NCBI GenBank assembly: GCA_904066235.2
Contig: CAJFCV020000005.1
Location: 2,046,001-2,110,000, forward strand
DNA from: Bursaphelenchus xylophilus
Taxonomy: Eukaryota > Nematoda > Chromadorea > Rhabditida > Aphelenchoididae
DNA length: 64,000 bases
Direction of reading: 5' to 3'
In this document: piece after piece, positions 1-64,000 of the stretch
How the letters are laid out: each line of letters starts with the position of its first letter
Numbering within the stretch: position 1 is the stretch's first letter
Made by a program: the position numbers and the translations under genes
The notes under the pieces: model-generated
Seen by the model: the letters and a program-made list of their open reading frames with translations, nothing else
Database searches by the model: none
What the model was told of the DNA's origin: nothing

Positions 1-54
1 TGCAAAAAATAGCCTTTTCACACTGTATAAGACCAATTCCCCGCCCAAACTCAC

Positions 55-3000
55 TCTCCCAAGAGCCGCTCGATCTGCCGGGCCTGCATGAATTCCTTTT
101 TGGCGTAGCGGAGTTCTTCGACATTCGACGCCTTCACAAACTTGATGGCCACAAATTCATCGCCAATGTGTCCCACGCGGTACTTGTAGACCGCGCCGAA
201 ACCGCCCTGGCCCAGCTTCCTCACGTACACGTAGGTTCGGACGTTCTCCAAGACCTCGGGGACCTTCCCGTCAAACTCGGGATCATTGACCAACTTGACA
301 TTCTCCAAATCGTCGATAGGCATGTGGTCCAATGGATTCATGGATTTCAGGTTCTCGTCGACGTTTCTGAAAAGCAAGTGGTCAAAAAAAGACCGCAAAT
401 CACTTTTTTCTGCAAAAATTTTCGGTTGAGCCTGAACTCTCCCCCTTACGGTCATACGATGAAAATTTTTTTCACAAGGAAAGTACTTCTATGGGGTGTG
501 GAATTACCGGTCAAGATATATATCAAAAAATTCGCAAAAATTTTCTGATTCAGAATATATAAAAATTAGCTGCCTAATTTTGGTTTGTCAACGAGTTTTA
601 TCAATAAATGTATTTCTCGAGGAAAAAAATCTGCGGCAACAAAAGCGAGCTCGGTCTCTTCCTTCGGAAGAGAGCGGTGTGGCCGAGTGGTTAGAGCGCT
701 AGATTGGGAATCCGAAGGGGACGGGTTCGATTCCTTTTGCCACACTAGAACCTATTTTTTACGTTGGAACTACTTCTAAGGTGTAGTTGTAATCTAATTT
801 GATATTTTAAGGCTTGTCAAGGCCTCAGAATTTATTTTAGCACAAAACAAAAATTTTTTATTGGTAAAAACACGGTCAAAAAGACACTTGCATGGTGTCG
901 CGAGAAAACTTCTGAGGACAAAAACATGTCATCAGACCAAAATTAGGCAGCTAATTTTTATATATTCTGAATCAGAAAATTTTTGCGAATTTTTTGATGT
1001 ATATCTCGACCTGTAACTCCACACCCCATAGAAGTACTTTCCTTGTCAAATTGAAAAAATTAGGTGTGACATGTTATATAATGAAATTTCTTTCTCAATT
1101 TGAAAAAAAAATCCATCGTATAACATGTCACATCTTATTCTTTTCAATTGGAAAAAAATTCCATCGTATAACATGTCACACCCAATTTTTCAATTTTCAA
1201 AATGAGGGGGAGAGTTCAGAAAAGGGGAGATCTTTTCGAACAAAAATTCAAAAATTTCAAATTGATTTTAATCTCCAGTCCAAGCCTAAATTTCAAAAAA
1301 TTTGAACTGCAGAAACTTACCCCATCGAATCCTGAGCGCAGTCCACTTCTTTGCTGTCAATTCCCTGCACCACCTTCGGCTTCTCTTCCGGCTTCACCTT
1401 CTTCTTTCGCGGCTTCTTTGCCACTTTCTTTTCCACCTTCGGCTCCGCTTTGATGCTTTTCGTCTTCTCGTCCATACTGTACTCCGGATACAGGTCATAG
1501 GGCTGTGGGGGTCTTCGGACGGGCACGGGGGGCGCTTTCTTGGGGGCCACCTTCTTCTTCTTCTTGCAGCAGCAAATGTTTATCCCAAGGCATTTCTGAA
1601 ACAAAAAAAAATTAAAAGTCAAAAATTTTTTAAATCAAATACAAAAATTAAAGTGTGCATAGATAAAAACTCCAGGAAACTCACCAAAAAAACGGCGATT
1701 AGGGTAGCTACCAAAACAAGCAGAGTTCCACCTCCCACACATCCGGCTACCAGCGCAAGGAGTCTCATTTCCGCGGCCTCATCAATGGTTGTACTCGTGG
1801 AGATGCTGGAAAAGTCAGAGATAATATATATTATGAACACAAAAACTCACGTTGTTGTCACAGTCGGATCGATGAAGGTGAACTGTATAAAGGTGTTATC
1901 AATCATGTTCTCCGTGATCAATCGGGGCATCTGGCAGCCGGTTACAATCATGAGGTGTCGCTGAAACAAAAAATTTATACAACAATTATATAGTATCTCA
2001 TAGCGCCAAAAAATCTATAAAACTTTCCCACAGACTCACCAGATGATAAAATTGCGTGGGAGTGTCCGGCTCCAAAGTGATAGGGACGAAGCTATCACAT
2101 TCCGCTGGACTCCAAGGATTTTTGAAGCCGTCAAAGAACTCATGCATGCATGTGCCGTTCTTCTTGAAGTAAAACGCACGCTTCACGTCATCCACTCCAA
2201 ATCGATGGGCGCAACTGATGTTAGGCTGTTTTTTTTCCATATCTAGTTGCCCTGGACCCTTGTACACTTGAGAATGCATTGAAGGAGAATTGAAGATCAC
2301 ATACACCGCGTCTTCAAACAGATATGCGCAGTAGTCATTATTACAATTGGCGACCTGTATCAATTCCTTGTCGTCTCCAATCACCGCACAATTTCTAAAA
2401 AATAACGGAAACATAAGCAGCTATCAGTCTTTCGGAAAAATAACGGCGGATCGTCGCGCCTCGGAATCCCTCATCAACGCTTTGCGACTGCAAGCGGCGG
2501 CTTGGGATTTGGGCTGCGATAGCGGCGAGGCGAGACATTTTGCTGCGACGACCCGCCGTTATTTTCCCGACAGACTGATATAAGATTGATCTTTTTTTGA
2601 TTGAAATGATGGGTCGGCACGATCATACTAACTCAACTAGAAGCGACAATATCCGTGCCCAAATCGGTAAAAATCCCCTTTTTAGAATTAGCCCAAAAGC
2701 GATGTTCAAAAGTTGCTTCTTAAACTAACCCCATTTTCGTTTTTCCCCCAGATGAGTGCGCTAAATGCGCCCAAAAAAGTCTAAACGGTTCCTCCTCAAA
2801 CGGGCCAGGCCGCAAACTTACAAAATACCATTGACCACTTGACCTCCGACAATTGTCTTGTTTCCTTGGATCGACATTTGCAATTGAATTTCTTTGAAAG
2901 CAGGACCAGTGTAATTGATTGGGACACTGAAAACAGATAAAATAGAAAAGATTATACTATTACAAAAAATAATAAAAAAATCGCTTACGTTTCAAATGAA

Positions 3001-3149
3001 GCCGCGTTATCCTTTGTGGCGAACAGCTCGATCTGGCCTTCCGTCATCTTGAACGACTTCACTTCGAAGCGGTTCGGCTTGACATCGCCGAACAGCACCT
3101 CGCAGGCGTTCAGAGCCTGGATGATCGTTGCGACTTTGCCAAGATCCAT
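55..3149 (-). CDS. Putative receptor-like transmembrane protein kinase (5' part; 3' end outside window)
   Basis: Seven exons chain in phase on the minus strand: 3149-2989, 2926-2822, 2394-2040, 1960-1851, 1805-1685, 1595-1321 and 366-55. The first ~255 residues form a Cys-containing region with NYT, NKT, NIS and NGT glycosylation sequons, suggesting an extracellular part. A ~26-residue hydrophobic stretch (about 259-284) is followed by a CLGINICCC plus five-lysine stop-transfer region, then a Pro/Lys-rich juxtamembrane segment. The last exon in the window encodes a kinase N-lobe with the glycine loop GQGGFGAVYK (about 428-437) and the VAIK lysine (about 451). The donor at 55 shows that the rest of the kinase lies to the left. 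No signal peptide follows the ATG at 3149, so an upstream exon may be missing. The membrane anchor suggests a receptor kinase, but the subfamily is unresolved: a nematode KIN-15/16-like kinase or a casein-kinase/TTBK-like kinase are both possible. Confidence 0.6.
475..1045. mobile_element. PAL-B foldback MITE, copy 1
   Basis: The ends are CAAGGAAAGTACTTCTATGG and its inverse. Inverted arms of over 100 bp follow (481-595 versus 940-1040, sharing GATTCAGAATATA and TAGCTGCCTAATTTTGG). The flanks show a 3-bp TCA duplication. A second copy at 37770-38329 has the same ends and also a TCA duplication. The 3-bp duplication suits PIF/Harbinger-like non-autonomous elements, but no transposase is visible. 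Confidence 0.75.
677..745 (+). pseudogene. tRNA-like sequence inside PAL-B copy 1
   Basis: GTGTGGC at 677-683 pairs exactly with GCCACAC at 739-745. TGGCCGAGTGG matches an RNA polymerase III A box and GGTTCGATTCC a B box exactly. However, the T stem and anticodon stem contain mismatches, the would-be anticodon (GGG in TTGGGAA) sits on a poor stem, and positions 8-9 are atypical. This is more likely a decayed tRNA or tRNA-derived insertion than a working gene. PAL-B copy 2 lacks it. Confidence 0.5.
2422..2581. mobile_element. Short MITE with TATCAGTCTGTCGG-type ends
   Basis: The element is about 160 bp in intron 2 of the kinase-like gene. TATCAGTCTTTCGG, a variable base run and ATAACGGCGG at the left are mirrored by CCGCCGTTATTTTCCCGAC and AGACTGATA at the right. 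The body is GC-rich compared with its surroundings. The TA-bounded ends suit the Tc1/mariner superfamily. It is too short to code for a transposase. Confidence 0.7.
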
Positions 3150-3527
3150 GGCCGTGTAGAATAGGTCACGTTCGACCGTTCAGCAGGACAGAATTTGAAG
3201 AAACTGACCGCGTGGCGACAACACGACGAAAGAAAACTTTTTCCACGGACGACACGCATTTTTATGCAAATTCTGAAAAACTTTATGCAAATTCTGTAAA
3301 CTTTGTGGGAAAATGAACTTTTTGAAAATTGATCTTCGTTTTTTTCGAAAAGCGGTTGATTTTCAAGTGAAAATGTTCGAAAAATCGGCCGTTCTTGCGG
3401 AACCTTCCACTTCCGAGATTCTTTCCTCTTTGGCCGAGAATTTGGGCGCAATGCGCGGATTTTCAAACTGCGGTTTCTGGGAGACATTTTATACGAAAAA
3501 TAGCCTCCTTTTTCAGCTTTTTATTGA

Positions 3528-3974
3528 CAAGGGAAGTACCCAAGTGCAATGCTCAGATTTTGATGAAACTTGGCTCAAATTTAGAATATTTTTTTCTCAA
3601 AAATATGCGAGAATCCAAGCTCGCGCTTTGCAGAAACAACCGAGATTTTTTGATCGAAAGTTGGCGAAATTTTAACACTTTTTGCTGAATTTCGGCACGA
3701 AAAGTTTTATGCCTATTTCTACCATACAGGGTAATGTTTCCACAAAAAATCAATTTTTGCCGCACGAAACTGGCAACGTTATGGCCAAAAGATGTTTTCC
3801 CTCTGTCCGCTCTCCATGTTTAGCGTACTCTCTCGCCGGCAAAGATCGTTCAATATTTCGGCGGCGCTTGAAAGGCGCGAGCTAAAACTTTCAGGAATTG
3901 TTATATAGTTCATGCCCGACGTGTGTTCAAAATTTAAAGAAAATCCGAGCGTTGCACTTGGGGTACTTCCCTTG
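3528..3974. mobile_element. REP-A foldback element
   Basis: CAAGGGAAGTACCCAAGTGC at the left is mirrored by GCACTTGGGGTACTTCCCTTG at the right (21 bp end to end, quoted only for the ends). The interior carries the family core: GCTCGCGCTTTGCAGAAAC, TGTTTCCACAAAAAATCAA, a CTGTCCGCTCTCC segment, and AAAGATCGTTCAATATTTCG. It lies upstream of the kinase-like gene start. REP-A is the commonest interspersed repeat in the window, with at least 13 full or partial copies. Confidence 0.7.
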
Positions 3975-4016
3975 AGAGTAAAAGGACTAAAAGGTTGTGC
4001 ACTTTTTTCATCTGAA

Positions 4017-4500
4017 ACTTGCAGCATCATCGTTGACAAAGCTAAGAATGTACTGGAAACTATGAAAAAGTACTTCCCATTCAAACCCCAATAATTTCAG
4101 CTTCTGGGGTTCTGATGACTTTGTACATGAGAGATTGAATGCGCCGTATCTCAAAAGTTGTTAATTTGATTTTTTTTTTGAAGTTTCTGTGGTTTATTGG
4201 ATGAAAGTTGAGGTTTATTTTTAGCGTATTTAAAAGTGCTTCTGGTTACAGTAGCCCGTTTTATGCTCGAAATGGTATGTTCCTCAAGTGTAATATAGCT
4301 TAGATGTGATTTTTTGTCTTTAGCGATAATTACAGAAATGTTCTACATAGTCGAAAACATACACCTGAACTCGATTTGCGCTAAAATAATGCTTAATTTT
4401 CTCGATTAGGGCATATCTTTTCTTAAAAAAAAAGATGTTACAGTATGTCGTCGTACGGTAATTTTGGGCAAAAACAAAGAAAGCGAGTTTTTATTCCGTT
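4017..4500. repeat. Diverged fragment of the PAL-D right arm
   Basis: The order of segments matches 56940-57715 closely: a CATCATCGTTGACAAAGC-like part, GGGGTTCTGATGAC, TATCTCAAAAGTTGT, GTTTATTGG, TACAGTAGCCC, TTCTCGATTAGGGCATATC and GGTAATTTTGGGCAAAAA. It is a single arm, so it reads as a truncated relic of the palindromic element centred near 56.8 kb. Confidence 0.65.
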
Positions 4501-4530
4501 AAATGCGATTTCCGTCGTGTTTGCACTATT

Positions 4531-4612
4531 TTCACCAATCGGGGATCGAACCCGCGACCTTTTGAACGTAATTTTTGCCAAAATCCAATATACTACGCAA
4601 TCTCCCCCCTAG
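4531..4612 (-). pseudogene. tRNA-derived relic
   Basis: On the minus strand, GGTCGCGGGTTCGATCCCCG contains a perfect B box (GGTTCGATCCC) in a T-arm-like setting. The D arm and acceptor stem are not credible, because the 5' GGGGGGAGATTGCG segment does not pair with the 3' end. It is probably a decayed tRNA or the head of an old SINE. Confidence 0.35.
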
Positions 4613-6972
4613 AGTTACGGCATCACATTATGTGTATAATATGCAGAATTTTATGCTGATTCCGAATCTGAAATAAAATTCTGTCGGTTTTTTGTTACGA
4701 AGGTGTTACGGTCAATTTTTATCGACCGGATTGCAATATACCTATGTTACCGTTATCGGAGAAACTTAATTTTTAGAAAATTGGATTTCCAGTAGTCGAA
4801 AACGTACATACGCGAGATTTTGGGCGATTTTCTTTTTCTATAACGCCGCCAGGTCGAAAATTCCGAAAAAGCTTTAATGACGTACATTATATGTACGTAA
4901 TATTGTTACGCTGCATGCCGAATGTTAAGAAATGTCCAAGAAATCATAGAGGCAGAAGAAGCGTCAAAAATATGAAGAGTCTGTTTTTGTGTCAATATTT
5001 ACAGCCAACATTACCTTAAATTATATTACTTTAGCTAAAACAAGATCGTAAAGCCTCTCTCTTTCCGAGATACCGCTAAAAATTTCTGTCAAAGTCGCGA
5101 TGAGACTCTCTGAGATATAATCGGTAGTGCGACAGCTGTATTGAGACTTTTTATGTGCACTTTTTGCGACTCCGCAGGATACCATGTGCAATATAAATTA
5201 TCTGATGATTAATGGGAGGACTCGTTTTTTATATCTATTTTTTCGATTAGAAGACGGTGAAGGTCTATTAATCCCATTTCAACATGTTCAGGTTCAATTG
5301 TAGCTTTGTAATTTCAAATTTTTCTGTTTGCTGACAACAGCAACATTGTTTTAGGTGAATTTCCCGATCAGCTCGCGCAAAAACAGATCTTATCTTGTTT
5401 ATCTGGCATGTATTGCTCTTCACGTAACACATACGATAGGTTTCGCTCGAGGACATTCGCAGGAATCACCAAATTTCCGTTTAATTCGGAATTCCAGAAA
5501 ATCCGTCATAATGACACCTTTAATTCTTCTGATAGTTCATGTAAACCATGCCAAAATCGCGTGATGATGTCTCATAGACGTTGACTAAAATTTATTTCGT
5601 CATAAAATACACCGGAAGGTTGGCTTTTGTAATTGTGATGACGCATTTTCCCGAGTTGTCCAGAAAATGTGTCAGTGAGGAAATTGCGGAGGTTTCTGGG
5701 TTTTTGCAGCTGCCAGAAGGTAATTAGAGGGTTTTGGTAGGTGGAAATCAGTCGTAAATTCTTTTTTACACCGTAATATTTGTTTTCGCAACAGTTTTTT
5801 TGATGTTTTTACTTGTTTTTTGACATTATTTTAGATCTTATCCATGGCATCCAAAGTTTTGTATTGTCCTACCTAATTTTGACGGAAAAACGGTCTGATC
5901 CTCAGCTATTTGGCTCTTTCAGATAGTCTGACAGCAGTGCATGCGCTTTCTCCGTCATTTTCCCCAATTTTCCCGCGTTTTTCGATATTACTTTAGGTCC
6001 TCTCCTCTTGCTCCGAAATTCCGCTGTTCCCCGCTTATTTTCCCAAATAAACACCCGGCCTTTATTCATCCAGCTTCTCCACAGTGTTGATTCGCTTTGA
6101 ATTCGTCTTGGAGTCGGCGTTCTGTCTTACAAAACGATCGGCCAACACATTTTCCGGGGCCCGATCGTCTCCTTCTTTTTTGTGGAAATTTTATGGCCGG
6201 CCTTGCCATTCGCCACTCCACCCCGAACGAAGTGACCTTTTGTGTGTTTGCGAGGAGGCTTTTTCCCTCTTTCCTATTTGCAACATGGCTGCCGAGTCTC
6301 TTTTTTCGGTCTTTCGGAACGTGCTTCTGTTATCCTTGGCCTGTTCGAAAAAAAGTGTTCGTTTGGCATGTTCTTGGTCATTTTTGTTATCAGGATTTTT
6401 TATATGTGGTTTTTATGAGTTATGGAAGGTAAAAAACGGATTGACGGAAAGTGCCGCAGCGAGAATATTGTTTTAGGGAGGTGTCGATGTTGTACTAGGT
6501 ATTACTAAAATATAGGAGGAATTTTATTTTAAGACCGCTAAATTATTGTTTAAAAATTATAGCGCGTCTAATTATATCTGTCAAATCGAATTTGAGGCGT
6601 TTTTATTCCGGATTTGCGCAACTTTTATATTGCACAAGGTCCAGATGTCCGGGGGTATGATTTCCCTCTTTTATGTTCGTATTAGGCATTCTAATCGGGC
6701 TTTTATTGCCCGCGCTTCTTATGTGTTATTGTTGCCCAAGTCTGTGGCGTGATTTTTCTTTTTTTTTGCATTCGTTATATTACACTAGACAAAGAGATCT
6801 CTTATTCAGATCTGAGGGCTTTCTACTGTGCAGCACTGCTCAATTTCCCGTTTGTATTCTGGAGATGACCTTCTCAAGCGATTTTGCCGCGAATTTAAAA
6901 CATTTTTTTATATTGCACTAGGTTGGATTATAATTTTTTTCAGGTCTTCTGTCATCAAAGGTCTCTAACACC
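4613..6972. other. Gene-free region and probable 5' region of the Argonaute gene
   Basis: I see no chaining exons here. Around 5980-6480 the base composition becomes less AT-rich and some open frames occur, but they lack consistent splice signals and resemble no protein. The stretch 4900-5900 holds no recognisable repeat. It plausibly contains the Argonaute promoter and untranslated exon(s). Confidence 0.35.
6931..6972 (+). promoter_or_regulatory. Splice acceptor and 5' UTR before the Argonaute ATG
   Basis: ATAATTTTTTTCAG ends at 6943 and is followed by a 29-base leader and the ATG at 6973. This is a strong nematode acceptor, so the start codon sits just after either a cis intron or a trans-splice site. 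The sequence does not say which. Confidence 0.45.
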
Positions 6973-9900
6973 ATGTCTTCTGGGCCAAAGACTACTCTGA
7001 ACCCCAACAAAAACACGCTCACAGAGAAGACAAAAATCGAAAATGAAGCCGTTGAGCTTCTCAAGTCACTCAGTTTGAAGGAAGGTGACACGAGTGTGAT
7101 GCCCAAACCAGCTCCAGGAACGGTTGGAAAGCCCTTCACGGTGGCCACAAACATGTATGCGGTCAAAGTTCCCGACAGAAAGATTTATCGGTACGATATG
7201 ACAATTTCCGGTGTGACTCCCAAGGATAAGACTGTTGAGTTCACAAAGAAGTCCGAGGAATCGTAAGTTGTTTTGAATATTGTTGCTTGCGTCTTTAGGT
7301 CTCTAATGATGTATGGATCGGGATGAATAGAGTGCTGGTAGACTTTTGGTCATGGATAATATCAGCTGATGTTGTTGTAGCTAAATTTTGAGAAATTTTT
7401 GAGCTAAAACAATGTTTTGATGGCTGTGGAGGCTGCGGATAGAAAATATATTCTACTGAGCGCTTTATAGGTTGGTTATCGCAGACAGAGTGAATGTTTG
7501 CCGGACAACATGGCGAGTTATTTTCCACAACCATCCCGACTTTTTCGGAAGGGATCCCCACGCCGTTTACTATGATCTCCAATCCACATTGTACTCACTT
7601 CAACCCCTCCCAATGCCCGATGATACGCTAACCTTGACCATCGACATTGCCGACATCAACAGCGAAGAGGAAAGAGCGGTTTTCAAGGGAATCCGACGGA
7701 TCGACATCCTGATCAAGAAGGCCAAGTCCAATGTGATTGAATTGGGCGACCTGTCCACCATTCACAACCCGGAAACGGGCAAGAAGGACCGAAGCATCCT
7801 CAACATCATCGAGCTCATCGTCAATCAGACACCAATGTTCTCGGAGTGAGTTGTGAAATTTTTTATATTGTTTTAGACATCTGCTCCAAAACAGTTGCAA
7901 AATTTCGCGTAAAAATGCATTTATTTTCGAATTTTAGAAAGCAATTCCTCTCCCTAAGGGGATCAACTGCCTATGTGGTCGATGCCGCCAAGTACGGCCT
8001 CGAGGAAGTGCCGCTGGATGAAGGGCAAACGAAATATTTGGCCGCTGGAGTCAAAAGAAGTGGATGCTACATTGAGGGTTGGTCTGAAGGCCAAAATGCA
8101 GTCGGAATGTTGTTGGAAAGTAAGTGTTTTGGAATATTTTTGTTGGAAATTTTAGGAAAGTTGGGCTAAAACAAGGTGGATTTGGAAATTTACGTTTTTG
8201 ATCCATAATTTTTACGTTTTTGGTCATAAATTAGGGAAATCAAAGGAATTTTTGGGATTTTTTTCTGCTAGGTGATGGAATAGGCCCTCATGGTGTTATT
8301 TAGAAACACAATTGTTTAGAAATCGACCTTTTTATAGTAAATTTTGACGTTGTTTTATAGTACAATATCAATTTTTTTAAAATTTTTTGATTTTTTTAAG
8401 CTCGCCGATCGCCTTTCCACTCATGCTTGAACCTGATCGACTACATCCATCAACATGCCAGTCTCCGGCGTTATTACAACGATTTTATTCGAGGCCAAGC
8501 CTCGGATCGAGACCTGGGACACATCACTGCGGTCCTGCGAAAGATTGTCTTCAATGTAACCCACAACAAGTCCAGAAGAATCGAGGTGTCCGGCTTCCAT
8601 CGATCCAACTGCACCACCATGAACCCGTCGATTGGCTGCAGTTTGGAGGAGTACTTCTACAAACAAGGCATCAAACTGGAAATGCCCCGCTGTCACGCTG
8701 TTTTGGTGAAAAACAAGGGCCAACACATTTATTATCCACCGGAAATGCTTGTCGTCGCTGATAATCAGTTGGTTTTGGAGAAACAAATGGAAGCCAGAGA
8801 GAAGGCGGCCATGATCAAGGTAAATTTTTGAGATTTTTTTTGGTTTTTAGGAATTTTTTTGGTTGAGATGGAACTTTTGTAGAGTAGCAGAAGGAATTTT
8901 GAGCTACGCTTGGCCTTTGAAAAATTGTTTTGGCAGTTTTTTGGAAAATTTTTTGAGGCTTTGAGTCGGTTTTTTGATAAAAATTTTGATTTTTTTTCTT
9001 GAATTTTGTAAAATTTCATGGTTTATTCGCTTTTATTAGACCATTTTTTAGCTGTTTTTGGATTTAAGATGTGCTTTTTTCTTAAGTTTGTATAAATTTT
9101 TTGCCTAGTACAATATAATTTTTTTATGAAAATGTGTAATATAGAATTTTGATGGTCTTATTTTGACCTAAACTGTCTAAATTAGGTCGTTTTGTTTTAG
9201 TTTTGCTAGTTTTGGGGTGAAATTGAGGATTTTTTTGCCTAGTGTAATATAATAATTTTGAAATTTTTTGGTGTCCGATGTGTGATTGCTATGTTTCAGA
9301 TTGCTGCGGTCCGCCCGGATGTGTTGGTGAATGAGTCGCGAGCGGGCGCGGCCGCAATCAAGCTCAGAGACTCGCCCTATACGGAGGCGTCTGGTGTGAA
9401 GTTCTCCAAAGACGTGATGAAGGTCCAAGCCCGCCAACTCCCGGCCCCAGTCATGGAGTACAGCTCGGGAGTGAGCCATCTCAAAAACGGCGAGGCCGCC
9501 TGGGACCAGCTCCCATTTGTTCGAGGCGCCAGAATCAAGAATTACAGCTTGTATGTGATCGGAACCGAAGGCCAGATGGAGCCCGCGATCTGCGAAGCGG
9601 ACCAGAAACGCCTCCAACAGCACCTGAAAACCGCCGCCAACAGGTTCGGAATGGATATTGGACAGTTGGCCGACACCAGGTGGATCTTTGACTATGAAGT
9701 GGATGACGTCATCGCCCAGAATGCCGAACATGGAGTGGATTTGGTCTATTTCATCAGTCCGGAGTCCATCAAGACTGCTCATGGTAGGGTTTGGGAAAAA
9801 TTGAATTTTTTGGCGACATTTTATACGATGATTTTTAATTTTTGAAAATTTTATATTTTTGGTGGAGCCCGTCTTACCATACCCTTTTTGGGTTTAGTGT

Positions 9901-12900
9901 TGGACCCTGGGAGAACTGTTTTTCTTGGTTTTGGAGTTCGTTTTGGCATAGGGGACATTTTATACGATGATTTTTACTTTTTGAAATTTTCTGTTTTTGC
10001 TTGCTCCCCCGTTAACATACTTTGTTGAGTTTAGTGTTGGACCCTTGGAGAACTGTTTTTATTGATTTTGGAGTTGGTTTTGGCACAGGGGACGTTTTAT
10101 ACGATGATTTTTAATTTTTGAAATTTTAAAATTTTTTGAAAAATTTCAATTTTTGCTTAGTCCGCACACCTTTTTGAGCTTACTTTTAGGCTTTTAGCGG
10201 TATTTTTCTTTATTTTGGCATTCATTTTTATCTAGGAGACATTTTATACGATGATTTTTAATTTTTGAAATTTTAAAATTTTTTGAAAAATTTCAATTTT
10301 TGCTTAGTCCGCACACCTTTTTGAGCTTACTTTTAGGCTTTTAGCGGTATTTTTCTTTATTTTGGCATTCATTTTTATCTAGGAGACATTTTATACGATG
10401 ATTTTGAGATTTGATATCATTGGATTTTGTGAATTTTTTCTAAGTTTTATAAAATTTCAGACTCCATGAAGCACGCCGAACACAAGTTCAAGACGGTCGT
10501 CACCCAAGACATCCGCGAAAACACCGTGCGAAAGGTGATCCAACGCGCCGGAGCCACACTGGAGAATTTGATCGCAAAAACGAACCTCAAATTGGGGGGC
10601 GTCAACTACAGTGTTAGAGCCGGAACCGCCGAAGTCCAAGAACAACTCGGAAAAACGTTGTTCATCGGCATCTCCAACTCACAGCCCGGATCCAAGACCG
10701 CCGTGGATAAGGCGCAAGGAAAAGGCGCCAAAAAGAACGAAAAGCCCGGAGTCCTTGGGTATTGTGCGAACATATGCGAGGACAAGGACACTTTTGCTGG
10801 TGATTTCATGTACATTGATGCCTATAGGTAAGGAATGGAGAGTTTGGGAGTTTTGGGAAGTTGAATTTTGGGAAAAATTGGGTAAGGGGGACCAAGGGAA
10901 AATTAAAAAATTTTTTTTTTGGAAAAGTGGCAAAAAGGAGTTTGAAAAAGTTAACTGATGTACGATGGAGGATTGTTTAAATGATTTTTGTCTTTTATTT
11001 TTAAATTTGGTTGGCTTTTACGCAACTTTTTTTTGGAAATTTCGCCAATTTTTGGTCTTGGTCCCCCCTTATCATATTTTTTTTTGATTTTTTGGAAAAA
11101 ATAGCAAAAAAAGAGTTTGTAGAAGTTAGCTGAGGTACGATAGAGGGTGTTTTAAAGATTTATGTTTTTTATTTGTAACTTTGGTTGGCTTTTACGCAAC
11201 TTTTTTTTGGAAATTTTGCTAATTTTTGGTCTTGGTCCCCCCTGATCATATTTTTTTTTTGAAAAATTTTTTTTTGTTTCTTTTTGCACATTTACTGATC
11301 TCTTTTTATCATATCTAGTGCGTTTTTGCTGAATTTCCATTTTGAAGAGTGTTTTCGGACATTGTTTTAGATATCAAGGTGATGAATAAAAATTTTTTTA
11401 GACTGGAAATCTACAACCGATTGATCTTGTTGACGAAGCGATGCGTGGCCCACTTCAAGGAGAACCGCGGACATGCCCCGGAGAGTGTTGTATTCTACTA
11501 TTCCGGCGTGGCGGAAGGCCAATTCGACAACCTCCTGAAGCTGTCGGTGCCGCTGATGAAGGAGGGAATTCGAGAAGCCAACAACGACGTGGAGATCCCG
11601 CTGTGTGTGATCTCAGTGCAAAAAGCCAACAACTTGTCGCTGTTCCCGTTGGAGTTCCCAAGGCCGCGTCCCGACTCCAGAGACCATCAATTTAATGTGC
11701 CGCCTGGCACCGTGGTCGACACCAAAGTTGTGCATCCAATCTACACACAGTTCTTCCTGGTACCACACACAGCCATCAAGGGATCCGCCAGAGCTCCAAG
11801 GTTCACTGTACTCTTGAATGAGCCGGCCTTTACACTGGATACCATCGAAGGATTCTCACATGCTTTGTGCTACGAACATCAGATTGTGGGCCGCGCCACG
11901 GCCTTGCCAACACCCCTAATGGTCGCCGAAGACTATGCCAACCGAGGACGACATGTGTTCTTGGCTGCGTAAGTGGTTTTGGGGGCTTTGGAGGGGTTGA
12001 AAGACATTTTTGGGAGGTTCTGGGCATAGGGTATGTTGTATTAGGTCTAGAAGTATGACTTTGTCGTTTTTTTATTTTGCGTTTTTCGCAGGTTTAAATA
12101 CAATTTCGCAATTTTTGTTTAGAGCATCTGAAAGAACGCTGAAAACGCTATCTACTGATATATGTCTCATATGGCAGGGCTTTATATCAAGACCTTTATA
12201 AGACTTCAAACATGACCAACTTCGCCTTAAGAAAGTGTCGTTTGCGGGGAACTTTATTCTGCACGTGTAATGTGAGCAAAAACGCCGATGATGCATTGAA
12301 CGCTCATGATAGCTTGAGTTAATCGCGCTTTGATTAAAAAATCAGTTGGGAATGGCTTCAACGGTTCAAAACCGGAGATTTCCAAACCCACCTAAAAAGT
12401 TGGTAGATGGAGAATATTGGTTAAAGCCGACGGCCGGATGCAGTAAAAGTTAGCCGAAAAGCTGCACGTGACGCAGAAAGGAGTTTCACTCAGTTTACAT
12501 CAAATGGGGATGAACCAAACAGAAGAGACTTGAGTCTCATACGGACTGACCTAACGCAACATGGAGAACATGCGAAATTTTGACAGGCAGACGGGGAGAA
12601 AGTCATTTTTGTTTCATTTAGTGATCCGGGACGCACAATCAATCGATTTTGACAACCCGGAGCGCAAGCGACCGTGCTGTCTATCATTACCGGGGAGAAA
12701 GCTTTGCTCTGTATAATATGACATAAACAAGATGTTCTTTACTGAGAGCTCTTGAAAACCGGTAGAACGGTTACTGGCATCCGTTATCAACAATAACTGA
12801 TGCAACTGAAGGAATAGCTATGATTAAAGCGGTCGGAAAGAAATTTTTTTATTTTGCTGCATGATGACGTGAAACCCCATGTTGAAAAACGGTCGAAAAC

Positions 12901-13843
12901 ACCCTAGAACCGGCGGGGTGGGAGGTGTTCCCGCACCCGCTATACTCTCCGGACACCATGCTTTCAGACTAACACTTGTTTCCATCCATGGCACCCGATC
13001 TGAGGCGGCAACGCTTCGCTGAATACAAAAATGTCAAAAATTGGCCCCTTGGCTAAATCGCCTCAAAACAAAAAAACGTTTTCACTGATGGTGTTCAAAA
13101 GTTGGTCAAATTGTTGGAAAATGTCATAGTTAGTAGTGGTAATAGTAACTAAATAAGCTTTAGTGCAAAGTTTTTTGTTTTGGTTTAATTTATGAGCCGC
13201 AAAAAACGACAAAGTCATACTTCTAAACCTAATAGTAGATGGCAATTGGGTGGAAGGGGAAATTTGAGCATTTTTTGGGGTAAAGAGTGAGAAAAAGGTG
13301 TAATAGTTAAGAAAAAAGGATTTAGAAGAGGCTAGGACGAGAGGAGATTATAGATTTTGATATTTTTTGGGTTATATTGTACTAGGCAGATTGATGTAGA
13401 AAAGGTAGAAGGGAAAAAATGTGAAGTGTTTGGTGATGCTATGGGCTCTTGAAAGGTAGAAAATAAAGTTTGGAATTGTTTTTGGCCAGAGGAAAAGTAA
13501 AATTTTGGGATTTTTTGGCAAATTATATTGTAGTAGGTAGGTTGGAAATAAAGTGGTGAAAAATCGGAAATTTAAAGTCCGGAGGTATTAATATACACTT
13601 ATTAGAGAATAACAGGCGAAATAGAGTAGTGTATGGCAAGGGGAGATTATATTTTGAACAAAATTTTTCAATTTTTGTATTGCACTTGAGATTAATCTTG
13701 AATTTTTTAGTGAATACGAAGACAAGAAGAGTCAATACCGACTACCCCGACGGCCGGATGGAGACCTGGACCTGGAAAAGTTGACAGAAGACCTCAGCTA
13801 CGAACGTTGCCCTGAGCTCAGGAAGCGGCGAGTAAACGCCTAA
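6973..13843 (+). CDS. Worm-type Argonaute (WAGO-like), predicted slicer-inactive
   Basis: Eight exons chain in phase to 938 residues: 6973-7262, 7471-7845, 7938-8119, 8401-8819, 9300-9783, 10461-10827, 11402-11968 and 13711-13843. The order is N-terminal region, PAZ (about 290-410, with CLNLIDYIHQH and YPPEMLVV), MID (with FVRGARIKNYSLYVIG), then PIWI. Slicing Argonautes use an Asp-Glu-Asp-His set. Here the first Asp site reads LFIGISNSQ (Ser at about 655) and the second reads YYSGVAEGQF (Ser at about 740). Only the His of VPHTAIKGSA (about 828) remains, so cleavage activity is unlikely. This pattern fits nematode WAGO proteins, which act in small-RNA silencing downstream of amplified 22G RNAs. 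The C-terminus lacks the usual aromatic ending and finishes RKRRVNA. A mariner relic lies in the last intron. An orthologue cannot be named from this alone. Confidence 0.9.
9810..10400. repeat. Tandem intronic repeat with ATTTTATACGATGA units
   Basis: The fifth Argonaute intron holds about four imperfect units, each ending in GACATTTTATACGATGATTT. The last two (about 10100-10247 and 10248-10395) are nearly identical, ~148 bp each, which implies a recent duplication. Single copies of the same signature appear near 3480, 19890, 22230 and, inverted, 35108. Confidence 0.7.
10980..11265. repeat. Two-copy intronic repeat
   Basis: Two ~115-bp direct copies (about 10985-11095 and 11155-11265) share GGTTGGCTTTTACGCAACTT and TTGGTCTTGGTCCCCCCT. 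They lie in the sixth Argonaute intron. Confidence 0.6.
12041..13232 (+). mobile_element. Mariner-type transposon relic
   Basis: The ends are TTAGGTCTAGAAGTATGACT at 12041 and the inverse of TTAGGTTTAGAAGTATGACT ending at 13232, each continuing into TTGTCGTTTTTT. The length of ~1.19 kb, the TA-bounded ends and the TIR style fit mariner elements (Tc1/mariner superfamily). It occupies most of the last Argonaute intron, in the same orientation as the gene. A truncated copy lies at 17721-18145. Confidence 0.85.
12230..13190 (+). pseudogene. Degenerate mariner transposase
   Basis: Mariner landmarks can be read in order but in different frames. WLQRFKTGDF (near 12352) corresponds to the HTH-region WF-RFK-GDF motif, and LHVTQKGVS (near 12460) to the second helix-turn-helix. 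A TGEKV segment (near 12593) sits at the family's TGDEKW position, and HPLYSPD (near 12935) corresponds to the HPPYSPDLAPSD signature, which is degraded just after. Stops and frameshifts lie between them, so no active protein is expected. The frame is disrupted more than once, which suggests an old insertion. Confidence 0.75.
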
Positions 13844-15022
13844 GGCAATTTAATCAGATTTTATTTTTATCCAATTACCAAATGTATTTTAACGTATTCT
13901 TAACCTCCCTCAAGTCTAACTTGATTGTTACTATATCTCCTCCAAGCCTTAATTAGACAATTTTAATATTTGTATATGATCTCTAAAGCAGCTATGCGAC
14001 TAATATTAACCATTATTTTTCATTATTAATAACAGTTTTAACCATTATTTTTCATTATTAACTATACATTTTAATAACAGTTTCACATTCACAGTTTGAG
14101 TAATAAAATTTACCGTTATTTTTTGATGATTTTTTTTGAAATTTGAAAATTTTTTACCTCATTTTGTCATTTTTAAAAAATTTTTTTTTTTTTAAATTTT
14201 GGCGTATGAACCGGCATAATCTGTAGCTTGATCCCTGAAATTTTTAGCTTATTCTTTGCGGGCTCTACCGGGATATTCAGCGATCTTTTCAGTGGAGACG
14301 GTCAGAGAAAAATTGTTTTTTTTCAGCTATATCTTTGCTAGTTGTGGATTGAAAAATTTGATTTTTTGTAGAAGTGTTTTGTTATGGTCGCTGAAGAGGT
14401 TGCCATTTTGAAAATCCAAAAAAAATTGCGAATTTTTAGGTGATTTCCGACCTAAAAATTTCGATTGAGACTGAAAAACACAAGCAAAAAATCTCAGGAA
14501 TGGTTCTAGAAAGTTTTGTCCGTAATTTTTATCAAGTTTCATCAATATCTGAAAGAGAAATTTTGAAAAAAAAAATCAAAAATTCCGAATTTTTAGAGCG
14601 ATTATTTTGCTGAAAAAATAATTGTAACATTTTAAAAAAATATTTTTTAACCTTTACAAATTCAATTTTGAACTCTTTTTCAAAAAATTCTGATGATTTC
14701 ATTTTAAAAATTTTTTGCCAAAAATTTCCGCTTTCATAATTGAGTTATAACTCTTCTTTTATCCAATTCCTGACGTCCGTGGAAGTCGTTAAACGAGCCT
14801 ATTAAGACTTGAGGTTCATCGGTTCCGAACGCACGGCACAAGTGGACGTTGCTTTGTCGCTACGTGAAAGCGTTTTTGATGAGAAATAAGATGGGATTTT
14901 TAATTTTCTATCTGGAATTTGAGAGATTTGGGATCTTGAAAGTTTGGGAGGTTGATTTTTGAGGGTTTTAGGAGACAAGGAAATCTTATGTCTTGGTTTT
15001 TTTTTATTTTGAGAGTTATAAA
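13844..15022. other. Argonaute 3' flank and AT-rich spacer
   Basis: It contains the Argonaute 3' UTR, a short direct repeat of ATTAACCATTATTTTTCATTATTAA near 14005-14065 (quoted here only by its core CCATTATTTTTCATTATT), and T/A-rich sequence with faint REP-A resemblance at 14320-14560. No gene is supported. Confidence 0.5.
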
Positions 15023-15397
15023 CAGAGATTGCCACGGCTCCGGAGCTGCAAATTTAGCCTCGGCACCGGCTCCCGAGCCCGAAGTCGGAGCCAGGCTTCC
15101 CAGCGGTCAGAAAAGTAAAAATTTCGTGATCTTGTTATTCCAAATTGCTTGAAAAACACTGCGGAGGATGCGACTTGACTGCAAAAACGTTGGCTGTATG
15201 ATCTCCGGCACTAATAACTTTTATTTTTGGAAAAATTTTTTTAAGAAATTTTTTGCACGGGAGCCGGGATTCGGAGCCGGAGGCCTTTTTAAATTTTGCA
15301 CGGAGATAAGAGTCGGAGCCGGAGCTGCAAATTTGGCCTCGGCTCCGGCTCTGGGAGCTAAGAGCCGGAGCCGAAATTTTGACCGTGGCAATCTCTG
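15023..15397. mobile_element. hAT-type MITE with GTTATAAA duplication
   Basis: The TIR CAGAGATTGCCACGG (15023-15037) is mirrored at 15383-15397. Flanking exact 8-bp direct copies of GTTATAAA (15015-15022 and 15398-15405) are the classic hAT target duplication. The body is rich in GGAGCCGGAGC-type triplets, much more GC-rich than its surroundings. There is no coding capacity. Confidence 0.88.
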
Positions 15398-15705
15398 GTT
15401 ATAAACAAGCCACATAGCCAAATTCCTGTAAGTTTTAGCTGGTGCTTTGCAAAAACAACCGAAATTTTTGGGTTTTTGGGTCAAAAGTTGGTGAGAATGG
15501 GACATGCCAAGACATATTCAAAATTTTTAACCCACGTCTTGCTGAAATCCCCCGGGATTTTTAGGTTTTTTGGGATTAAAATTGCTATGCTTTTTAAAAA
15601 TTGCGTATCCTTTTCGTCTCGGTCTGTGCACAAAGACCCTTTTTCCCCAAAAAATAAACTTTTTCTCTGCCCGTCTCTCCGAACTTTCCATACTCTCTCA
15701 CTTGC

Positions 15706-16473
15706 TAGACTTGGCTGCCGGGCTGGGCCGGGCCAAAGCAAAATTGAAACGGGCCGGGCCGGGCCGACCTGTTCCGGCCCGCGGGCCGGGCCGCAACTTT
15801 CGGCCCGGGCCGGCCCGGCAAAATTAAAATTCTGAATTTCAAAGCGAAAAGTTGGGTTGCCAATAAAATTAAAACGCAAAGCCAAGAAGGGGGTTTATAT
15901 TTTTTTCACAGTAAGCGTAATTTTATAAAAATAAAGCACGGAAGTACTGAAAAATGGCTAATAATAAGTAATTTTACTAGTAAAATCTATTAAGTACTAA
16001 TGTATATTAGTGTTTGTAGTAATTTTTTGAACAAAAACTCAAAATAAACATAACCGACATCCTTAAAAACACAATTAAGAAGTCGTGTGAAGCAACACTA
16101 TCATCTTGAAGTTGAACACCTTGTTAAACGTGGTTCCATCCTTGCTGAATCTGTAAAATTGGTCTTGGGGCAATTTTTAATAGTCTGAAAACGGATCTCG
16201 GGAATTTTTTGATTAATTTTTAAAAAGTTGGTAAGTAATTTTTTGCTTTAAAAATGTACTGTTAGTTGTTATAGTAAAGAAAAATATGTCACATCTAATA
16301 GCGAATTATGGTTTTTTTACTTCTTCTCAATTTTCGGGCCGGCCCGGGCCGGGCCGCGGGCTGGGCCGGGCCGGGCCGAAGAAAAATTGAAACGGGCCGG
16401 GCCGGGCCGACCTCTTCCGGCCCGCGGGCCGGGCCGCGATTTTCGGCCCGGGCCGGCCCGAGAGCCAAGTCTA
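15706..16473. mobile_element. GC-armed hAT MITE, copy 1 (768 bp)
   Basis: TAGACTTGGCT at the left is mirrored by AGCCAAGTCTA at the right, and TCACTTGC is duplicated exactly on both sides (15698-15705 and 16474-16481). Both arms are runs of CGGGCCGGGCC repeats around an AT-rich core. The same architecture recurs at 24825 and 48127 with different 8-bp duplications, so this is one mobile family. Confidence 0.9.
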
Positions 16474-16739
16474 TCACTTGCAAAACGTGGCTTAAAATCT
16501 TCCGCCAGAACAGTCGATTCGTTCGCAATTATTTCAATGTTATCAGTAGCTTACTTACATCCTTTCTCTTGTTATGTTAAGCTTCTAATCTGCTGAAAAA
16601 ATTGTTTAAACTAATCTCTTTGTTTGAACAATTTCAAGGAAATTCTTTCCAATAAATCCTCTTATCATTACTCACAACGCACCTCAGAACCAGAAAAGCA
16701 CGTCATCCAATATTTTATTTGAGACGTAAAAAACCCTGG

Positions 16740-17135
16740 CACAAATTTAGCTCAATTTTTTCTGCAACAAATAAGAGATTTCTAGCTCGCGCTTTGCAGA
16801 AACAACCAAGATTTTTGTGTCAAAGCTTTAAAAAATGAGGCACTTTTTTTGCCAAATTTTGGCATGAAACATTTCTTATCTATTTCTACCGTAGAGTGTA
16901 ATGTTTCCACAAAAAATAAATTTTCTCCGCACCAAATTGACAAAGATACGGCCAAGAAAGAGTGTTTTCTCTGACCGCTCTCCGCGTTTCGCGTACTCTC
17001 TTGGCCCCAAGGATCATTGAATATCTCGGCTCTCCCTGCAAAGCGCGACCTGAAATTTTCAAGAATTGATATGTGGCCTATGTCCAACGTATGTGCAAAA
17101 TTTAAAGAAAATCTGTGCGTCGTATTTACAATTAG
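16740..17135. mobile_element. REP-A, truncated copy
   Basis: It retains the core from GCTCGCGCTTTGCAGAAACA through TAATGTTTCCACAAAAAATA and CGCGTACTCTCTTGGCC to a CAAAATTTAAAGAAAATCTG segment. The terminal CAGGGGAAGTAC repeats are missing. Confidence 0.6.
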
Positions 17136-17720
17136 GACCTTTTTTTGCAAAAATAAAAATTTTGAAATTTGAGATTTCATTTTTCAAAATTCAATTGACT
17201 TTGCCATTTTATACTTCCTTTTGCTGCCGCCTTCGCTTCAAATGATATTTTTTCGATAATTTAATATGTTTGTTTTACCATTTTTTTATCGGAAAACAAA
17301 TAAAACCCCTCCAAACATGGGCTCTTGAATTTCCATTGAATTTTCGTTAAATTACCGGCAATTTTAAAACAGTTTGGAGGTCACACTTGTATTTACTTTG
17401 CACTTCTTGGAAACGCAAATGATTTTTTTTTGCAAATTAACGTTACATGGTAAAAGTGGTGTTCGGAAGTAACAAGTTGTTTTAATTTGTTGGTAATGGA
17501 CTGTAAATTGAAATTGGAAAATCACGGACTTGAGCGAAGATGGTAGGCTAAAAAAGCCGTTTTTTTTACTTTGATGACAATTTGTGAAATGTAATTTTGT
17601 AGGCTTTAGAAGTCAATTCTAGGCTGACGAAGGAAGGCCCAAAGTTCGACGGGCAAATTTTGAAAAAACTTGGTATAAATTTAGAAAAAAGTTTTTAAAA
17701 GATATCCGCGGCGTTTTCTA

Positions 17721-18145
17721 TTAGGTTTAGAAGTATGACTTTGTCGTTTTTTGCTGCTCATAATTTAAACCAAAACAAAAAACTTTACACTATAGCATAT
17801 TTAGTTACTATTACCACTTCTAGCTATGACATTTTCCAACAATTTGACCAACTTATGAACACCATCAGTGAAAACGTTTTTTTGTTTGAGGCGATTTAGT
17901 CAACGGGCCAATTTTTGACATTTATGTATTCAGCGAAGCGTTGCGGCGTCAGATCGGGTGCCATCGATCGAAACAAGTGTTAGTCCGAAAGTATGGTGTC
18001 CGGAGAGTATAGCGGGTGCGGGAACACCTCCCACCTCGGCGGTTCTAGGGTGTTTTCGACCGGTTTTTCAACATGGGGTTTGAAGTCATCATGCAGCAAA
18101 ATAAAAAATTTTCTTTCCGACCGCTTAAATCATAGTTACTCCTTC
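17721..18145 (-). mobile_element. Truncated mariner copy
   Basis: It begins at TTAGGTTTAGAAGTATGACT and matches, in inverse orientation, the 3' part of the 12041-13232 relic (positions ~12800-13232), including the CTCCGGACACC and ATGCAGCAAAATAAAA regions. The other half is absent. Differences between the copies indicate independent decay. Confidence 0.8.
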
Positions 18146-18189
18146 AGTCGCAATAACTCGTGAGAGTTAGTAAAAATCGCAACATTTTT

Positions 18190-18970
18190 TGGCTCCAACT
18201 GGCCGTTTTTTGTTGTTCTTTATCATGAAAAGTTTAACTTTAATTTCTACCGTAGAGGGTAATGTTCCCACAGAAAATCATTTTTTGGCGCGCAACTGGC
18301 AGAGATACGGCCAAAAAGTGTTTTTTCTCTCCGCTCTCCGCGGTCCGCGTACTCTCTCGGCCTCAAAGATCGTTGAATATCTCGGATCTCCTTGGAAAGC
18401 GCGAGCTAAAACTTTCAGGAATTTATATATGCCTATACCCAATGCGTGTTCAAAATTTAAAGAAAATCTGAGCGTCGCACTTGGAGCACTTTCCTTAAAA
18501 GTTTATCAGGAAGTAAACTTACAGGGAAAGTACTCCAAGTGCGACGCTTAGATTTTGATGAAATTTCGCACAAATTTGAAATAGTTTTTTCTAAGATATA
18601 TGTGGGAATCCTAGCTTGTACTTTGCAGAAACAACCGAGATTTTTAGATCGAAAGTCGGCCAAAATTTAGCTCTTTTTGCCGAATTTCGGCACGAAAAGT
18701 TTCATGCCTATTTCAACTGCAAAGGAGAATGTTTCTACAAAAAATCAAAATTTTCCGCACGAAACTGCCAACGTTATGGCCAAAAAGCGGTTTTCTCTCT
18801 GACCGCTCTCCACATTTAGCGTGCTCTCTCGGCGACAAAAATCGTTCGATATCTCGGCGGCGCCCGCAGAGCGCGAGCTAAAACTTTAAGGAATTGATAT
18901 TTAGTCCATGCCCGACTTGTGTGCAAAATTTAAAGAAAATATGAGCGTCGCACTTGGAGTGCTTCCCCTG
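18190..18970. mobile_element. REP-A truncated copy followed by a full copy
   Basis: 18190-18515 is a partial REP-A lacking its left end. A full copy follows at 18522-18970, with CAGGGAAAGTACTCCAAGTG and CACTTGGAGTGCTTCCCCTG ends. TTA flanks both sides (18519-18521 and 18971-18973), a 3-bp duplication. Confidence 0.75.
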
Positions 18971-19229
18971 TTAGTAAAATTTTTCCTTTTTGTAATATAG
19001 CTTCTAGTTTATGCAAGATCCGAGAAGGACGTTTTATTAGAGCTTTGACTTCTTTGTCATAAGCGTTACCTGTCCCAAGTCTTATCAAATTTCGATGAGT
19101 CAACGGCTCGCGGCTCTCCCTCTTTCGTCACCAATTAACCGGTAAACGTCATTGCTAAAAAGGCTCTTATATCATTCAATTGTATTAAAAATACATTTTT
19201 TCTGATCTTCTTTCATTTTTTCATAGAAA

Positions 19230-20330
19230 AATTGGCAGAGATACGACCAAAATATGATTTTTTCTCTGAGCGCTCTCCGAATTTCACGAACTCTCTCGTC
19301 GAAAAAGATCGTTGATAATCTCGGCTCTCCTCGCAAAGGGGGAGCTCAAATTTTCAGGACTTAAAATATGACCAATACAGAGCGCTGTGGCCAAGTTTTT
19401 TGAAAATTTGGTCATTAATCCTTGAGAACTTTCAATTTGAAAAAAACCATTTTTTAAATTTTTTACAAACTTTTAGTTGCACTATAAACCTTTCAATTTC
19501 ATTTCCATTTACAGAAAAAATCTCAAGGTTATAGCTAATTTGCTCCAAAAGTTTCCACGCAAAATCTTTTTCCGACTTTTTACAATCAGAGACTGTAAAC
19601 TTTTCCCTAATAATTAGCCCTTCCTGTTCCACGCTCCCAAATTTCCTCTTGCGAATTTTTAATCGAAAACACACAGCATGCGTGAAGATTGATCAGTTTT
19701 TGACGACAGATTAAATGGAATTGTTTGATTGCGTGGGCAAAACAAGTAAGAAATTTGTTGTTGAAAAGTAGCGGCTTCTCGGAAAATTGCGCGATTAATT
19801 CGATTTTTTTTTGTTTTTTTTTATTTTTTGTTTGTTACAGGTATCGTGGAGGGTGGCCAGACAATTTTAACAAATTTTTTCTTAAGGCGACATTTTATAC
19901 GATGGGGTTTTTTATTTTTTTACAGTGTTCCAAATGCTGCCTTAGGTCTTGAAATGATTTAGCATAAACTGAGAGTAATTTTTTCTGTAAAAATATGAGA
20001 GATTTCTAGCTCGCGCTTTGCAAAAACAACCGAGATTTTTAGTCCGGAAGTTGAAAAAAATGTTACATTTTTTTTGCAAATTTTGGCATGAAAAGTTTCA
20101 CACGTGTTTCTACCGTAGAGAGAAATCTTTCCACAAAAAATCAATTTTTTCCTGGAAAAGATACGGCCGAAAAAGAGTTTTTTCTCTGACCGCTCTCCGC
20201 AACATCCGTGTTCTCTCAGCCGCAAAGATCGTTGAATATCTTGGCTCTTGCTGTAAAGCGCGAGCTAAGATTTTCAGGAATTGATATGTGGGCTATCTCC
20301 AACAAGTGTGCAAAAATTTTAAAAAATTTT
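19230..20330. mobile_element. Two degenerate REP-A fragments
   Basis: Fragments at about 19230-19425 and 19975-20330 keep the CTCTCCG...TCTCTCG core and the TCGTTGAATATCT segment. The ends are eroded. The sequence between them (19430-19960) shows nothing recognisable beyond a CGACATTTTATACGATGG signature near 19890. Confidence 0.5.
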
Positions 20331-20714
20331 TTTTTTAATTATGGTTAACTGCAATATTTCGTTTTTTTATTTTATTTTTTGAGCCTTTTTTATTTTCTTC
20401 AGAGACCCTTTTCTTGTTAAAAGAAATAAATCTAAATTTACGCAAAAATTCATAAAAAAATTTGAGCGTTGCACTTTAAGATTTCTCCTGCAAATTTTAA
20501 ATTCAAAAAATTATGAAATTTCAAATTCGTATTTTCGATATTCTCTGCTTACTGATTAGTTATTGCTTATTGACTGCTAATTTTTAATGAATCATTAATT
20601 AGGGTCGTCGGGTTTGGTTTATTATTCCATTATGTACAAAAAAAATTAGAGATAACAATGTCCTCTATGAGCGGTGTAAAAACAACCAAAACGCATTTGG
20701 CGGGTAAGACAGTG

Positions 20715-21800
20715 AAGTCATTTTTTTTGATGGACTATGGGGTTTTCTTTTTTTTATAGTCAAGGAAAAAATAAAAAAAAATTAAAAAATAAATTAAAAT
20801 AAAATGAAATAAAATAAAATAAAAAAATAAAATATATAACATCATTATATATTTTATTTTTTATTTAATGTGTCAGGATGACACCCATTTATAATAAACC
20901 AATGGGATAAACAACCATTGAAAAAAAATTACTTTTTTTTCAAAAAATTTACTTTTTTGGTAAATTTTTTTATGTTTTTTGCTAAAGTCGTATGAATTTT
21001 TTTGGTGGACTATGGGTTTTCTTTTTTTTTATAGTCAAGGAAAAAAAATAAAAAAAAATAAAAAATAAATTAAAAATAAATTAAAATAAAATGAAATAAC
21101 ATAAAAAAAATATATAAGATCATTATATATTTTATTTTTTATTTAATGTGTCACGATGACACCCATTTATAATAAACCAATGGTATAAACAACCATTAAT
21201 TTTTTTTTTTTTTTTTTAATTTACTTTTTTGGTAAATGTTTTTATTTTGTTTTGCTATATAAAAAGTCGTATGAATTTATAATCTTTAGGAACTAAATTA
21301 CTTTTCTTGGCAAAACGACCGATGAAATAAGCAGTAAATTCTATTACGATTAATATTTATAAATGGTATTTATCATAGTCTATGTTAAACTTGCTTTTGA
21401 AAAAAAAGGACTATGGGGTTTTCTTTTTTTTATAGTCAAGGAAAAAAAAGGAAAAAAATAAAAAAAAATAAATTAAAATAAAATGAAATAAAATTAAAAA
21501 AAAAATATATAAGATCATTATACATTTTATTTTTTATTTAATGTGTCACGATGACACCCATTTATAATAGACCAATGGGATAAACAACCATTGAAAAAAT
21601 TTTGCTTTTTTTTCAAAAAATTTACTTTTTTGATGAATTTTTTTACTTTTTTGCTATATAAAAAGTCGTATGAATTTAAAATTTTTAGGAACTAAATTAC
21701 TTTTTTTGGTAAAACGACCGATGAAATAAGCAGTAAATTCTGTTACGATTAATATTTATAAACGGTATTCATCATAGTCTATGTTAAACTTGCTTTTGAA
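20715..21800. repeat. Tandem array, about three units of up to ~405 bp
   Basis: Each unit starts near GGACTATGGGTTTTC (20727, 21007, 21408) and continues through TATAGTCAAGGAAAAAA, an A-rich tract, and TGTCACGATGACACCC, followed by TTATAATAAACCAATGG. The second and third units also share AAAACGACCGATGAAATAAG and TAATATTTATAAA segments. The first unit is shorter, about 280 bp, as if part was lost. No coding potential is seen. Confidence 0.75.
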
Positions 21801-22267
21801 AAGAAAACAAAGATTTATGATTCCCGAGCTATATAACTTTCTGCCCGCAGGTGTGATATCTTTTAATTTTCCCAATTTTTTATTTTTATTTGATATTCAA
21901 CTTTGGTCTTTCATTTTTTCTCAATAACAATATTTATGAAAGGCCGGGCTGTTTCCGGGCTAGTCCAATAAAACCAATAAAAAAGAGGAGAGGAACGTGG
22001 CCGAACGTATTCGAAAACAATGAGAAGATATACCTCCTCCTCCTCGGCTCCAAACTGTTTTCTTTTTTGGGGACAGGCGGGCGAATGAAAAATGGCCAAG
22101 GCTTGATCCGAGATAAATAAGATAAAAAGGATAGATTTTTTGGGAAATTTGGCTGATAATTTTATAATTTCTGTATCTTTTTCACAATAAAAATAAAAAA
22201 TAATTGGTTATTTTACATTGGTTTTCGGGGAGACATTTTATACGATAGAATTTTTTATTTTTTTTAC

Positions 22268-22700
22268 ATTGAGATTTTGATGAAACTTGGCGCAAATTCA
22301 GAATAATTTTTTGTAATCCATATACCAAATTTATAGCTCGCAGTATGCCGAAACCATCGATAATTTTTGCCTGAAAGTTGGCAAAAATTTGACACTTTTT
22401 TGTAAATATTTTTTTTTTTTTTTTTTTTTTGAAAAGTTTCATACCTAATTGTACCGTAGAGAATAATGTTTCCACAAAAAATCAATTTTTTCCCCACGAA
22501 ATTGGCAGAAATACGAGCAAAAAACATTTTTTTCTGTCTAACCGCTCTCCGTGTTTCGCGTAGTCTCTCGTCGGCAAAGATTGTTGAATATCTCGGCTGC
22601 GCCTGCAAAGCGCGAGCTAAAACTTTCAGGAATTGATGTGTGGTTTATGTCCGAAATGTGTGCAAAATTTGAAGAAAATCTGAACATTACAGTTGGAGTA
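22268..22700. mobile_element. REP-A, diverged copy
   Basis: GATTTTGATGAAACTTGGCG, TTTCCACAAAAAATCAATTT, CGTGTTTCGCGTAGTCTCTC and GCGCGAGCTAAAACTTTCAG occur in family order. The ends are weak. Confidence 0.55.
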
Positions 22701-24720
22701 CTTCACTTTTTATAATAGCTAAAATATCTCTTTTTTTTATTTTTTTGTGGTTTTCTTTGATTTTATGAGCAAAAAGTAAAAATAGAGAAATAAAAAAGTC
22801 ATTTTTTTATAATACTCGATCAAAAAAAAAAAAAAAATAAAACAGCTTTTTTAAAAAAAGTATCAAGCTTTTTTGTCAGCAAAATGTGGAGCAATGACTA
22901 ATTTCACTGAACAACACCTCATTCTTCCACTCCTTTTTTTGTTTGTTTTCCACAATAAGGGCGTCTGTATAATTTATGCTTCAAATTTCATTTATTCAGA
23001 ATCCTCAATAAACCGAGAGGTTTTGGATTTCATTTCGATTATTATTCGCCCTCCAAAATGTCGGACATGAAGCTTGTTTGTTCTTACTGTACTTATTATC
23101 CGGCTAGTGGAACTGTCGAAATCTGTAAGTGAATTTTTTCTGGGTTCTTTGGTGATAAAGAATTTGAAAATTTTGAAAAAAATATTTTCGAAAAATGGTA
23201 AGGGGGGACCGAAGGAAAAATTTTTGAAGTGAAAAATTTTTGCAGCTCTGAAATTTGATGACACTTTGGATAAATTTCAAGTTGAATTTTTTAAAGCATA
23301 TATGGGATTTATAGGTCGGAAAATATAAAAGAAATTTTTTATTAAAAATTTTTTTTATTTTGTTTTGGGGAGATGTTTGTAAAATAAAAAAAAAATTTAT
23401 TTTTATGTTTATCAATATTTTTTGCAGTTTTTAATGTCTAAAAAATAAAACATTTAATTAAAAAAAAGTTTTTTTTATTTTTTTTTTTGGGAGATGTTTG
23501 TAAAATAAAAAACAATTTTATTTTATGTTTATCCATATTTTTTGCAGTTTTCAATGTCTAAAAAATAAAAAAATATATTTTTAATAAAAAAATTTTTTTA
23601 AAAAAATTTCCGTATAATTCAATTTTAAATGCTCAAAAAACTCAAAAATTGCCCATTTAAATCCGCAAAAGAGTTTCATGCCTTTGCAAAAAAATTGAGG
23701 CCACTTATTGTCAGCAGGTGAGAAAACGGACCCACAGATTTTTATTGGATTTGCAATTTATTATTTTTTCTTGGGTGTGAGAAATTTATCATTTATTAAA
23801 TTGCGGAGAGTGGGAAAATTGTGACAGAGATGAGAGGAGGAATTTAGATCCTTTTCTGAGAAGTTTAAAGGGCAATTTGGGGGAAATTTCTCTGTGACTA
23901 ATGATGAATAATTCCACTTTTATGCTATCGGAACCATAAATTTATTTTTTGTTTTAGATTTGTTTGAATTTTTGTTTAAATGTAAATATTATTTTTTTTT
24001 GATTTTTTTTACTTTTTCCAAAAAAAAATTTTTAATTAAAGACGGGTTTAAATTGAAATTTTGAATTTTCGCCTCAAAAATTCGCTAAAAGAAATAAATT
24101 TAAAAAAAATAAATTTTAAAATAAAGTAGAAATTCTAAAAAAATAAAAAAAATGGCGATTTTTTAAAAAACCAAAAAATATTTATTTATTTTTTTTTTAA
24201 ATTTCGAATTTTTAAAAAATAAAAAAATCCAAAAAATTTTAAAAAAAAATATTTTTTCCCACGCCTCAAAATTCAATGCAAACCAAAATTAGCAGCCGAA
24301 AAAAAGTTGCATGATGTGAGATCCACTTAATTATTCATGAAAAACAATTCTCGAGGTGGGAAAAATTGGAGAGTCCAAGTTCGAGGAATCCCCCTTTTTC
24401 TCCTTTTTTGGGCTGATCAAGAACTTATTTTCATTCTATTTTGCGAAAAAACTTCCGTTTTACAACGGACTAAGTAGTTGAGTGAATTCGACGTTGAAAT
24501 TTTTTCGTTTTTTGGCGATTCTTGGAAAAGGGAAAAAGAAATATTGTAGGCTTACAAAGTCGTAGGAACGGACCAAATAGAATCAGCTTTTTATTGATTT
24601 GATTACCATGATATTCTAAATCATATTTCGTTTTTGTTTTTTATTAAATTTTAGACTACTCTAATGTCATTTCGCTGCAGGGAAAACGAGTTTTTTTCTT
24701 TCGGCCTGGTGGTAGAATTA
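22701..24720. other. AT-rich spacer with one weak exon candidate
   Basis: An ATG at 23058 opens MSDMKLVCSYCTYYPASG and runs to a GTAAGT donor at about 23125, which would suit a first exon, but I find no downstream exon that chains. A ~125-bp direct duplication (about 23340-23455 and 23465-23575) shares GGGGAGATGTTTGTAAAATA-like and TTTTTTGCAGTTTT segments. The remainder is A/T-rich with no gene. Confidence 0.3.
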
Positions 24721-24800
24721 ACAAGGGAAATTCTCCAAGTGCAACGCGTAGGTTTTGATGAAACTTGGCACAAATTTATTTTTCCAGATAAATCATCTGA

Positions 24801-25706
24801 CAGGGGAAGTACTCCAAGTGCGACTAAGCATGGCTGCAAACCGGGCCAGCCCGGCCCGGGCCAGCCCGGCCCGGCCCAGCCCGGGCCGCAGGCCCGGGCT
24901 TAAATCTCCAAGCCCGGCCCGGGCCCGGGCTTGGAAAATTTGGAAAGCCCGGCCCGGTTCGGCCCGGAAAATTTTTATACTAGGTTGGAAAGAAAGAAAG
25001 CGGGAAATGAAAGGAAAATTATGGCAAAATGTAAAGAAAAATTTAGCAAAACCTAGGTACATAAGGTCACTTTACGTTCGCTATCAGCAGTGTGTCCGAA
25101 AAAATGAAAAATTCTGTCGAAAAAGCTTATTTTTTCCTTTTTTCCGGGCAAAAGTCAGATTTCAAAAAAACCGGGCCGGCCCGGGCCGGGCCTAAAAAAA
25201 GAAGCCCGGAGGCGGGCCGAGAAATTAGTCGGCCCGGCACGGGCCGGAAAATTTTGCAAAGCCCGGCCCGGAGCCATGCCTAAGTGCGACGCTTAGATTT
25301 TCTTTAGATTTTGCACACATGTCGGGCATTGACTAAATATCAATTCCTGAAAGTTTTAGCTCGCGCTTTGCGAGCGCCGCCGAGATATTGAACGATTTTT
25401 GCCGCCGAGAGAGCACGCTAAACGCGGAGAGCGGTCAGAGAGAAAAACGCTTTCTGGCCATTACTTTGACAGTTTCGTCCGGAAAAATTTGATTTTTTGT
25501 AGAAACATTATCCTTTACGGTAGAAATAGGCATGAAACTTTTCGTGCCGAAATTCGGCAAAAAGTCCTAAATTTTCGCCGACTTTCGATCTAAAAATCTC
25601 GGTTGTGCGCGAGCTAGGATTCTCGCATATATCTTAGAAAAAATTATTCTAAATTTGTGCCAAGTTTCATCCAAATCTGAGCGTCGCACTTGGAATACTT
25701 CCCCTG
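24801..25706. mobile_element. REP-A full copy, split by a nested hAT MITE
   Basis: The ends CAGGGGAAGTACTCCAAGTG and its inverse (25687-25706, CACTTGGAATACTTCCCCTG) are flanked by TGA on both sides. The element is interrupted just inside its left end by the GC-armed hAT MITE at 24825-25282. The nesting dates REP-A as the older insertion here. Confidence 0.8.
24825..25282. mobile_element. GC-armed hAT MITE, copy 2 (458 bp)
   Basis: TAAGCATGGCT and its inverse AGCCATGCCTA bound the element. AGTGCGAC is duplicated exactly at 24817-24824 and 25283-25290, and AGTGCGAC is part of the REP-A end it landed in. GGGCCCGGCC-type arms flank an AT-rich centre. Confidence 0.9.
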
Positions 25707-25744
25707 TGAATTAAAAATTTAAAATTTTTCAAAAAAAATTTTTT

Positions 25745-26228
25745 TTTTGCCTTGGTCCCCCCTTACCTCCGATTTTTAGCCATTACCCAAAAAATTTTTT
25801 TTTAATTTGACCTATGAATTTTGATAAAACTTGGCACAAATTTTAGAGAAGAATTTGTCAAAAAGATGTCTGAAAATTCTAGCTCAAAATCATCTCGCGT
25901 TTTGCAGAAATAACGTCCAAAAATTTTTTTGCGATTTTCAGATCGGCAATTTTAACATTTGTTATAAACGAGGTAAATAACATTTCTGCAAAGTTCCATA
26001 TTTTTCCGAGCTCAATCCGCTATAATATATCGCTAAAAAGTATTTTTTCCCTGACCGTCTCTCCTCATTTTCCATGATCTCTCACTCACAAAAATCGTTG
26101 AATATCTCGGCTGCCCCTATAAGGCGTGGGCTGAAATTTTCAAGGATTTATTTATGAGCCATATAGAGCTTCTATGCCAAATTTGAAGAAAATCCGAGAG
26201 GTGGACTTTGAGCAGTTGAACATGATAT
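25745..26228. mobile_element. REP-A-related subfamily copy
   Basis: It is diverged from the main family but has the same order: TTTTGATAAAACTTGGCACA, CTCGCGTTTTGCAGAAATA, CTGACCGTCTCTCC, AAAATCGTTGAATATCTCGG and AAATTTGAAGAAAATCCGAG. A sister copy is at 27940-28316, so this is a distinct subfamily. Confidence 0.6.
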
Positions 26229-26268
26229 TATTTTAGATAGAGGTCAAAAAACTGACTTTTATTTGGGT

Positions 26269-27090
26269 CTATGTTTTTCGCATAGAAATAAAAATGCTTT
26301 TTCTTAGAAAACTTATTTTTAGAAAAAATAATTTTTTTCATAGAAAAAAAACATTTTTATTTTAGAAAAGAATGGTTTTTTCTTAGAAAGTGCAATTTTT
26401 AGTAAATTTGTGTAAAATAATAACAAAAATTGATTTTAAACAGTAACTAGTAGTGAATTTTATTAAGTAGTGGGGTAAAATAGTAAGAGTAGTTACTTTT
26501 TGAGTGAACATTGGAGGCTGGGGTATTCGATGGTGCTGATTTCGAAAACATAGTTCGTTTTTTGTGATTTTGACTTTTTTCTTAAGTAGTACTGTAAGTT
26601 AGTAGCAATTTTGATTTTTTTCTTAATTGTTGAATTGGTTAATTGAATATTCTTTCTGGTTCGTCGGAATTTGTCTGAAGTTATATAAGGGTTAACTCAA
26701 GGATGAGCAAGAAATCTTTTTCAATCGACATTGACGGCATAAACAATACAAATCGTTACTAACTTACAGTACTACTTAAGAGAAAAAGTCAAAATCACAA
26801 AAAACGGACTTTGTTTTCGAAATCAGCACCATCGAATACCCTATTCCCCAATATTCACTCAAAAAGTAACTACTCTTACTATTTTACCCTACTACTTAAC
26901 GAAATTCACTACTTGTTACTGTTTAAAATCAATTTTTGTTATTATTATACACAAATTTACTAAAAATTACACTTTCTAGGGAAAAACCATTTTTTTCTAA
27001 AATAAAAATGTTTTTTTCTATGAAAAAAATCATTTTTTCTAAAAATAAGTTTTCTAAGAAAAAGCATTTTTATTTCTATACGAAAAACAT
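26269..27090. repeat. Long palindrome with ~340-bp arms
   Basis: 26269-26610 is the near-exact inverse of about 26752-27090. Examples are TAAGTAGTACTGTAAGTTAG against CTAACTTACAGTACTACTTA, and GGTGCTGATTTCGAAAACAT against the inverse near 26815. The spacer is ~140 bp. It could fold into a long hairpin if transcribed. No TIR-type end or duplication could be fixed. Confidence 0.75.
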
Positions 27091-27939
27091 TTTCCCCTTT
27101 TATTTTTGTTTTCTGACCACGGCATACTGTAAAATAACTTTCTTACGTCCCAAAAAGCCCTCAGATCACATTTGAGCCACTCGTTATACCGTAAAAAATA
27201 TCTTGCCTCGTTTTTTTATATTATATTATACTAGACACCCATTTGCAAACCAAAGACCAGCCGATTAGATAGTCATGAACAAAAGGACAGGGTTGACATG
27301 ACATTCGAAAGGTCACAATGCAACTAGTGGAAGGGACTAATAAAGTTCAGCTTTGTACACAATTTTTCAAGCTCCAATTGGTCCGAAATAAGTCCAAAGT
27401 GCTGGGCCAAAGCGTACGAAAAATTGATTAAAAATTGAAAAAATTGGAGTTGTGGTGGGAATTTTTTTTGGTTTTTTTTTTTGCAATTTTTCGATTTTTT
27501 CGAATTAAAAAACAAAAAAAAACGTGATTTTTTCGCGATTTTTTTTGTCATTTTTATTTATTTTTTCTCCGATTTTTTTTTAATTTTTTTAAATTTTCTA
27601 TGAAAATGTTTTTTATTTTTCCCAAAAATCTCATAGTACAGAGCTGTAAAAGTATAAAAATCTAAGGGCATACCTCCTCAAAGCCCTTTTACGACGCAAT
27701 ACAATGTTCTATACGATCACGACTACTTTGGCTAATGACTTTTGGCCTTCTGCTAAGCCATAATCCCGTCGACAATAACCGGCTTAAAACAATGGCTTCG
27801 GATTAGCGTACGGTATAAAAGATGGCACATGGAAACGCAGGGGGGACACTCTTATATGCGTACGAGAGAAGAGCAGTGCGAAAAATTTGGGTGAAAAAAT
27901 TTAATTGATGTTTTTTCGAGAAAAAAATTTGTTGGGGGA

Positions 27940-28316
27940 GATTTTGATGAAAATTGGGACAATTTTAGATGCTTTTTAACTCGCGCTTTGCAGAAACTAT
28001 TGAGATTTTTGGATCCAAAAATAGATTTTTTTTCTGTTAGAAAATTTCAAGGTTTATTATAAATGAGGTAAATAATTTTTCTACAAAATCTACTCTTTTT
28101 CCGAGCGCAATCCGCAAAGATACGTCCAAAAAAAGTATTTTTTCTCTAACCGTCTCTCCTCCTTTCCATAGTCTCTCGTACGCAAACATCGTAGAATATC
28201 TCGGCTGAGCCTGCAAAGTATGAGCTAAAATTCTGAGGGATTACAGTATAGCCTATATACAGCGTCTATGCCAAGTTTGAAGCAAATGGGAGAGCTGGAC
28301 TTGCAGTACTGGACTT
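27940..28316. mobile_element. REP-A-related subfamily copy
   Basis: It matches the 25745-26228 copy in order (CTCGCGCTTTGCAGAAAC, GTTTATTATAAATGAGGTAA, TCTAACCGTCTCTCCTCC, ATCTCGGCTGAGCCTGCAAA). The adjoining 27100-27935 sequence holds no supported gene. A TATAAAAG at about 27815 is not linked to a reading frame. Confidence 0.6.
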
Positions 28317-29274
28317 TATATTATTTTAGATGGACGTCCAAAAAATTCATTTTTATATCGTCTTAAAGACGTCATAGATTGTTAAAATCAATCTTTCTAG
28401 GCTTATTACGTATCTCTGTGTATCTCTGCGTCATATCCGACCGCATAATACATAGGTTCATATTAATTTTACCTCCTTTTTTGGACCTTACACTAGCTCG
28501 CTCAAAAATATTGCGCAAGTCGATAAATCTCGATAATTTACACTCTATTTTCGTCTTCGAGCCGCCACAACGAACCTCTTCTGTTGTGTGAAGTCAAAAT
28601 TTATGAATCTCTTCGGGCTAAATAATGTAATTTACCCTTCACATCTCCTTTTTGCCAATTCCTCATATAAATTCGGGTGTTCCGAGCTCAAAAGTCAGTT
28701 CCTACGGGGTGTTTTGATGTTGTTTTGTTGTAAATGGGACGGTAATTGAATGGAGGGTTTCAGATAAAGGGTTCGGAGAAATTTTTAACGTTTTTGTATA
28801 TTATTTTAGTTTTTTAGCCTGAAATTACAAAGGAATAGTAAAAAAGTAAACTTTACTTGCCTTTTAAAAAGTCCACAATGTCGAAAATGCTCTATAAAGG
28901 CTGCATTTCACAGTATGAACTTACAAAAGCCGGAATTTCTTTCAAAATCTCGACTTCTGAAAATTCGCCAGGGCGCAGCTCGCGGGAATCAAATTTTGTC
29001 AAAACCGTAAATTTGATCTTGTACTTGATCTTTCAGCTATTTCATGGTCTCAAATAGACCATTTCCCTCCTTTATTGCCTCATATTATCCGCACTTTTTG
29101 CAATGCGCAACAAACCCCGGTCCATTATTCATGAATAATATAAGATTTTGCACCTCAACTCGTTTTACCACGGCCGCGAACGCTCATGAAATATTCATGG
29201 CACGCGAAAACCCCCTCGAGCACCACACTTGGCCCTTCGTGTTACTGCCCCGCTTCATACAGTAATTTACAGGC
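28317..29274 (+). other. Upstream region of the phospholipase C gene
   Basis: An open frame from the ATG at 28878 (MSKMLYKGCISQYELTKAG) is present but does not chain in phase into the acceptor TTTACAG ending at 29272. It may be an untranslated or alternative exon. The acceptor two bases before the ATG at 29275 suggests a cis or trans splice directly at the start codon. Confidence 0.35.
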
Positions 29275-32200
29275 ATGTCGGGCGTGGTGGAGCCGCTGTG
29301 GATTCGGCCGGAATCGGCGCAAAAAGAACACATCGAAGAGGAGAAGATGCAGCGATTGGAGTGCGAGGCCGCGAACAAGATTCTGGGACAAGGAGTTGAG
29401 GTGAGCAAAGCTGTTTTGATGCGTTTTGTTCAGTTTTTTTAGAAAATTTGAGATCAGTTATATTGCACTAGATAAATTGATGAATTTTGAATAGAATTTT
29501 GAGCGAATACAAGAGTCTATGGTATTTTTAGGTCCGTCGGATTGCTGGTGGAGTGGTTTCGAAGCCGGCAGTGCTCTGTGTTCATGACGGCAAAATTCTG
29601 ACCTATCCAAGTACAAGTTGTTTTGTCTTGCGATCGCTCCGGGTAAAGCTCTCAACTCCCATAAAAACCAGTAAGTTTTGGTCTGAAAAGTATTTTGTTA
29701 CAATTTTAGACCCCTGAAGCAGGTAAAAATTCAAATTTCAGTGGAACTAAATCGACTTCTCGAGGTTCGGCAAGGTTATCATAGTGATGGTCTGCATCGT
29801 GCCTCAAAGAAGCCGAATTTCCGCAAAGACGCACCTGTAAGTCGTTGAATTTTTGCTTGTTGATTTACGACATGGTATATTACGATATTTTTTACAGGAG
29901 AAACGCTGTTTTTCACTCATCGCAAAGCACCAAAGGAATTCCGTAAAAGCCATCGACTTCCTTGCGGACAATCAAAACGAACTCGAAACCTGGATCGATG
30001 CGTTGAAGATTGTGCTCAAGCATTTGGTGGAGAATTGCGTCACATTTGACGAGAAGATTTGGTTGATGAAACATTTCCGGAAAGCCGACATCGACAAGAA
30101 TGGCGCGTTGGCCTTCAATGAGCTGTGGATGCTGCTGAAACAGCTGAATTCACAGATGAATGAGGTCCATGTGAGGTGTTTGTTTAATGTAAGTGAAGGT
30201 TATGGTCTTATAGTTCGTTGAAAGTTGATTTGAAGGATGTGGGGTACAATTTGGGGAAACGGGAGATTAAATATTGATTTAGTGGGGCAAGTGTAATATA
30301 GAGGATAGAAGAAGTCTTTAGAGATCTTCTTCAATGCCTTTGATTAAATTTAATCATTGGGAATGATCTGTAAGGGCTTGGCGTTCAATTTTAAAGCTCA
30401 GGGGTAGAAATTAAAAAAACAGGAGATCAAATATTGATTTAGGTGGGCATCTTTAATATCTAAAATAAAGTCGATCTTAATGAGGTTGCTATTAGCTGAA
30501 AATCGAAGGTTAGGAGTTTCAAATAGTCAAGGTTTAATGTGTGTGACTCCTGGGTAAAGTTTGAACAAACGCGGTCCAACGTTGATGTCAACAGGGCAAG
30601 TGCAATATCAATCAAAATAGCATGCAGAAGGCTGATATTTTCCAGTCTAAATGTGGAGTTAGGTTCTGTAAGGGCTCTAGATTGAAGCTATAAGACATGC
30701 GACATCTATTTGTTTTGGTTCGATGTCTTTTTGTAAATCTTTGGTAAGGTGGACACCAGGCAAAATTTTGATGACACAACCCTAAATTTAGAGTCAAATT
30801 TAGTTTCCTCTGGACCCTTTAATGCCTTTTCTATAAAATAAACCAGTTTATTACAGTGGTGGACCTGATCCAATGACAAAAAACGTACCATTTTGCATCC
30901 GGGAAGTATCAAAAATGTGACAAAATGCTTCCCTCTCCAGGTGAAAACACTCCGATTTCAAAAGCGCGCCCGCTCTTTTTGTGAGAGAAATTTGAAGGCG
31001 CTCTTCAAAACGAAGTTTTTTCGCTTGGAGAAGGAAGCATTTTGCCACATTTTTGATGCTTCCCGGATCTAAAATGGTATGTCTTTTGCCACTGGATCGG
31101 GTCCGTCACTGTATGTCTCGACCTGTAATCCCATGCCCCATATAAGTATCTTCCTTGTTGTAAGTATTGCTCTGCCTGTCTTTCACACGCAAGATCACGT
31201 CATTATTCTACAATTTCCTTTCAGAAAATCCTCGAAAAACACAACAAATCGAAGGCTCAATTGGAGTTGAATGAGTTTCTGGAGCTCTTCCGATTACTCA
31301 CCACTTCCGAAGAGCTGAAACACGCCTTGAGGGAGAATTCGGAGAAATCCGAGGAATTCATGGACTCCAGAGACTTGTGTAAATTCCTCCGTGACGTGCA
31401 AGGATTCGAAGATGTGGATTGGCAGACCGCAACAGACCTCATAAAACAGATGGAAATCCATTCAAAAAATCCCAATCGCAATAGTCCGGTGAAAATGAAT
31501 GGTCAATTAGTCCTTACGGCGAATGGTAAGAGCTTTTTACTGCATTTTCGACCTTTAAATTTGCTAAAAATTGACTTAAACAGAGTTTTTTTTGAGAATT
31601 TTGCCTAGTACAATATAAAAATTTTCGATTTTCATTATATTTTTTGTATTTTAGGGTTTCGCCGACTCCTTCAAAGCAAATATGGCTCGATTTACAAGCC
31701 GAATCATCAGCATATATATCAGGATATGACTCAACCGTTGTGCAATTACTATATTTATAGTAGTCATAACACCTACCTAACCGGCCTTCAATTGAGTGGT
31801 CGAGCGACGGTTGAAGGGTACATTTCGGCGTTGAAGGCTGGTGCAAGACTCTTGGAATGTGAGTTTTGAGAATTTTCGGTAGTTTTTTTGGGTTGGGTTA
31901 CTTTTTTGACTAGTGCAATATATTAGCAAGTGTAAGGTAAATTTTGCTAAAATTACTGTTGATTTTAAGATAGAAAAGGTTATTGAAGCGTTGTAACGGA
32001 TATTTTCGTCTTTTGGGATCTTTGAAATAGGAATTTTGAACTTTTTTTGGCGTTTTTATATCAGCATGGGTAGTATAATATAAACTTGGTCATAATTTTT
32101 AGTTTGTCATGCGTAAGCTTGGTCGTATAGCTTTGTTAGACCCCAGACTGCTTATTTTATTGAGTGAAAGCGAATTTACGATAATTTTTGGGGTCTAGAC

Positions 32201-34971
32201 GTACCGAACTACCTAGTTTAATATAAGTTTTATCTACAGTGGCAGACCTGATCCAGGGGCAAAAAAACGTACCATTTTGCATCCGGGAAGTATCGAAAAA
32301 TGTATCAAAATACCTCCCTCTCCAAGGGAAAAAACTCCGATTTCAAAAGCGCGTCCGCTTTTTTTGTGAGGGAAAGGCCCTTCAAACGGAGTTTTTTAGT
32401 TGGAAAGGGAGGCATTTTGCTACATTTTTTGATACTTTCCGGATGCAAAATGGTACGTTTTTTGCCACTAGATGAGGTCTGCCACAGTAGATAAAAATTA
32501 TATTAAACTAGGTAATTCTTTACATCTAACCCAAAAATTATCGTAAATTCCTTTTCACTCAATAAAATGAGCAATCTATGATCTAAAAAAGCTATACGGC
32601 CGAGCTTACGCAAGACAAACGAAAAATTATGAGAAAATTTATATTACACTACCTATGCTGATATAAAAACCCCCAAAAAAAGTTTAAAATTCCTATTTCA
32701 AAGATCGCAAAAGCCGAAAATATCCGTTACAACGCTTTAATAACCTTTTCTAACTTTAAATCAACACTAATTTTAGCAAAGTTTACCTTACACTTGCCAA
32801 TATTGCACTAGTGAAAAAAGTAACCCAAACCAAAAAAACTCATGAAAAACTAAAAAAGTCACTGTAATTTTCCAAATTTCAGTGGACATTTTTGATGGTG
32901 AAGATGGAGAACCCAAAATCACTCACAAACGAACCCTCATCACCGCCATTGGATTGCGCAACGCCCTCACTTACATCAAACGTTACGCATTTGAGAAGTC
33001 GCCCTACCCGATTATACTAACCCTGGAGAATCATGTGTCATACGACCAACAAAAGACCATGGCCCAAATTTTTGAGGAAATCCTAGCCGATATGCTCTAC
33101 ATCCCAACCCCCGAGACCGTCGACGGCCCGATCCCATCGCCAGAACAACTGAAATTTAAGATTTTGTTGAGAGGAAAAGTGACTCAAGGCATTTTCGAGG
33201 CGGATGATGAGGACAGCAATGAAGATGAGAAGAAAAAACTGGAAGCGAAGAGCAGCGGAGTGAAAGAGACCCATCCCGCAATGAATCGGATCATCGCATT
33301 GCCAACTGTGCCGCTGAAGAAACACTTTGTGGAGAATATTATTCATGACCGTAAGTAAAAATTTGGTTGTTGTGAGTGAAAATGAAGAATATTTGGGAGT
33401 AAGAGGGATGATATAGGAACTAGAGAGTTGTCTGAGCTTGTATGGGGATGGTAACGTCTGGGAAGAAAGAATTTTTACAATTTTTTGGAGTTTGTAAACT
33501 ATGTTACACTAGGCAAATTTTAGTCAAAAAAGTTTAAAAAATAGTGTTAGTTCTACATTTCAGCGGTAGATAAAGGTAGTATGGGCCAAGATAGGTCATA
33601 TATAGAGGTTAGAATAAAGAATCTGGTGAAATTTTTGTATTAATTTATATTGCACTAGGTACTTTTAATGAAAAACATTCAAAAATAAGATGATTTTCGG
33701 CTTTTTGTGGCGGAACAAAGTAGTATATGTCAAGAATTACTGTTTTATGGTACGGTGGATGAAAAAATTGACAAAATTTGAGGTCAATGATATTATACTT
33801 GATATTAAATTTGATCACCCGGTTGCAAAAGTTTAGCCGATTTTTTTGTATAATTTTTTAGTTAACGATCCTAGATGACAATTAGAAGATTTTGAACGAT
33901 CTTTTGAGTATTTTTTATAATCCAAAAAATTTTTAGACGCCTCTCATTCCTCGGCGTCTCTCGGTGAATCCGTCGTTGATTGGTTCGCCACTCAGAGCTC
34001 ACTCATCCACAAATACACTCAAAAACACATGGTAAAGAGCTATCCGCATGGTATTCGACAGGACTCTTCCAATATGCACCCGTTAAACTCGTGGCTTTGT
34101 GGAGTCCAATGTGTTGCGATGAATCTGCAGACAGAAGGAGAAGAAACCGACCTCAACGTCGGTCTTTTCACTGTAAATGGAATGTGCGGCTACTACCTGA
34201 AGCCGGAGATTCTTAGACTCGGTTTGAACCCCATTGAAGTGGGCAGAACGACAGAGAAATGGATGAGAATGCGGATCAAGGTGATCAGCGGACAATATTT
34301 GCCCAATGCAGATCCATCCGATGATATCATTGATCCGTATGTGTGCCTACAGGTGATTGGAATCCCTGCAGACACGAACAAGTGCAGAACGAAAGCTTTG
34401 AGAGACAATGGTAAGGAGATTTTCAAAAATTTTGGGATTATTCGGGGAAAATGTGGGTTTTTGAAGGAAAATCTAAAAAATAGGTAATTGTGACGCCGTT
34501 TTATTATTTGAAATTGATGTTGATTGGTGTAAAATGGCTTGAACTTTAATGATGCAGATTTTGAGAAATTTTGGATTTGTAAATTACGAGTTATAGGCCT
34601 TTTTTTGGTCGAAAAATTGGATTTTTTACGGATTTTGGGGGAATTTTTGATTTTCAAGATTTTTTAACGAGGGTTTGGTATTCAAAATGAAGTTAGATAG
34701 TAGCTGAAGTAGTAACACTCCCATTTCAGGCTTCAATCCTGTCTGGAACGAGGAATTTTCCTTCCAAATCACCTCGCCCGACGTCGCTTTCCTCCGATTT
34801 GTGGTCATGGACTTTGACACCACCTCGGCGGACGACTTTGTCGGCGAATTCACAATCCCCGTGACGAGCATCCGGCCCGGCTACTCGTTTGTCCGCCTCC
34901 GCACCTTCCAACGCTCCCCCGACGAAGCGGCCAGCCTTTTCGTTCATATCGACATCTCCGATGAATACTAA
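29275..34971 (+). CDS. plc-4: Phosphoinositide phospholipase C, delta type
   Basis: Nine exons chain to 779 residues: 29275-29400, 29532-29670, 29742-29836, 29898-30188, 31225-31525, 31655-31858, 32883-33350, 33937-34410 and 34740-34971. The order is PH-like region (about 43-160), EF hands (canonical loop [12 protein letters not shown] at 184-195), X domain (about 325-470), acidic linker ([12 protein letters not shown]), Y domain (about 535-650) and C2 (about 660-779). It hydrolyses PIP2 to diacylglycerol and IP3 at membranes. Six residues match the rat PLC-delta1 active site with a constant offset of 44: H355, N356, E385, D387, H400 and E434. SSHNTYLTG and LENH are intact. The size and PH-EF-X-Y-C2 order without extra domains fit the delta class. 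The symbol is by analogy with the C. elegans delta enzyme and is not proven orthology. Introns 4 and 6 are enlarged by MITE and palindrome sequence. Confidence 0.92.
30852..31113. mobile_element. PAL-E hairpin MITE, copy 1
   Basis: TACAGTGGTGGACCTGATCC at the left is mirrored by the inverse at 31094-31113. Internally, ACGTACCATTTTGCATCCGG is mirrored by CCGGATCTAAAATGGTATGT. It lies in PLC intron 4. It is followed by a short fragment of a PAL-B end (ATGTCTCGACCTGTAATCCC, near 31112). Confidence 0.8.
31875..32855. repeat. Whole-intron palindrome in PLC intron 6
   Basis: About 31875-32234 is the near-exact inverse of about 32490-32855. Paired examples are GTTACTTTTTTGACTAGTGC with GCACTAGTGAAAAAAGTAAC, and AACGGATATTTTCG with CGAAAATATCCGTT. 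The PAL-E element at 32235-32489, itself palindromic, sits at the exact centre. Nearly all of the 1,024-bp intron is therefore one foldback. Confidence 0.85.
32235..32489. mobile_element. PAL-E hairpin MITE, copy 2
   Basis: TACAGTGGCAGACCTGATCC at the left is mirrored by GAGGTCTGCCACAGTA at the right. The inner arms carry CCATTTTGCATCCGGGAAGT and its inverse. TA-bounded ends suit a Tc1/mariner-type non-autonomous element. Confidence 0.8.
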
Positions 34972-35020
34972 CTTAATCTTGTTGAATTTTAAACCGGTAA
35001 CCCCTTGTAAATATGTGATA

Positions 35021-35026
35021 AATAAA
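35021..35026 (+). terminator. PLC polyadenylation signal
   Basis: AATAAA lies 50 bases after the PLC stop codon. The next gene starts only 290 bp after that stop on the same strand, so an operon is possible but no spliced-leader site is evident. Confidence 0.6.
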
Positions 35027-35260
35027 ATTATTTTGTTGAAAAAACTGTAAGATGGAAGTGGGAGCAAGAAAAATCAATAAAATTGTAACATTGCCAATAT
35101 AAAGGTTTCATCGTATAAAATGTCGTCAATTTCGTCATTCTACAAATCTTCGTAGAATTCTCGATCACATTGTTCTCTCTCAAATGGTTGTCCACGTGTA
35201 GATCAGTACATTCGTCAAGTTTTCTAACAAAATTGTGTCCAAAAGAGGTTGATTATCAGA

Positions 35261-38200
35261 ATGGACAAGGAGGTGATAAAATATCGTAAGTTTCTTTATT
35301 TTTTCCTTGTGTTTTAGGTGTAAAACGGTACAAACCGCTAGAATAGAGAGTTTTGAACGTTCGGGAACAAAATTTTCTTTTGATTGGGACCAAATTATGC
35401 TTGCTCCAACCTTTTTTTAAAGAATTTTGGATATATTTTTATATTATCCATTGTAAAATTGTTCTCAGGTATTCGCGAGGCTTGGATAGCATTCTCTGAT
35501 GCCAAATTCAGTACGCCAATTGATAATGTAACAAATCGTCTGATTTCGGAGTTTGTCTTTCAAATGATCGACCGGCTGATGGAGTTCACAGGAACAGATG
35601 TTTTCCTGAAGAAGGCGGAAGAACTACACGAGTATGCAATGTTGCGAAAGGAGGAACTTGCTCTGGCCATTCGACCACGCGACGTAGAGAGATTCCAGCA
35701 GTATATTGATTATGTAAGAGGAGTGTTTACCTAATTTTACATCTGGCCTCATGGATAATATAAAAACCGTTTTAGTTGAAGAAATCAGACTTTGAGAGGT
35801 ATAATGAGCCAAAGTTTGAGCATGGACTACCGTTTATTTTGACTGTGGAAGAGATAAAACGGCTGAATGATAACATGAAACGTCAAGTTGAAGATCCGGT
35901 ATGTGCAATATTTTTTTTGTTTCGCATGCTTTAGGCTGAGACTGAAGCAAGACACCAAAAAATTCGAGCGCTGCCGGACAGTTACGATGAGCTGTATGAT
36001 GGAGGAGTCCCAGCACCTCGTTTTCCCTCATCGTCGCGGCATGTTGAATATGAATCGAAAGCCGAGGCGATCAAGAGCGGATTCCTGTCGAAGCTCGAAT
36101 TTTTTCCTTCCAATCCAAGAACAGCTCATTTCCCGCCTGTGAATTCAGCGGTAAGAGGATTTTTGATTTGTTTTTTGTTAGTTTAGGTCCAAAGCCACAT
36201 TGTTTCATATCGACCAAATTTTTTTGGGTGTTCAGGTGTCGAAGACAGCCGAAAGTCATTCGAGCTCGGCAAAGTTGAACCCTCCGTTGTTTCGGCCAGC
36301 AAATATGATAAGTTCCGCGACTTCCGCTCCTTCTGGATCAGGTTTTGGGAGTATGGGTAACAAAGCCAAAGAGAAGATCCAGAACAGTTCGAAAGAGGCC
36401 TCCCCAATTCCTGTGGATGAGACTTGGGAGAAGACGTCAACTGACAACTTTAGTAGTGAAAGTCTGCGAGAAAAAACGGCGGAGGAACGAGCTATGGACC
36501 GGCCCAGCAGGACCATGGATAATATCGAAATTCCCCGAGATTTTCGAGGAAGATCGGTCGATTCAAACGCCGAAAGAGGTCTTGTGAATTCCATGGCTGG
36601 CCTTCATATTTCGCGAGACAGTCGTGGGAAATCAGTGGACCGAAGCAGCCAATTGAGCAGGTCAAGTGTCATGGATAAGATCAGAAAAATCTGCGACGAA
36701 GTTGAGAAGAAAGCAGTGGAACTGGAGAAGTTAAGAGCTGGACAGACTGTGGATACTTTGAAGCATTCATGTCACCATTCTCGAGGGGAAATGATCGATT
36801 TGAAAGGCCCAGAAGTTCAGAAGACCAAGGAGAATATCGACTGGAAGGCACAAAATTCCGATGGGAAATTTTCGATGGCCGAGAGCGTGCAGGACATTGG
36901 TAGACATCAGGAGGCTTTGGCAGACATCAGGAAGCAATATGAAGAATATTTGAAGACATTGGGGAAGAAAAAAGACCAAAGGACCAAGGATAATATAAAA
37001 ATTTCTCAGAACTCCACGGAAAACCTTGGAGAAGTGCAAGCACAGAATAAAAGAAGACCTGTGAGAGTTATCAGACAGAATTATAGCGAGCGGCGAGAGA
37101 AATCGGAAGATTCATACGGTCAATTAACAGGGGAAGTACTTCAAGTGTGACGCTCAGATTTTCTTTAAATTTTGCACACACATCGGGTATGGACTAAATA
37201 TCAATTCCTGAAAGTTTTAGCTCGCGCTTTGCGGGCGCCGCCGAGATATTGAACGATTTTTGCCGCCGAGAGAGCACGCTCAACGTGGAGAGCGGTCAGA
37301 GAGAAAACACCTTTTTGGCCATAACTTTGGCAGTTTCGTGCGGAAAAATTTGATTTTTTGTAGAAACATTATTCTTTACGGTTGAAATAGGCATGAAACT
37401 TTTCGTGCCGAAATTCGGCAAAAAGTCCCAAATTTTGGCCGACTTTCGATCTAAAAATCTCGGTTGTTTCTGCAAAGCGCGAGCTAGGATTCCCGCATAT
37501 ATCTTAGAAAAAATTATTCTAAATTTGTGCCAAGTTTCATCAAAATCTGAGCGTCACACTTCAAGTACTTCCCTTGTAAGCAGAAGAGCCATGGATAAGA
37601 TGGACTCAAAATATCAAAGTTCCGGGAAGAAATCAGCCCTGGATGAAAGCATGTACGAAGGACCGACCTTGCAAGCCATGAGGAAGCGATATGCAGCGGA
37701 ATTGGAGAGTTCGGAAAGTGAAGAGGAACGGGAAAAGGTAGGGACCAAGGATAATATCGGAAGTTCTCACAAGGAAAGTACTTCTATGTGGTCTGGAGTT
37801 ACAGATCGGGACATATATAAAAAAATTTGCAAAATTTTTCTGATTCAGAATATGTATAAATTAGCTGCCAAATTTTGGTTTGTAACGGTGAAAAGGCCCT
37901 CAGAACTTTTCTCGCAATACCACGCAAATGCCCCTTTTTTTACATTGGAACTATTAATTAAGGTGCAGTATTAATCAAATTTGATATTTTAAGGCTTGTC
38001 AAGGTGCCAGGGTTTACATTAGCTCAAAATAAAGCTTTTGGTTTGATAAAGACTTGGTCAAAAAGGCATTGTTTTGAGCTAAGGTAAACCCTGACATCTT
38101 GACAAGCCTTAGAATGTCAAATTTGATTAATACTACACCTTAATTAGTAGTTCAAATGTAAAAAAGAGGCATTTGCATGGTGTTGCGAGAAAAGTTCTGA

Positions 38201-41183
38201 GGGGTTTTTCGCCCTTACAAACCAAAATTGAGCAGCTGATTTTTACATATTCTGAATCAGAAAATTTTGCGATTTTTTTGATATATGTCTCGACCTGTAA
38301 CTCCATACCTCGTAAAAGTACTTTCCTTCTCAGGAATCGTTGCTAAAGGCTGGAGAAGGACGAGAAAGGAGTCGAAGACGATCCATGAGAGTAATCCGGC
38401 AAAATTATGAAGATTCGACGCAGAAATTGCGGCAGCAAGGAAGTCAAAATGTTAAGAATAATAGCACCTTGGATCGTAAAATTCAGCAAAGAAGTCAAAG
38501 CGCTTATGAGGTCAGATGCAATAAGGCCGCGGAATGGGTCGATAAATCGAGTGCATTCTTTGACAGCACTGTTGGAATCTCGGCCAAGTCGAATATCCCG
38601 AAAGAACTAAATGAATACGATCTGAGTGAATGGGACACCCTGAACTCGGTCGAGAACTCGTTCAACAACGAGAAGAAACGGTTTGAAGGCTGGGTAAAAG
38701 AGGAATCCGGAGCCGGCGAGAAGAAGGCAGAAAAAAAGGAGGAAAAAAATATGGAGATCCAGGTTCAGAAGCCGGGCCTCAAAGTGGATGAGAAGGAAGA
38801 AAAGATTGGTAAGATTTTTATTTTTTTCTTTGAATTTTTAGAGTTTAGAAATGATTGATGTGAAAAACGAGGAAACGAGTGATTTTTTAAGAGAAATCTG
38901 GAAAATGGGTTATCATGACGCATTTTTTCACGGAAGTTTAGAAATTTCGATTTTTGGCAAAGGGATTTTTTGGCAGACGTATTTTAGAAGGAAAATTTTG
39001 ACTTATAAAAAATTTTTTTTTTGAAATTTTGGACTTGGTACCCCCTTACCATTTTTTTCTGAAAAAAATTGGATTTGTTCCCCCTGGCCATATTTTTTTT
39101 ATTTTTTTTCAGCCGAAAATTGTATGGAGGATGCGAAACCTCCCTGTCAGAAAGAAACGCCCTTAACCTCGCCAATCGTTGTTGTCCACCGTCCAGGCGG
39201 GCTGGACGTCATCACCAATAACCCCAAATACACGAAGACCCACAGTGTTGTGTGTGAAGTGAGAGTTTTTTTTTTGAAATTTTGGGATGTTTTGGAATTT
39301 TTTTTTGAAAAAATGTTTTATGAAATTTTTCAAAATTTTTTAAACTCTTTATTTTTGATTTTTTTTATTAATTTTTTTTTCAAAATTTTTCTAATTGAAA
39401 TTTTTTTTTTGGTATTTCGATTTTTTTGATTTTTTTTTACTTTTTTATTTACTTTTTTTATTTTTTTCAGGACATTCTCAAGTTCAATTACAAGCCCTTC
39501 ACCAGCGGACTCACAAACAGTTTTGGCCAATCCTGGAACACATTTGAAAAGGTACATTTCTAGCGATGTAAATTGATTATAAATTAAATTATGCTGTTAG
39601 TTCTAAGTGTTGTTTTTATTTATTTTTTCACGTTTTTAACGCTTCATCAATAAATTTCTCAATTTGCTTTTGTTTTAGCCTCAGCCGACGGTTATAAAGA
39701 ATGTGGAATGGGACCTCCAAAATAGTGTTAGAAAAAATGAAAAGCGAATTTTGCCGAACCCCGGGATAACCGAAGCCAAGAAAAGTGACGTCATTTCTCC
39801 GAAATCTCCGGCGGAAAGCTTGGTAAGTTGAAAAATAGATATCGGGAAAAAATAAAAGTAAAAAAAAAATTAAATTTTCATATTGCCAGTGGTTCAAAAA
39901 TATGAAAAAAAGCTAAAAAATTTTTTGCGATTTTTTATTTATTTTTTTTTTTTTTTTAATTTTTGATTTTTTGCTTTTTTTGAGAGTAAAAATTTTTTTT
40001 GTGCCAAAAAAAATATTGTTTTTTTTTGCCAAAAAAAATTTTATCAAAATTTTAAATTTTTTATTAGCCCTTTTTTCAGGTCACGGTCTCCACGATTAAC
40101 ATGCAGTCGAACGCACCCAGCCCGCAGGTCCGCCAACAGAACACCTTTTCCTACACCCAGGACCCCGAATTTGTCTACGCCCAATGGACTCGAATCCTCA
40201 TCCTCTGCGGCGACGATTGGCCAAGTGTCCGCATCAAGAAGTCCCTGCATCCGGGCACTTTTATCCATAGACTCACCGACACTTCCACACTGAAGCAATT
40301 GGTCGAATTGCTGAGGAAATTTGAGTACTCGGAGAAAGTGAAAAGCGTCGGAATCACGGCCAACAATCACTGGACTCGACAAGCGCCCGGAAGCTGGGGA
40401 TTGATCGGGGTGAGTGGAATTTTTTGGCGAGATTTTTGGGATTTATGTTGGAAAATACAGGGAAAAGTAATATTTTTTTGGTAATTTTTTTGAATTTTTG
40501 AAAATTTTTCTAATTTGAACGCTTGAAGTTTACAAAATTTATCTTGATTTTTTAGGTAAAAAAATTTTGGGCAAGGTTTTGCGATGATAGGCCCAAAAAC
40601 GTTTTTTTTTTGTCTGTCCACTCTCTTCATTTCAAACACTCTCTCGCCAAAAAAGATTGTTGAAAATCTCAGAAGCTCTTGCAAATATTGAACTGAAACT
40701 TTCAGGGATTAATTTATGGCCTTTTTAGAGTATTTATTCAAAATTTCACAAAAATTGCCTAAGGGCATTTATCCTAAAATTTGAGAAAAAAATTTTTTTT
40801 TTTTTTTTGATTTTTAAGATAATTTTAGGGAAAAACAAGGGTGTTTATTGTTTTTTAACACCTTCTGCGATTTTCTCAGCGAATTTTGAAAAAAAATAAA
40901 AAATTTTTTGAAAATTTTTTCCAAAAAAAATTTTAAGGACGTCTTCCGAGTGATCCAAGAGCTCTTCCCGATGGCCCGTTTTACCATGACAACATGTTTC
41001 AACACCTACGAATTTACCGAACCCGCATTTAATCGACTTTTGAACAAGAAACTGGCTCACAGCAGGACAACAACCCTCATTGATGTGATAAAGGAGATAA
41101 GTCGAGGAAATTTGAGGCTGAAAAGACATCATTTGGACGATGACTCGGCCCAACAGCTGTATAATTTTATGCTCGACGTTTAG
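35261..41183 (+). CDS. Large, largely disordered protein of unknown function (coding exon carries two MITEs)
   Basis: Exons 35261-35285, 35469-35713, 35776-35898, 35935-36150, 36236-38808 (interrupted), 39113-39258, 39471-39551, 39679-39822, 40080-40409 and 40938-41183 chain in phase. If the two insertions are left out (36236-37127, 37580-37769, 38333-38808) the product has 1037 residues. The N-terminus (FERYNEPKFEHGLPF region) and C-terminus (two blocks, with DPEFVYAQWTRILILCGDDW and DVFRVIQELFPMARFTMTTC) look folded. The middle is Ser/Arg/Glu/Lys-rich and low in order. It contains two copies of an RVIRQNY motif and a QLSR-(x)-MDK-like motif. I recognise no known domain. The two insertions put stops in the frame unless they are spliced or absent from other alleles. 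Confidence 0.75.
37128..37576. mobile_element. REP-A copy inside a coding exon
   Basis: CAGGGGAAGTACTTCAAGTG and its inverse CACTTCAAGTACTTCCCTTG bound 449 bp, with TAA duplicated on both sides (37125-37127 and 37577-37579). The flanking coding sequence reads GGT CAA TTA A before and GC AGA AGA GCC after, which joins in frame when the element and one TAA are removed. Confidence 0.85.
37770..38329. mobile_element. PAL-B copy 2 inside the same coding exon
   Basis: This is an almost perfect foldback of 560 bp with CAAGGAAAGTACTTCTATG at the left and GTACTTTCCTTC at the right. TCA is duplicated at 37767-37769 and 38330-38332. Removing the element and one TCA gives AGT TCT CAG GAA TCG, an in-frame join. 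The arms (about 280 bp) are more complete than in copy 1. Confidence 0.85.
40560..40770. mobile_element. REP-A remnant in an intron
   Basis: It keeps the TCTGTCCACTCTCTTC, ACACTCTCTCGCC, AAAGATTGTTGAAAATCTC and ACTGAAACTTTCAGGGATTA order of the diverged subfamily. The ends are lost. Confidence 0.45.
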
Positions 41184-41716
41184 CTCGAGTTTTTAAAATT
41201 GATTTATATTGTACAAAAAAAATCTAAATTTTTGTTGAGGTCTAATATAACGTTTTTTTTGTTATACTGACGATTTTTTTTTCAATATTCAGCTAATCCC
41301 ATAAAATTTATTGCAAATTGACTCTTTTGAGGGGGCAATAGTAGCTTTATTTTGCTCAAGTTTATATTTTTGACCTTATTTTTGCCGTGTTTTCCCAATT
41401 TTTCGATTTTTTTTACTTTTTTGGTCAATGAAATTGGAAGTTTTTTTCAAAATAGGAAAGTTTATGTAACAATTGGAGGTTTGCGATGAGTTTTGTCAGA
41501 ATTTGAGGGTCGCATTTTTTTCACTTTTCAAAAAATTTTCGAAAATTTTTGCCTTGGTCCCCCCTCTCCATTTTTTCAAGCTCCGATTTTTTTCCGAATC
41601 CGTTTTTTTCGAAAATTCAATGCAACAGGGTTTATTTTTGAACTCAAAAATCCAACGACAAAATTTACAAACACTACTTTCGACCAAAATTCGTCTTTCT
41701 CATGGATAATATCGGG

Positions 41717-42369
41717 CTAATCCAGCGCTACTTCAATGGTCGTTAACTCATCAAACGATGAGACCGGCTTCTCATACACGTCCAGTAAACCACCACCAAC
41801 ATAAACCGGGCGATAGGAGGGCGAGGAGCTGGCAATCGACTCCTTGAAACGCCGATATCCTTCAACAACGGTGGGTTGGGCGGAAATGTTGAGGGAGAAG
41901 AGGAGGATAAAGGCGAAGGAAATGAAAAATCTGTTCAGTCTGGAAAGTTTACAGGTTATTATGATTTTTTTGTGTTGGTTTTTTTGACACAACCAAAAAA
42001 ATATTTTAGAAAAAATTTTGGATTTTGTTTCTAAAATCAGTTTTAGACTAAATAGCCGGAGGCAATTTTTCTAAAATTTGACAAAAAATGATCTTAATGG
42101 GCCACAGATCAATCCTGACATTCTCTCCAGGTTTTGTCAAAATTAAAGCTTACGAGTTTCAAAAAATTTTAAAAATTTTCCCTTGGTCCCCCCTTATGTT
42201 TTTTTTTGATTTTACAAAAAAATTTTTTGGCCGAAAAATGCTAATTATTGGCCAACAAAGGCTTTTATTAAACCATTCAAACACCAACAGATGCCACTAA
42301 TTTTTGTTAATTTTTTTGCCCAAAAAATTGAGTTTTTTTTTTTTGAAAATTTTTTACTTACCCGAACAT
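41717..42369 (-). CDS. Small secreted protein, 76 residues
   Basis: Two exons: 42369-42362 (ATG TTC GG) and 41939-41717, joined by a GTAAGT donor and a CTTTCCAG acceptor. The product starts MFGLNRFFISFAFILLFSL and shows a typical signal peptide with likely cleavage after NISAQ (about residue 24). The mature ~52 residues have no cysteines, contain a GYRRFKE segment and a YRPVYVGGG run, and end acidic. The gene faces the preceding one tail to tail. A secreted regulatory or structural peptide is possible. No dibasic-flanked amidated repeat is seen, so neuropeptide status is not supported. Confidence 0.7.
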
Positions 42370-42924
42370 TTTGGTCGTTAGTGCAATGTAAACAAGTAGA
42401 AGATATAAAAACAGTTAACTACCGATAAAGTAGTTCCTCTCTCAATTCTTTGGCAGTCCACCAAAGGTTTGTGAGACGAGGGAAGAGTCACCGAAACTCT
42501 GCTCGAGTTTATTTGGGCGAGGCCGAAGGGGAGGAACGGCTGATTGTGAAGTGAAGATCCGCTCGCATTTTCCCATTTTTATAACCAATTCGTGGTATTT
42601 TGTTCACGAATCAAACATGTTAATCCCGCTAATCTCGGTTTGGTGGAGGTCAAAGGTGTCTCTGTGGGGGCCGGAGGGCGTTTCCGTTGAGGGCGAAACA
42701 TAGTGTTGGAGGGGGCGAAACTGTGAGATGAAAAAAAATTTAAAAAAATCAAATTTAATACCATAAAGCTTGTTACATCACATTTAAATTTTGTAAATTC
42801 AAAAGAAAGAACTTTGATTCTGAAAAGTAAAAAAAATACTGCGAATTTTTGCAAGTTTTTTTGAATGGTTTTTACCGCATTTTGCTTTGGAATGGACGAC
42901 AAGTACAGTTCCCAAGTAAACGCA

Positions 42925-43290
42925 AATTTTTGCACACAAATTGGGCATAGGTCACATAGGAATTCCTGAGAATTTTAGCTCGCCCTTTGCAAGCACAGCC
43001 GAGATATTCAACGGTCTGCCGGGAGAGCACGCGAAATGCGGAGAGCGGTCAGACAAAAACGCTTTTTGCCCATATCTTTGCCAGTTTCGCACCGAATGAA
43101 TTGATTTTTTGTGGAAACATTACTATCTGTGTGACAAAGAGCTATGAAGTTTTTCATGCCAAAATTTGCAAAAAATTATCGCATTTTTGCCAACTTTCGA
43201 CCTAGAAATCTCGGTTGTTTCTGTAAATTGTAAGCTAGGAGTCTCGCATATGTCCTAGAAAAAATTATTCTAAATTTGGGCCAAGTATTG
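42925..43290. mobile_element. REP-A, truncated copy
   Basis: In inverse order it carries AGCTCGCCCTTTGCAAGC, GGAGAGCGGTCAGAC, TTTTTTGTGGAAACATTA, CCAACTTTCGACCTAGAAAT and ATATGTCCTAGAAAAAATTA. It lies between the secreted-protein and PDZ genes. Confidence 0.6.
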
Positions 43291-43705
43291 TCAAAGTTTT
43301 GGGTTGCAAAAATTTTATATTTCAAAAAATTTTCCTGTGGTCCCCCCTTACCATTTTTTGGAAATTTTTTTTTCAATTTTTGGTATCCAAAAAATCGTTC
43401 TTTCATCAATTTCATAGTTTTTCCGCTGTTCAAAGCTCTTTCTCTTCTGAAGTTCGCATGAAAATTGCTTCGAAAACACAGAGCGATAAGCCTTTTCGGT
43501 AATTTGCATATCAATTTTCGGAAATTGCGTCAATACTTTAATGTCGGAGTCTGCCGCCAAACGTACTTGTCTGCCTGTTTTTTTCTTCTGCACTAAGTGT
43601 TATTTCAGACTGATTTTTTAGGTTTTCAAAGATCACATTAGAAAAATGTTATTTTGAAAAAAAAATTTACCGTTGAAAAATAAATTTTATTTTTGAAAAA
43701 AAGTT

Positions 43706-45992
43706 TTAATTTTGTTCGCCTCGAGGCTTCTGGTTGATGATGGCACTGTGATCCTTGCCGATGATATTGACCAGTGGATTCTCGGGTTCCGACATCTTCA
43801 CTTCCGCCCTCGGGCCATCCGGCTTGGCCTTTTTCTTGCACTCCGAACCCTCTGAAATTTCCAAAATTTTACAAAATTTCCAAAATTTTAAAAAATTTTG
43901 AAATGAAATTGGGCTACCAAATCTTCGCACGGTGCAGTGGGCTTGCTTTGACTTGATCTTGCACTGTGCGGGAGAAAAATTACAAAATAATTTTTATTTG
44001 CACAGCTTACGAAAATTACAGTGACGGACCTGATCCAGTGGCAAAAAACATACCATTTTTTATCCGGGAGCTATCAAAAATGTAGCAAAATGCCTCCCTC
44101 TCCTACTAAAAAAACTAAAAAACTCCGTTTTGAAGGGTTCCCTCACAAAAAAAGTGGGGGCACTTTTAAAAACGGAGTTTTTTACTTGGAGAGGGAGGTA
44201 TTTTGCCACATTTTTGATACTTCCCTGATGCAAAAGGTACGTTTTTGGCCACTGGATCAGGTCCCTCTCTGTAATTTTCGTAATCTGCACTGTTCCATCG
44301 AGAATTTTTGGATTTTTTGGTTTCCAAATTGTAATTCCACAAAATTGAACGTTTTCAATTATTCAGCGACCCACTAACATACTTTTCAAAATCTTTTTTG
44401 ACTCCGGGACTACATTCGTATCCTTCATCCTCTCTTTTTGTCTCTTCAGAATATCCAAAACATCGCTATTCATCAGAACCGACGGTTCTTGATCCGTAAC
44501 AGCAGTCAAACACTTCGAAACTTCCGTTCTAGTCTTGTCATCGACGGCTCGTTCGACTTTCAGCTGGACTCGGTTGTTCTGACGGAAGCCGATAATCATG
44601 AGACGTCTGAAACTCAAAGTGGGATCTCAAGATTCAAAATTAGAATTTTTCATGGCATATTTGAGATTTTTAGCTCGCCGTTTGCAGAAAAACCAAAGAT
44701 TCTGTGATCAAAAATTTTTCCAAAAAAAAATTTGCGATTTTCAAAATGAAAACTTGACGTTTTGTTTTCACTAATGAGTAAAAAATTAGCAGCAAAAATC
44801 AACTTTTTCCGAGAAAAATTCGTAAAGAAATGGCTGAAAAAAGTTTTTTCTCTGGCCGTCTCTCCTCATTTTATGTACTCTCTCGAAAAAAGATCGCTCA
44901 ATATCTCAACTCAGACTGCATAGAATTCACTAAAAATTTCAGAAAATAAAATATGGCCCAGGCAAAGCAACTATGCCAAATTTTGCAAAAATTGCCTCAG
45001 GGCATTTTCCCAAAAAAGCTACCGTAACCCTTGGATACGATAGATTTTTGCTTACTTGCAAAGCTCCTTTTCAGTGACTGGCCATCCGTCAACTTGCAAA
45101 ATCTTGTCTCCTTCGCACAGGAACATCGAAGCCACCGATTCCTGATCAACTCGGCTGACGATTACGTTCCCGTTCAGGTCGTTTTTCACATTCAAGCCCA
45201 ACTTTTGGCCGGAACCTTGGTTCCAAACCAAAATGGCGTCCTTGATTTCGTAGCCGGGGGAGGGATTTTGGTTGTCCTTCAGAAGCCGGGAGATGTATTT
45301 GTTGTGCAGGAACTGAAGTTTCAAAAATTTGGATTTTTTAAAAAATTTGATGAGATTTTTTTACTTTTTCTTTTTGGAACTAGACTTTCTTTCTTTTTTT
45401 TGTCTCTTTTTTATAACATACGACAGATTTTTAGCTTGCGCTTTACAGAATTCATCAAAATTTTTGGGCGAAAAGGTCAAAAAGTTTGCCTTGGTCCCCC
45501 CTGAGCATTTTTTAAAAATTCCAAAAAAAAAAAATACTTGTCCTAATATGGACCAAATTTATTTTTGATGCTATAGCAGATCTTATATTCTATTCTACAC
45601 TGGTTTAACAGTACCTTCAAGCCGAAAATTGGCAAAAAAATCATTCGCAAAAATTTTGCTCCTCCTTGACCATTTTTTCGAAGTTTTCGGAAATGGTAAG
45701 TCCTAATTTGGCCAAATTTTTTCCTGCCAGATCGACACATCCTAGCAGCGCAACTCACACTGATTTTCAGGGTGTTTCCCGCCTTTTCCTTGACGATTTT
45801 GTTGAACTGCTCCACCGATCCGATGTAATCCCCTTCCAGAGTCAGAATGCGGTCGCCCAATTCGATTTTGCCGTTGGCGATCGACTCCTTGTCCACGCTG
45901 GTGACCATCATCGAGTCGTCGATGGCAATGCCGAGGTTCCCGTCCTTGTTGTAGATCATTGTTTTGATCTCTTTGGTATGCGATGGGGCCAT
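43706..45992 (-). CDS. Protein with two PDZ domains
   Basis: Four exons chain to 286 residues: 45992-45759, 45312-45056, 44606-44383 and 43851-43706. The first PDZ (about 8-80) has the carboxylate-binding loop as NLGIAI, then SVDKESIANGKIELGDRIL. The second (about 105-185) has KLGLNV, then RVDQESVASMFLCEGDKIL. Two PDZ domains and little else suggest an adaptor that binds C-terminal peptides and may assemble membrane complexes. The tail is Lys-rich, then polar. The ATG at 45992 is the first in-frame Met after an in-frame run without ATG, and a further upstream exon is not excluded. A minus-strand AATAAA lies ~15 bases after the stop (43691-43686). Introns hold a PAL-E copy and a REP-A copy. 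Confidence 0.85.
44017..44273. mobile_element. PAL-E hairpin MITE, copy 3
   Basis: TACAGTGACGGACCTGATCC at the left is mirrored by CACTGGATCAGGTCCCTCTCTGTA-type sequence at the right (last 12 bases CCCTCTCTGTAA). The flanks (CTTACGAAAAT and ATTTTCGTAA) are also inverse to each other, as in copy 2, so the element again sits at the centre of a longer palindrome. Confidence 0.75.
44655..45005. mobile_element. REP-A-related copy in a PDZ-gene intron
   Basis: It shows TTTTTAGCTCGCCGTTTGCA, TCTGGCCGTCTCTCCTC and AAGATCGCTCAATATCTCAA in family order, and belongs to the 25745/27940 subfamily. The ends are eroded. Confidence 0.5.
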
Positions 45993-46195
45993 GATTGTGC
46001 AGTCGACCAATCGACTTCACGGTGCGTTGAGGAATGAGGGAAAAGGAAAACTTTGAAAATAAAATTCTTGGGAACGGGGTTTTTTTTATTTTTTGGGGAA
46101 AAATGAAAAGGAAAGTTTACGTTTTTCTCCATAATTTTTACGTTTTTTCTCCATAAATCGATCACAAAGTGAAAAATGGGGACGCGTTTGAAAAT

Positions 46196-46640
46196 TACAA
46201 CCTAAATTTGTGCCAAACTTGAACACTTGGTGGCAGACTTTGAGCACATTTCCTGTCAGTATTTACAGTACTTTTACGAACTTCTAAACGCCTTTTTTTT
46301 TACAAGGGAACGGTCTGAACTTTCCCCAGTTTTTCGGGAAAACGACTAGTACAGGTGGATAGAGCAGGTCAACTTTGATAAAAACAGAGTCATTTTCCAG
46401 CTGCCAAATAAGCCCAGTCGACTAGAAAAATTGAAAATGACTCGTTTTACCAAAGTTGACCTGCTCTATCCACCTGTACTAGTCATTTCCCCGAAAGCTG
46501 AGGAAAGTTCAGATCATTAATTCCCTTGTAAAGAAAAGGCGTTTAGGAATTCGTAAAAATCCTGTAAATAAGCTGACAGGAAATGTGCTCAAAGTCTGCC
46601 ACCAAGTAGTAAAGTTTGGCTCAAATTTAGATTAATAAAA
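46196..46640. repeat. Hairpin element with ~200-bp arms
   Basis: 46200-46390 is inverse to about 46430-46635. Pairs include CACTTGGTGGCAGACTTTGA with TCAAAGTCTGCCACCAAGTA, and AGTACAGGTGGATAGAGCAG with CTGCTCTATCCACCTGTACT. A TTTTACAAGGGAACGG step inside each arm suggests one hairpin element nested in another. The 46640-47360 sequence next to it holds no convincing gene. Confidence 0.75.
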
Positions 46641-47361
46641 TTTTACTGGTTTCTTTGACTCGCCATACCATTTTCTCCTTGCGCTTTTCCTCTTCATATT
46701 TTTGATCCCATTTTAATCGGGGTTTTCCTGAAACTTTGCCTTCAGTCTTTATTTGTCCCGTTGTTTGTTCAGCTTCCATCATTCCTTTGAACTCGAATAT
46801 ATAAAACTCCAAATTATGTTGGAATACACCCATCATTTACCTTTAGTCCCGACTAGAATGTTTAATCTAACTTAAATTGCTCTCTAACTCTTACTAACCA
46901 CTACTTGGGGAAGTGTCAGCGTCTTGTTTGGAGTCTTCAGTAAGTCGTCTCAGGTAGTGTTCATTTGCAGGGGAAGTGCGCGAATTTTGGGCGTAGAGCA
47001 CACATTTGTTCCAGAGAAATTTAGCTTGCGCTTTTCAGGGGAAGGTAGTACTTTCTTCGCGAGAATGGGAGAAATGGTGAGAGCGAAAACCCTTTTCCTG
47101 CCGTAACTTTGCGAGATAAAGTTGATTTTTTTATTGAAACTTCGCTTTTTGCATCAGAAAATACTAAATAAAACTGGGTTGATTTCGCAGCTATTGCCAG
47201 TTTTTGAAAGATTTTAGAGCTTTCGGTTATCCAATTTTTACTAGCTTTTGACTATAAAATTCCCGAGCTCGCATTCTCATGTCTTTGAAAAATTAACAAC
47301 GTCAAAAGTTATGATTGAACACTCAGCCGCATTTGATGGCTTCATTCTAGTTTTCTTACAG

Positions 47362-47442
47362 GCATACAAAGAGAATCTGAAAACGGCCAATCCCCGAGAT
47401 TACGACATTTCCCTTTTGTACCACTACTTCATACAATTATAA
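47362..47442 (+). CDS. Candidate terminal exon of an unidentified gene
   Basis: A TTTTCTTACAG acceptor is followed by AYKENLKTANPRDYDISLLY and six more residues to a TAA stop, then AATAAA at 47464-47469. The composition is gene-like and the signals are complete. I could not find a chaining upstream exon in 46640-47350, so this could also be the relic of a displaced 3' end. Confidence 0.35.
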   Translation, partial: AYKENLKTANPRDYDISLLYHYFIQL

Positions 47443-47514
47443 CATTATTCTTTTGTATTTGCAAATAAATCGTTTTTAACAACACTATTAGAAAAATTGA
47501 AAGGAAACTTTTAT

Positions 47515-47740
47515 GTAAAGATCTGTTGAATTTTTGCCGGAAGCTTCTTGGATGCGTAAAGTACGGTACTCAAACCGTTGCGGGACGCAAATGAAATCAG
47601 GCATTTTTTGGCATAATGCAACAACAAGTATTCTGCCGGGACCAGTAGGTATTCTACTGTAAAATATGATGTGAGTACAATAGAAGTATCACGTAGGAGG
47701 AGTGGTGGGTTCACCTGGGTTTTGTATAATGTAATATCAA
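47515..47740. repeat. Inverted partner of 49498-49850
   Basis: Shared blocks in opposite orientation include CATTATACAAAACCCAGGTG against ACACTAGACAAAACCCAGGT, a GTACCGTACTTT segment, and GCATCCAAGAAGCTTCCGGC against GCATCCAACAAGCTTCCGGC. Both copies have open frames on one strand that do not agree with each other, so a decayed duplicated gene or a two-copy repeat is likelier than two working genes. Confidence 0.5.
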
Positions 47741-48126
47741 CGCTACGGCCGCGATTCCCAGCGCTTCTGGCCTGTTAGGCAGGCCGAGGAAAGTGGAAGA
47801 TCAAACCATAAACATGTGCCATAATCCTGCAAGGTCTTGTAGGTTTTTCTGACAGTTTTTCTATCTTGTTACTGTTGGTGGGGCTTCTTCCTTGTTGTAA
47901 TTCGTCTTTTCAGCAAAAGTTGGCGTAATCCTGTTCAACGGTCAAAAATATTGCGCCAGAGTAGCAAGTCCAATGAAAAATCATTGTAGACAGGTAATTT
48001 TTCAGTTTATTGTTGATGTTTAGGTATCCCGGATGCAACAAAGAGCTTTATCTCGAATTTTTGGAAAAAGTTTTAGGGGTTTTGCAATTCTTTGAGAGAA
48101 AATTCCGGAATTTTTTGCGGTGGAGG

Positions 48127-48602
48127 TAGACATGGCTCCCGGGCCGGGCCGGCCTGGGCCGGGCCGAAATTTCGGCCCGTCGGCCCGATTTCAGATCGGC
48201 CGGGCCGGCCGGACCATTTCCGGCCCGTCGGCCGGGCCGGCGTTTCGGCCCGGCCCGGCCCGGAATATTTAAAATCCAGAATCTCGAAGTGAAAATTGGG
48301 TTTGATAATGAAAATAAACGCAATGTCAACACACAATTGGTTTTTTAAGGGGTTCTTTGTTTTTTAGATAGCTATGGAACACAGTATTTATCCATTTACA
48401 TGATGATAGAAAAAAATTTGGTCATAAGGAGTTAGACTTGGGGAGACTTTCGTTTCAATGGGCCGGCCCGGGCCGGGCCGAAGAAAATTTAAAACGGGCC
48501 GGGCCGACGGAAAATTTGAAACGGGCCGGGCCGGCCGGAACCCTTCAGGCCGACGGGCCGGGCCGAGATTTTCGGCCCGGGCCGGCCGACGAGCCATGTC
48601 TA
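48127..48602. mobile_element. GC-armed hAT MITE, copy 3 (476 bp)
   Basis: TAGACATGGCTC and its inverse GAGCCATGTCTA bound the element. GGTGGAGG is duplicated exactly at 48119-48126 and 48603-48610. The arms are CGGGCCGGCC-type runs around an AT-rich core. Confidence 0.9.
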
Positions 48603-49497
48603 GGTGGAGGTAACAAGATGAGGTTTTTGGGTTTTCAATGCAAGGGTTTCCAGGTGGGATATTTATGAAGATGGTGACCTGAATTGGACTTGACACTTCG
48701 TATTTTTTGGTTTGTTCCTGGGTAACTCCAAAGTTTAGCGAATATTGTAAGGTCAGACGAGGTGAACCGTCATTTCACGGAAGTCCTGCCGATTCAAGTG
48801 ATGGAGATAGTTTGAATACCACTACATATTTTATGTATCATACTAACCATTGAATTACGTGTATTTTTCATAATTTCAAAATTTAATAATTTTGATCATC
48901 TTGGAATATAGTTCACTTTTAATAAATACATGTAGATACAAATTGTCTATCCGGAATCGCACTTCACTTCGTTGCAACCTGGAAAACTACATTCGACGCT
49001 GCACGGCAACCCGAAGTGTTTCCTGGCTCCTTTCGACACTTCGCCCATTTTGTATCGGTTGAAATCAAACAAAATGTCACAAAAGAATTTTTCGTGGGAT
49101 TTTGCGACCGAAAAATATTTTTCTCGGAATTATTTTATTTCTTTTGTCAATTTTGACACTTCGTTTGGACGAAACTCAAAAGTGGGCGGGAAACATTTTT
49201 CTTCTATTTCGGGTTGCCGTGCGCTGTACTTTGTGGAATATTGCAGGAATAAAGGCCAATCTTTGTTGTAAACCACCTTCGAGTGCTCGGAAATTGGGAA
49301 TTAAAGGGTTTTGGGGAGAGAAGAAGGCATAGCTCAAAGACAATCGATCCAAAGCCATTTTCTTCGACGGCCTTTCAAAGGAGATCACCTCAATCCTTTT
49401 GATGTTATTGCGGAATGAATAACGAGTAAAGTAAAAGGCCAAAACATCCACAGTTTGTTCCACCTCTAACGTTATTAACTAATGAATAACCAAAAAA

Positions 49498-49850
49498 TAT
49501 ATTACACTAGACAAAACCCAGGTAAAACGAAGCAGAATCAATGAAAACTCTGATAAATCAACCGTGAATAGGTGTATTCCCCAGGTAAGAACCTTCTGTT
49601 GTACTCAAAAGACATTTCTAATCCTATTTTACTGTATAATACTTCGTAAATTCTAAATTATACACGGTTCCCGTCAAAAAGTTGTTGTTGTATCCCACAA
49701 CGATTTGAGGTCGAAGAACATTTACTGGTGTACCGTACTTTCCCGCATCCAACAAGCTTCCGGCAAGTTTCGCGTCATTTCCCTGCGCCTTTCGGCACGC
49801 GCGCGCATCCAACAAGCTTCCGGCAATTTTTGCGTCATTCCCGCACACCT
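49498..49850. repeat. Second copy of the 47515 repeat, with an internal ~60-bp duplication
   Basis: GCATCCAACAAGCTTCCGGC occurs twice (about 49745 and 49805), each followed by GTCATT. The minus strand is open from 49848 to 49624 but has no splice support. Flanked left by an ATATTACACTAGAC motif. Confidence 0.45.
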
Positions 49851-50023
49851 CTCGGTGCGTCAGTTTGCCGGGAAAATAGGGAGAGGAATGTTGCGGCCCG
49901 ATCGCGTCGCTGAATTCAAAGGCAATTTGATCTTGCCGTGAGGTTGTGTGAGAATTTGTAACTTGTTTTTATTGTGTTTATGCGTATTTTTATTGGCTTT
50001 TATGTGGAATATTTTTATTTCAG

Positions 50024-51000
50024 TGTCCCGTCAGGTTCTACGTCCACCCAGATCCGCCTGGAATTGTGCAACGGCCGAGACGTGTCCAGCGAATGAAGGT
50101 CGAGCGGGCTCAAAAGGACATTTTCACACTGGATGTGATGTAAGCCTTCTTTTACATTTGTTTTGTTCGGAATTTAGGCTGAAGTTTTGGGTGATGGGGA
50201 GCGATATTGTAGTAGATCTTCGCTTGAACTGTGATTTCGCTTGAAACTTGGCAGAATTGGTCTGCTTTTAGCACTATTTTTGCGAAACAACATGTTGGAA
50301 TAGGTTGAATGGGAATTTGCACCGGGTTTTTTTAAAATTGGTCTGCTGTTAGCAGTGTTTTTGCACAAAAAACGAATTGGAATATTGTACTAGGCGGACT
50401 GGGAATTTGTAGCTAGGTTTTTTCTTCTTTACGCCTTTTTTATTGGCCTTTATGTAGAATTTTTTTTATTTCAGCGTTCAATGCTCCGTCAGTTTCTACG
50501 TTCACCCAGATCCGCCTGGAATGGTGCAATGGCCAAGGAGAAACCGAGAGCGTCCAGTGCATGAAGAAGGTCGGTGGAGCGGGCTCTGATGTAAGTTTTC
50601 TTTTACATTGGTTGTTTTGGAATTTAGGCTGAGGTTTTGATAGGGAGCGATATTGTAATAGATAATATTGTAGTAGAAGTTAGCTTGAAGCGTGATATCG
50701 CCCGAAAGCTGGCAAAATTGCTCAGCTTTCAGCAGTGTTTTTGCTCAAAAAACATAGTGGAATATTGTACTAGGTGGACTGAGAATTTTTGCCGGGTTTT
50801 TATCGTGTTTATGCCGATTTTTATTGGCCTTTATGTTGAACGCCGTACATGCCTCGTTTCAGCGTTCGGTGCCCGTCTACTTCAAGGTCCACCCAAATCC
50901 CGACTGGAGCCGTCAAACGTCCAAGGAGAAGACCGATACCTTGAAAGCGAATGGAGAAGATCGATGGAGCGGGGTCAAATGGAGACGCAATGGTTGTGAC
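50024..51000 (+). repeat. Three duplicated exon-like modules with intervening intron sequence
   Basis: Segments at 50024-50139, 50475-50590 and 50863-51000 each follow TTTCAG and end GAT or GAC before GTAAG. They share GTCCACCCAGATCCGCCTGG-type sequence (third copy: GTCCACCCAAATCCCGACTGG, abbreviated), and the introns between them are also duplicated (GGCAAAATTG, TCAGCTTTCAGCAGTGTTTT and TTATTGGCCTTTATGT blocks). A diverged fourth module lies at 53112-53205 and a fifth trace near 52935. The phases do not chain into one frame and copy 2 ends in a stop, so this is probably a noncoding or decayed gene. Confidence 0.5.
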
Positions 51001-51349
51001 GTAAGTTTTCTTTCACATTGATTTGTTTTGAGTTTAGGCCAAAGTTTTGGTGTTAGGTGAAGATATTGTAGTAGATATTAGTTTGAAGTGTGATAGCGCC
51101 TGAAAGCTGGCAAAATTGGTCAGCTTTCAGCGGGGGTTTTCAAATCAAGTAATTTCGAAGATTTTTGCTTGAAAGTAACATTAGTTACCTGAATTTTCCG
51201 AAATTTTTTGGCCTTACACTTGCCTTTTTTTCGGATCTCAAGTTCATTGTTGGGGGCGGTCTTTTGGAGCGCTTGTTGAGTTCGTATCGCTTCTAAATTA
51301 TTTTTCTGATCCCTCAAGACAGTACAGTGCTCGTGGTAGTACTAGTCGC

Positions 51350-51520
51350 GGCCAGAAGTCCTTGGAAATTTCTGCGACTCTGCACTGTGCATCCGGCCAA
51401 AAAGTGCCTTTGCACAGTGCAATTTTGTTTTTTTGCCTTACATTGCGATTCCCGCTTTTCGAAACGACATCAATTTTTCGGAGGGCGAAAAATTCCAAGG
51501 ACTTTTGCCGCGAATAGTAT
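51350..51520. repeat. Hairpin with GCACNGTGC core
   Basis: CGCGGCCAGAAGTCCTTGGA at the left is mirrored by TCCAAGGACTTTTGCCGCG at the right. The centre holds CTGCACTGTGCAT and TTTGCACAGTGCAA. A related hairpin occurs at about 59770-60010. Confidence 0.55.
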
Positions 51521-51599
51521 TATTGAGTTTAATTTGGTTAATAGTTGTTATTGTTTATCAACGTGGAGATCGAAAATTGGATGGAAATACGGATGTAGT

Positions 51600-52740
51600 T
51601 TTTGATTTTAGCTTTTGTCATAGTTTTTTTGTAAATTGTTGTTGTAGAATACAAATTAGCTGTTAATGTTGTTGTCATAAAATTTTACTAAATTTTTGTT
51701 ATGTTGTCCATGCCAACTATTATTCCAAGTTTTTTGTTGACTTGTATGGTCTTATTTTTAAGGCCTGTGTATGTCTTTCTTGAGATTGTATGCTTTTTAT
51801 TGAGATCAGATTATTGCCTTTAGCTTTTGTAATGTTGTTTTAGTCAATTATTTTTGTTGTATTATTGCATATAAAATTATTGATTTGTTTGTTCTTCAAG
51901 TGTTTTTTTTTATTTATTGTTTATTGAATTGTTATATTAGTAATTTTATGTTGTTTTTAAATTGTCAGCTTCCCTATTCTTCGTTGATGGAGCAAAATGG
52001 ATGGCTTTTTGATTCAAATGGACTCTTGAGACCTTGAATTGTTTTTTTGATCTTTTTTGCTTACTTTATTCATTTTTCATTCAAGTTTGTGTTACATTCA
52101 GTTCTTTGTTTATTACTGTTTGAAAATTGTTTGTAACTTCTTCAATAATTATGTGTAGTAGCAAGACAGTGTTGTTTTTACTTTGTCAGGATGTCTCTTA
52201 GTTCTTTATGCCAAGAATGTAAGATTTTGATTCAAATGGATTCCACAGGAAGTCTATATTGTTTTAGTCTGCTTTCTCCCATGGTAATGCATTGTATCCA
52301 ATTTTAATTGTGATTTTGACTGCTCAATTGTGCCTTTAGGCCTTTATTTTTAACCTATTTTTGTTATGTAAATTTTTCATTGTTTTTGCCTGTGGTTTGA
52401 ATACCTTTTGAAGTTGTTGTAATTAGATGTTTTGTTCATTTTACTGCTTTTGATGACAAAGTTGTTGTTTTATTATTGTGTATTTTGTTAGATAGATGTT
52501 TTTATTGCCTTCTGATATAATTTTTATAGATTTACCATTGTAAATTTGATTCGATTTTGTTTTTTTAAATTTTTATTACTAGCATTTGGTTGTATTCCTC
52601 GAATTATAATTTTTATAGTAGATCTACCCGGGATTGTACTGCCCTTTTCATGTTTTCCTCTGGTGTTATCATTGGTAATATCAGAAATTAATTCCCCATT
52701 TATTATGACCATTGTTTCTGGGCCAAAAAGGTCTTAAAAC
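51600..52740. other. T-rich, strand-skewed region without a gene
   Basis: The plus strand is strongly T over A (TTGTT, TTTTG runs) for over 1 kb and all frames are broken. Such skew suits a long UTR or an intron of a plus-strand transcript, perhaps of the module array on its left, but nothing here fixes it. Confidence 0.3.
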
Positions 52741-55257
52741 AAGGTCGGCGATACAAATTCTTCTTGAGCTTTTAGAGGCCGCTTTCACTTTGAATTTGAT
52801 CCTGGAGAGGTGGATAGTTATTGGGATGAAGCGGAGAGAAATTTGAAGTTTAGGAGATTTGAGTTTTTTGTATAACGATTTGACAAAATTTTGTTATTAT
52901 ATATGTATGGTTAATGATTATATTTTCATCGACTTCGGAGCGTTGAGCGATCTCCAATCGACCCTGGAAGTGCCAAGAGCAATGTCAAGTGTCTGAACAC
53001 CTCAATTTTGATTTTTTGAAGGTAACTTTGAGTTATTTGGTAACTGTATTTAGGTTAGATTGTATTCTTCTTGGTAAATGTTTTACTTTTACTAATATTT
53101 TTTATTTTCAGGCGTCCGATCAGGTTCCAGTTGTGCTCCAGTCGACCCGGATGGTGCCAAGAACAATGTCGCTTCGTCCAGTGTCCGATAACGTCAATTT
53201 TGCTTTGTAAGTTTGAGTTATTTTGTAACTGTGTATGGATTAGATTGTATTATTGGTAAATTTTTTACTTTCAGATAGCCCGATTAGGTTCCAGTGTCCG
53301 CGGAAAGTTTTTTCATCTTTTTGTATTATTATGTTGAACATTTATGGGTTGAATATGGCCGTATAAGCGCCGAATTTTTTTGAGGAGGAGTAGGCAAAAG
53401 GCCTCATCCTCTGTGTTTTTTAAAATTTTTTAAACATTGAAAAGGGAATGAAAAACTTAGTTAGCTACTGTTTAGTTTTGTATTCTGGTTTTTGCTATCA
53501 TGGAACAAATTAGGCTATCAAGTAGAGGGTGTCCCGAGAAAGTCGCTGGAAAGATTTTGTAGGTTTCTTGGCCTTCATCCAAGATCCAAAAAATGAAACT
53601 ATTTTTTGTTGCTTGCAAAAAATTTTAGCCGTCCGCAAAAAAAACTTGTCGCTGTCCGCAAATGTGAATCTTTTGCGTATAGCTCAATATTTAACAGAAA
53701 ATTTTTATGTGAAAGTTTTTTGGTGTTACTTTTAAACGTGTAGTAGTATATTTTGCTCTTTCTCTTTGCGGACAGTGAAACGCGCATCCTTTTTGTAGGT
53801 TTCTTGGCGCTCATCCAAGATCCAAAAAAATTTTTTTGTAGCAAAAAGATGGGCGATTTTTTGCTTTGGATTTTTTTGCGTTAGCGAGAAACGTAATGTA
53901 TTCGGCGGAGAGTTTTGTGAACTTTTTTGGTCTCCACACCAATCCTAAAAAGCTATTGCATTTTGCGTTGTTGGCGCAAACAGTGCTGTAGTGTGCAGTG
54001 CTATACTCCCGGGTGTATATCTCCGACCACCCTTTAACTTGTTGATTGGGCTGCAAGTTGCAAATTTTATTTGCCCTATCAGAAAGATACAAAATTTTAT
54101 TAGCGCTTTACGCGCGGTTTTTCCGGGGATTTTCCAGAAAAGTGTGGACGAACTTTTTGATCACCTATTGTTTAATTATTATTCCGATAAGTACTGGCTA
54201 TGAGTCCAAAACTTCTATATTGCATAGTTTAGACATCCACGCGTATATTTGTAACAAAAAGTAGGGAATAGCGAAATAATTCTGTGGATTACACCTTTTT
54301 TGGTATACCGACTTAGAGGGGGGAAAGGTAAAACCTGATGGCATGCAGTCAATTTTTCCGTCTGAAGTACAGGTAGATGTCAGGGGTTTCATCAAGCATT
54401 TGCAAACCATTAGAAGATTCACCTGCCTACTGGATTTAGAGCCTTGTCTAATTTCAGCTAGTTCAGGCTGATTCTGAAAAAGTTACATGTTTTATTCCTA
54501 CACCAGATAGACTACGGTTAGGTTAGTGCTGACCTAGGTTCTTCCAGCTTTGAGGTGAAACGACAGGGAAACCGAAACTTTAGGACTAAGTGGAAAATTT
54601 ATCATTAGAAAATCGGAAATGTTGCGCGTTTTAGATAACTAAACCAAGCCGCTTACTCAAAGTAACAGAGAAAACATTAGCGATTCTAGGTGAATAGAAA
54701 GTTTGTCCACCGATTTTTGGAGGATTTGTATTTTTTGTAGCAGATCGCCTTTTTGAAACAGATTACTAGTATACATGTCAAATCGTAGAGTGATGGAGTT
54801 ATTTTCGCTTTAGTCGAAAATCATTGGTCAAAAATGTATTCCCGGGAGTATAAAACTGGCTTTGTGCGACCAATAATAGGCACGGTGAAACGTATAAAGG
54901 CACTGCAGTTTCATTGCCGATTTTGCGCTATGTTTTCCACAATTGGTGGAGAATTTTTTTTGGTGGAAACTGCCACCAAGATCGGACCTTCATCTTTCTG
55001 TAAAAAATTTTTTGTGTGAAATATTTTTTGTAATCCACGCAAAAAAACTTCCGCTCTGTGCTAAAAAAACTTTAGCTCTCCGCAAACAACTGCTCACTGC
55101 CCGCAAATCAGAATCTTTTTGTGCATGACTCAAGTTTAGCAGCAAATTTCATTTGAAAGTTTCGGGTATTACTTCTAAACGTATAAATTTTAAAGGCAAA
55201 AACATGTACATAATTTATAGATCTGTTTTTCAGTATACTAGAGCAGTAGTTGTTACT

Positions 55258-57826
55258 TTTAAAACGCGTTTTGCCACACTTTGGAACTTAGCCTAACAGG
55301 GGGCGGACATTGTTAAAATCGATGTCTCAGAATTAAACCAAAATTGGTCAACTTGATCGTCATGACAGACAAAACATTCGCTTTCTTTATTTTTGCCCAA
55401 AATTACCGTATGACGGCATACTGTAACATTCTTTCTTAAAAAAGATATGCCCTAATCGAGAAAACGAAGCGTTATTTTAGCTCAAATCGAGCTCAGTCGT
55501 ACGTTTTCGACCATGTAGAAAATTTTTGTAATTCTCACCAAAAACTAAAAATTACATCTAAGCTATGTTACACATGAGGTAACATACTATTTCGGGTGTA
55601 AAATGGGCTACTGTAGCTTGTAGCACTTTTAGATACGCTTAAAAAAAACTTCAACCTTAACCCAATAAACAGTAGAAATTTAAAAAAAATAAAATGCACA
55701 ACTTTTGAGATACAGGGATTTCAATCTGTCATGTACAAGGTCATCAGAACCCCGAAAAAAGCTGGCATTCTTGGGATTTCGGGTTGTAGCACTTTTTGAT
55801 ATCCTCTAATACATTATTGGCCTTGTAAACGATGATGATGAAAATTTCAGGCGAAAAAAATGCACAACTTTCGAGAAAATGATCAAAAGACCTTATTTTA
55901 GGTCATCAGAACCCCGAAAAAAGCTGGCATTCTTGGGATTTCGGGTTGTAGCACTTTTTGATAGCCTCTAATACATTATTAGCCTTGTAAACGATGATGA
56001 TGAAAATTTCAGGCGAAAAAAATGCACAACTTTCGAGAAAATGATCAAAAGACCTTATTTTAGGTCATCAGAAGCCCGAAAAAAGCTGGCATTCTTGGGA
56101 TTTCGGGTTGTAGCACTTTTTGATAGCCTCTAATACATTATTAGCCTTGTAAACGATGATGGTGAAAATTTCAGGCGAAAAAATGCACAACTTTCGAGAA
56201 AATGATCAAAAGACCTTATTTTAGGTCATCAGAACCCCGAAAAAAGCTGGCATTCTTGGGATTTCGGGTTGTAGCACTTTTTGATAGCCTCTAATACATT
56301 ATTAGCCTTGTAAACGATGATGATGAAAATTTCAGGCGAAAAAAATGCACAACTTTCGAGAAAATGACCAAAATACCTTATTTTAGGTCATCAGAACCCC
56401 GAAAAAAGCTGGCATTCTTGGGATTTCGGGTTGTAGCACTTTTTGATAGCCTCTAATACATTATTAGCCTTGTAAACGATGATGATGAAAATTTCAGGCG
56501 AAAAAAATGCACAACTTTCGAGAAAATGACCAAAATACCTTATTTTAGGTCATCAGAACCCCGAAAAAAGCTGGCATTCTTGGGATTTCGGGTTGTAGCA
56601 CTTTTTGATAGCCTCTAATACATTACTGCCTTTGCAAACGATGATGGCGAAAATTTCAGGCGAAAAAAATGCACAACTTTCGAGAAAATGACCAAAAGAC
56701 CTTATTTTAGGTCACCCGAAAAAAGTGACGAAAATTTATGATATTGTCAAAACATAGACTAAAAAATTTCATTCTTCGTCTTCGACATTGGACCCGGGGA
56801 GAATCCGAATGTTAAGTCAACGAATGTTAAGTCGATGTTTCATTGCCCGGACGAAACATGCTGATGACCTAAAATAAGGTCTTTTGATCATTTTCTCGAA
56901 AGTTGTGCATTTTTTTCGCCTGAAATTTTCATCATCATCGTTTACAAGGCTAATAATGTATTAGAGGCTATCAAAAAGTGCTACAACCCGAAATCCCAAG
57001 AATGCCAGCTTTTTTCGGGGTTCTGATGACCTAAAATAAGGTATTTTGGTCTTTTTCTCGAAAGTTGTGCATTTTTTTCGCCTGAAATTTTCATCATCAT
57101 CGTTTACAAGGCTAATAATGTATTAGAGGCTATCAAAAAGTGCTACAACCCGAAATCCCAAGAATGCCAGCTTTTTTCGGGGTTCTGATGACCTAAAATA
57201 AGGTCTTTTGATCATTTTCTCGAAAGTTGTGCATTTTTTTCGCCTGAAATTTTCATCATCATCGTTTACAAGGCCAATAATGTATTAGAGGATATCAAAA
57301 AGTGCTACAACCCGAAATCCCAAGAATGCCAGCTTTTTTCGGGGTTCTGATGACCTTGTACATGACAGATTGAAATCCCTGTATCTCAAAAGTTGTGCAT
57401 TTTATTTTTTTTTAATTTCTACTGTTTATTGGGTTAAGGTTGAAGTTTTTTTTAAGCGTATCTAAAAGTGCTACAAGCTACAGTAGCCCATTTTACACCC
57501 GAAATAGTATGTTACCTCATGTGTAACATAGCTTAGATGTAATTTTTAGTTTTTGGTGACAATTACAAAAATGTTCTACATGGTCGAAAACGTACGACTG
57601 AGCTCGATTTGAGCTAAAATAACGCTTCGTTTTCTCGATTAGGGCATATCTTTTTTAAGAAAGAATGTTACAGTATGCCGTCATACGGTAATTTTGGGCA
57701 AAAATAAAGAAAGCGAATGTTTTGTCTGTCATGACGATCAAGTTGACCAATTTTGGTTTAATTCTGAGACATCGACTCAACAATGTCCGGGCCAATCTAC
57801 GATTTGTAATAAAACGCGTTTTAAGC
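55258..57826. repeat. PAL-D, ~2.6-kb palindromic element
   Basis: AAAACGCGTTTT marks both ends. Left arm 55310-56711 and right arm 56860-57790 are inverses: AGAATTAAACCAAAATTGGT versus ACCAATTTTGGTTTAATTCT, and TACCGTATGACGGCATACTG versus CAGTATGCCGTCATACGGTA. A ~148-bp unique centre (56712-56860) separates them. The arms differ mainly in the number of internal minisatellite units. Confidence 0.85.
55741..57355. repeat. 162-bp minisatellite in both PAL-D arms
   Basis: TCATCAGAACCCCGAAAAAA begins units at 55741, 55903, 56065, 56226, 56388 and 56550, so six direct units of 161-162 bp run to 56711. The right arm carries three units of the same sequence in inverse orientation (56861-57355). The units are almost identical, which indicates recent amplification or gene conversion. 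Confidence 0.9.
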
Positions 57827-57884
57827 ACCACTTGTATTTTTTCTTGAGCAGTTTTTGCAACGTTTTTCATTTGCGGGCAGTCGT

Positions 57885-58350
57885 TGCGGCCCCCTTTTCT
57901 GAACACTCCTCCTTGAATGAACCCTCCCCCTTTTTGAACACTCCCCCTCATTTTGAAAATTGAAAAAGTGAAGTGTGACATCTTATACGATGAATTTTTT
58001 TTCAAATTGAGAAAAATAAGATGTGACATCTTTTAATTTGAGAAAAATTTTCATCGTATAAGATGTCACACCTTATTCTTTTCAATTTGAAAAAAATTTT
58101 CATCGTATAAGATGTCACACCTCATTTTTCTCAATTTGAAAAATTTCTTCATCGTATAAGATGTTACACCTTATTCTTTTCAATTTGAAAAAAATTTCCA
58201 TCGTATAACATGTCGTTTTTTCAATTTTCAAAATGGGGTAGTGTTCAAAAAGGGGGGGAGTTCAGATTTTTTGGCGAAAATCAAAAAAGGGGTAGAGTTG
58301 AAAAATGGGTAAAGTTCAGATTGGGGGAAAGGTCAGAAAAAGGGTAAAGT
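57885..58350. repeat. REP-C foldback, uninterrupted copy
   Basis: The outer arms are CTGAACACTCC and CCCCTTTTTGAACACT-type sequence on the left and TGTTCAAAAAGGGG, GGGGTAGAGTTG and GTAAAGTTCAG on the right. The middle holds four to five ~57-bp units with CATCGTATAAGATGTCACAC, alternating with CAATTTGAAAAA. Confidence 0.7.
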
Positions 58351-58944
58351 TCAGGCTCGACCGCGGGCAGTTGAGAAGTTTTTACTTGCGGACAGCGAAA
58401 AGTTTCTTTGCGGACGGTGAAAAGTTGCTGACCTCGGTTCTTGTAGTTTTGAGGTGAAACAACAAGGAAACCTGAACTTTAGGACATTGAGGCAAATTTC
58501 TGATTATTAGTAAATCGGAATAGTTGCGCTTTTAGATAATGGAAACATGCCGCTGACACAGAGCAGCAGAGAAAACATTAGCTATGTTAGGTGAATAGAA
58601 ATTTTGTCCTCCGATTTGTGGGAAATTTGCGTAACTTCGGTTTGAATTGAGTAGTATCCAACTTTCAGAGTGAAAACGATCCATATTCAATTTTCACTTG
58701 AAATATGGGTTGTCAAAAATTTATCCGGGAGCATAAAACTGCCGTTGCGCGAGGAATAATAGACACGCTGCAAATTGCCGACCACTGCAGCTTTATTGCA
58801 CGCCATTTTGCATTCTTTTTTTCCACAATTGGTGGAGAAAATTTTTTGGAGGAAACCGCCGATCTTCACCCTTCTGCAAAAATGTTTTTTGAGATACCAA
58901 AAAAGACGAAGCGAACTTTCCGGCGAAATATCTCGGGACACCTT

Positions 58945-59623
58945 ACAAGCTACTAATATCAAATTGGGGCTAAAATTATTCTAGTACTTTTAGTCTTTAC
59001 ATTTATTTAGATAAATTTCAAAGAAAGACAAAAGTAGGTTAGGAAAATAAGTCGATGAGGGATAGATCTATGATATTATATAAGTAGATTTAGATGGTAC
59101 AATCAAAACTTGTTTCGATGATTTAAATGCGAGGGATTAAATTAGATTAGTGATGAGGGAAAGATGAAAAATTCCTGAGTCAAATGGATATATATGAGTT
59201 AGTTGTCGGCGCAGTAAATTGTGAGACTTTTTCGCATCGTATTTTATTGTGCTTGTTTATTTTGGTGCACAGCCTTTTTCCATTTCAATTTTCCGGGTAC
59301 CAAAGACCCTTTCGAAACAAACTCCCGTCACCTTCGCGGTACAAAAGAGTCTCACGGAATACTGCGCCGGCTACTTGTAGGAAGAGTAAGTAAAAAAGTT
59401 GTAATGAAGTTAATTTGTACAGAGTATAGGAATAGGTTGAATAGACCGAATCAGGCAGTACAAACGTAGTGGTTTGTTGGGAATAAAATGAAAATAGGAT
59501 AAAAAATAAGGTAATAGGAATAGTCAAAAGTGGATAGAAAATGCATTACAGTCTACTTATGAGCCGGATAGGAAAAATATCACAAATAAAAAATTGAATG
59601 GAAATAGAGTAAATGTAACAGTC
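58945..59623. other. Spacer without a supported gene
   Basis: A GTG-initiated frame at 59221 (RLFRIVFYCACLFWCTAFF) resembles a signal peptide but has no ATG and a stop directly upstream. I see no other feature. It contains the 3' flank of the minus-strand BRICHOS-like gene. Confidence 0.4.
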
Positions 59624-62600
59624 TTAGCCTTGTGCTGAACTCATCCAATTCGACGTCCCAAACTGGTTCGGCTGCTGCTGATTGTTCTGGGAATTGACGT
59701 CTTGGCCGAAATTCTGAAAAAAATAAGTCTGTGGAGGGAAAAAATTTCAACCGAAATCACTCTCCGTCTAAAAGGTCTTGAGAATTTCCTGCAATCCTCA
59801 CCGTGCATTTTCTGCAAAAATTGCGTCGCTCGGTAGAAAAACGTGTTCTGCACTGTGCATCAGACCCAAAAAGGCGAGTATGCACAGTGCATTTCCGTTT
59901 CTCGGATTTTTTGTCGAGGAAACAAAATTTCACCCGACTTTACTCTTCGCCGAAAAGGTCTTGAGGGTTTTCTGAGCCCTCGGCTTTTTCTGCAAAAATT
60001 GCGTCGCTCTGTAGACCAAAAAAGGCGAGTTTGCACAGTGCACTTCTTTTTGCCGTAGCGCGGTTCGCTGCCCGAAAGATAATTTTTTGGAGTATGGTAG
60101 AAAAAATGCACGGTTACGGAGTAGCAGAAAATTCTCAAGACACTAGACGGAGTACCTTCAAATAATGTGGTTTCTTGAAAATTTATTGAAAGTTGTGAAG
60201 GACTAGTTACTCTTGAATCACGGGGTTTTTTGCGGGCAGCAAGGAATCCACGGTGATTCTGCGGGCACTTTGGAGAAAGACAAGTTTTGGCTGATTTCCA
60301 AGTGTTTTTGAAACAAAAAATCTTTGGCTGCCCGCAAAATTGCTGCCCACAGACTCGCGATACCCCTACAGTAACTGTCATTTGTCATCACACTCCACCT
60401 CACTCCACTCACCTGTTGTCCCTCGGGTTGCCATCCCGTGCGTGGGTTCCACTTGGCAACGCCTTGATTCGTAGTTAGAGGGGGTTGATTGAACGCCGTC
60501 CCCGGTTCGTGGAGCTGCTGCCCGAATTGTTGTTGGTTTACATTTGGATTGGGGATGTTGGAGCCGAATCCGGGGTTGTTGAAGGACGACGGATTGGAGT
60601 CAATGTTACGTGCCGTGAATGGAATTTGATTCTGGGTGGGGTTGTTAAAGGTGCTCTGAAAATTTCCAATCGTGGGTCAAAGCAAAATTTTTCGTTTTCT
60701 TCATTTTTTTGGGAAAATTACGACTTACTTGTCCTGGATTTTGAATATTTCCCGGATTATTGGGGTTTTGCGAGAAGATCTGGGACGGGCTTGGGGGATT
60801 TTGCTGATTTTGAGGATTGTTATTGTTACTGCCAAACAGAGCCTGGCCCCATTGATCGACGTTGGAACGGAAATCGCTGGCAGCTTCGGCCGAGAAATTC
60901 GCAATTTGACCTGAAAAGTTGAAATTATTTGTTTGAATTTTGGATATCTTTTGGATTTCCAATTGCACAGTGCGGTTTTTCACAAAAAATATTTTCGCAC
61001 GGTGCAGAACGAAGTTTTTTCGCATTGCACCGTGCAAGTCGAAATGTTCACCAAATTTACCGCACTGTGCGAAAAAAAAAACTTTCATTCCGCCGCACTG
61101 TGCACAAACTTTATGCACAGTGCGGTAGAATCAAACTTTTTCATTCTGCCGCACTGTGCGAAAAACTTTTTCGTTCTGCCGCACCGTGCAAATTAAGAAA
61201 AGTTTCTGCACTGTGCGATCGACAATTCATCTCACCTGGAACTTTTTGGACTTGAATCCACTGACTCTCCAGCGCATTTCCAACCCTCTGAGCAGTCGGA
61301 TTTTGCCCAATCGCCTGTCCGATTTGGCCAATTCCCTGGCCAATCTGATTGATTCCACTCTGGAATCCACCTCCGCCACCTCCATTCTGCCCGTTATTGA
61401 ACTGATTCTGATTATTTGGGAACGGATTCTGACCGAATTGACCTGGCTGTTGGCCGAACTGGCCCGGCTGCTGACCGAATTGCCCTTGGTTGTTCAAAGT
61501 TCTCTGCTGATTCTGCTGCGACTGTAATTGCGGGGATTGGGATAATAATTGAGACAAGGGGACATTGGTTGGGAGCTGGGGGTTCTGAAATTGGGCAACG
61601 GGATTGGGAGCGATGCCGTGGAGGCAAGAGGAATGCACAACGAATCAAAGGATAGGGAGTTAGTGGGAAAAGTTGGAAATTCAAAAAAATTATAATTTTA
61701 TCTAATAATTTACAGTCGGAGAAGAGAATGTATCAGATTACAGAATAAACCACCCAGTTATCACCAACCAACGTCACATCACACACAGTAAATTTAAAAA
61801 ATATTATACTAGACGAGTATAATATAAAGTTATATTGCACTTACCTGAGCGGTGTTAAACTGCTGCGCGGCCGCAAAACCTTTCCATTGGGGCACGAAAA
61901 AGTAGAAACAGTCCCTTTGCTTGATGTTCAAGTAGTGCTCACCTCGGATATTGTCGTGCTCAATGGCGTAATGTGGAAGACAAAAGTCGGTGCATTCGGC
62001 GCAACGGAAGTCTGAAATTGGCAAAAATATAATGGTGTGGTATAAAAATGTCATATTCGTCACTTTTTCGCTTTTAAAATATCATTTTAATCGAGAAAAA
62101 CCAAAAAATCAATTGCACGGTGCAATTTTTCGAATCACGTTTTTATTGCACTGCGCGATGAAAAATATTTGATTTTTTACATCGTAGTACTTTTACAGAG
62201 CTATAAAACTATTTTACACTGTTTTAAAATCAATTTTTATACTGCCCCGAGGCGATTTCAAGCACTTTTTTGAGCCGCACAGTGCAGTTTCAGTTTTTGC
62301 CTTTTATTGCACTGTGCAACAGAAAAATTATCACATTTATTGTACAGCCCAACTTTTTACTTGAAGCTTGACAAATTTACACATCTCTAATTTTCACCTT
62401 AAACTGCACCAGAGCAGTTTTGAAATAAAATTATGTGTGCACAGTGCATTTCTAATCAAATTTTTCTGCACCGTGCAGTCGTCCAATCGAAAAAAGTGCT
62501 CAAAAATTGATGAACGCTGACTTACTCTTCTGATTGCCGCCGGTTCTGGACAGCTCAACCCATTTGGCGCCTCTGCATTCAGCAAGTTCCGGTTGGAACG

Positions 62601-63583
62601 CCTGAGAAGAGACCATTGGATTGGAGATTGGTGTGGCGATAAGCGTCCAAGTCTCCTTCCAGCCATTTGTTTGCACCTCTTTCTGTAAAATACGACATTT
62701 TTTATGTATGTTGTTAAGAAAAAGTTTGCGAATTTTGAAAAAAATCGGTAAGTTCAACACAGGGTACCCCAAGTGCGACGCTCAGACTTTGATGAAACTT
62801 GGCACAAATTTAGAATATTTATTTCTAAAATATATGCGAGAATCCTAGCTCGCGCATTGCAGAAACAACCGAAATTTTTAGATCGAAACTTGGCGAAAAT
62901 TTGACACTTTTTGCCGAATTTCGGCACAAAAAGTTTCATGCCTATTTCTACCATAGAGGGTAATCTTTCCACAAAAAATCAATTTTTTCCGCGCGAAACT
63001 AGCAAAGTTATGGCCAAAAAGTGCTGTTTCTCTCTGACCGCTCTCCACGTTTAGTGTGCTCTCTCGGCGGCAAAGATCGTTCAATATCTCGGCGGCGCTT
63101 GCAAAGTGGGAGCTAAAACTTTTAAAGAATTGATACTTAGTTCATGACCGACGTGTGTGCAAAATTTAAAGAAAATCTGAGCGTCGCACTTGGGGGTATT
63201 TCCCTTGCCAATCAAAAATTTTTCCCAAATAAACTTACTGTTGCGCCAATTCTGGCGGCTCGTTGGAACTGTTCGACGGACCGAATATCAGAGAGGTCCA
63301 GGTTCATCAAAAAGCAAATCATCTCGCCGCTATTTCGCACCGAGTTGTCCATGATGGCAATTTTGTTCTAAAATACGGATTTTATTTTCGAAAAATAAAA
63401 AAAATTTTTTTCAATATGACTTACTGTCTTAAAATCCAGTACTGAGACATAGCTCGAAGTAAATGGAGGCGCACCAGTCTGCTCAATTCGGACTTGTTCT
63501 TTTGCCACTTGCATTCTGAACCGATTCGGGGTGTCCGAATTTTTTCGCTCGATTGGCGGAGGTAGCCAGCTCCAGGACAATTG
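59624..63583 (-). CDS. BRICHOS-like domain protein with Gln/Asn/Gly-rich tail (5' end outside window)
   Basis: Eight exons chain in phase: 63583-63425, 63367-63239, 62682-62526, 62011-61845, 61584-61236, 60910-60729, 60655-60413 and 59713-59624, giving 491 residues of the C-terminal part. The first three exons give YVSVLDF, ICFLMNLDLSDI, then SSQAF-PELAECRGAKWVEL. This matches the BRICHOS layout: a hydrophobic strand, a first Cys, a Leu-rich helix and a second Cys ~60 residues later. A Cys-rich segment follows (CAECTDFC, DCFYFFVPQW). The last ~290 residues are low complexity with three QPGQFGQ-type repeats, a GGGGGG run and INQIGQGIGQIGQAIGQ. BRICHOS proteins are typically type II membrane or secreted and act as intramolecular chaperones. 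The membrane anchor should lie upstream, off the window. The domain call is by pattern, not by search. Confidence 0.65.
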
Positions 63584-63850
63584 CTGAAAAAATAGATTTC
63601 AATATTACGCATCGATTTTTCATTTTTTCATATCAATTTACGGACCAGTCAAAAAAAATATTTTTTTGTCTGCACAGTGCGAAAAAATTATTTTCGAAAA
63701 TTCTTCGCAAAGAATGTCGTTTTGACAGTTATTTTTACTTTCACTGAACGCTAGTATTGCATGTTTTCTAATGGCTCAAAAATATGAGAAAAAACTGTCA
63801 TCGGTGAGGTATTTTATGACAATTCGTTTTTTGCCGCACAGTGCAAAAAA
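59800..63850. repeat. Dispersed GCACNGTGC palindromes in the BRICHOS-like gene
   Basis: At least 20 copies of GCACAGTGC, GCACTGTGC, GCACGGTGC or GCACCGTGC fall in introns and the 3' flank, for example near 59850, 59881, 60033, 60965, 61062, 61093, 61114, 61151, 61180, 61207, 62113, 62277, 62309, 62439, 62468, 63670 and 63835. The densest run (60960-61215) is a loose tandem array of ~48-bp units with TTCTGCCGCACTGTGCGAAA. None is in an exon that I call. Confidence 0.75.
62760..63214. mobile_element. REP-A copy in an intron of the BRICHOS-like gene
   Basis: CAGGGTACCCCAAGTGCGAC at the left and GTCGCACTTGGGGGTATTTC plus CCTTG at the right bound the full family core. It occupies most of the intron between 63239 and 62682. 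A clear 3-bp duplication is not visible here. Confidence 0.75.
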
Positions 63851-64000
63851 TTTTGTTATGCTAAGAAATCTATAAAATACGTCATTATGAATGGTAATTT
63901 TGATCTGATAGAAATGCAATTCATCCAAATTTTTGTATTCGCTTCAAAAAATCCAGAAAATCCGTCATCTATGACGTCTTTTACTACTCTTTTTGTTTCA
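63584..64000. other. Intron of the BRICHOS-like gene running off the window
   Basis: The acceptor TTTTTTCAG at 63584-63592 shows that a further upstream exon exists. No exon signal is visible up to 64000; the stretch contains two GCACAGTGC motifs and AT-rich sequence. Confidence 0.5.

Follow-up and report, generated by a model that had tools for sequence, protein, structure and literature searches.

Two fold-back MITEs in one coding exon of a phospholipase C-like gene of Bursaphelenchus xylophilus, one of them a candidate newborn intron

A long coding exon in a 64-kb stretch of the Bursaphelenchus xylophilus genome (64,000 nucleotides, referred to here as the window) carries two MITEs, REP-A and PAL-B, which raises the question of whether the allele is broken or whether the elements leave the mRNA as newborn introns. 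The original prediction had posed the same alternative, and it was the right question to ask; for PAL-B the suggested intron also seems broadly sound, with a donor other than the one proposed, whereas the same proposal for REP-A found no support.

The two insertions and their host exon

REP-A, a very young 449-bp TNA MITE, lies at 37128-37576 between TAA duplications at 37125-37127 and 37577-37579, and PAL-B, a diverged, near-palindromic MITE of 560 bp, lies at 37770-38329 between TCA duplications at 37767-37769 and 38330-38332 (both assigned from copy comparison, fold and frame). These limits agree to the base with those first reported. Both 3-bp duplications are perfect, the elements are 193 bp apart as claimed, and removal of each element with one duplication does give an in-frame join. 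If retained, REP-A would introduce an in-frame stop at 37148-37150 and PAL-B would end the frame at 37972-37974.

The host exon also contains paralogous internal repeats, on the forward strand, that correspond to the two junctions in their empty state. The repeat at 36981-37084 (104 nt, ungapped) matches through the PAL-B junction with a score of 53, compared to a maximum of 30 in 300 codon shuffles. The match of 36650-36681 to the REP-A junction, which includes one 3-nt gap, is weak, with a score of 33 compared to a shuffle maximum of 31. Based on these repeats, PAL-B was surely, and REP-A probably, inserted into continuous coding sequence, in agreement with the earlier claim that both had landed there. 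We also considered whether the double hit is itself a sign of something special and rejected this, as chance suffices: with ~700 elements (half of the 1421 exact ends described below) in 78.25 Mb, ~0.014 insertions are expected per 1.6-kb exon, and with ~12% of the sequence coding, roughly 0.6 double-hit exons would arise by chance, without purging.

In the same predicted gene, the exons before the host exon (31657-34956, forward strand; domain search and exon prediction) contain PI-PLC-X, PI-PLC-Y and C2 domains, which makes the host a phospholipase C-like gene, and a structure-relative search returned PLC zeta and PLC delta as the best solved relatives of its protein. In the X-domain exon (32882-33349) the motif HKRTL aligns with HGHTL of PLC zeta, with R replacing one histidine. 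We take this to be the position of the second catalytic histidine of PLC, and the protein may be an inactive, catalytically dead PLC-like one. The joining of all the exons into one gene is predicted, and rests on our in-house exon prediction. One predicted intron of the gene, at 35899-35934, is 36 nt long, close to what would remain of the PAL-B intron discussed below with its hairpin looped out.

In the host exon (36236-38808, forward strand; frame analysis and exon prediction), the frame is open for 297 codons before REP-A, for 62 codons between the two elements and for 158 codons beyond PAL-B. The two remaining forward frames have 12 and 14 stops in the first of these pieces, 2 and 4 in the second, and 7 and 13 in the third. 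The stretch between the elements (37580-37769, forward strand) has an intact frame and still reads as coding, with a coding score of 0.204. Because the predicted introns before and after the exon are in phase 0 and phase 1, the exon is not skippable in frame, and skipping of the entire exon was rejected as an exit for the elements. A search for orthologous proteins, queried with residues 700-1640 of the approximate product, found none among 7986 candidates scored. Pfam searches (E up to 0.1) gave no match for the left and middle pieces of the host exon, for 40086-40412 or for 40908-41180; the right piece had a single match, below threshold. Across the whole window, Rfam and tRNA scans gave no matches.

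Ends, folds and ages of the elements

The two elements are not unrelated: CARGGRAAGTACTT ends are common to both. In the assembly that we searched (78,253,340 bases in 8 contigs), 1421 exact copies of this end are preceded by TNA, compared to none for the reversed control. In 90 loci taken from the genome, 40 distinct elements have both ends, and 37 of these 40, both focal ones included, have a perfect TNA duplication. The base before TNA is C in 22 of these 40 elements and T in 18, and the base after it is G in 25, A in 13 and T in 2; CTNAG is thus a preference, not a rule, among them. The Tc4 and Tc5 transposons of C. elegans are pogo-related, with a TNA duplication, a CTNAG-like target and a fold-back structure. 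Compared on these features, REP-A and PAL-B share the duplication and the structure, with such a target preferred in their clan, and they fit a single Tc4/Tc5-like TNA clan, although unlike Tc4 and Tc5 they are short and non-coding. Judged by positions only, at least one of the seven genomic HTH_Tnp_Tc5 matches sits between two exact CARGGRAAGTACTT ends, within a ~1.5-kb element on contig C4 (about 7314385-7315911). The genome's single DDE_1 match is on contig C2, outside the C4 element. The predicted fold of PAL-B is a single long hairpin (-390.9 kcal/mol over 701 nt; z -46.5, 20 shuffles), and REP-A, with 52-nt arms, is predicted to fold end to end (z -9.5, 100 shuffles); in both predicted folds, the feet of the hairpin fall at the element ends. 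A literature search on MITEs and transposable elements of B. xylophilus returned nothing relevant.

The ages of the two elements appear to differ. Of 3324 first-look candidates for REP-A, 40 were scored, the window copy among them, and each aligns over the full length of the 445-base query at 99-100%; this identity to 39 other copies indicates that the REP-A insertion is recent. The 40 sequences scored of 983 candidates for PAL-B included seven other full-length copies, with 83-86% identity. Against a consensus built from these seven copies and PAL-B itself, PAL-B shows differences at 42 of 556 sites (7.6%) and has a terminal branch of 0.083 in a star-like tree, and its own arms are 86.3% complementary compared to 96.4% for the palindrome of the family consensus. 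By its divergence from the consensus, PAL-B looks old.

Despite this apparent age, the 158 codons that follow PAL-B in the same exon contain no stops and no frameshifts. At d=0.05, neutral decay would be expected to produce ~1.7 stops and 2.3-2.9 frameshifts there, and the probability of an intact frame is 0.0098-0.018, falling to 0.0009-0.0023 at d=0.076. The frameshift part of these estimates depends on indel rates taken from copies of MITEs, and errors of alignment or assembly may have contributed to those rates; from stops alone the probability is 0.18 at d=0.05. When the next five predicted exons are added, for 473 codons in all, the probability is 2.7e-6 to 1.8e-5 at d=0.05, a figure that flatters because those exons were chosen as open stretches. 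An old PAL-B together with an intact downstream frame suggests that PAL-B is removed from the mRNA, that the downstream part is made separately, or that the element moved here recently. In the last case PAL-B could be an old copy newly arrived by cut-and-paste, and its divergence would not date the insertion.

Such a move is the basis of the broken-allele explanation, in which an old PAL-B copy and REP-A both arrived recently and the strain's gene is truncated. The near-identity of REP-A to its 39 other copies and the stop at 37148 are what this explanation predicts, and the shared ends suggest machinery that was recently active. The host might also be dispensable, as a PLC that apparently lacks what we take to be its second catalytic histidine, and exonic copies are rare elsewhere (see below), as expected if they are harmful. 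However, the terminal base of PAL-B is C where the family has G, and this mutation should hinder movement. PAL-B also has no close sibling among the 40 sequences scored of 983 candidates, all eight full-length copies of its family that were examined are diverged, and the good in-frame intron pair described in the next section would have to be luck. We regard a broken allele as rather unlikely.

Candidate splice sites and the PAL-B intron

We scored splice sites with nematode-like weights, and took as a reference 12 introns of the host gene that were predicted with the same weights (donors: median 4.15, weakest 3.10; acceptors: median 4.37, lowest 2.40). The acceptor originally proposed for PAL-B, TTCTCAG/GAA, is good on this scale, with a score of 5.51. 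The donor proposed with it, GGA/GTTACA, scored -1.70, and for REP-A neither the donor GAA/GTACTT (1.10) nor the acceptor AAATCTGAG/CGT (-0.96) reached the weakest reference sites. Both of the proposed donors were rejected on these scores. A better partner for the PAL-B acceptor is an exonic candidate donor in phase 0, AAG|GTAGGG, at 37738-37743 (forward strand, score 4.00). The candidate acceptor, GTACTTTCCTTCTCAG|GAA at 38318-38333 (forward strand), consists of the element end, the duplication and one target base. The resulting candidate intron, 37738-38333 (AAG|GTAGGG...TTTCCTTCTCAG|GAA), keeps the frame with a total score of 9.51, and was the one clearly good pair among 59 in-frame GT..AG pairs, although it was chosen after looking.

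None of the 35 GTs in the left part of the exon reaches the weakest of the 12 donors. Long ORFs totalling 26,433 nt contain 19 GTs that score at least 4.00, 12 of them in phase 0, and of 1504 AGs there, 3 score at least 5.51. As acceptors, the ends of this clan are mostly modest: an AG is present at the junction in 47 of 80 clan strand-ends, with a median acceptor score of 2.54, and only two of these 47, PAL-B among them, score at least 4.37. With the family's terminal G, the PAL-B acceptor would score 4.43 compared to 5.51 for the actual sequence. By score, PAL-B and its duplication supply a splice site, the acceptor, whereas REP-A does not. The modest scores of the clan ends weigh against the intron reading, as do the avoidance of exons by other copies (see below) and the following features of the site. 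The 31 nt between the donor at 37738 and PAL-B match the paralogous repeat at 84%, without intron-like drift, and the pyrimidine tract of the acceptor is paired in the predicted hairpin stem.

For REP-A, no good in-frame splice pair was found in the ranges scanned, where the best of 24 pairs totals 3.99 with a donor of 0.90. We also considered one intron that spans both elements, which would be in frame from 37145 or 37061 to 38333, and rejected it because the donors (2.80 and 2.40) fall below the weakest of the 12.

Our preferred account, which we hold tentatively and at a little less than an even chance, is that PAL-B has become a newborn intron and that REP-A hit the same exon separately and later. 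In this model, an old fold-back MITE of the Tc4/Tc5-like TNA clan would have inserted at a CTCAG site within the coding exon. Its right end would have brought the pyrimidine tract ACTTTCCTT, and the duplicated TCA with the next G would complete the acceptor TTCTCAG|G, while the exonic GT 32 nt upstream (AAG|GTAGGG, 37738) would act as the donor. Splicing of 37738-38333 (596 nt) would keep the frame at the cost of 11 ancestral residues (VGTKDNIGSSQ), and the hairpin may bring the intron ends to about 36 nt apart. REP-A would be a very recent, separate insertion for which we found no good canonical exit, and whether the allele works depends on this newer insertion. We infer both the splicing of PAL-B and its presence at this site since its divergence began.

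A strong acceptor could also serve a different purpose. Nematodes trans-splice, and if the PAL-B acceptor takes a spliced leader, the gene would be split into an upstream truncated PLC-like protein and a downstream part with its own mRNA, which has an in-frame ATG at 38385. The intact frame downstream would then be explained with no need to take the elements out of a single mRNA, and chance could have kept the 62 codons between the elements open (P 0.18-0.23 at d=0.05). However, that stretch still scores as coding, and a good cis donor is present upstream of PAL-B. We consider a split gene highly improbable.

Other clan copies and known systems

If clan members behaved as introns in general, other copies should also be found within coding exons. 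We tested 40 elements, 30 REP-A-type or focal and 10 other PAL-type, for a positive coding score together with a phase-matched frame that stays open for 30 codons or more to the left and to the right. Only the two elements of the host exon passed; none of the other 38 (28 REP-A and 10 PAL-type) did, compared to 11% of random window positions, 13% of flank positions and 0.6% of shuffled sequences. On openness alone (30 codons on both sides), 11 of the 38 pass, compared to 36% and 43% of the background positions, and it is the coding score, not openness, that separates the other elements from background. Clan ends likewise rarely touch coding sequence: 7 of 115 distinct ends do so, three of them in the host exon, compared to 21% expected (P 9e-6, treating the ends as independent, which they are not). 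These results contradict the suggestion that introner-like behaviour is a general trait, and we rejected a general introner family on the basis of this depletion. Since most of the tested REP-A copies are young, insertions into exons are apparently either lost early or avoided.

The same depletion bears on SOS-type excision, in which paired inverted repeats in the pre-mRNA would lead to spliceosome-independent removal of both elements and rejoining by RTCB, making splice sites needless. Zhao et al. reportedly described SOS splicing of DNA transposons from mRNA in 2026. Base pairing of inverted repeats has a role in this excision, and CAAP1 is an SOS splicing factor. Both elements here are DNA transposons in an exon with pairing inverted repeats whose predicted feet lie at the element ends, the genome has RtcB matches, on contig C2, and excision of this kind would account for REP-A, where no canonical exit was found. 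However, full repair of the mRNA predicts no exonic depletion, in contrast to the 0 of 38 elements that pass and the shortage of ends beside coding sequence. A search for CAAP1 gave no match, but it matched nowhere and is therefore uninformative. Overall we judge SOS-type excision of both elements to be distinctly unlikely. We consider it improbable, too, that PAL-B was first tolerated through SOS-type excision and then acquired a better acceptor by its terminal base change, with REP-A now repeating the first step. If true, this two-step history would represent intron birth via transposon RNA repair, and a lasting nematode gene that relies on hairpins to clear its mRNA of fold-back MITEs. The SOS pathway in animals is covered by a 2026 review (PMC13247085). 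As in SOS splicing, an animal gene here carries DNA elements with inverted repeats in an exon; a difference is that PAL-B has ordinary candidate splice sites too.

PAL-B as a newborn intron can also be compared with introners, which as described in PMC9860276 have TIRs and TSDs, take splice sites from the element, the TSD or the adjacent exon, and entail codon gain or loss. Like some of these, PAL-B is DNA-transposon-like with TIR and TSD, its candidate splice sites are shared between element, TSD and exon, and adjacent codons would be lost. Unlike introners, it is one exonic candidate and not part of a family spread through exons, as the 38 other copies indicate. The words nematode and Bursaphelenchus are absent from the main text of that paper. 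For the intron gains that a 2022 nematode survey saw in Caenorhabditis, no source sequences were found (PMC9169325). PAL-B would likewise be a candidate nematode intron gain, in contrast one with an identifiable source. The locus is of interest in that one exon pairs old-looking and young insertions of one transposon clan, with internal copies of their empty sites.

The window contains further members of the clan. A PAL-type element with exact ends and a TCA duplication lies near its edge, at 475-1045, and REP-A-type copies with 87-92% identity, older than the focal one, lie at 3531-3974, 18525-18970, 25282-25703 and 62771-63207. Partial REP-A-type copies form a patch at 16.7-28.3 kb, and the G+C content at 20001-24000 is 25-28%, compared to 31-45% in the other 2-kb bins. 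Elsewhere, one PAL-family copy (L035:1500-2044) has inverted flanks (GATTTTTTGA / TCAAAAAATC) in place of a direct duplication.
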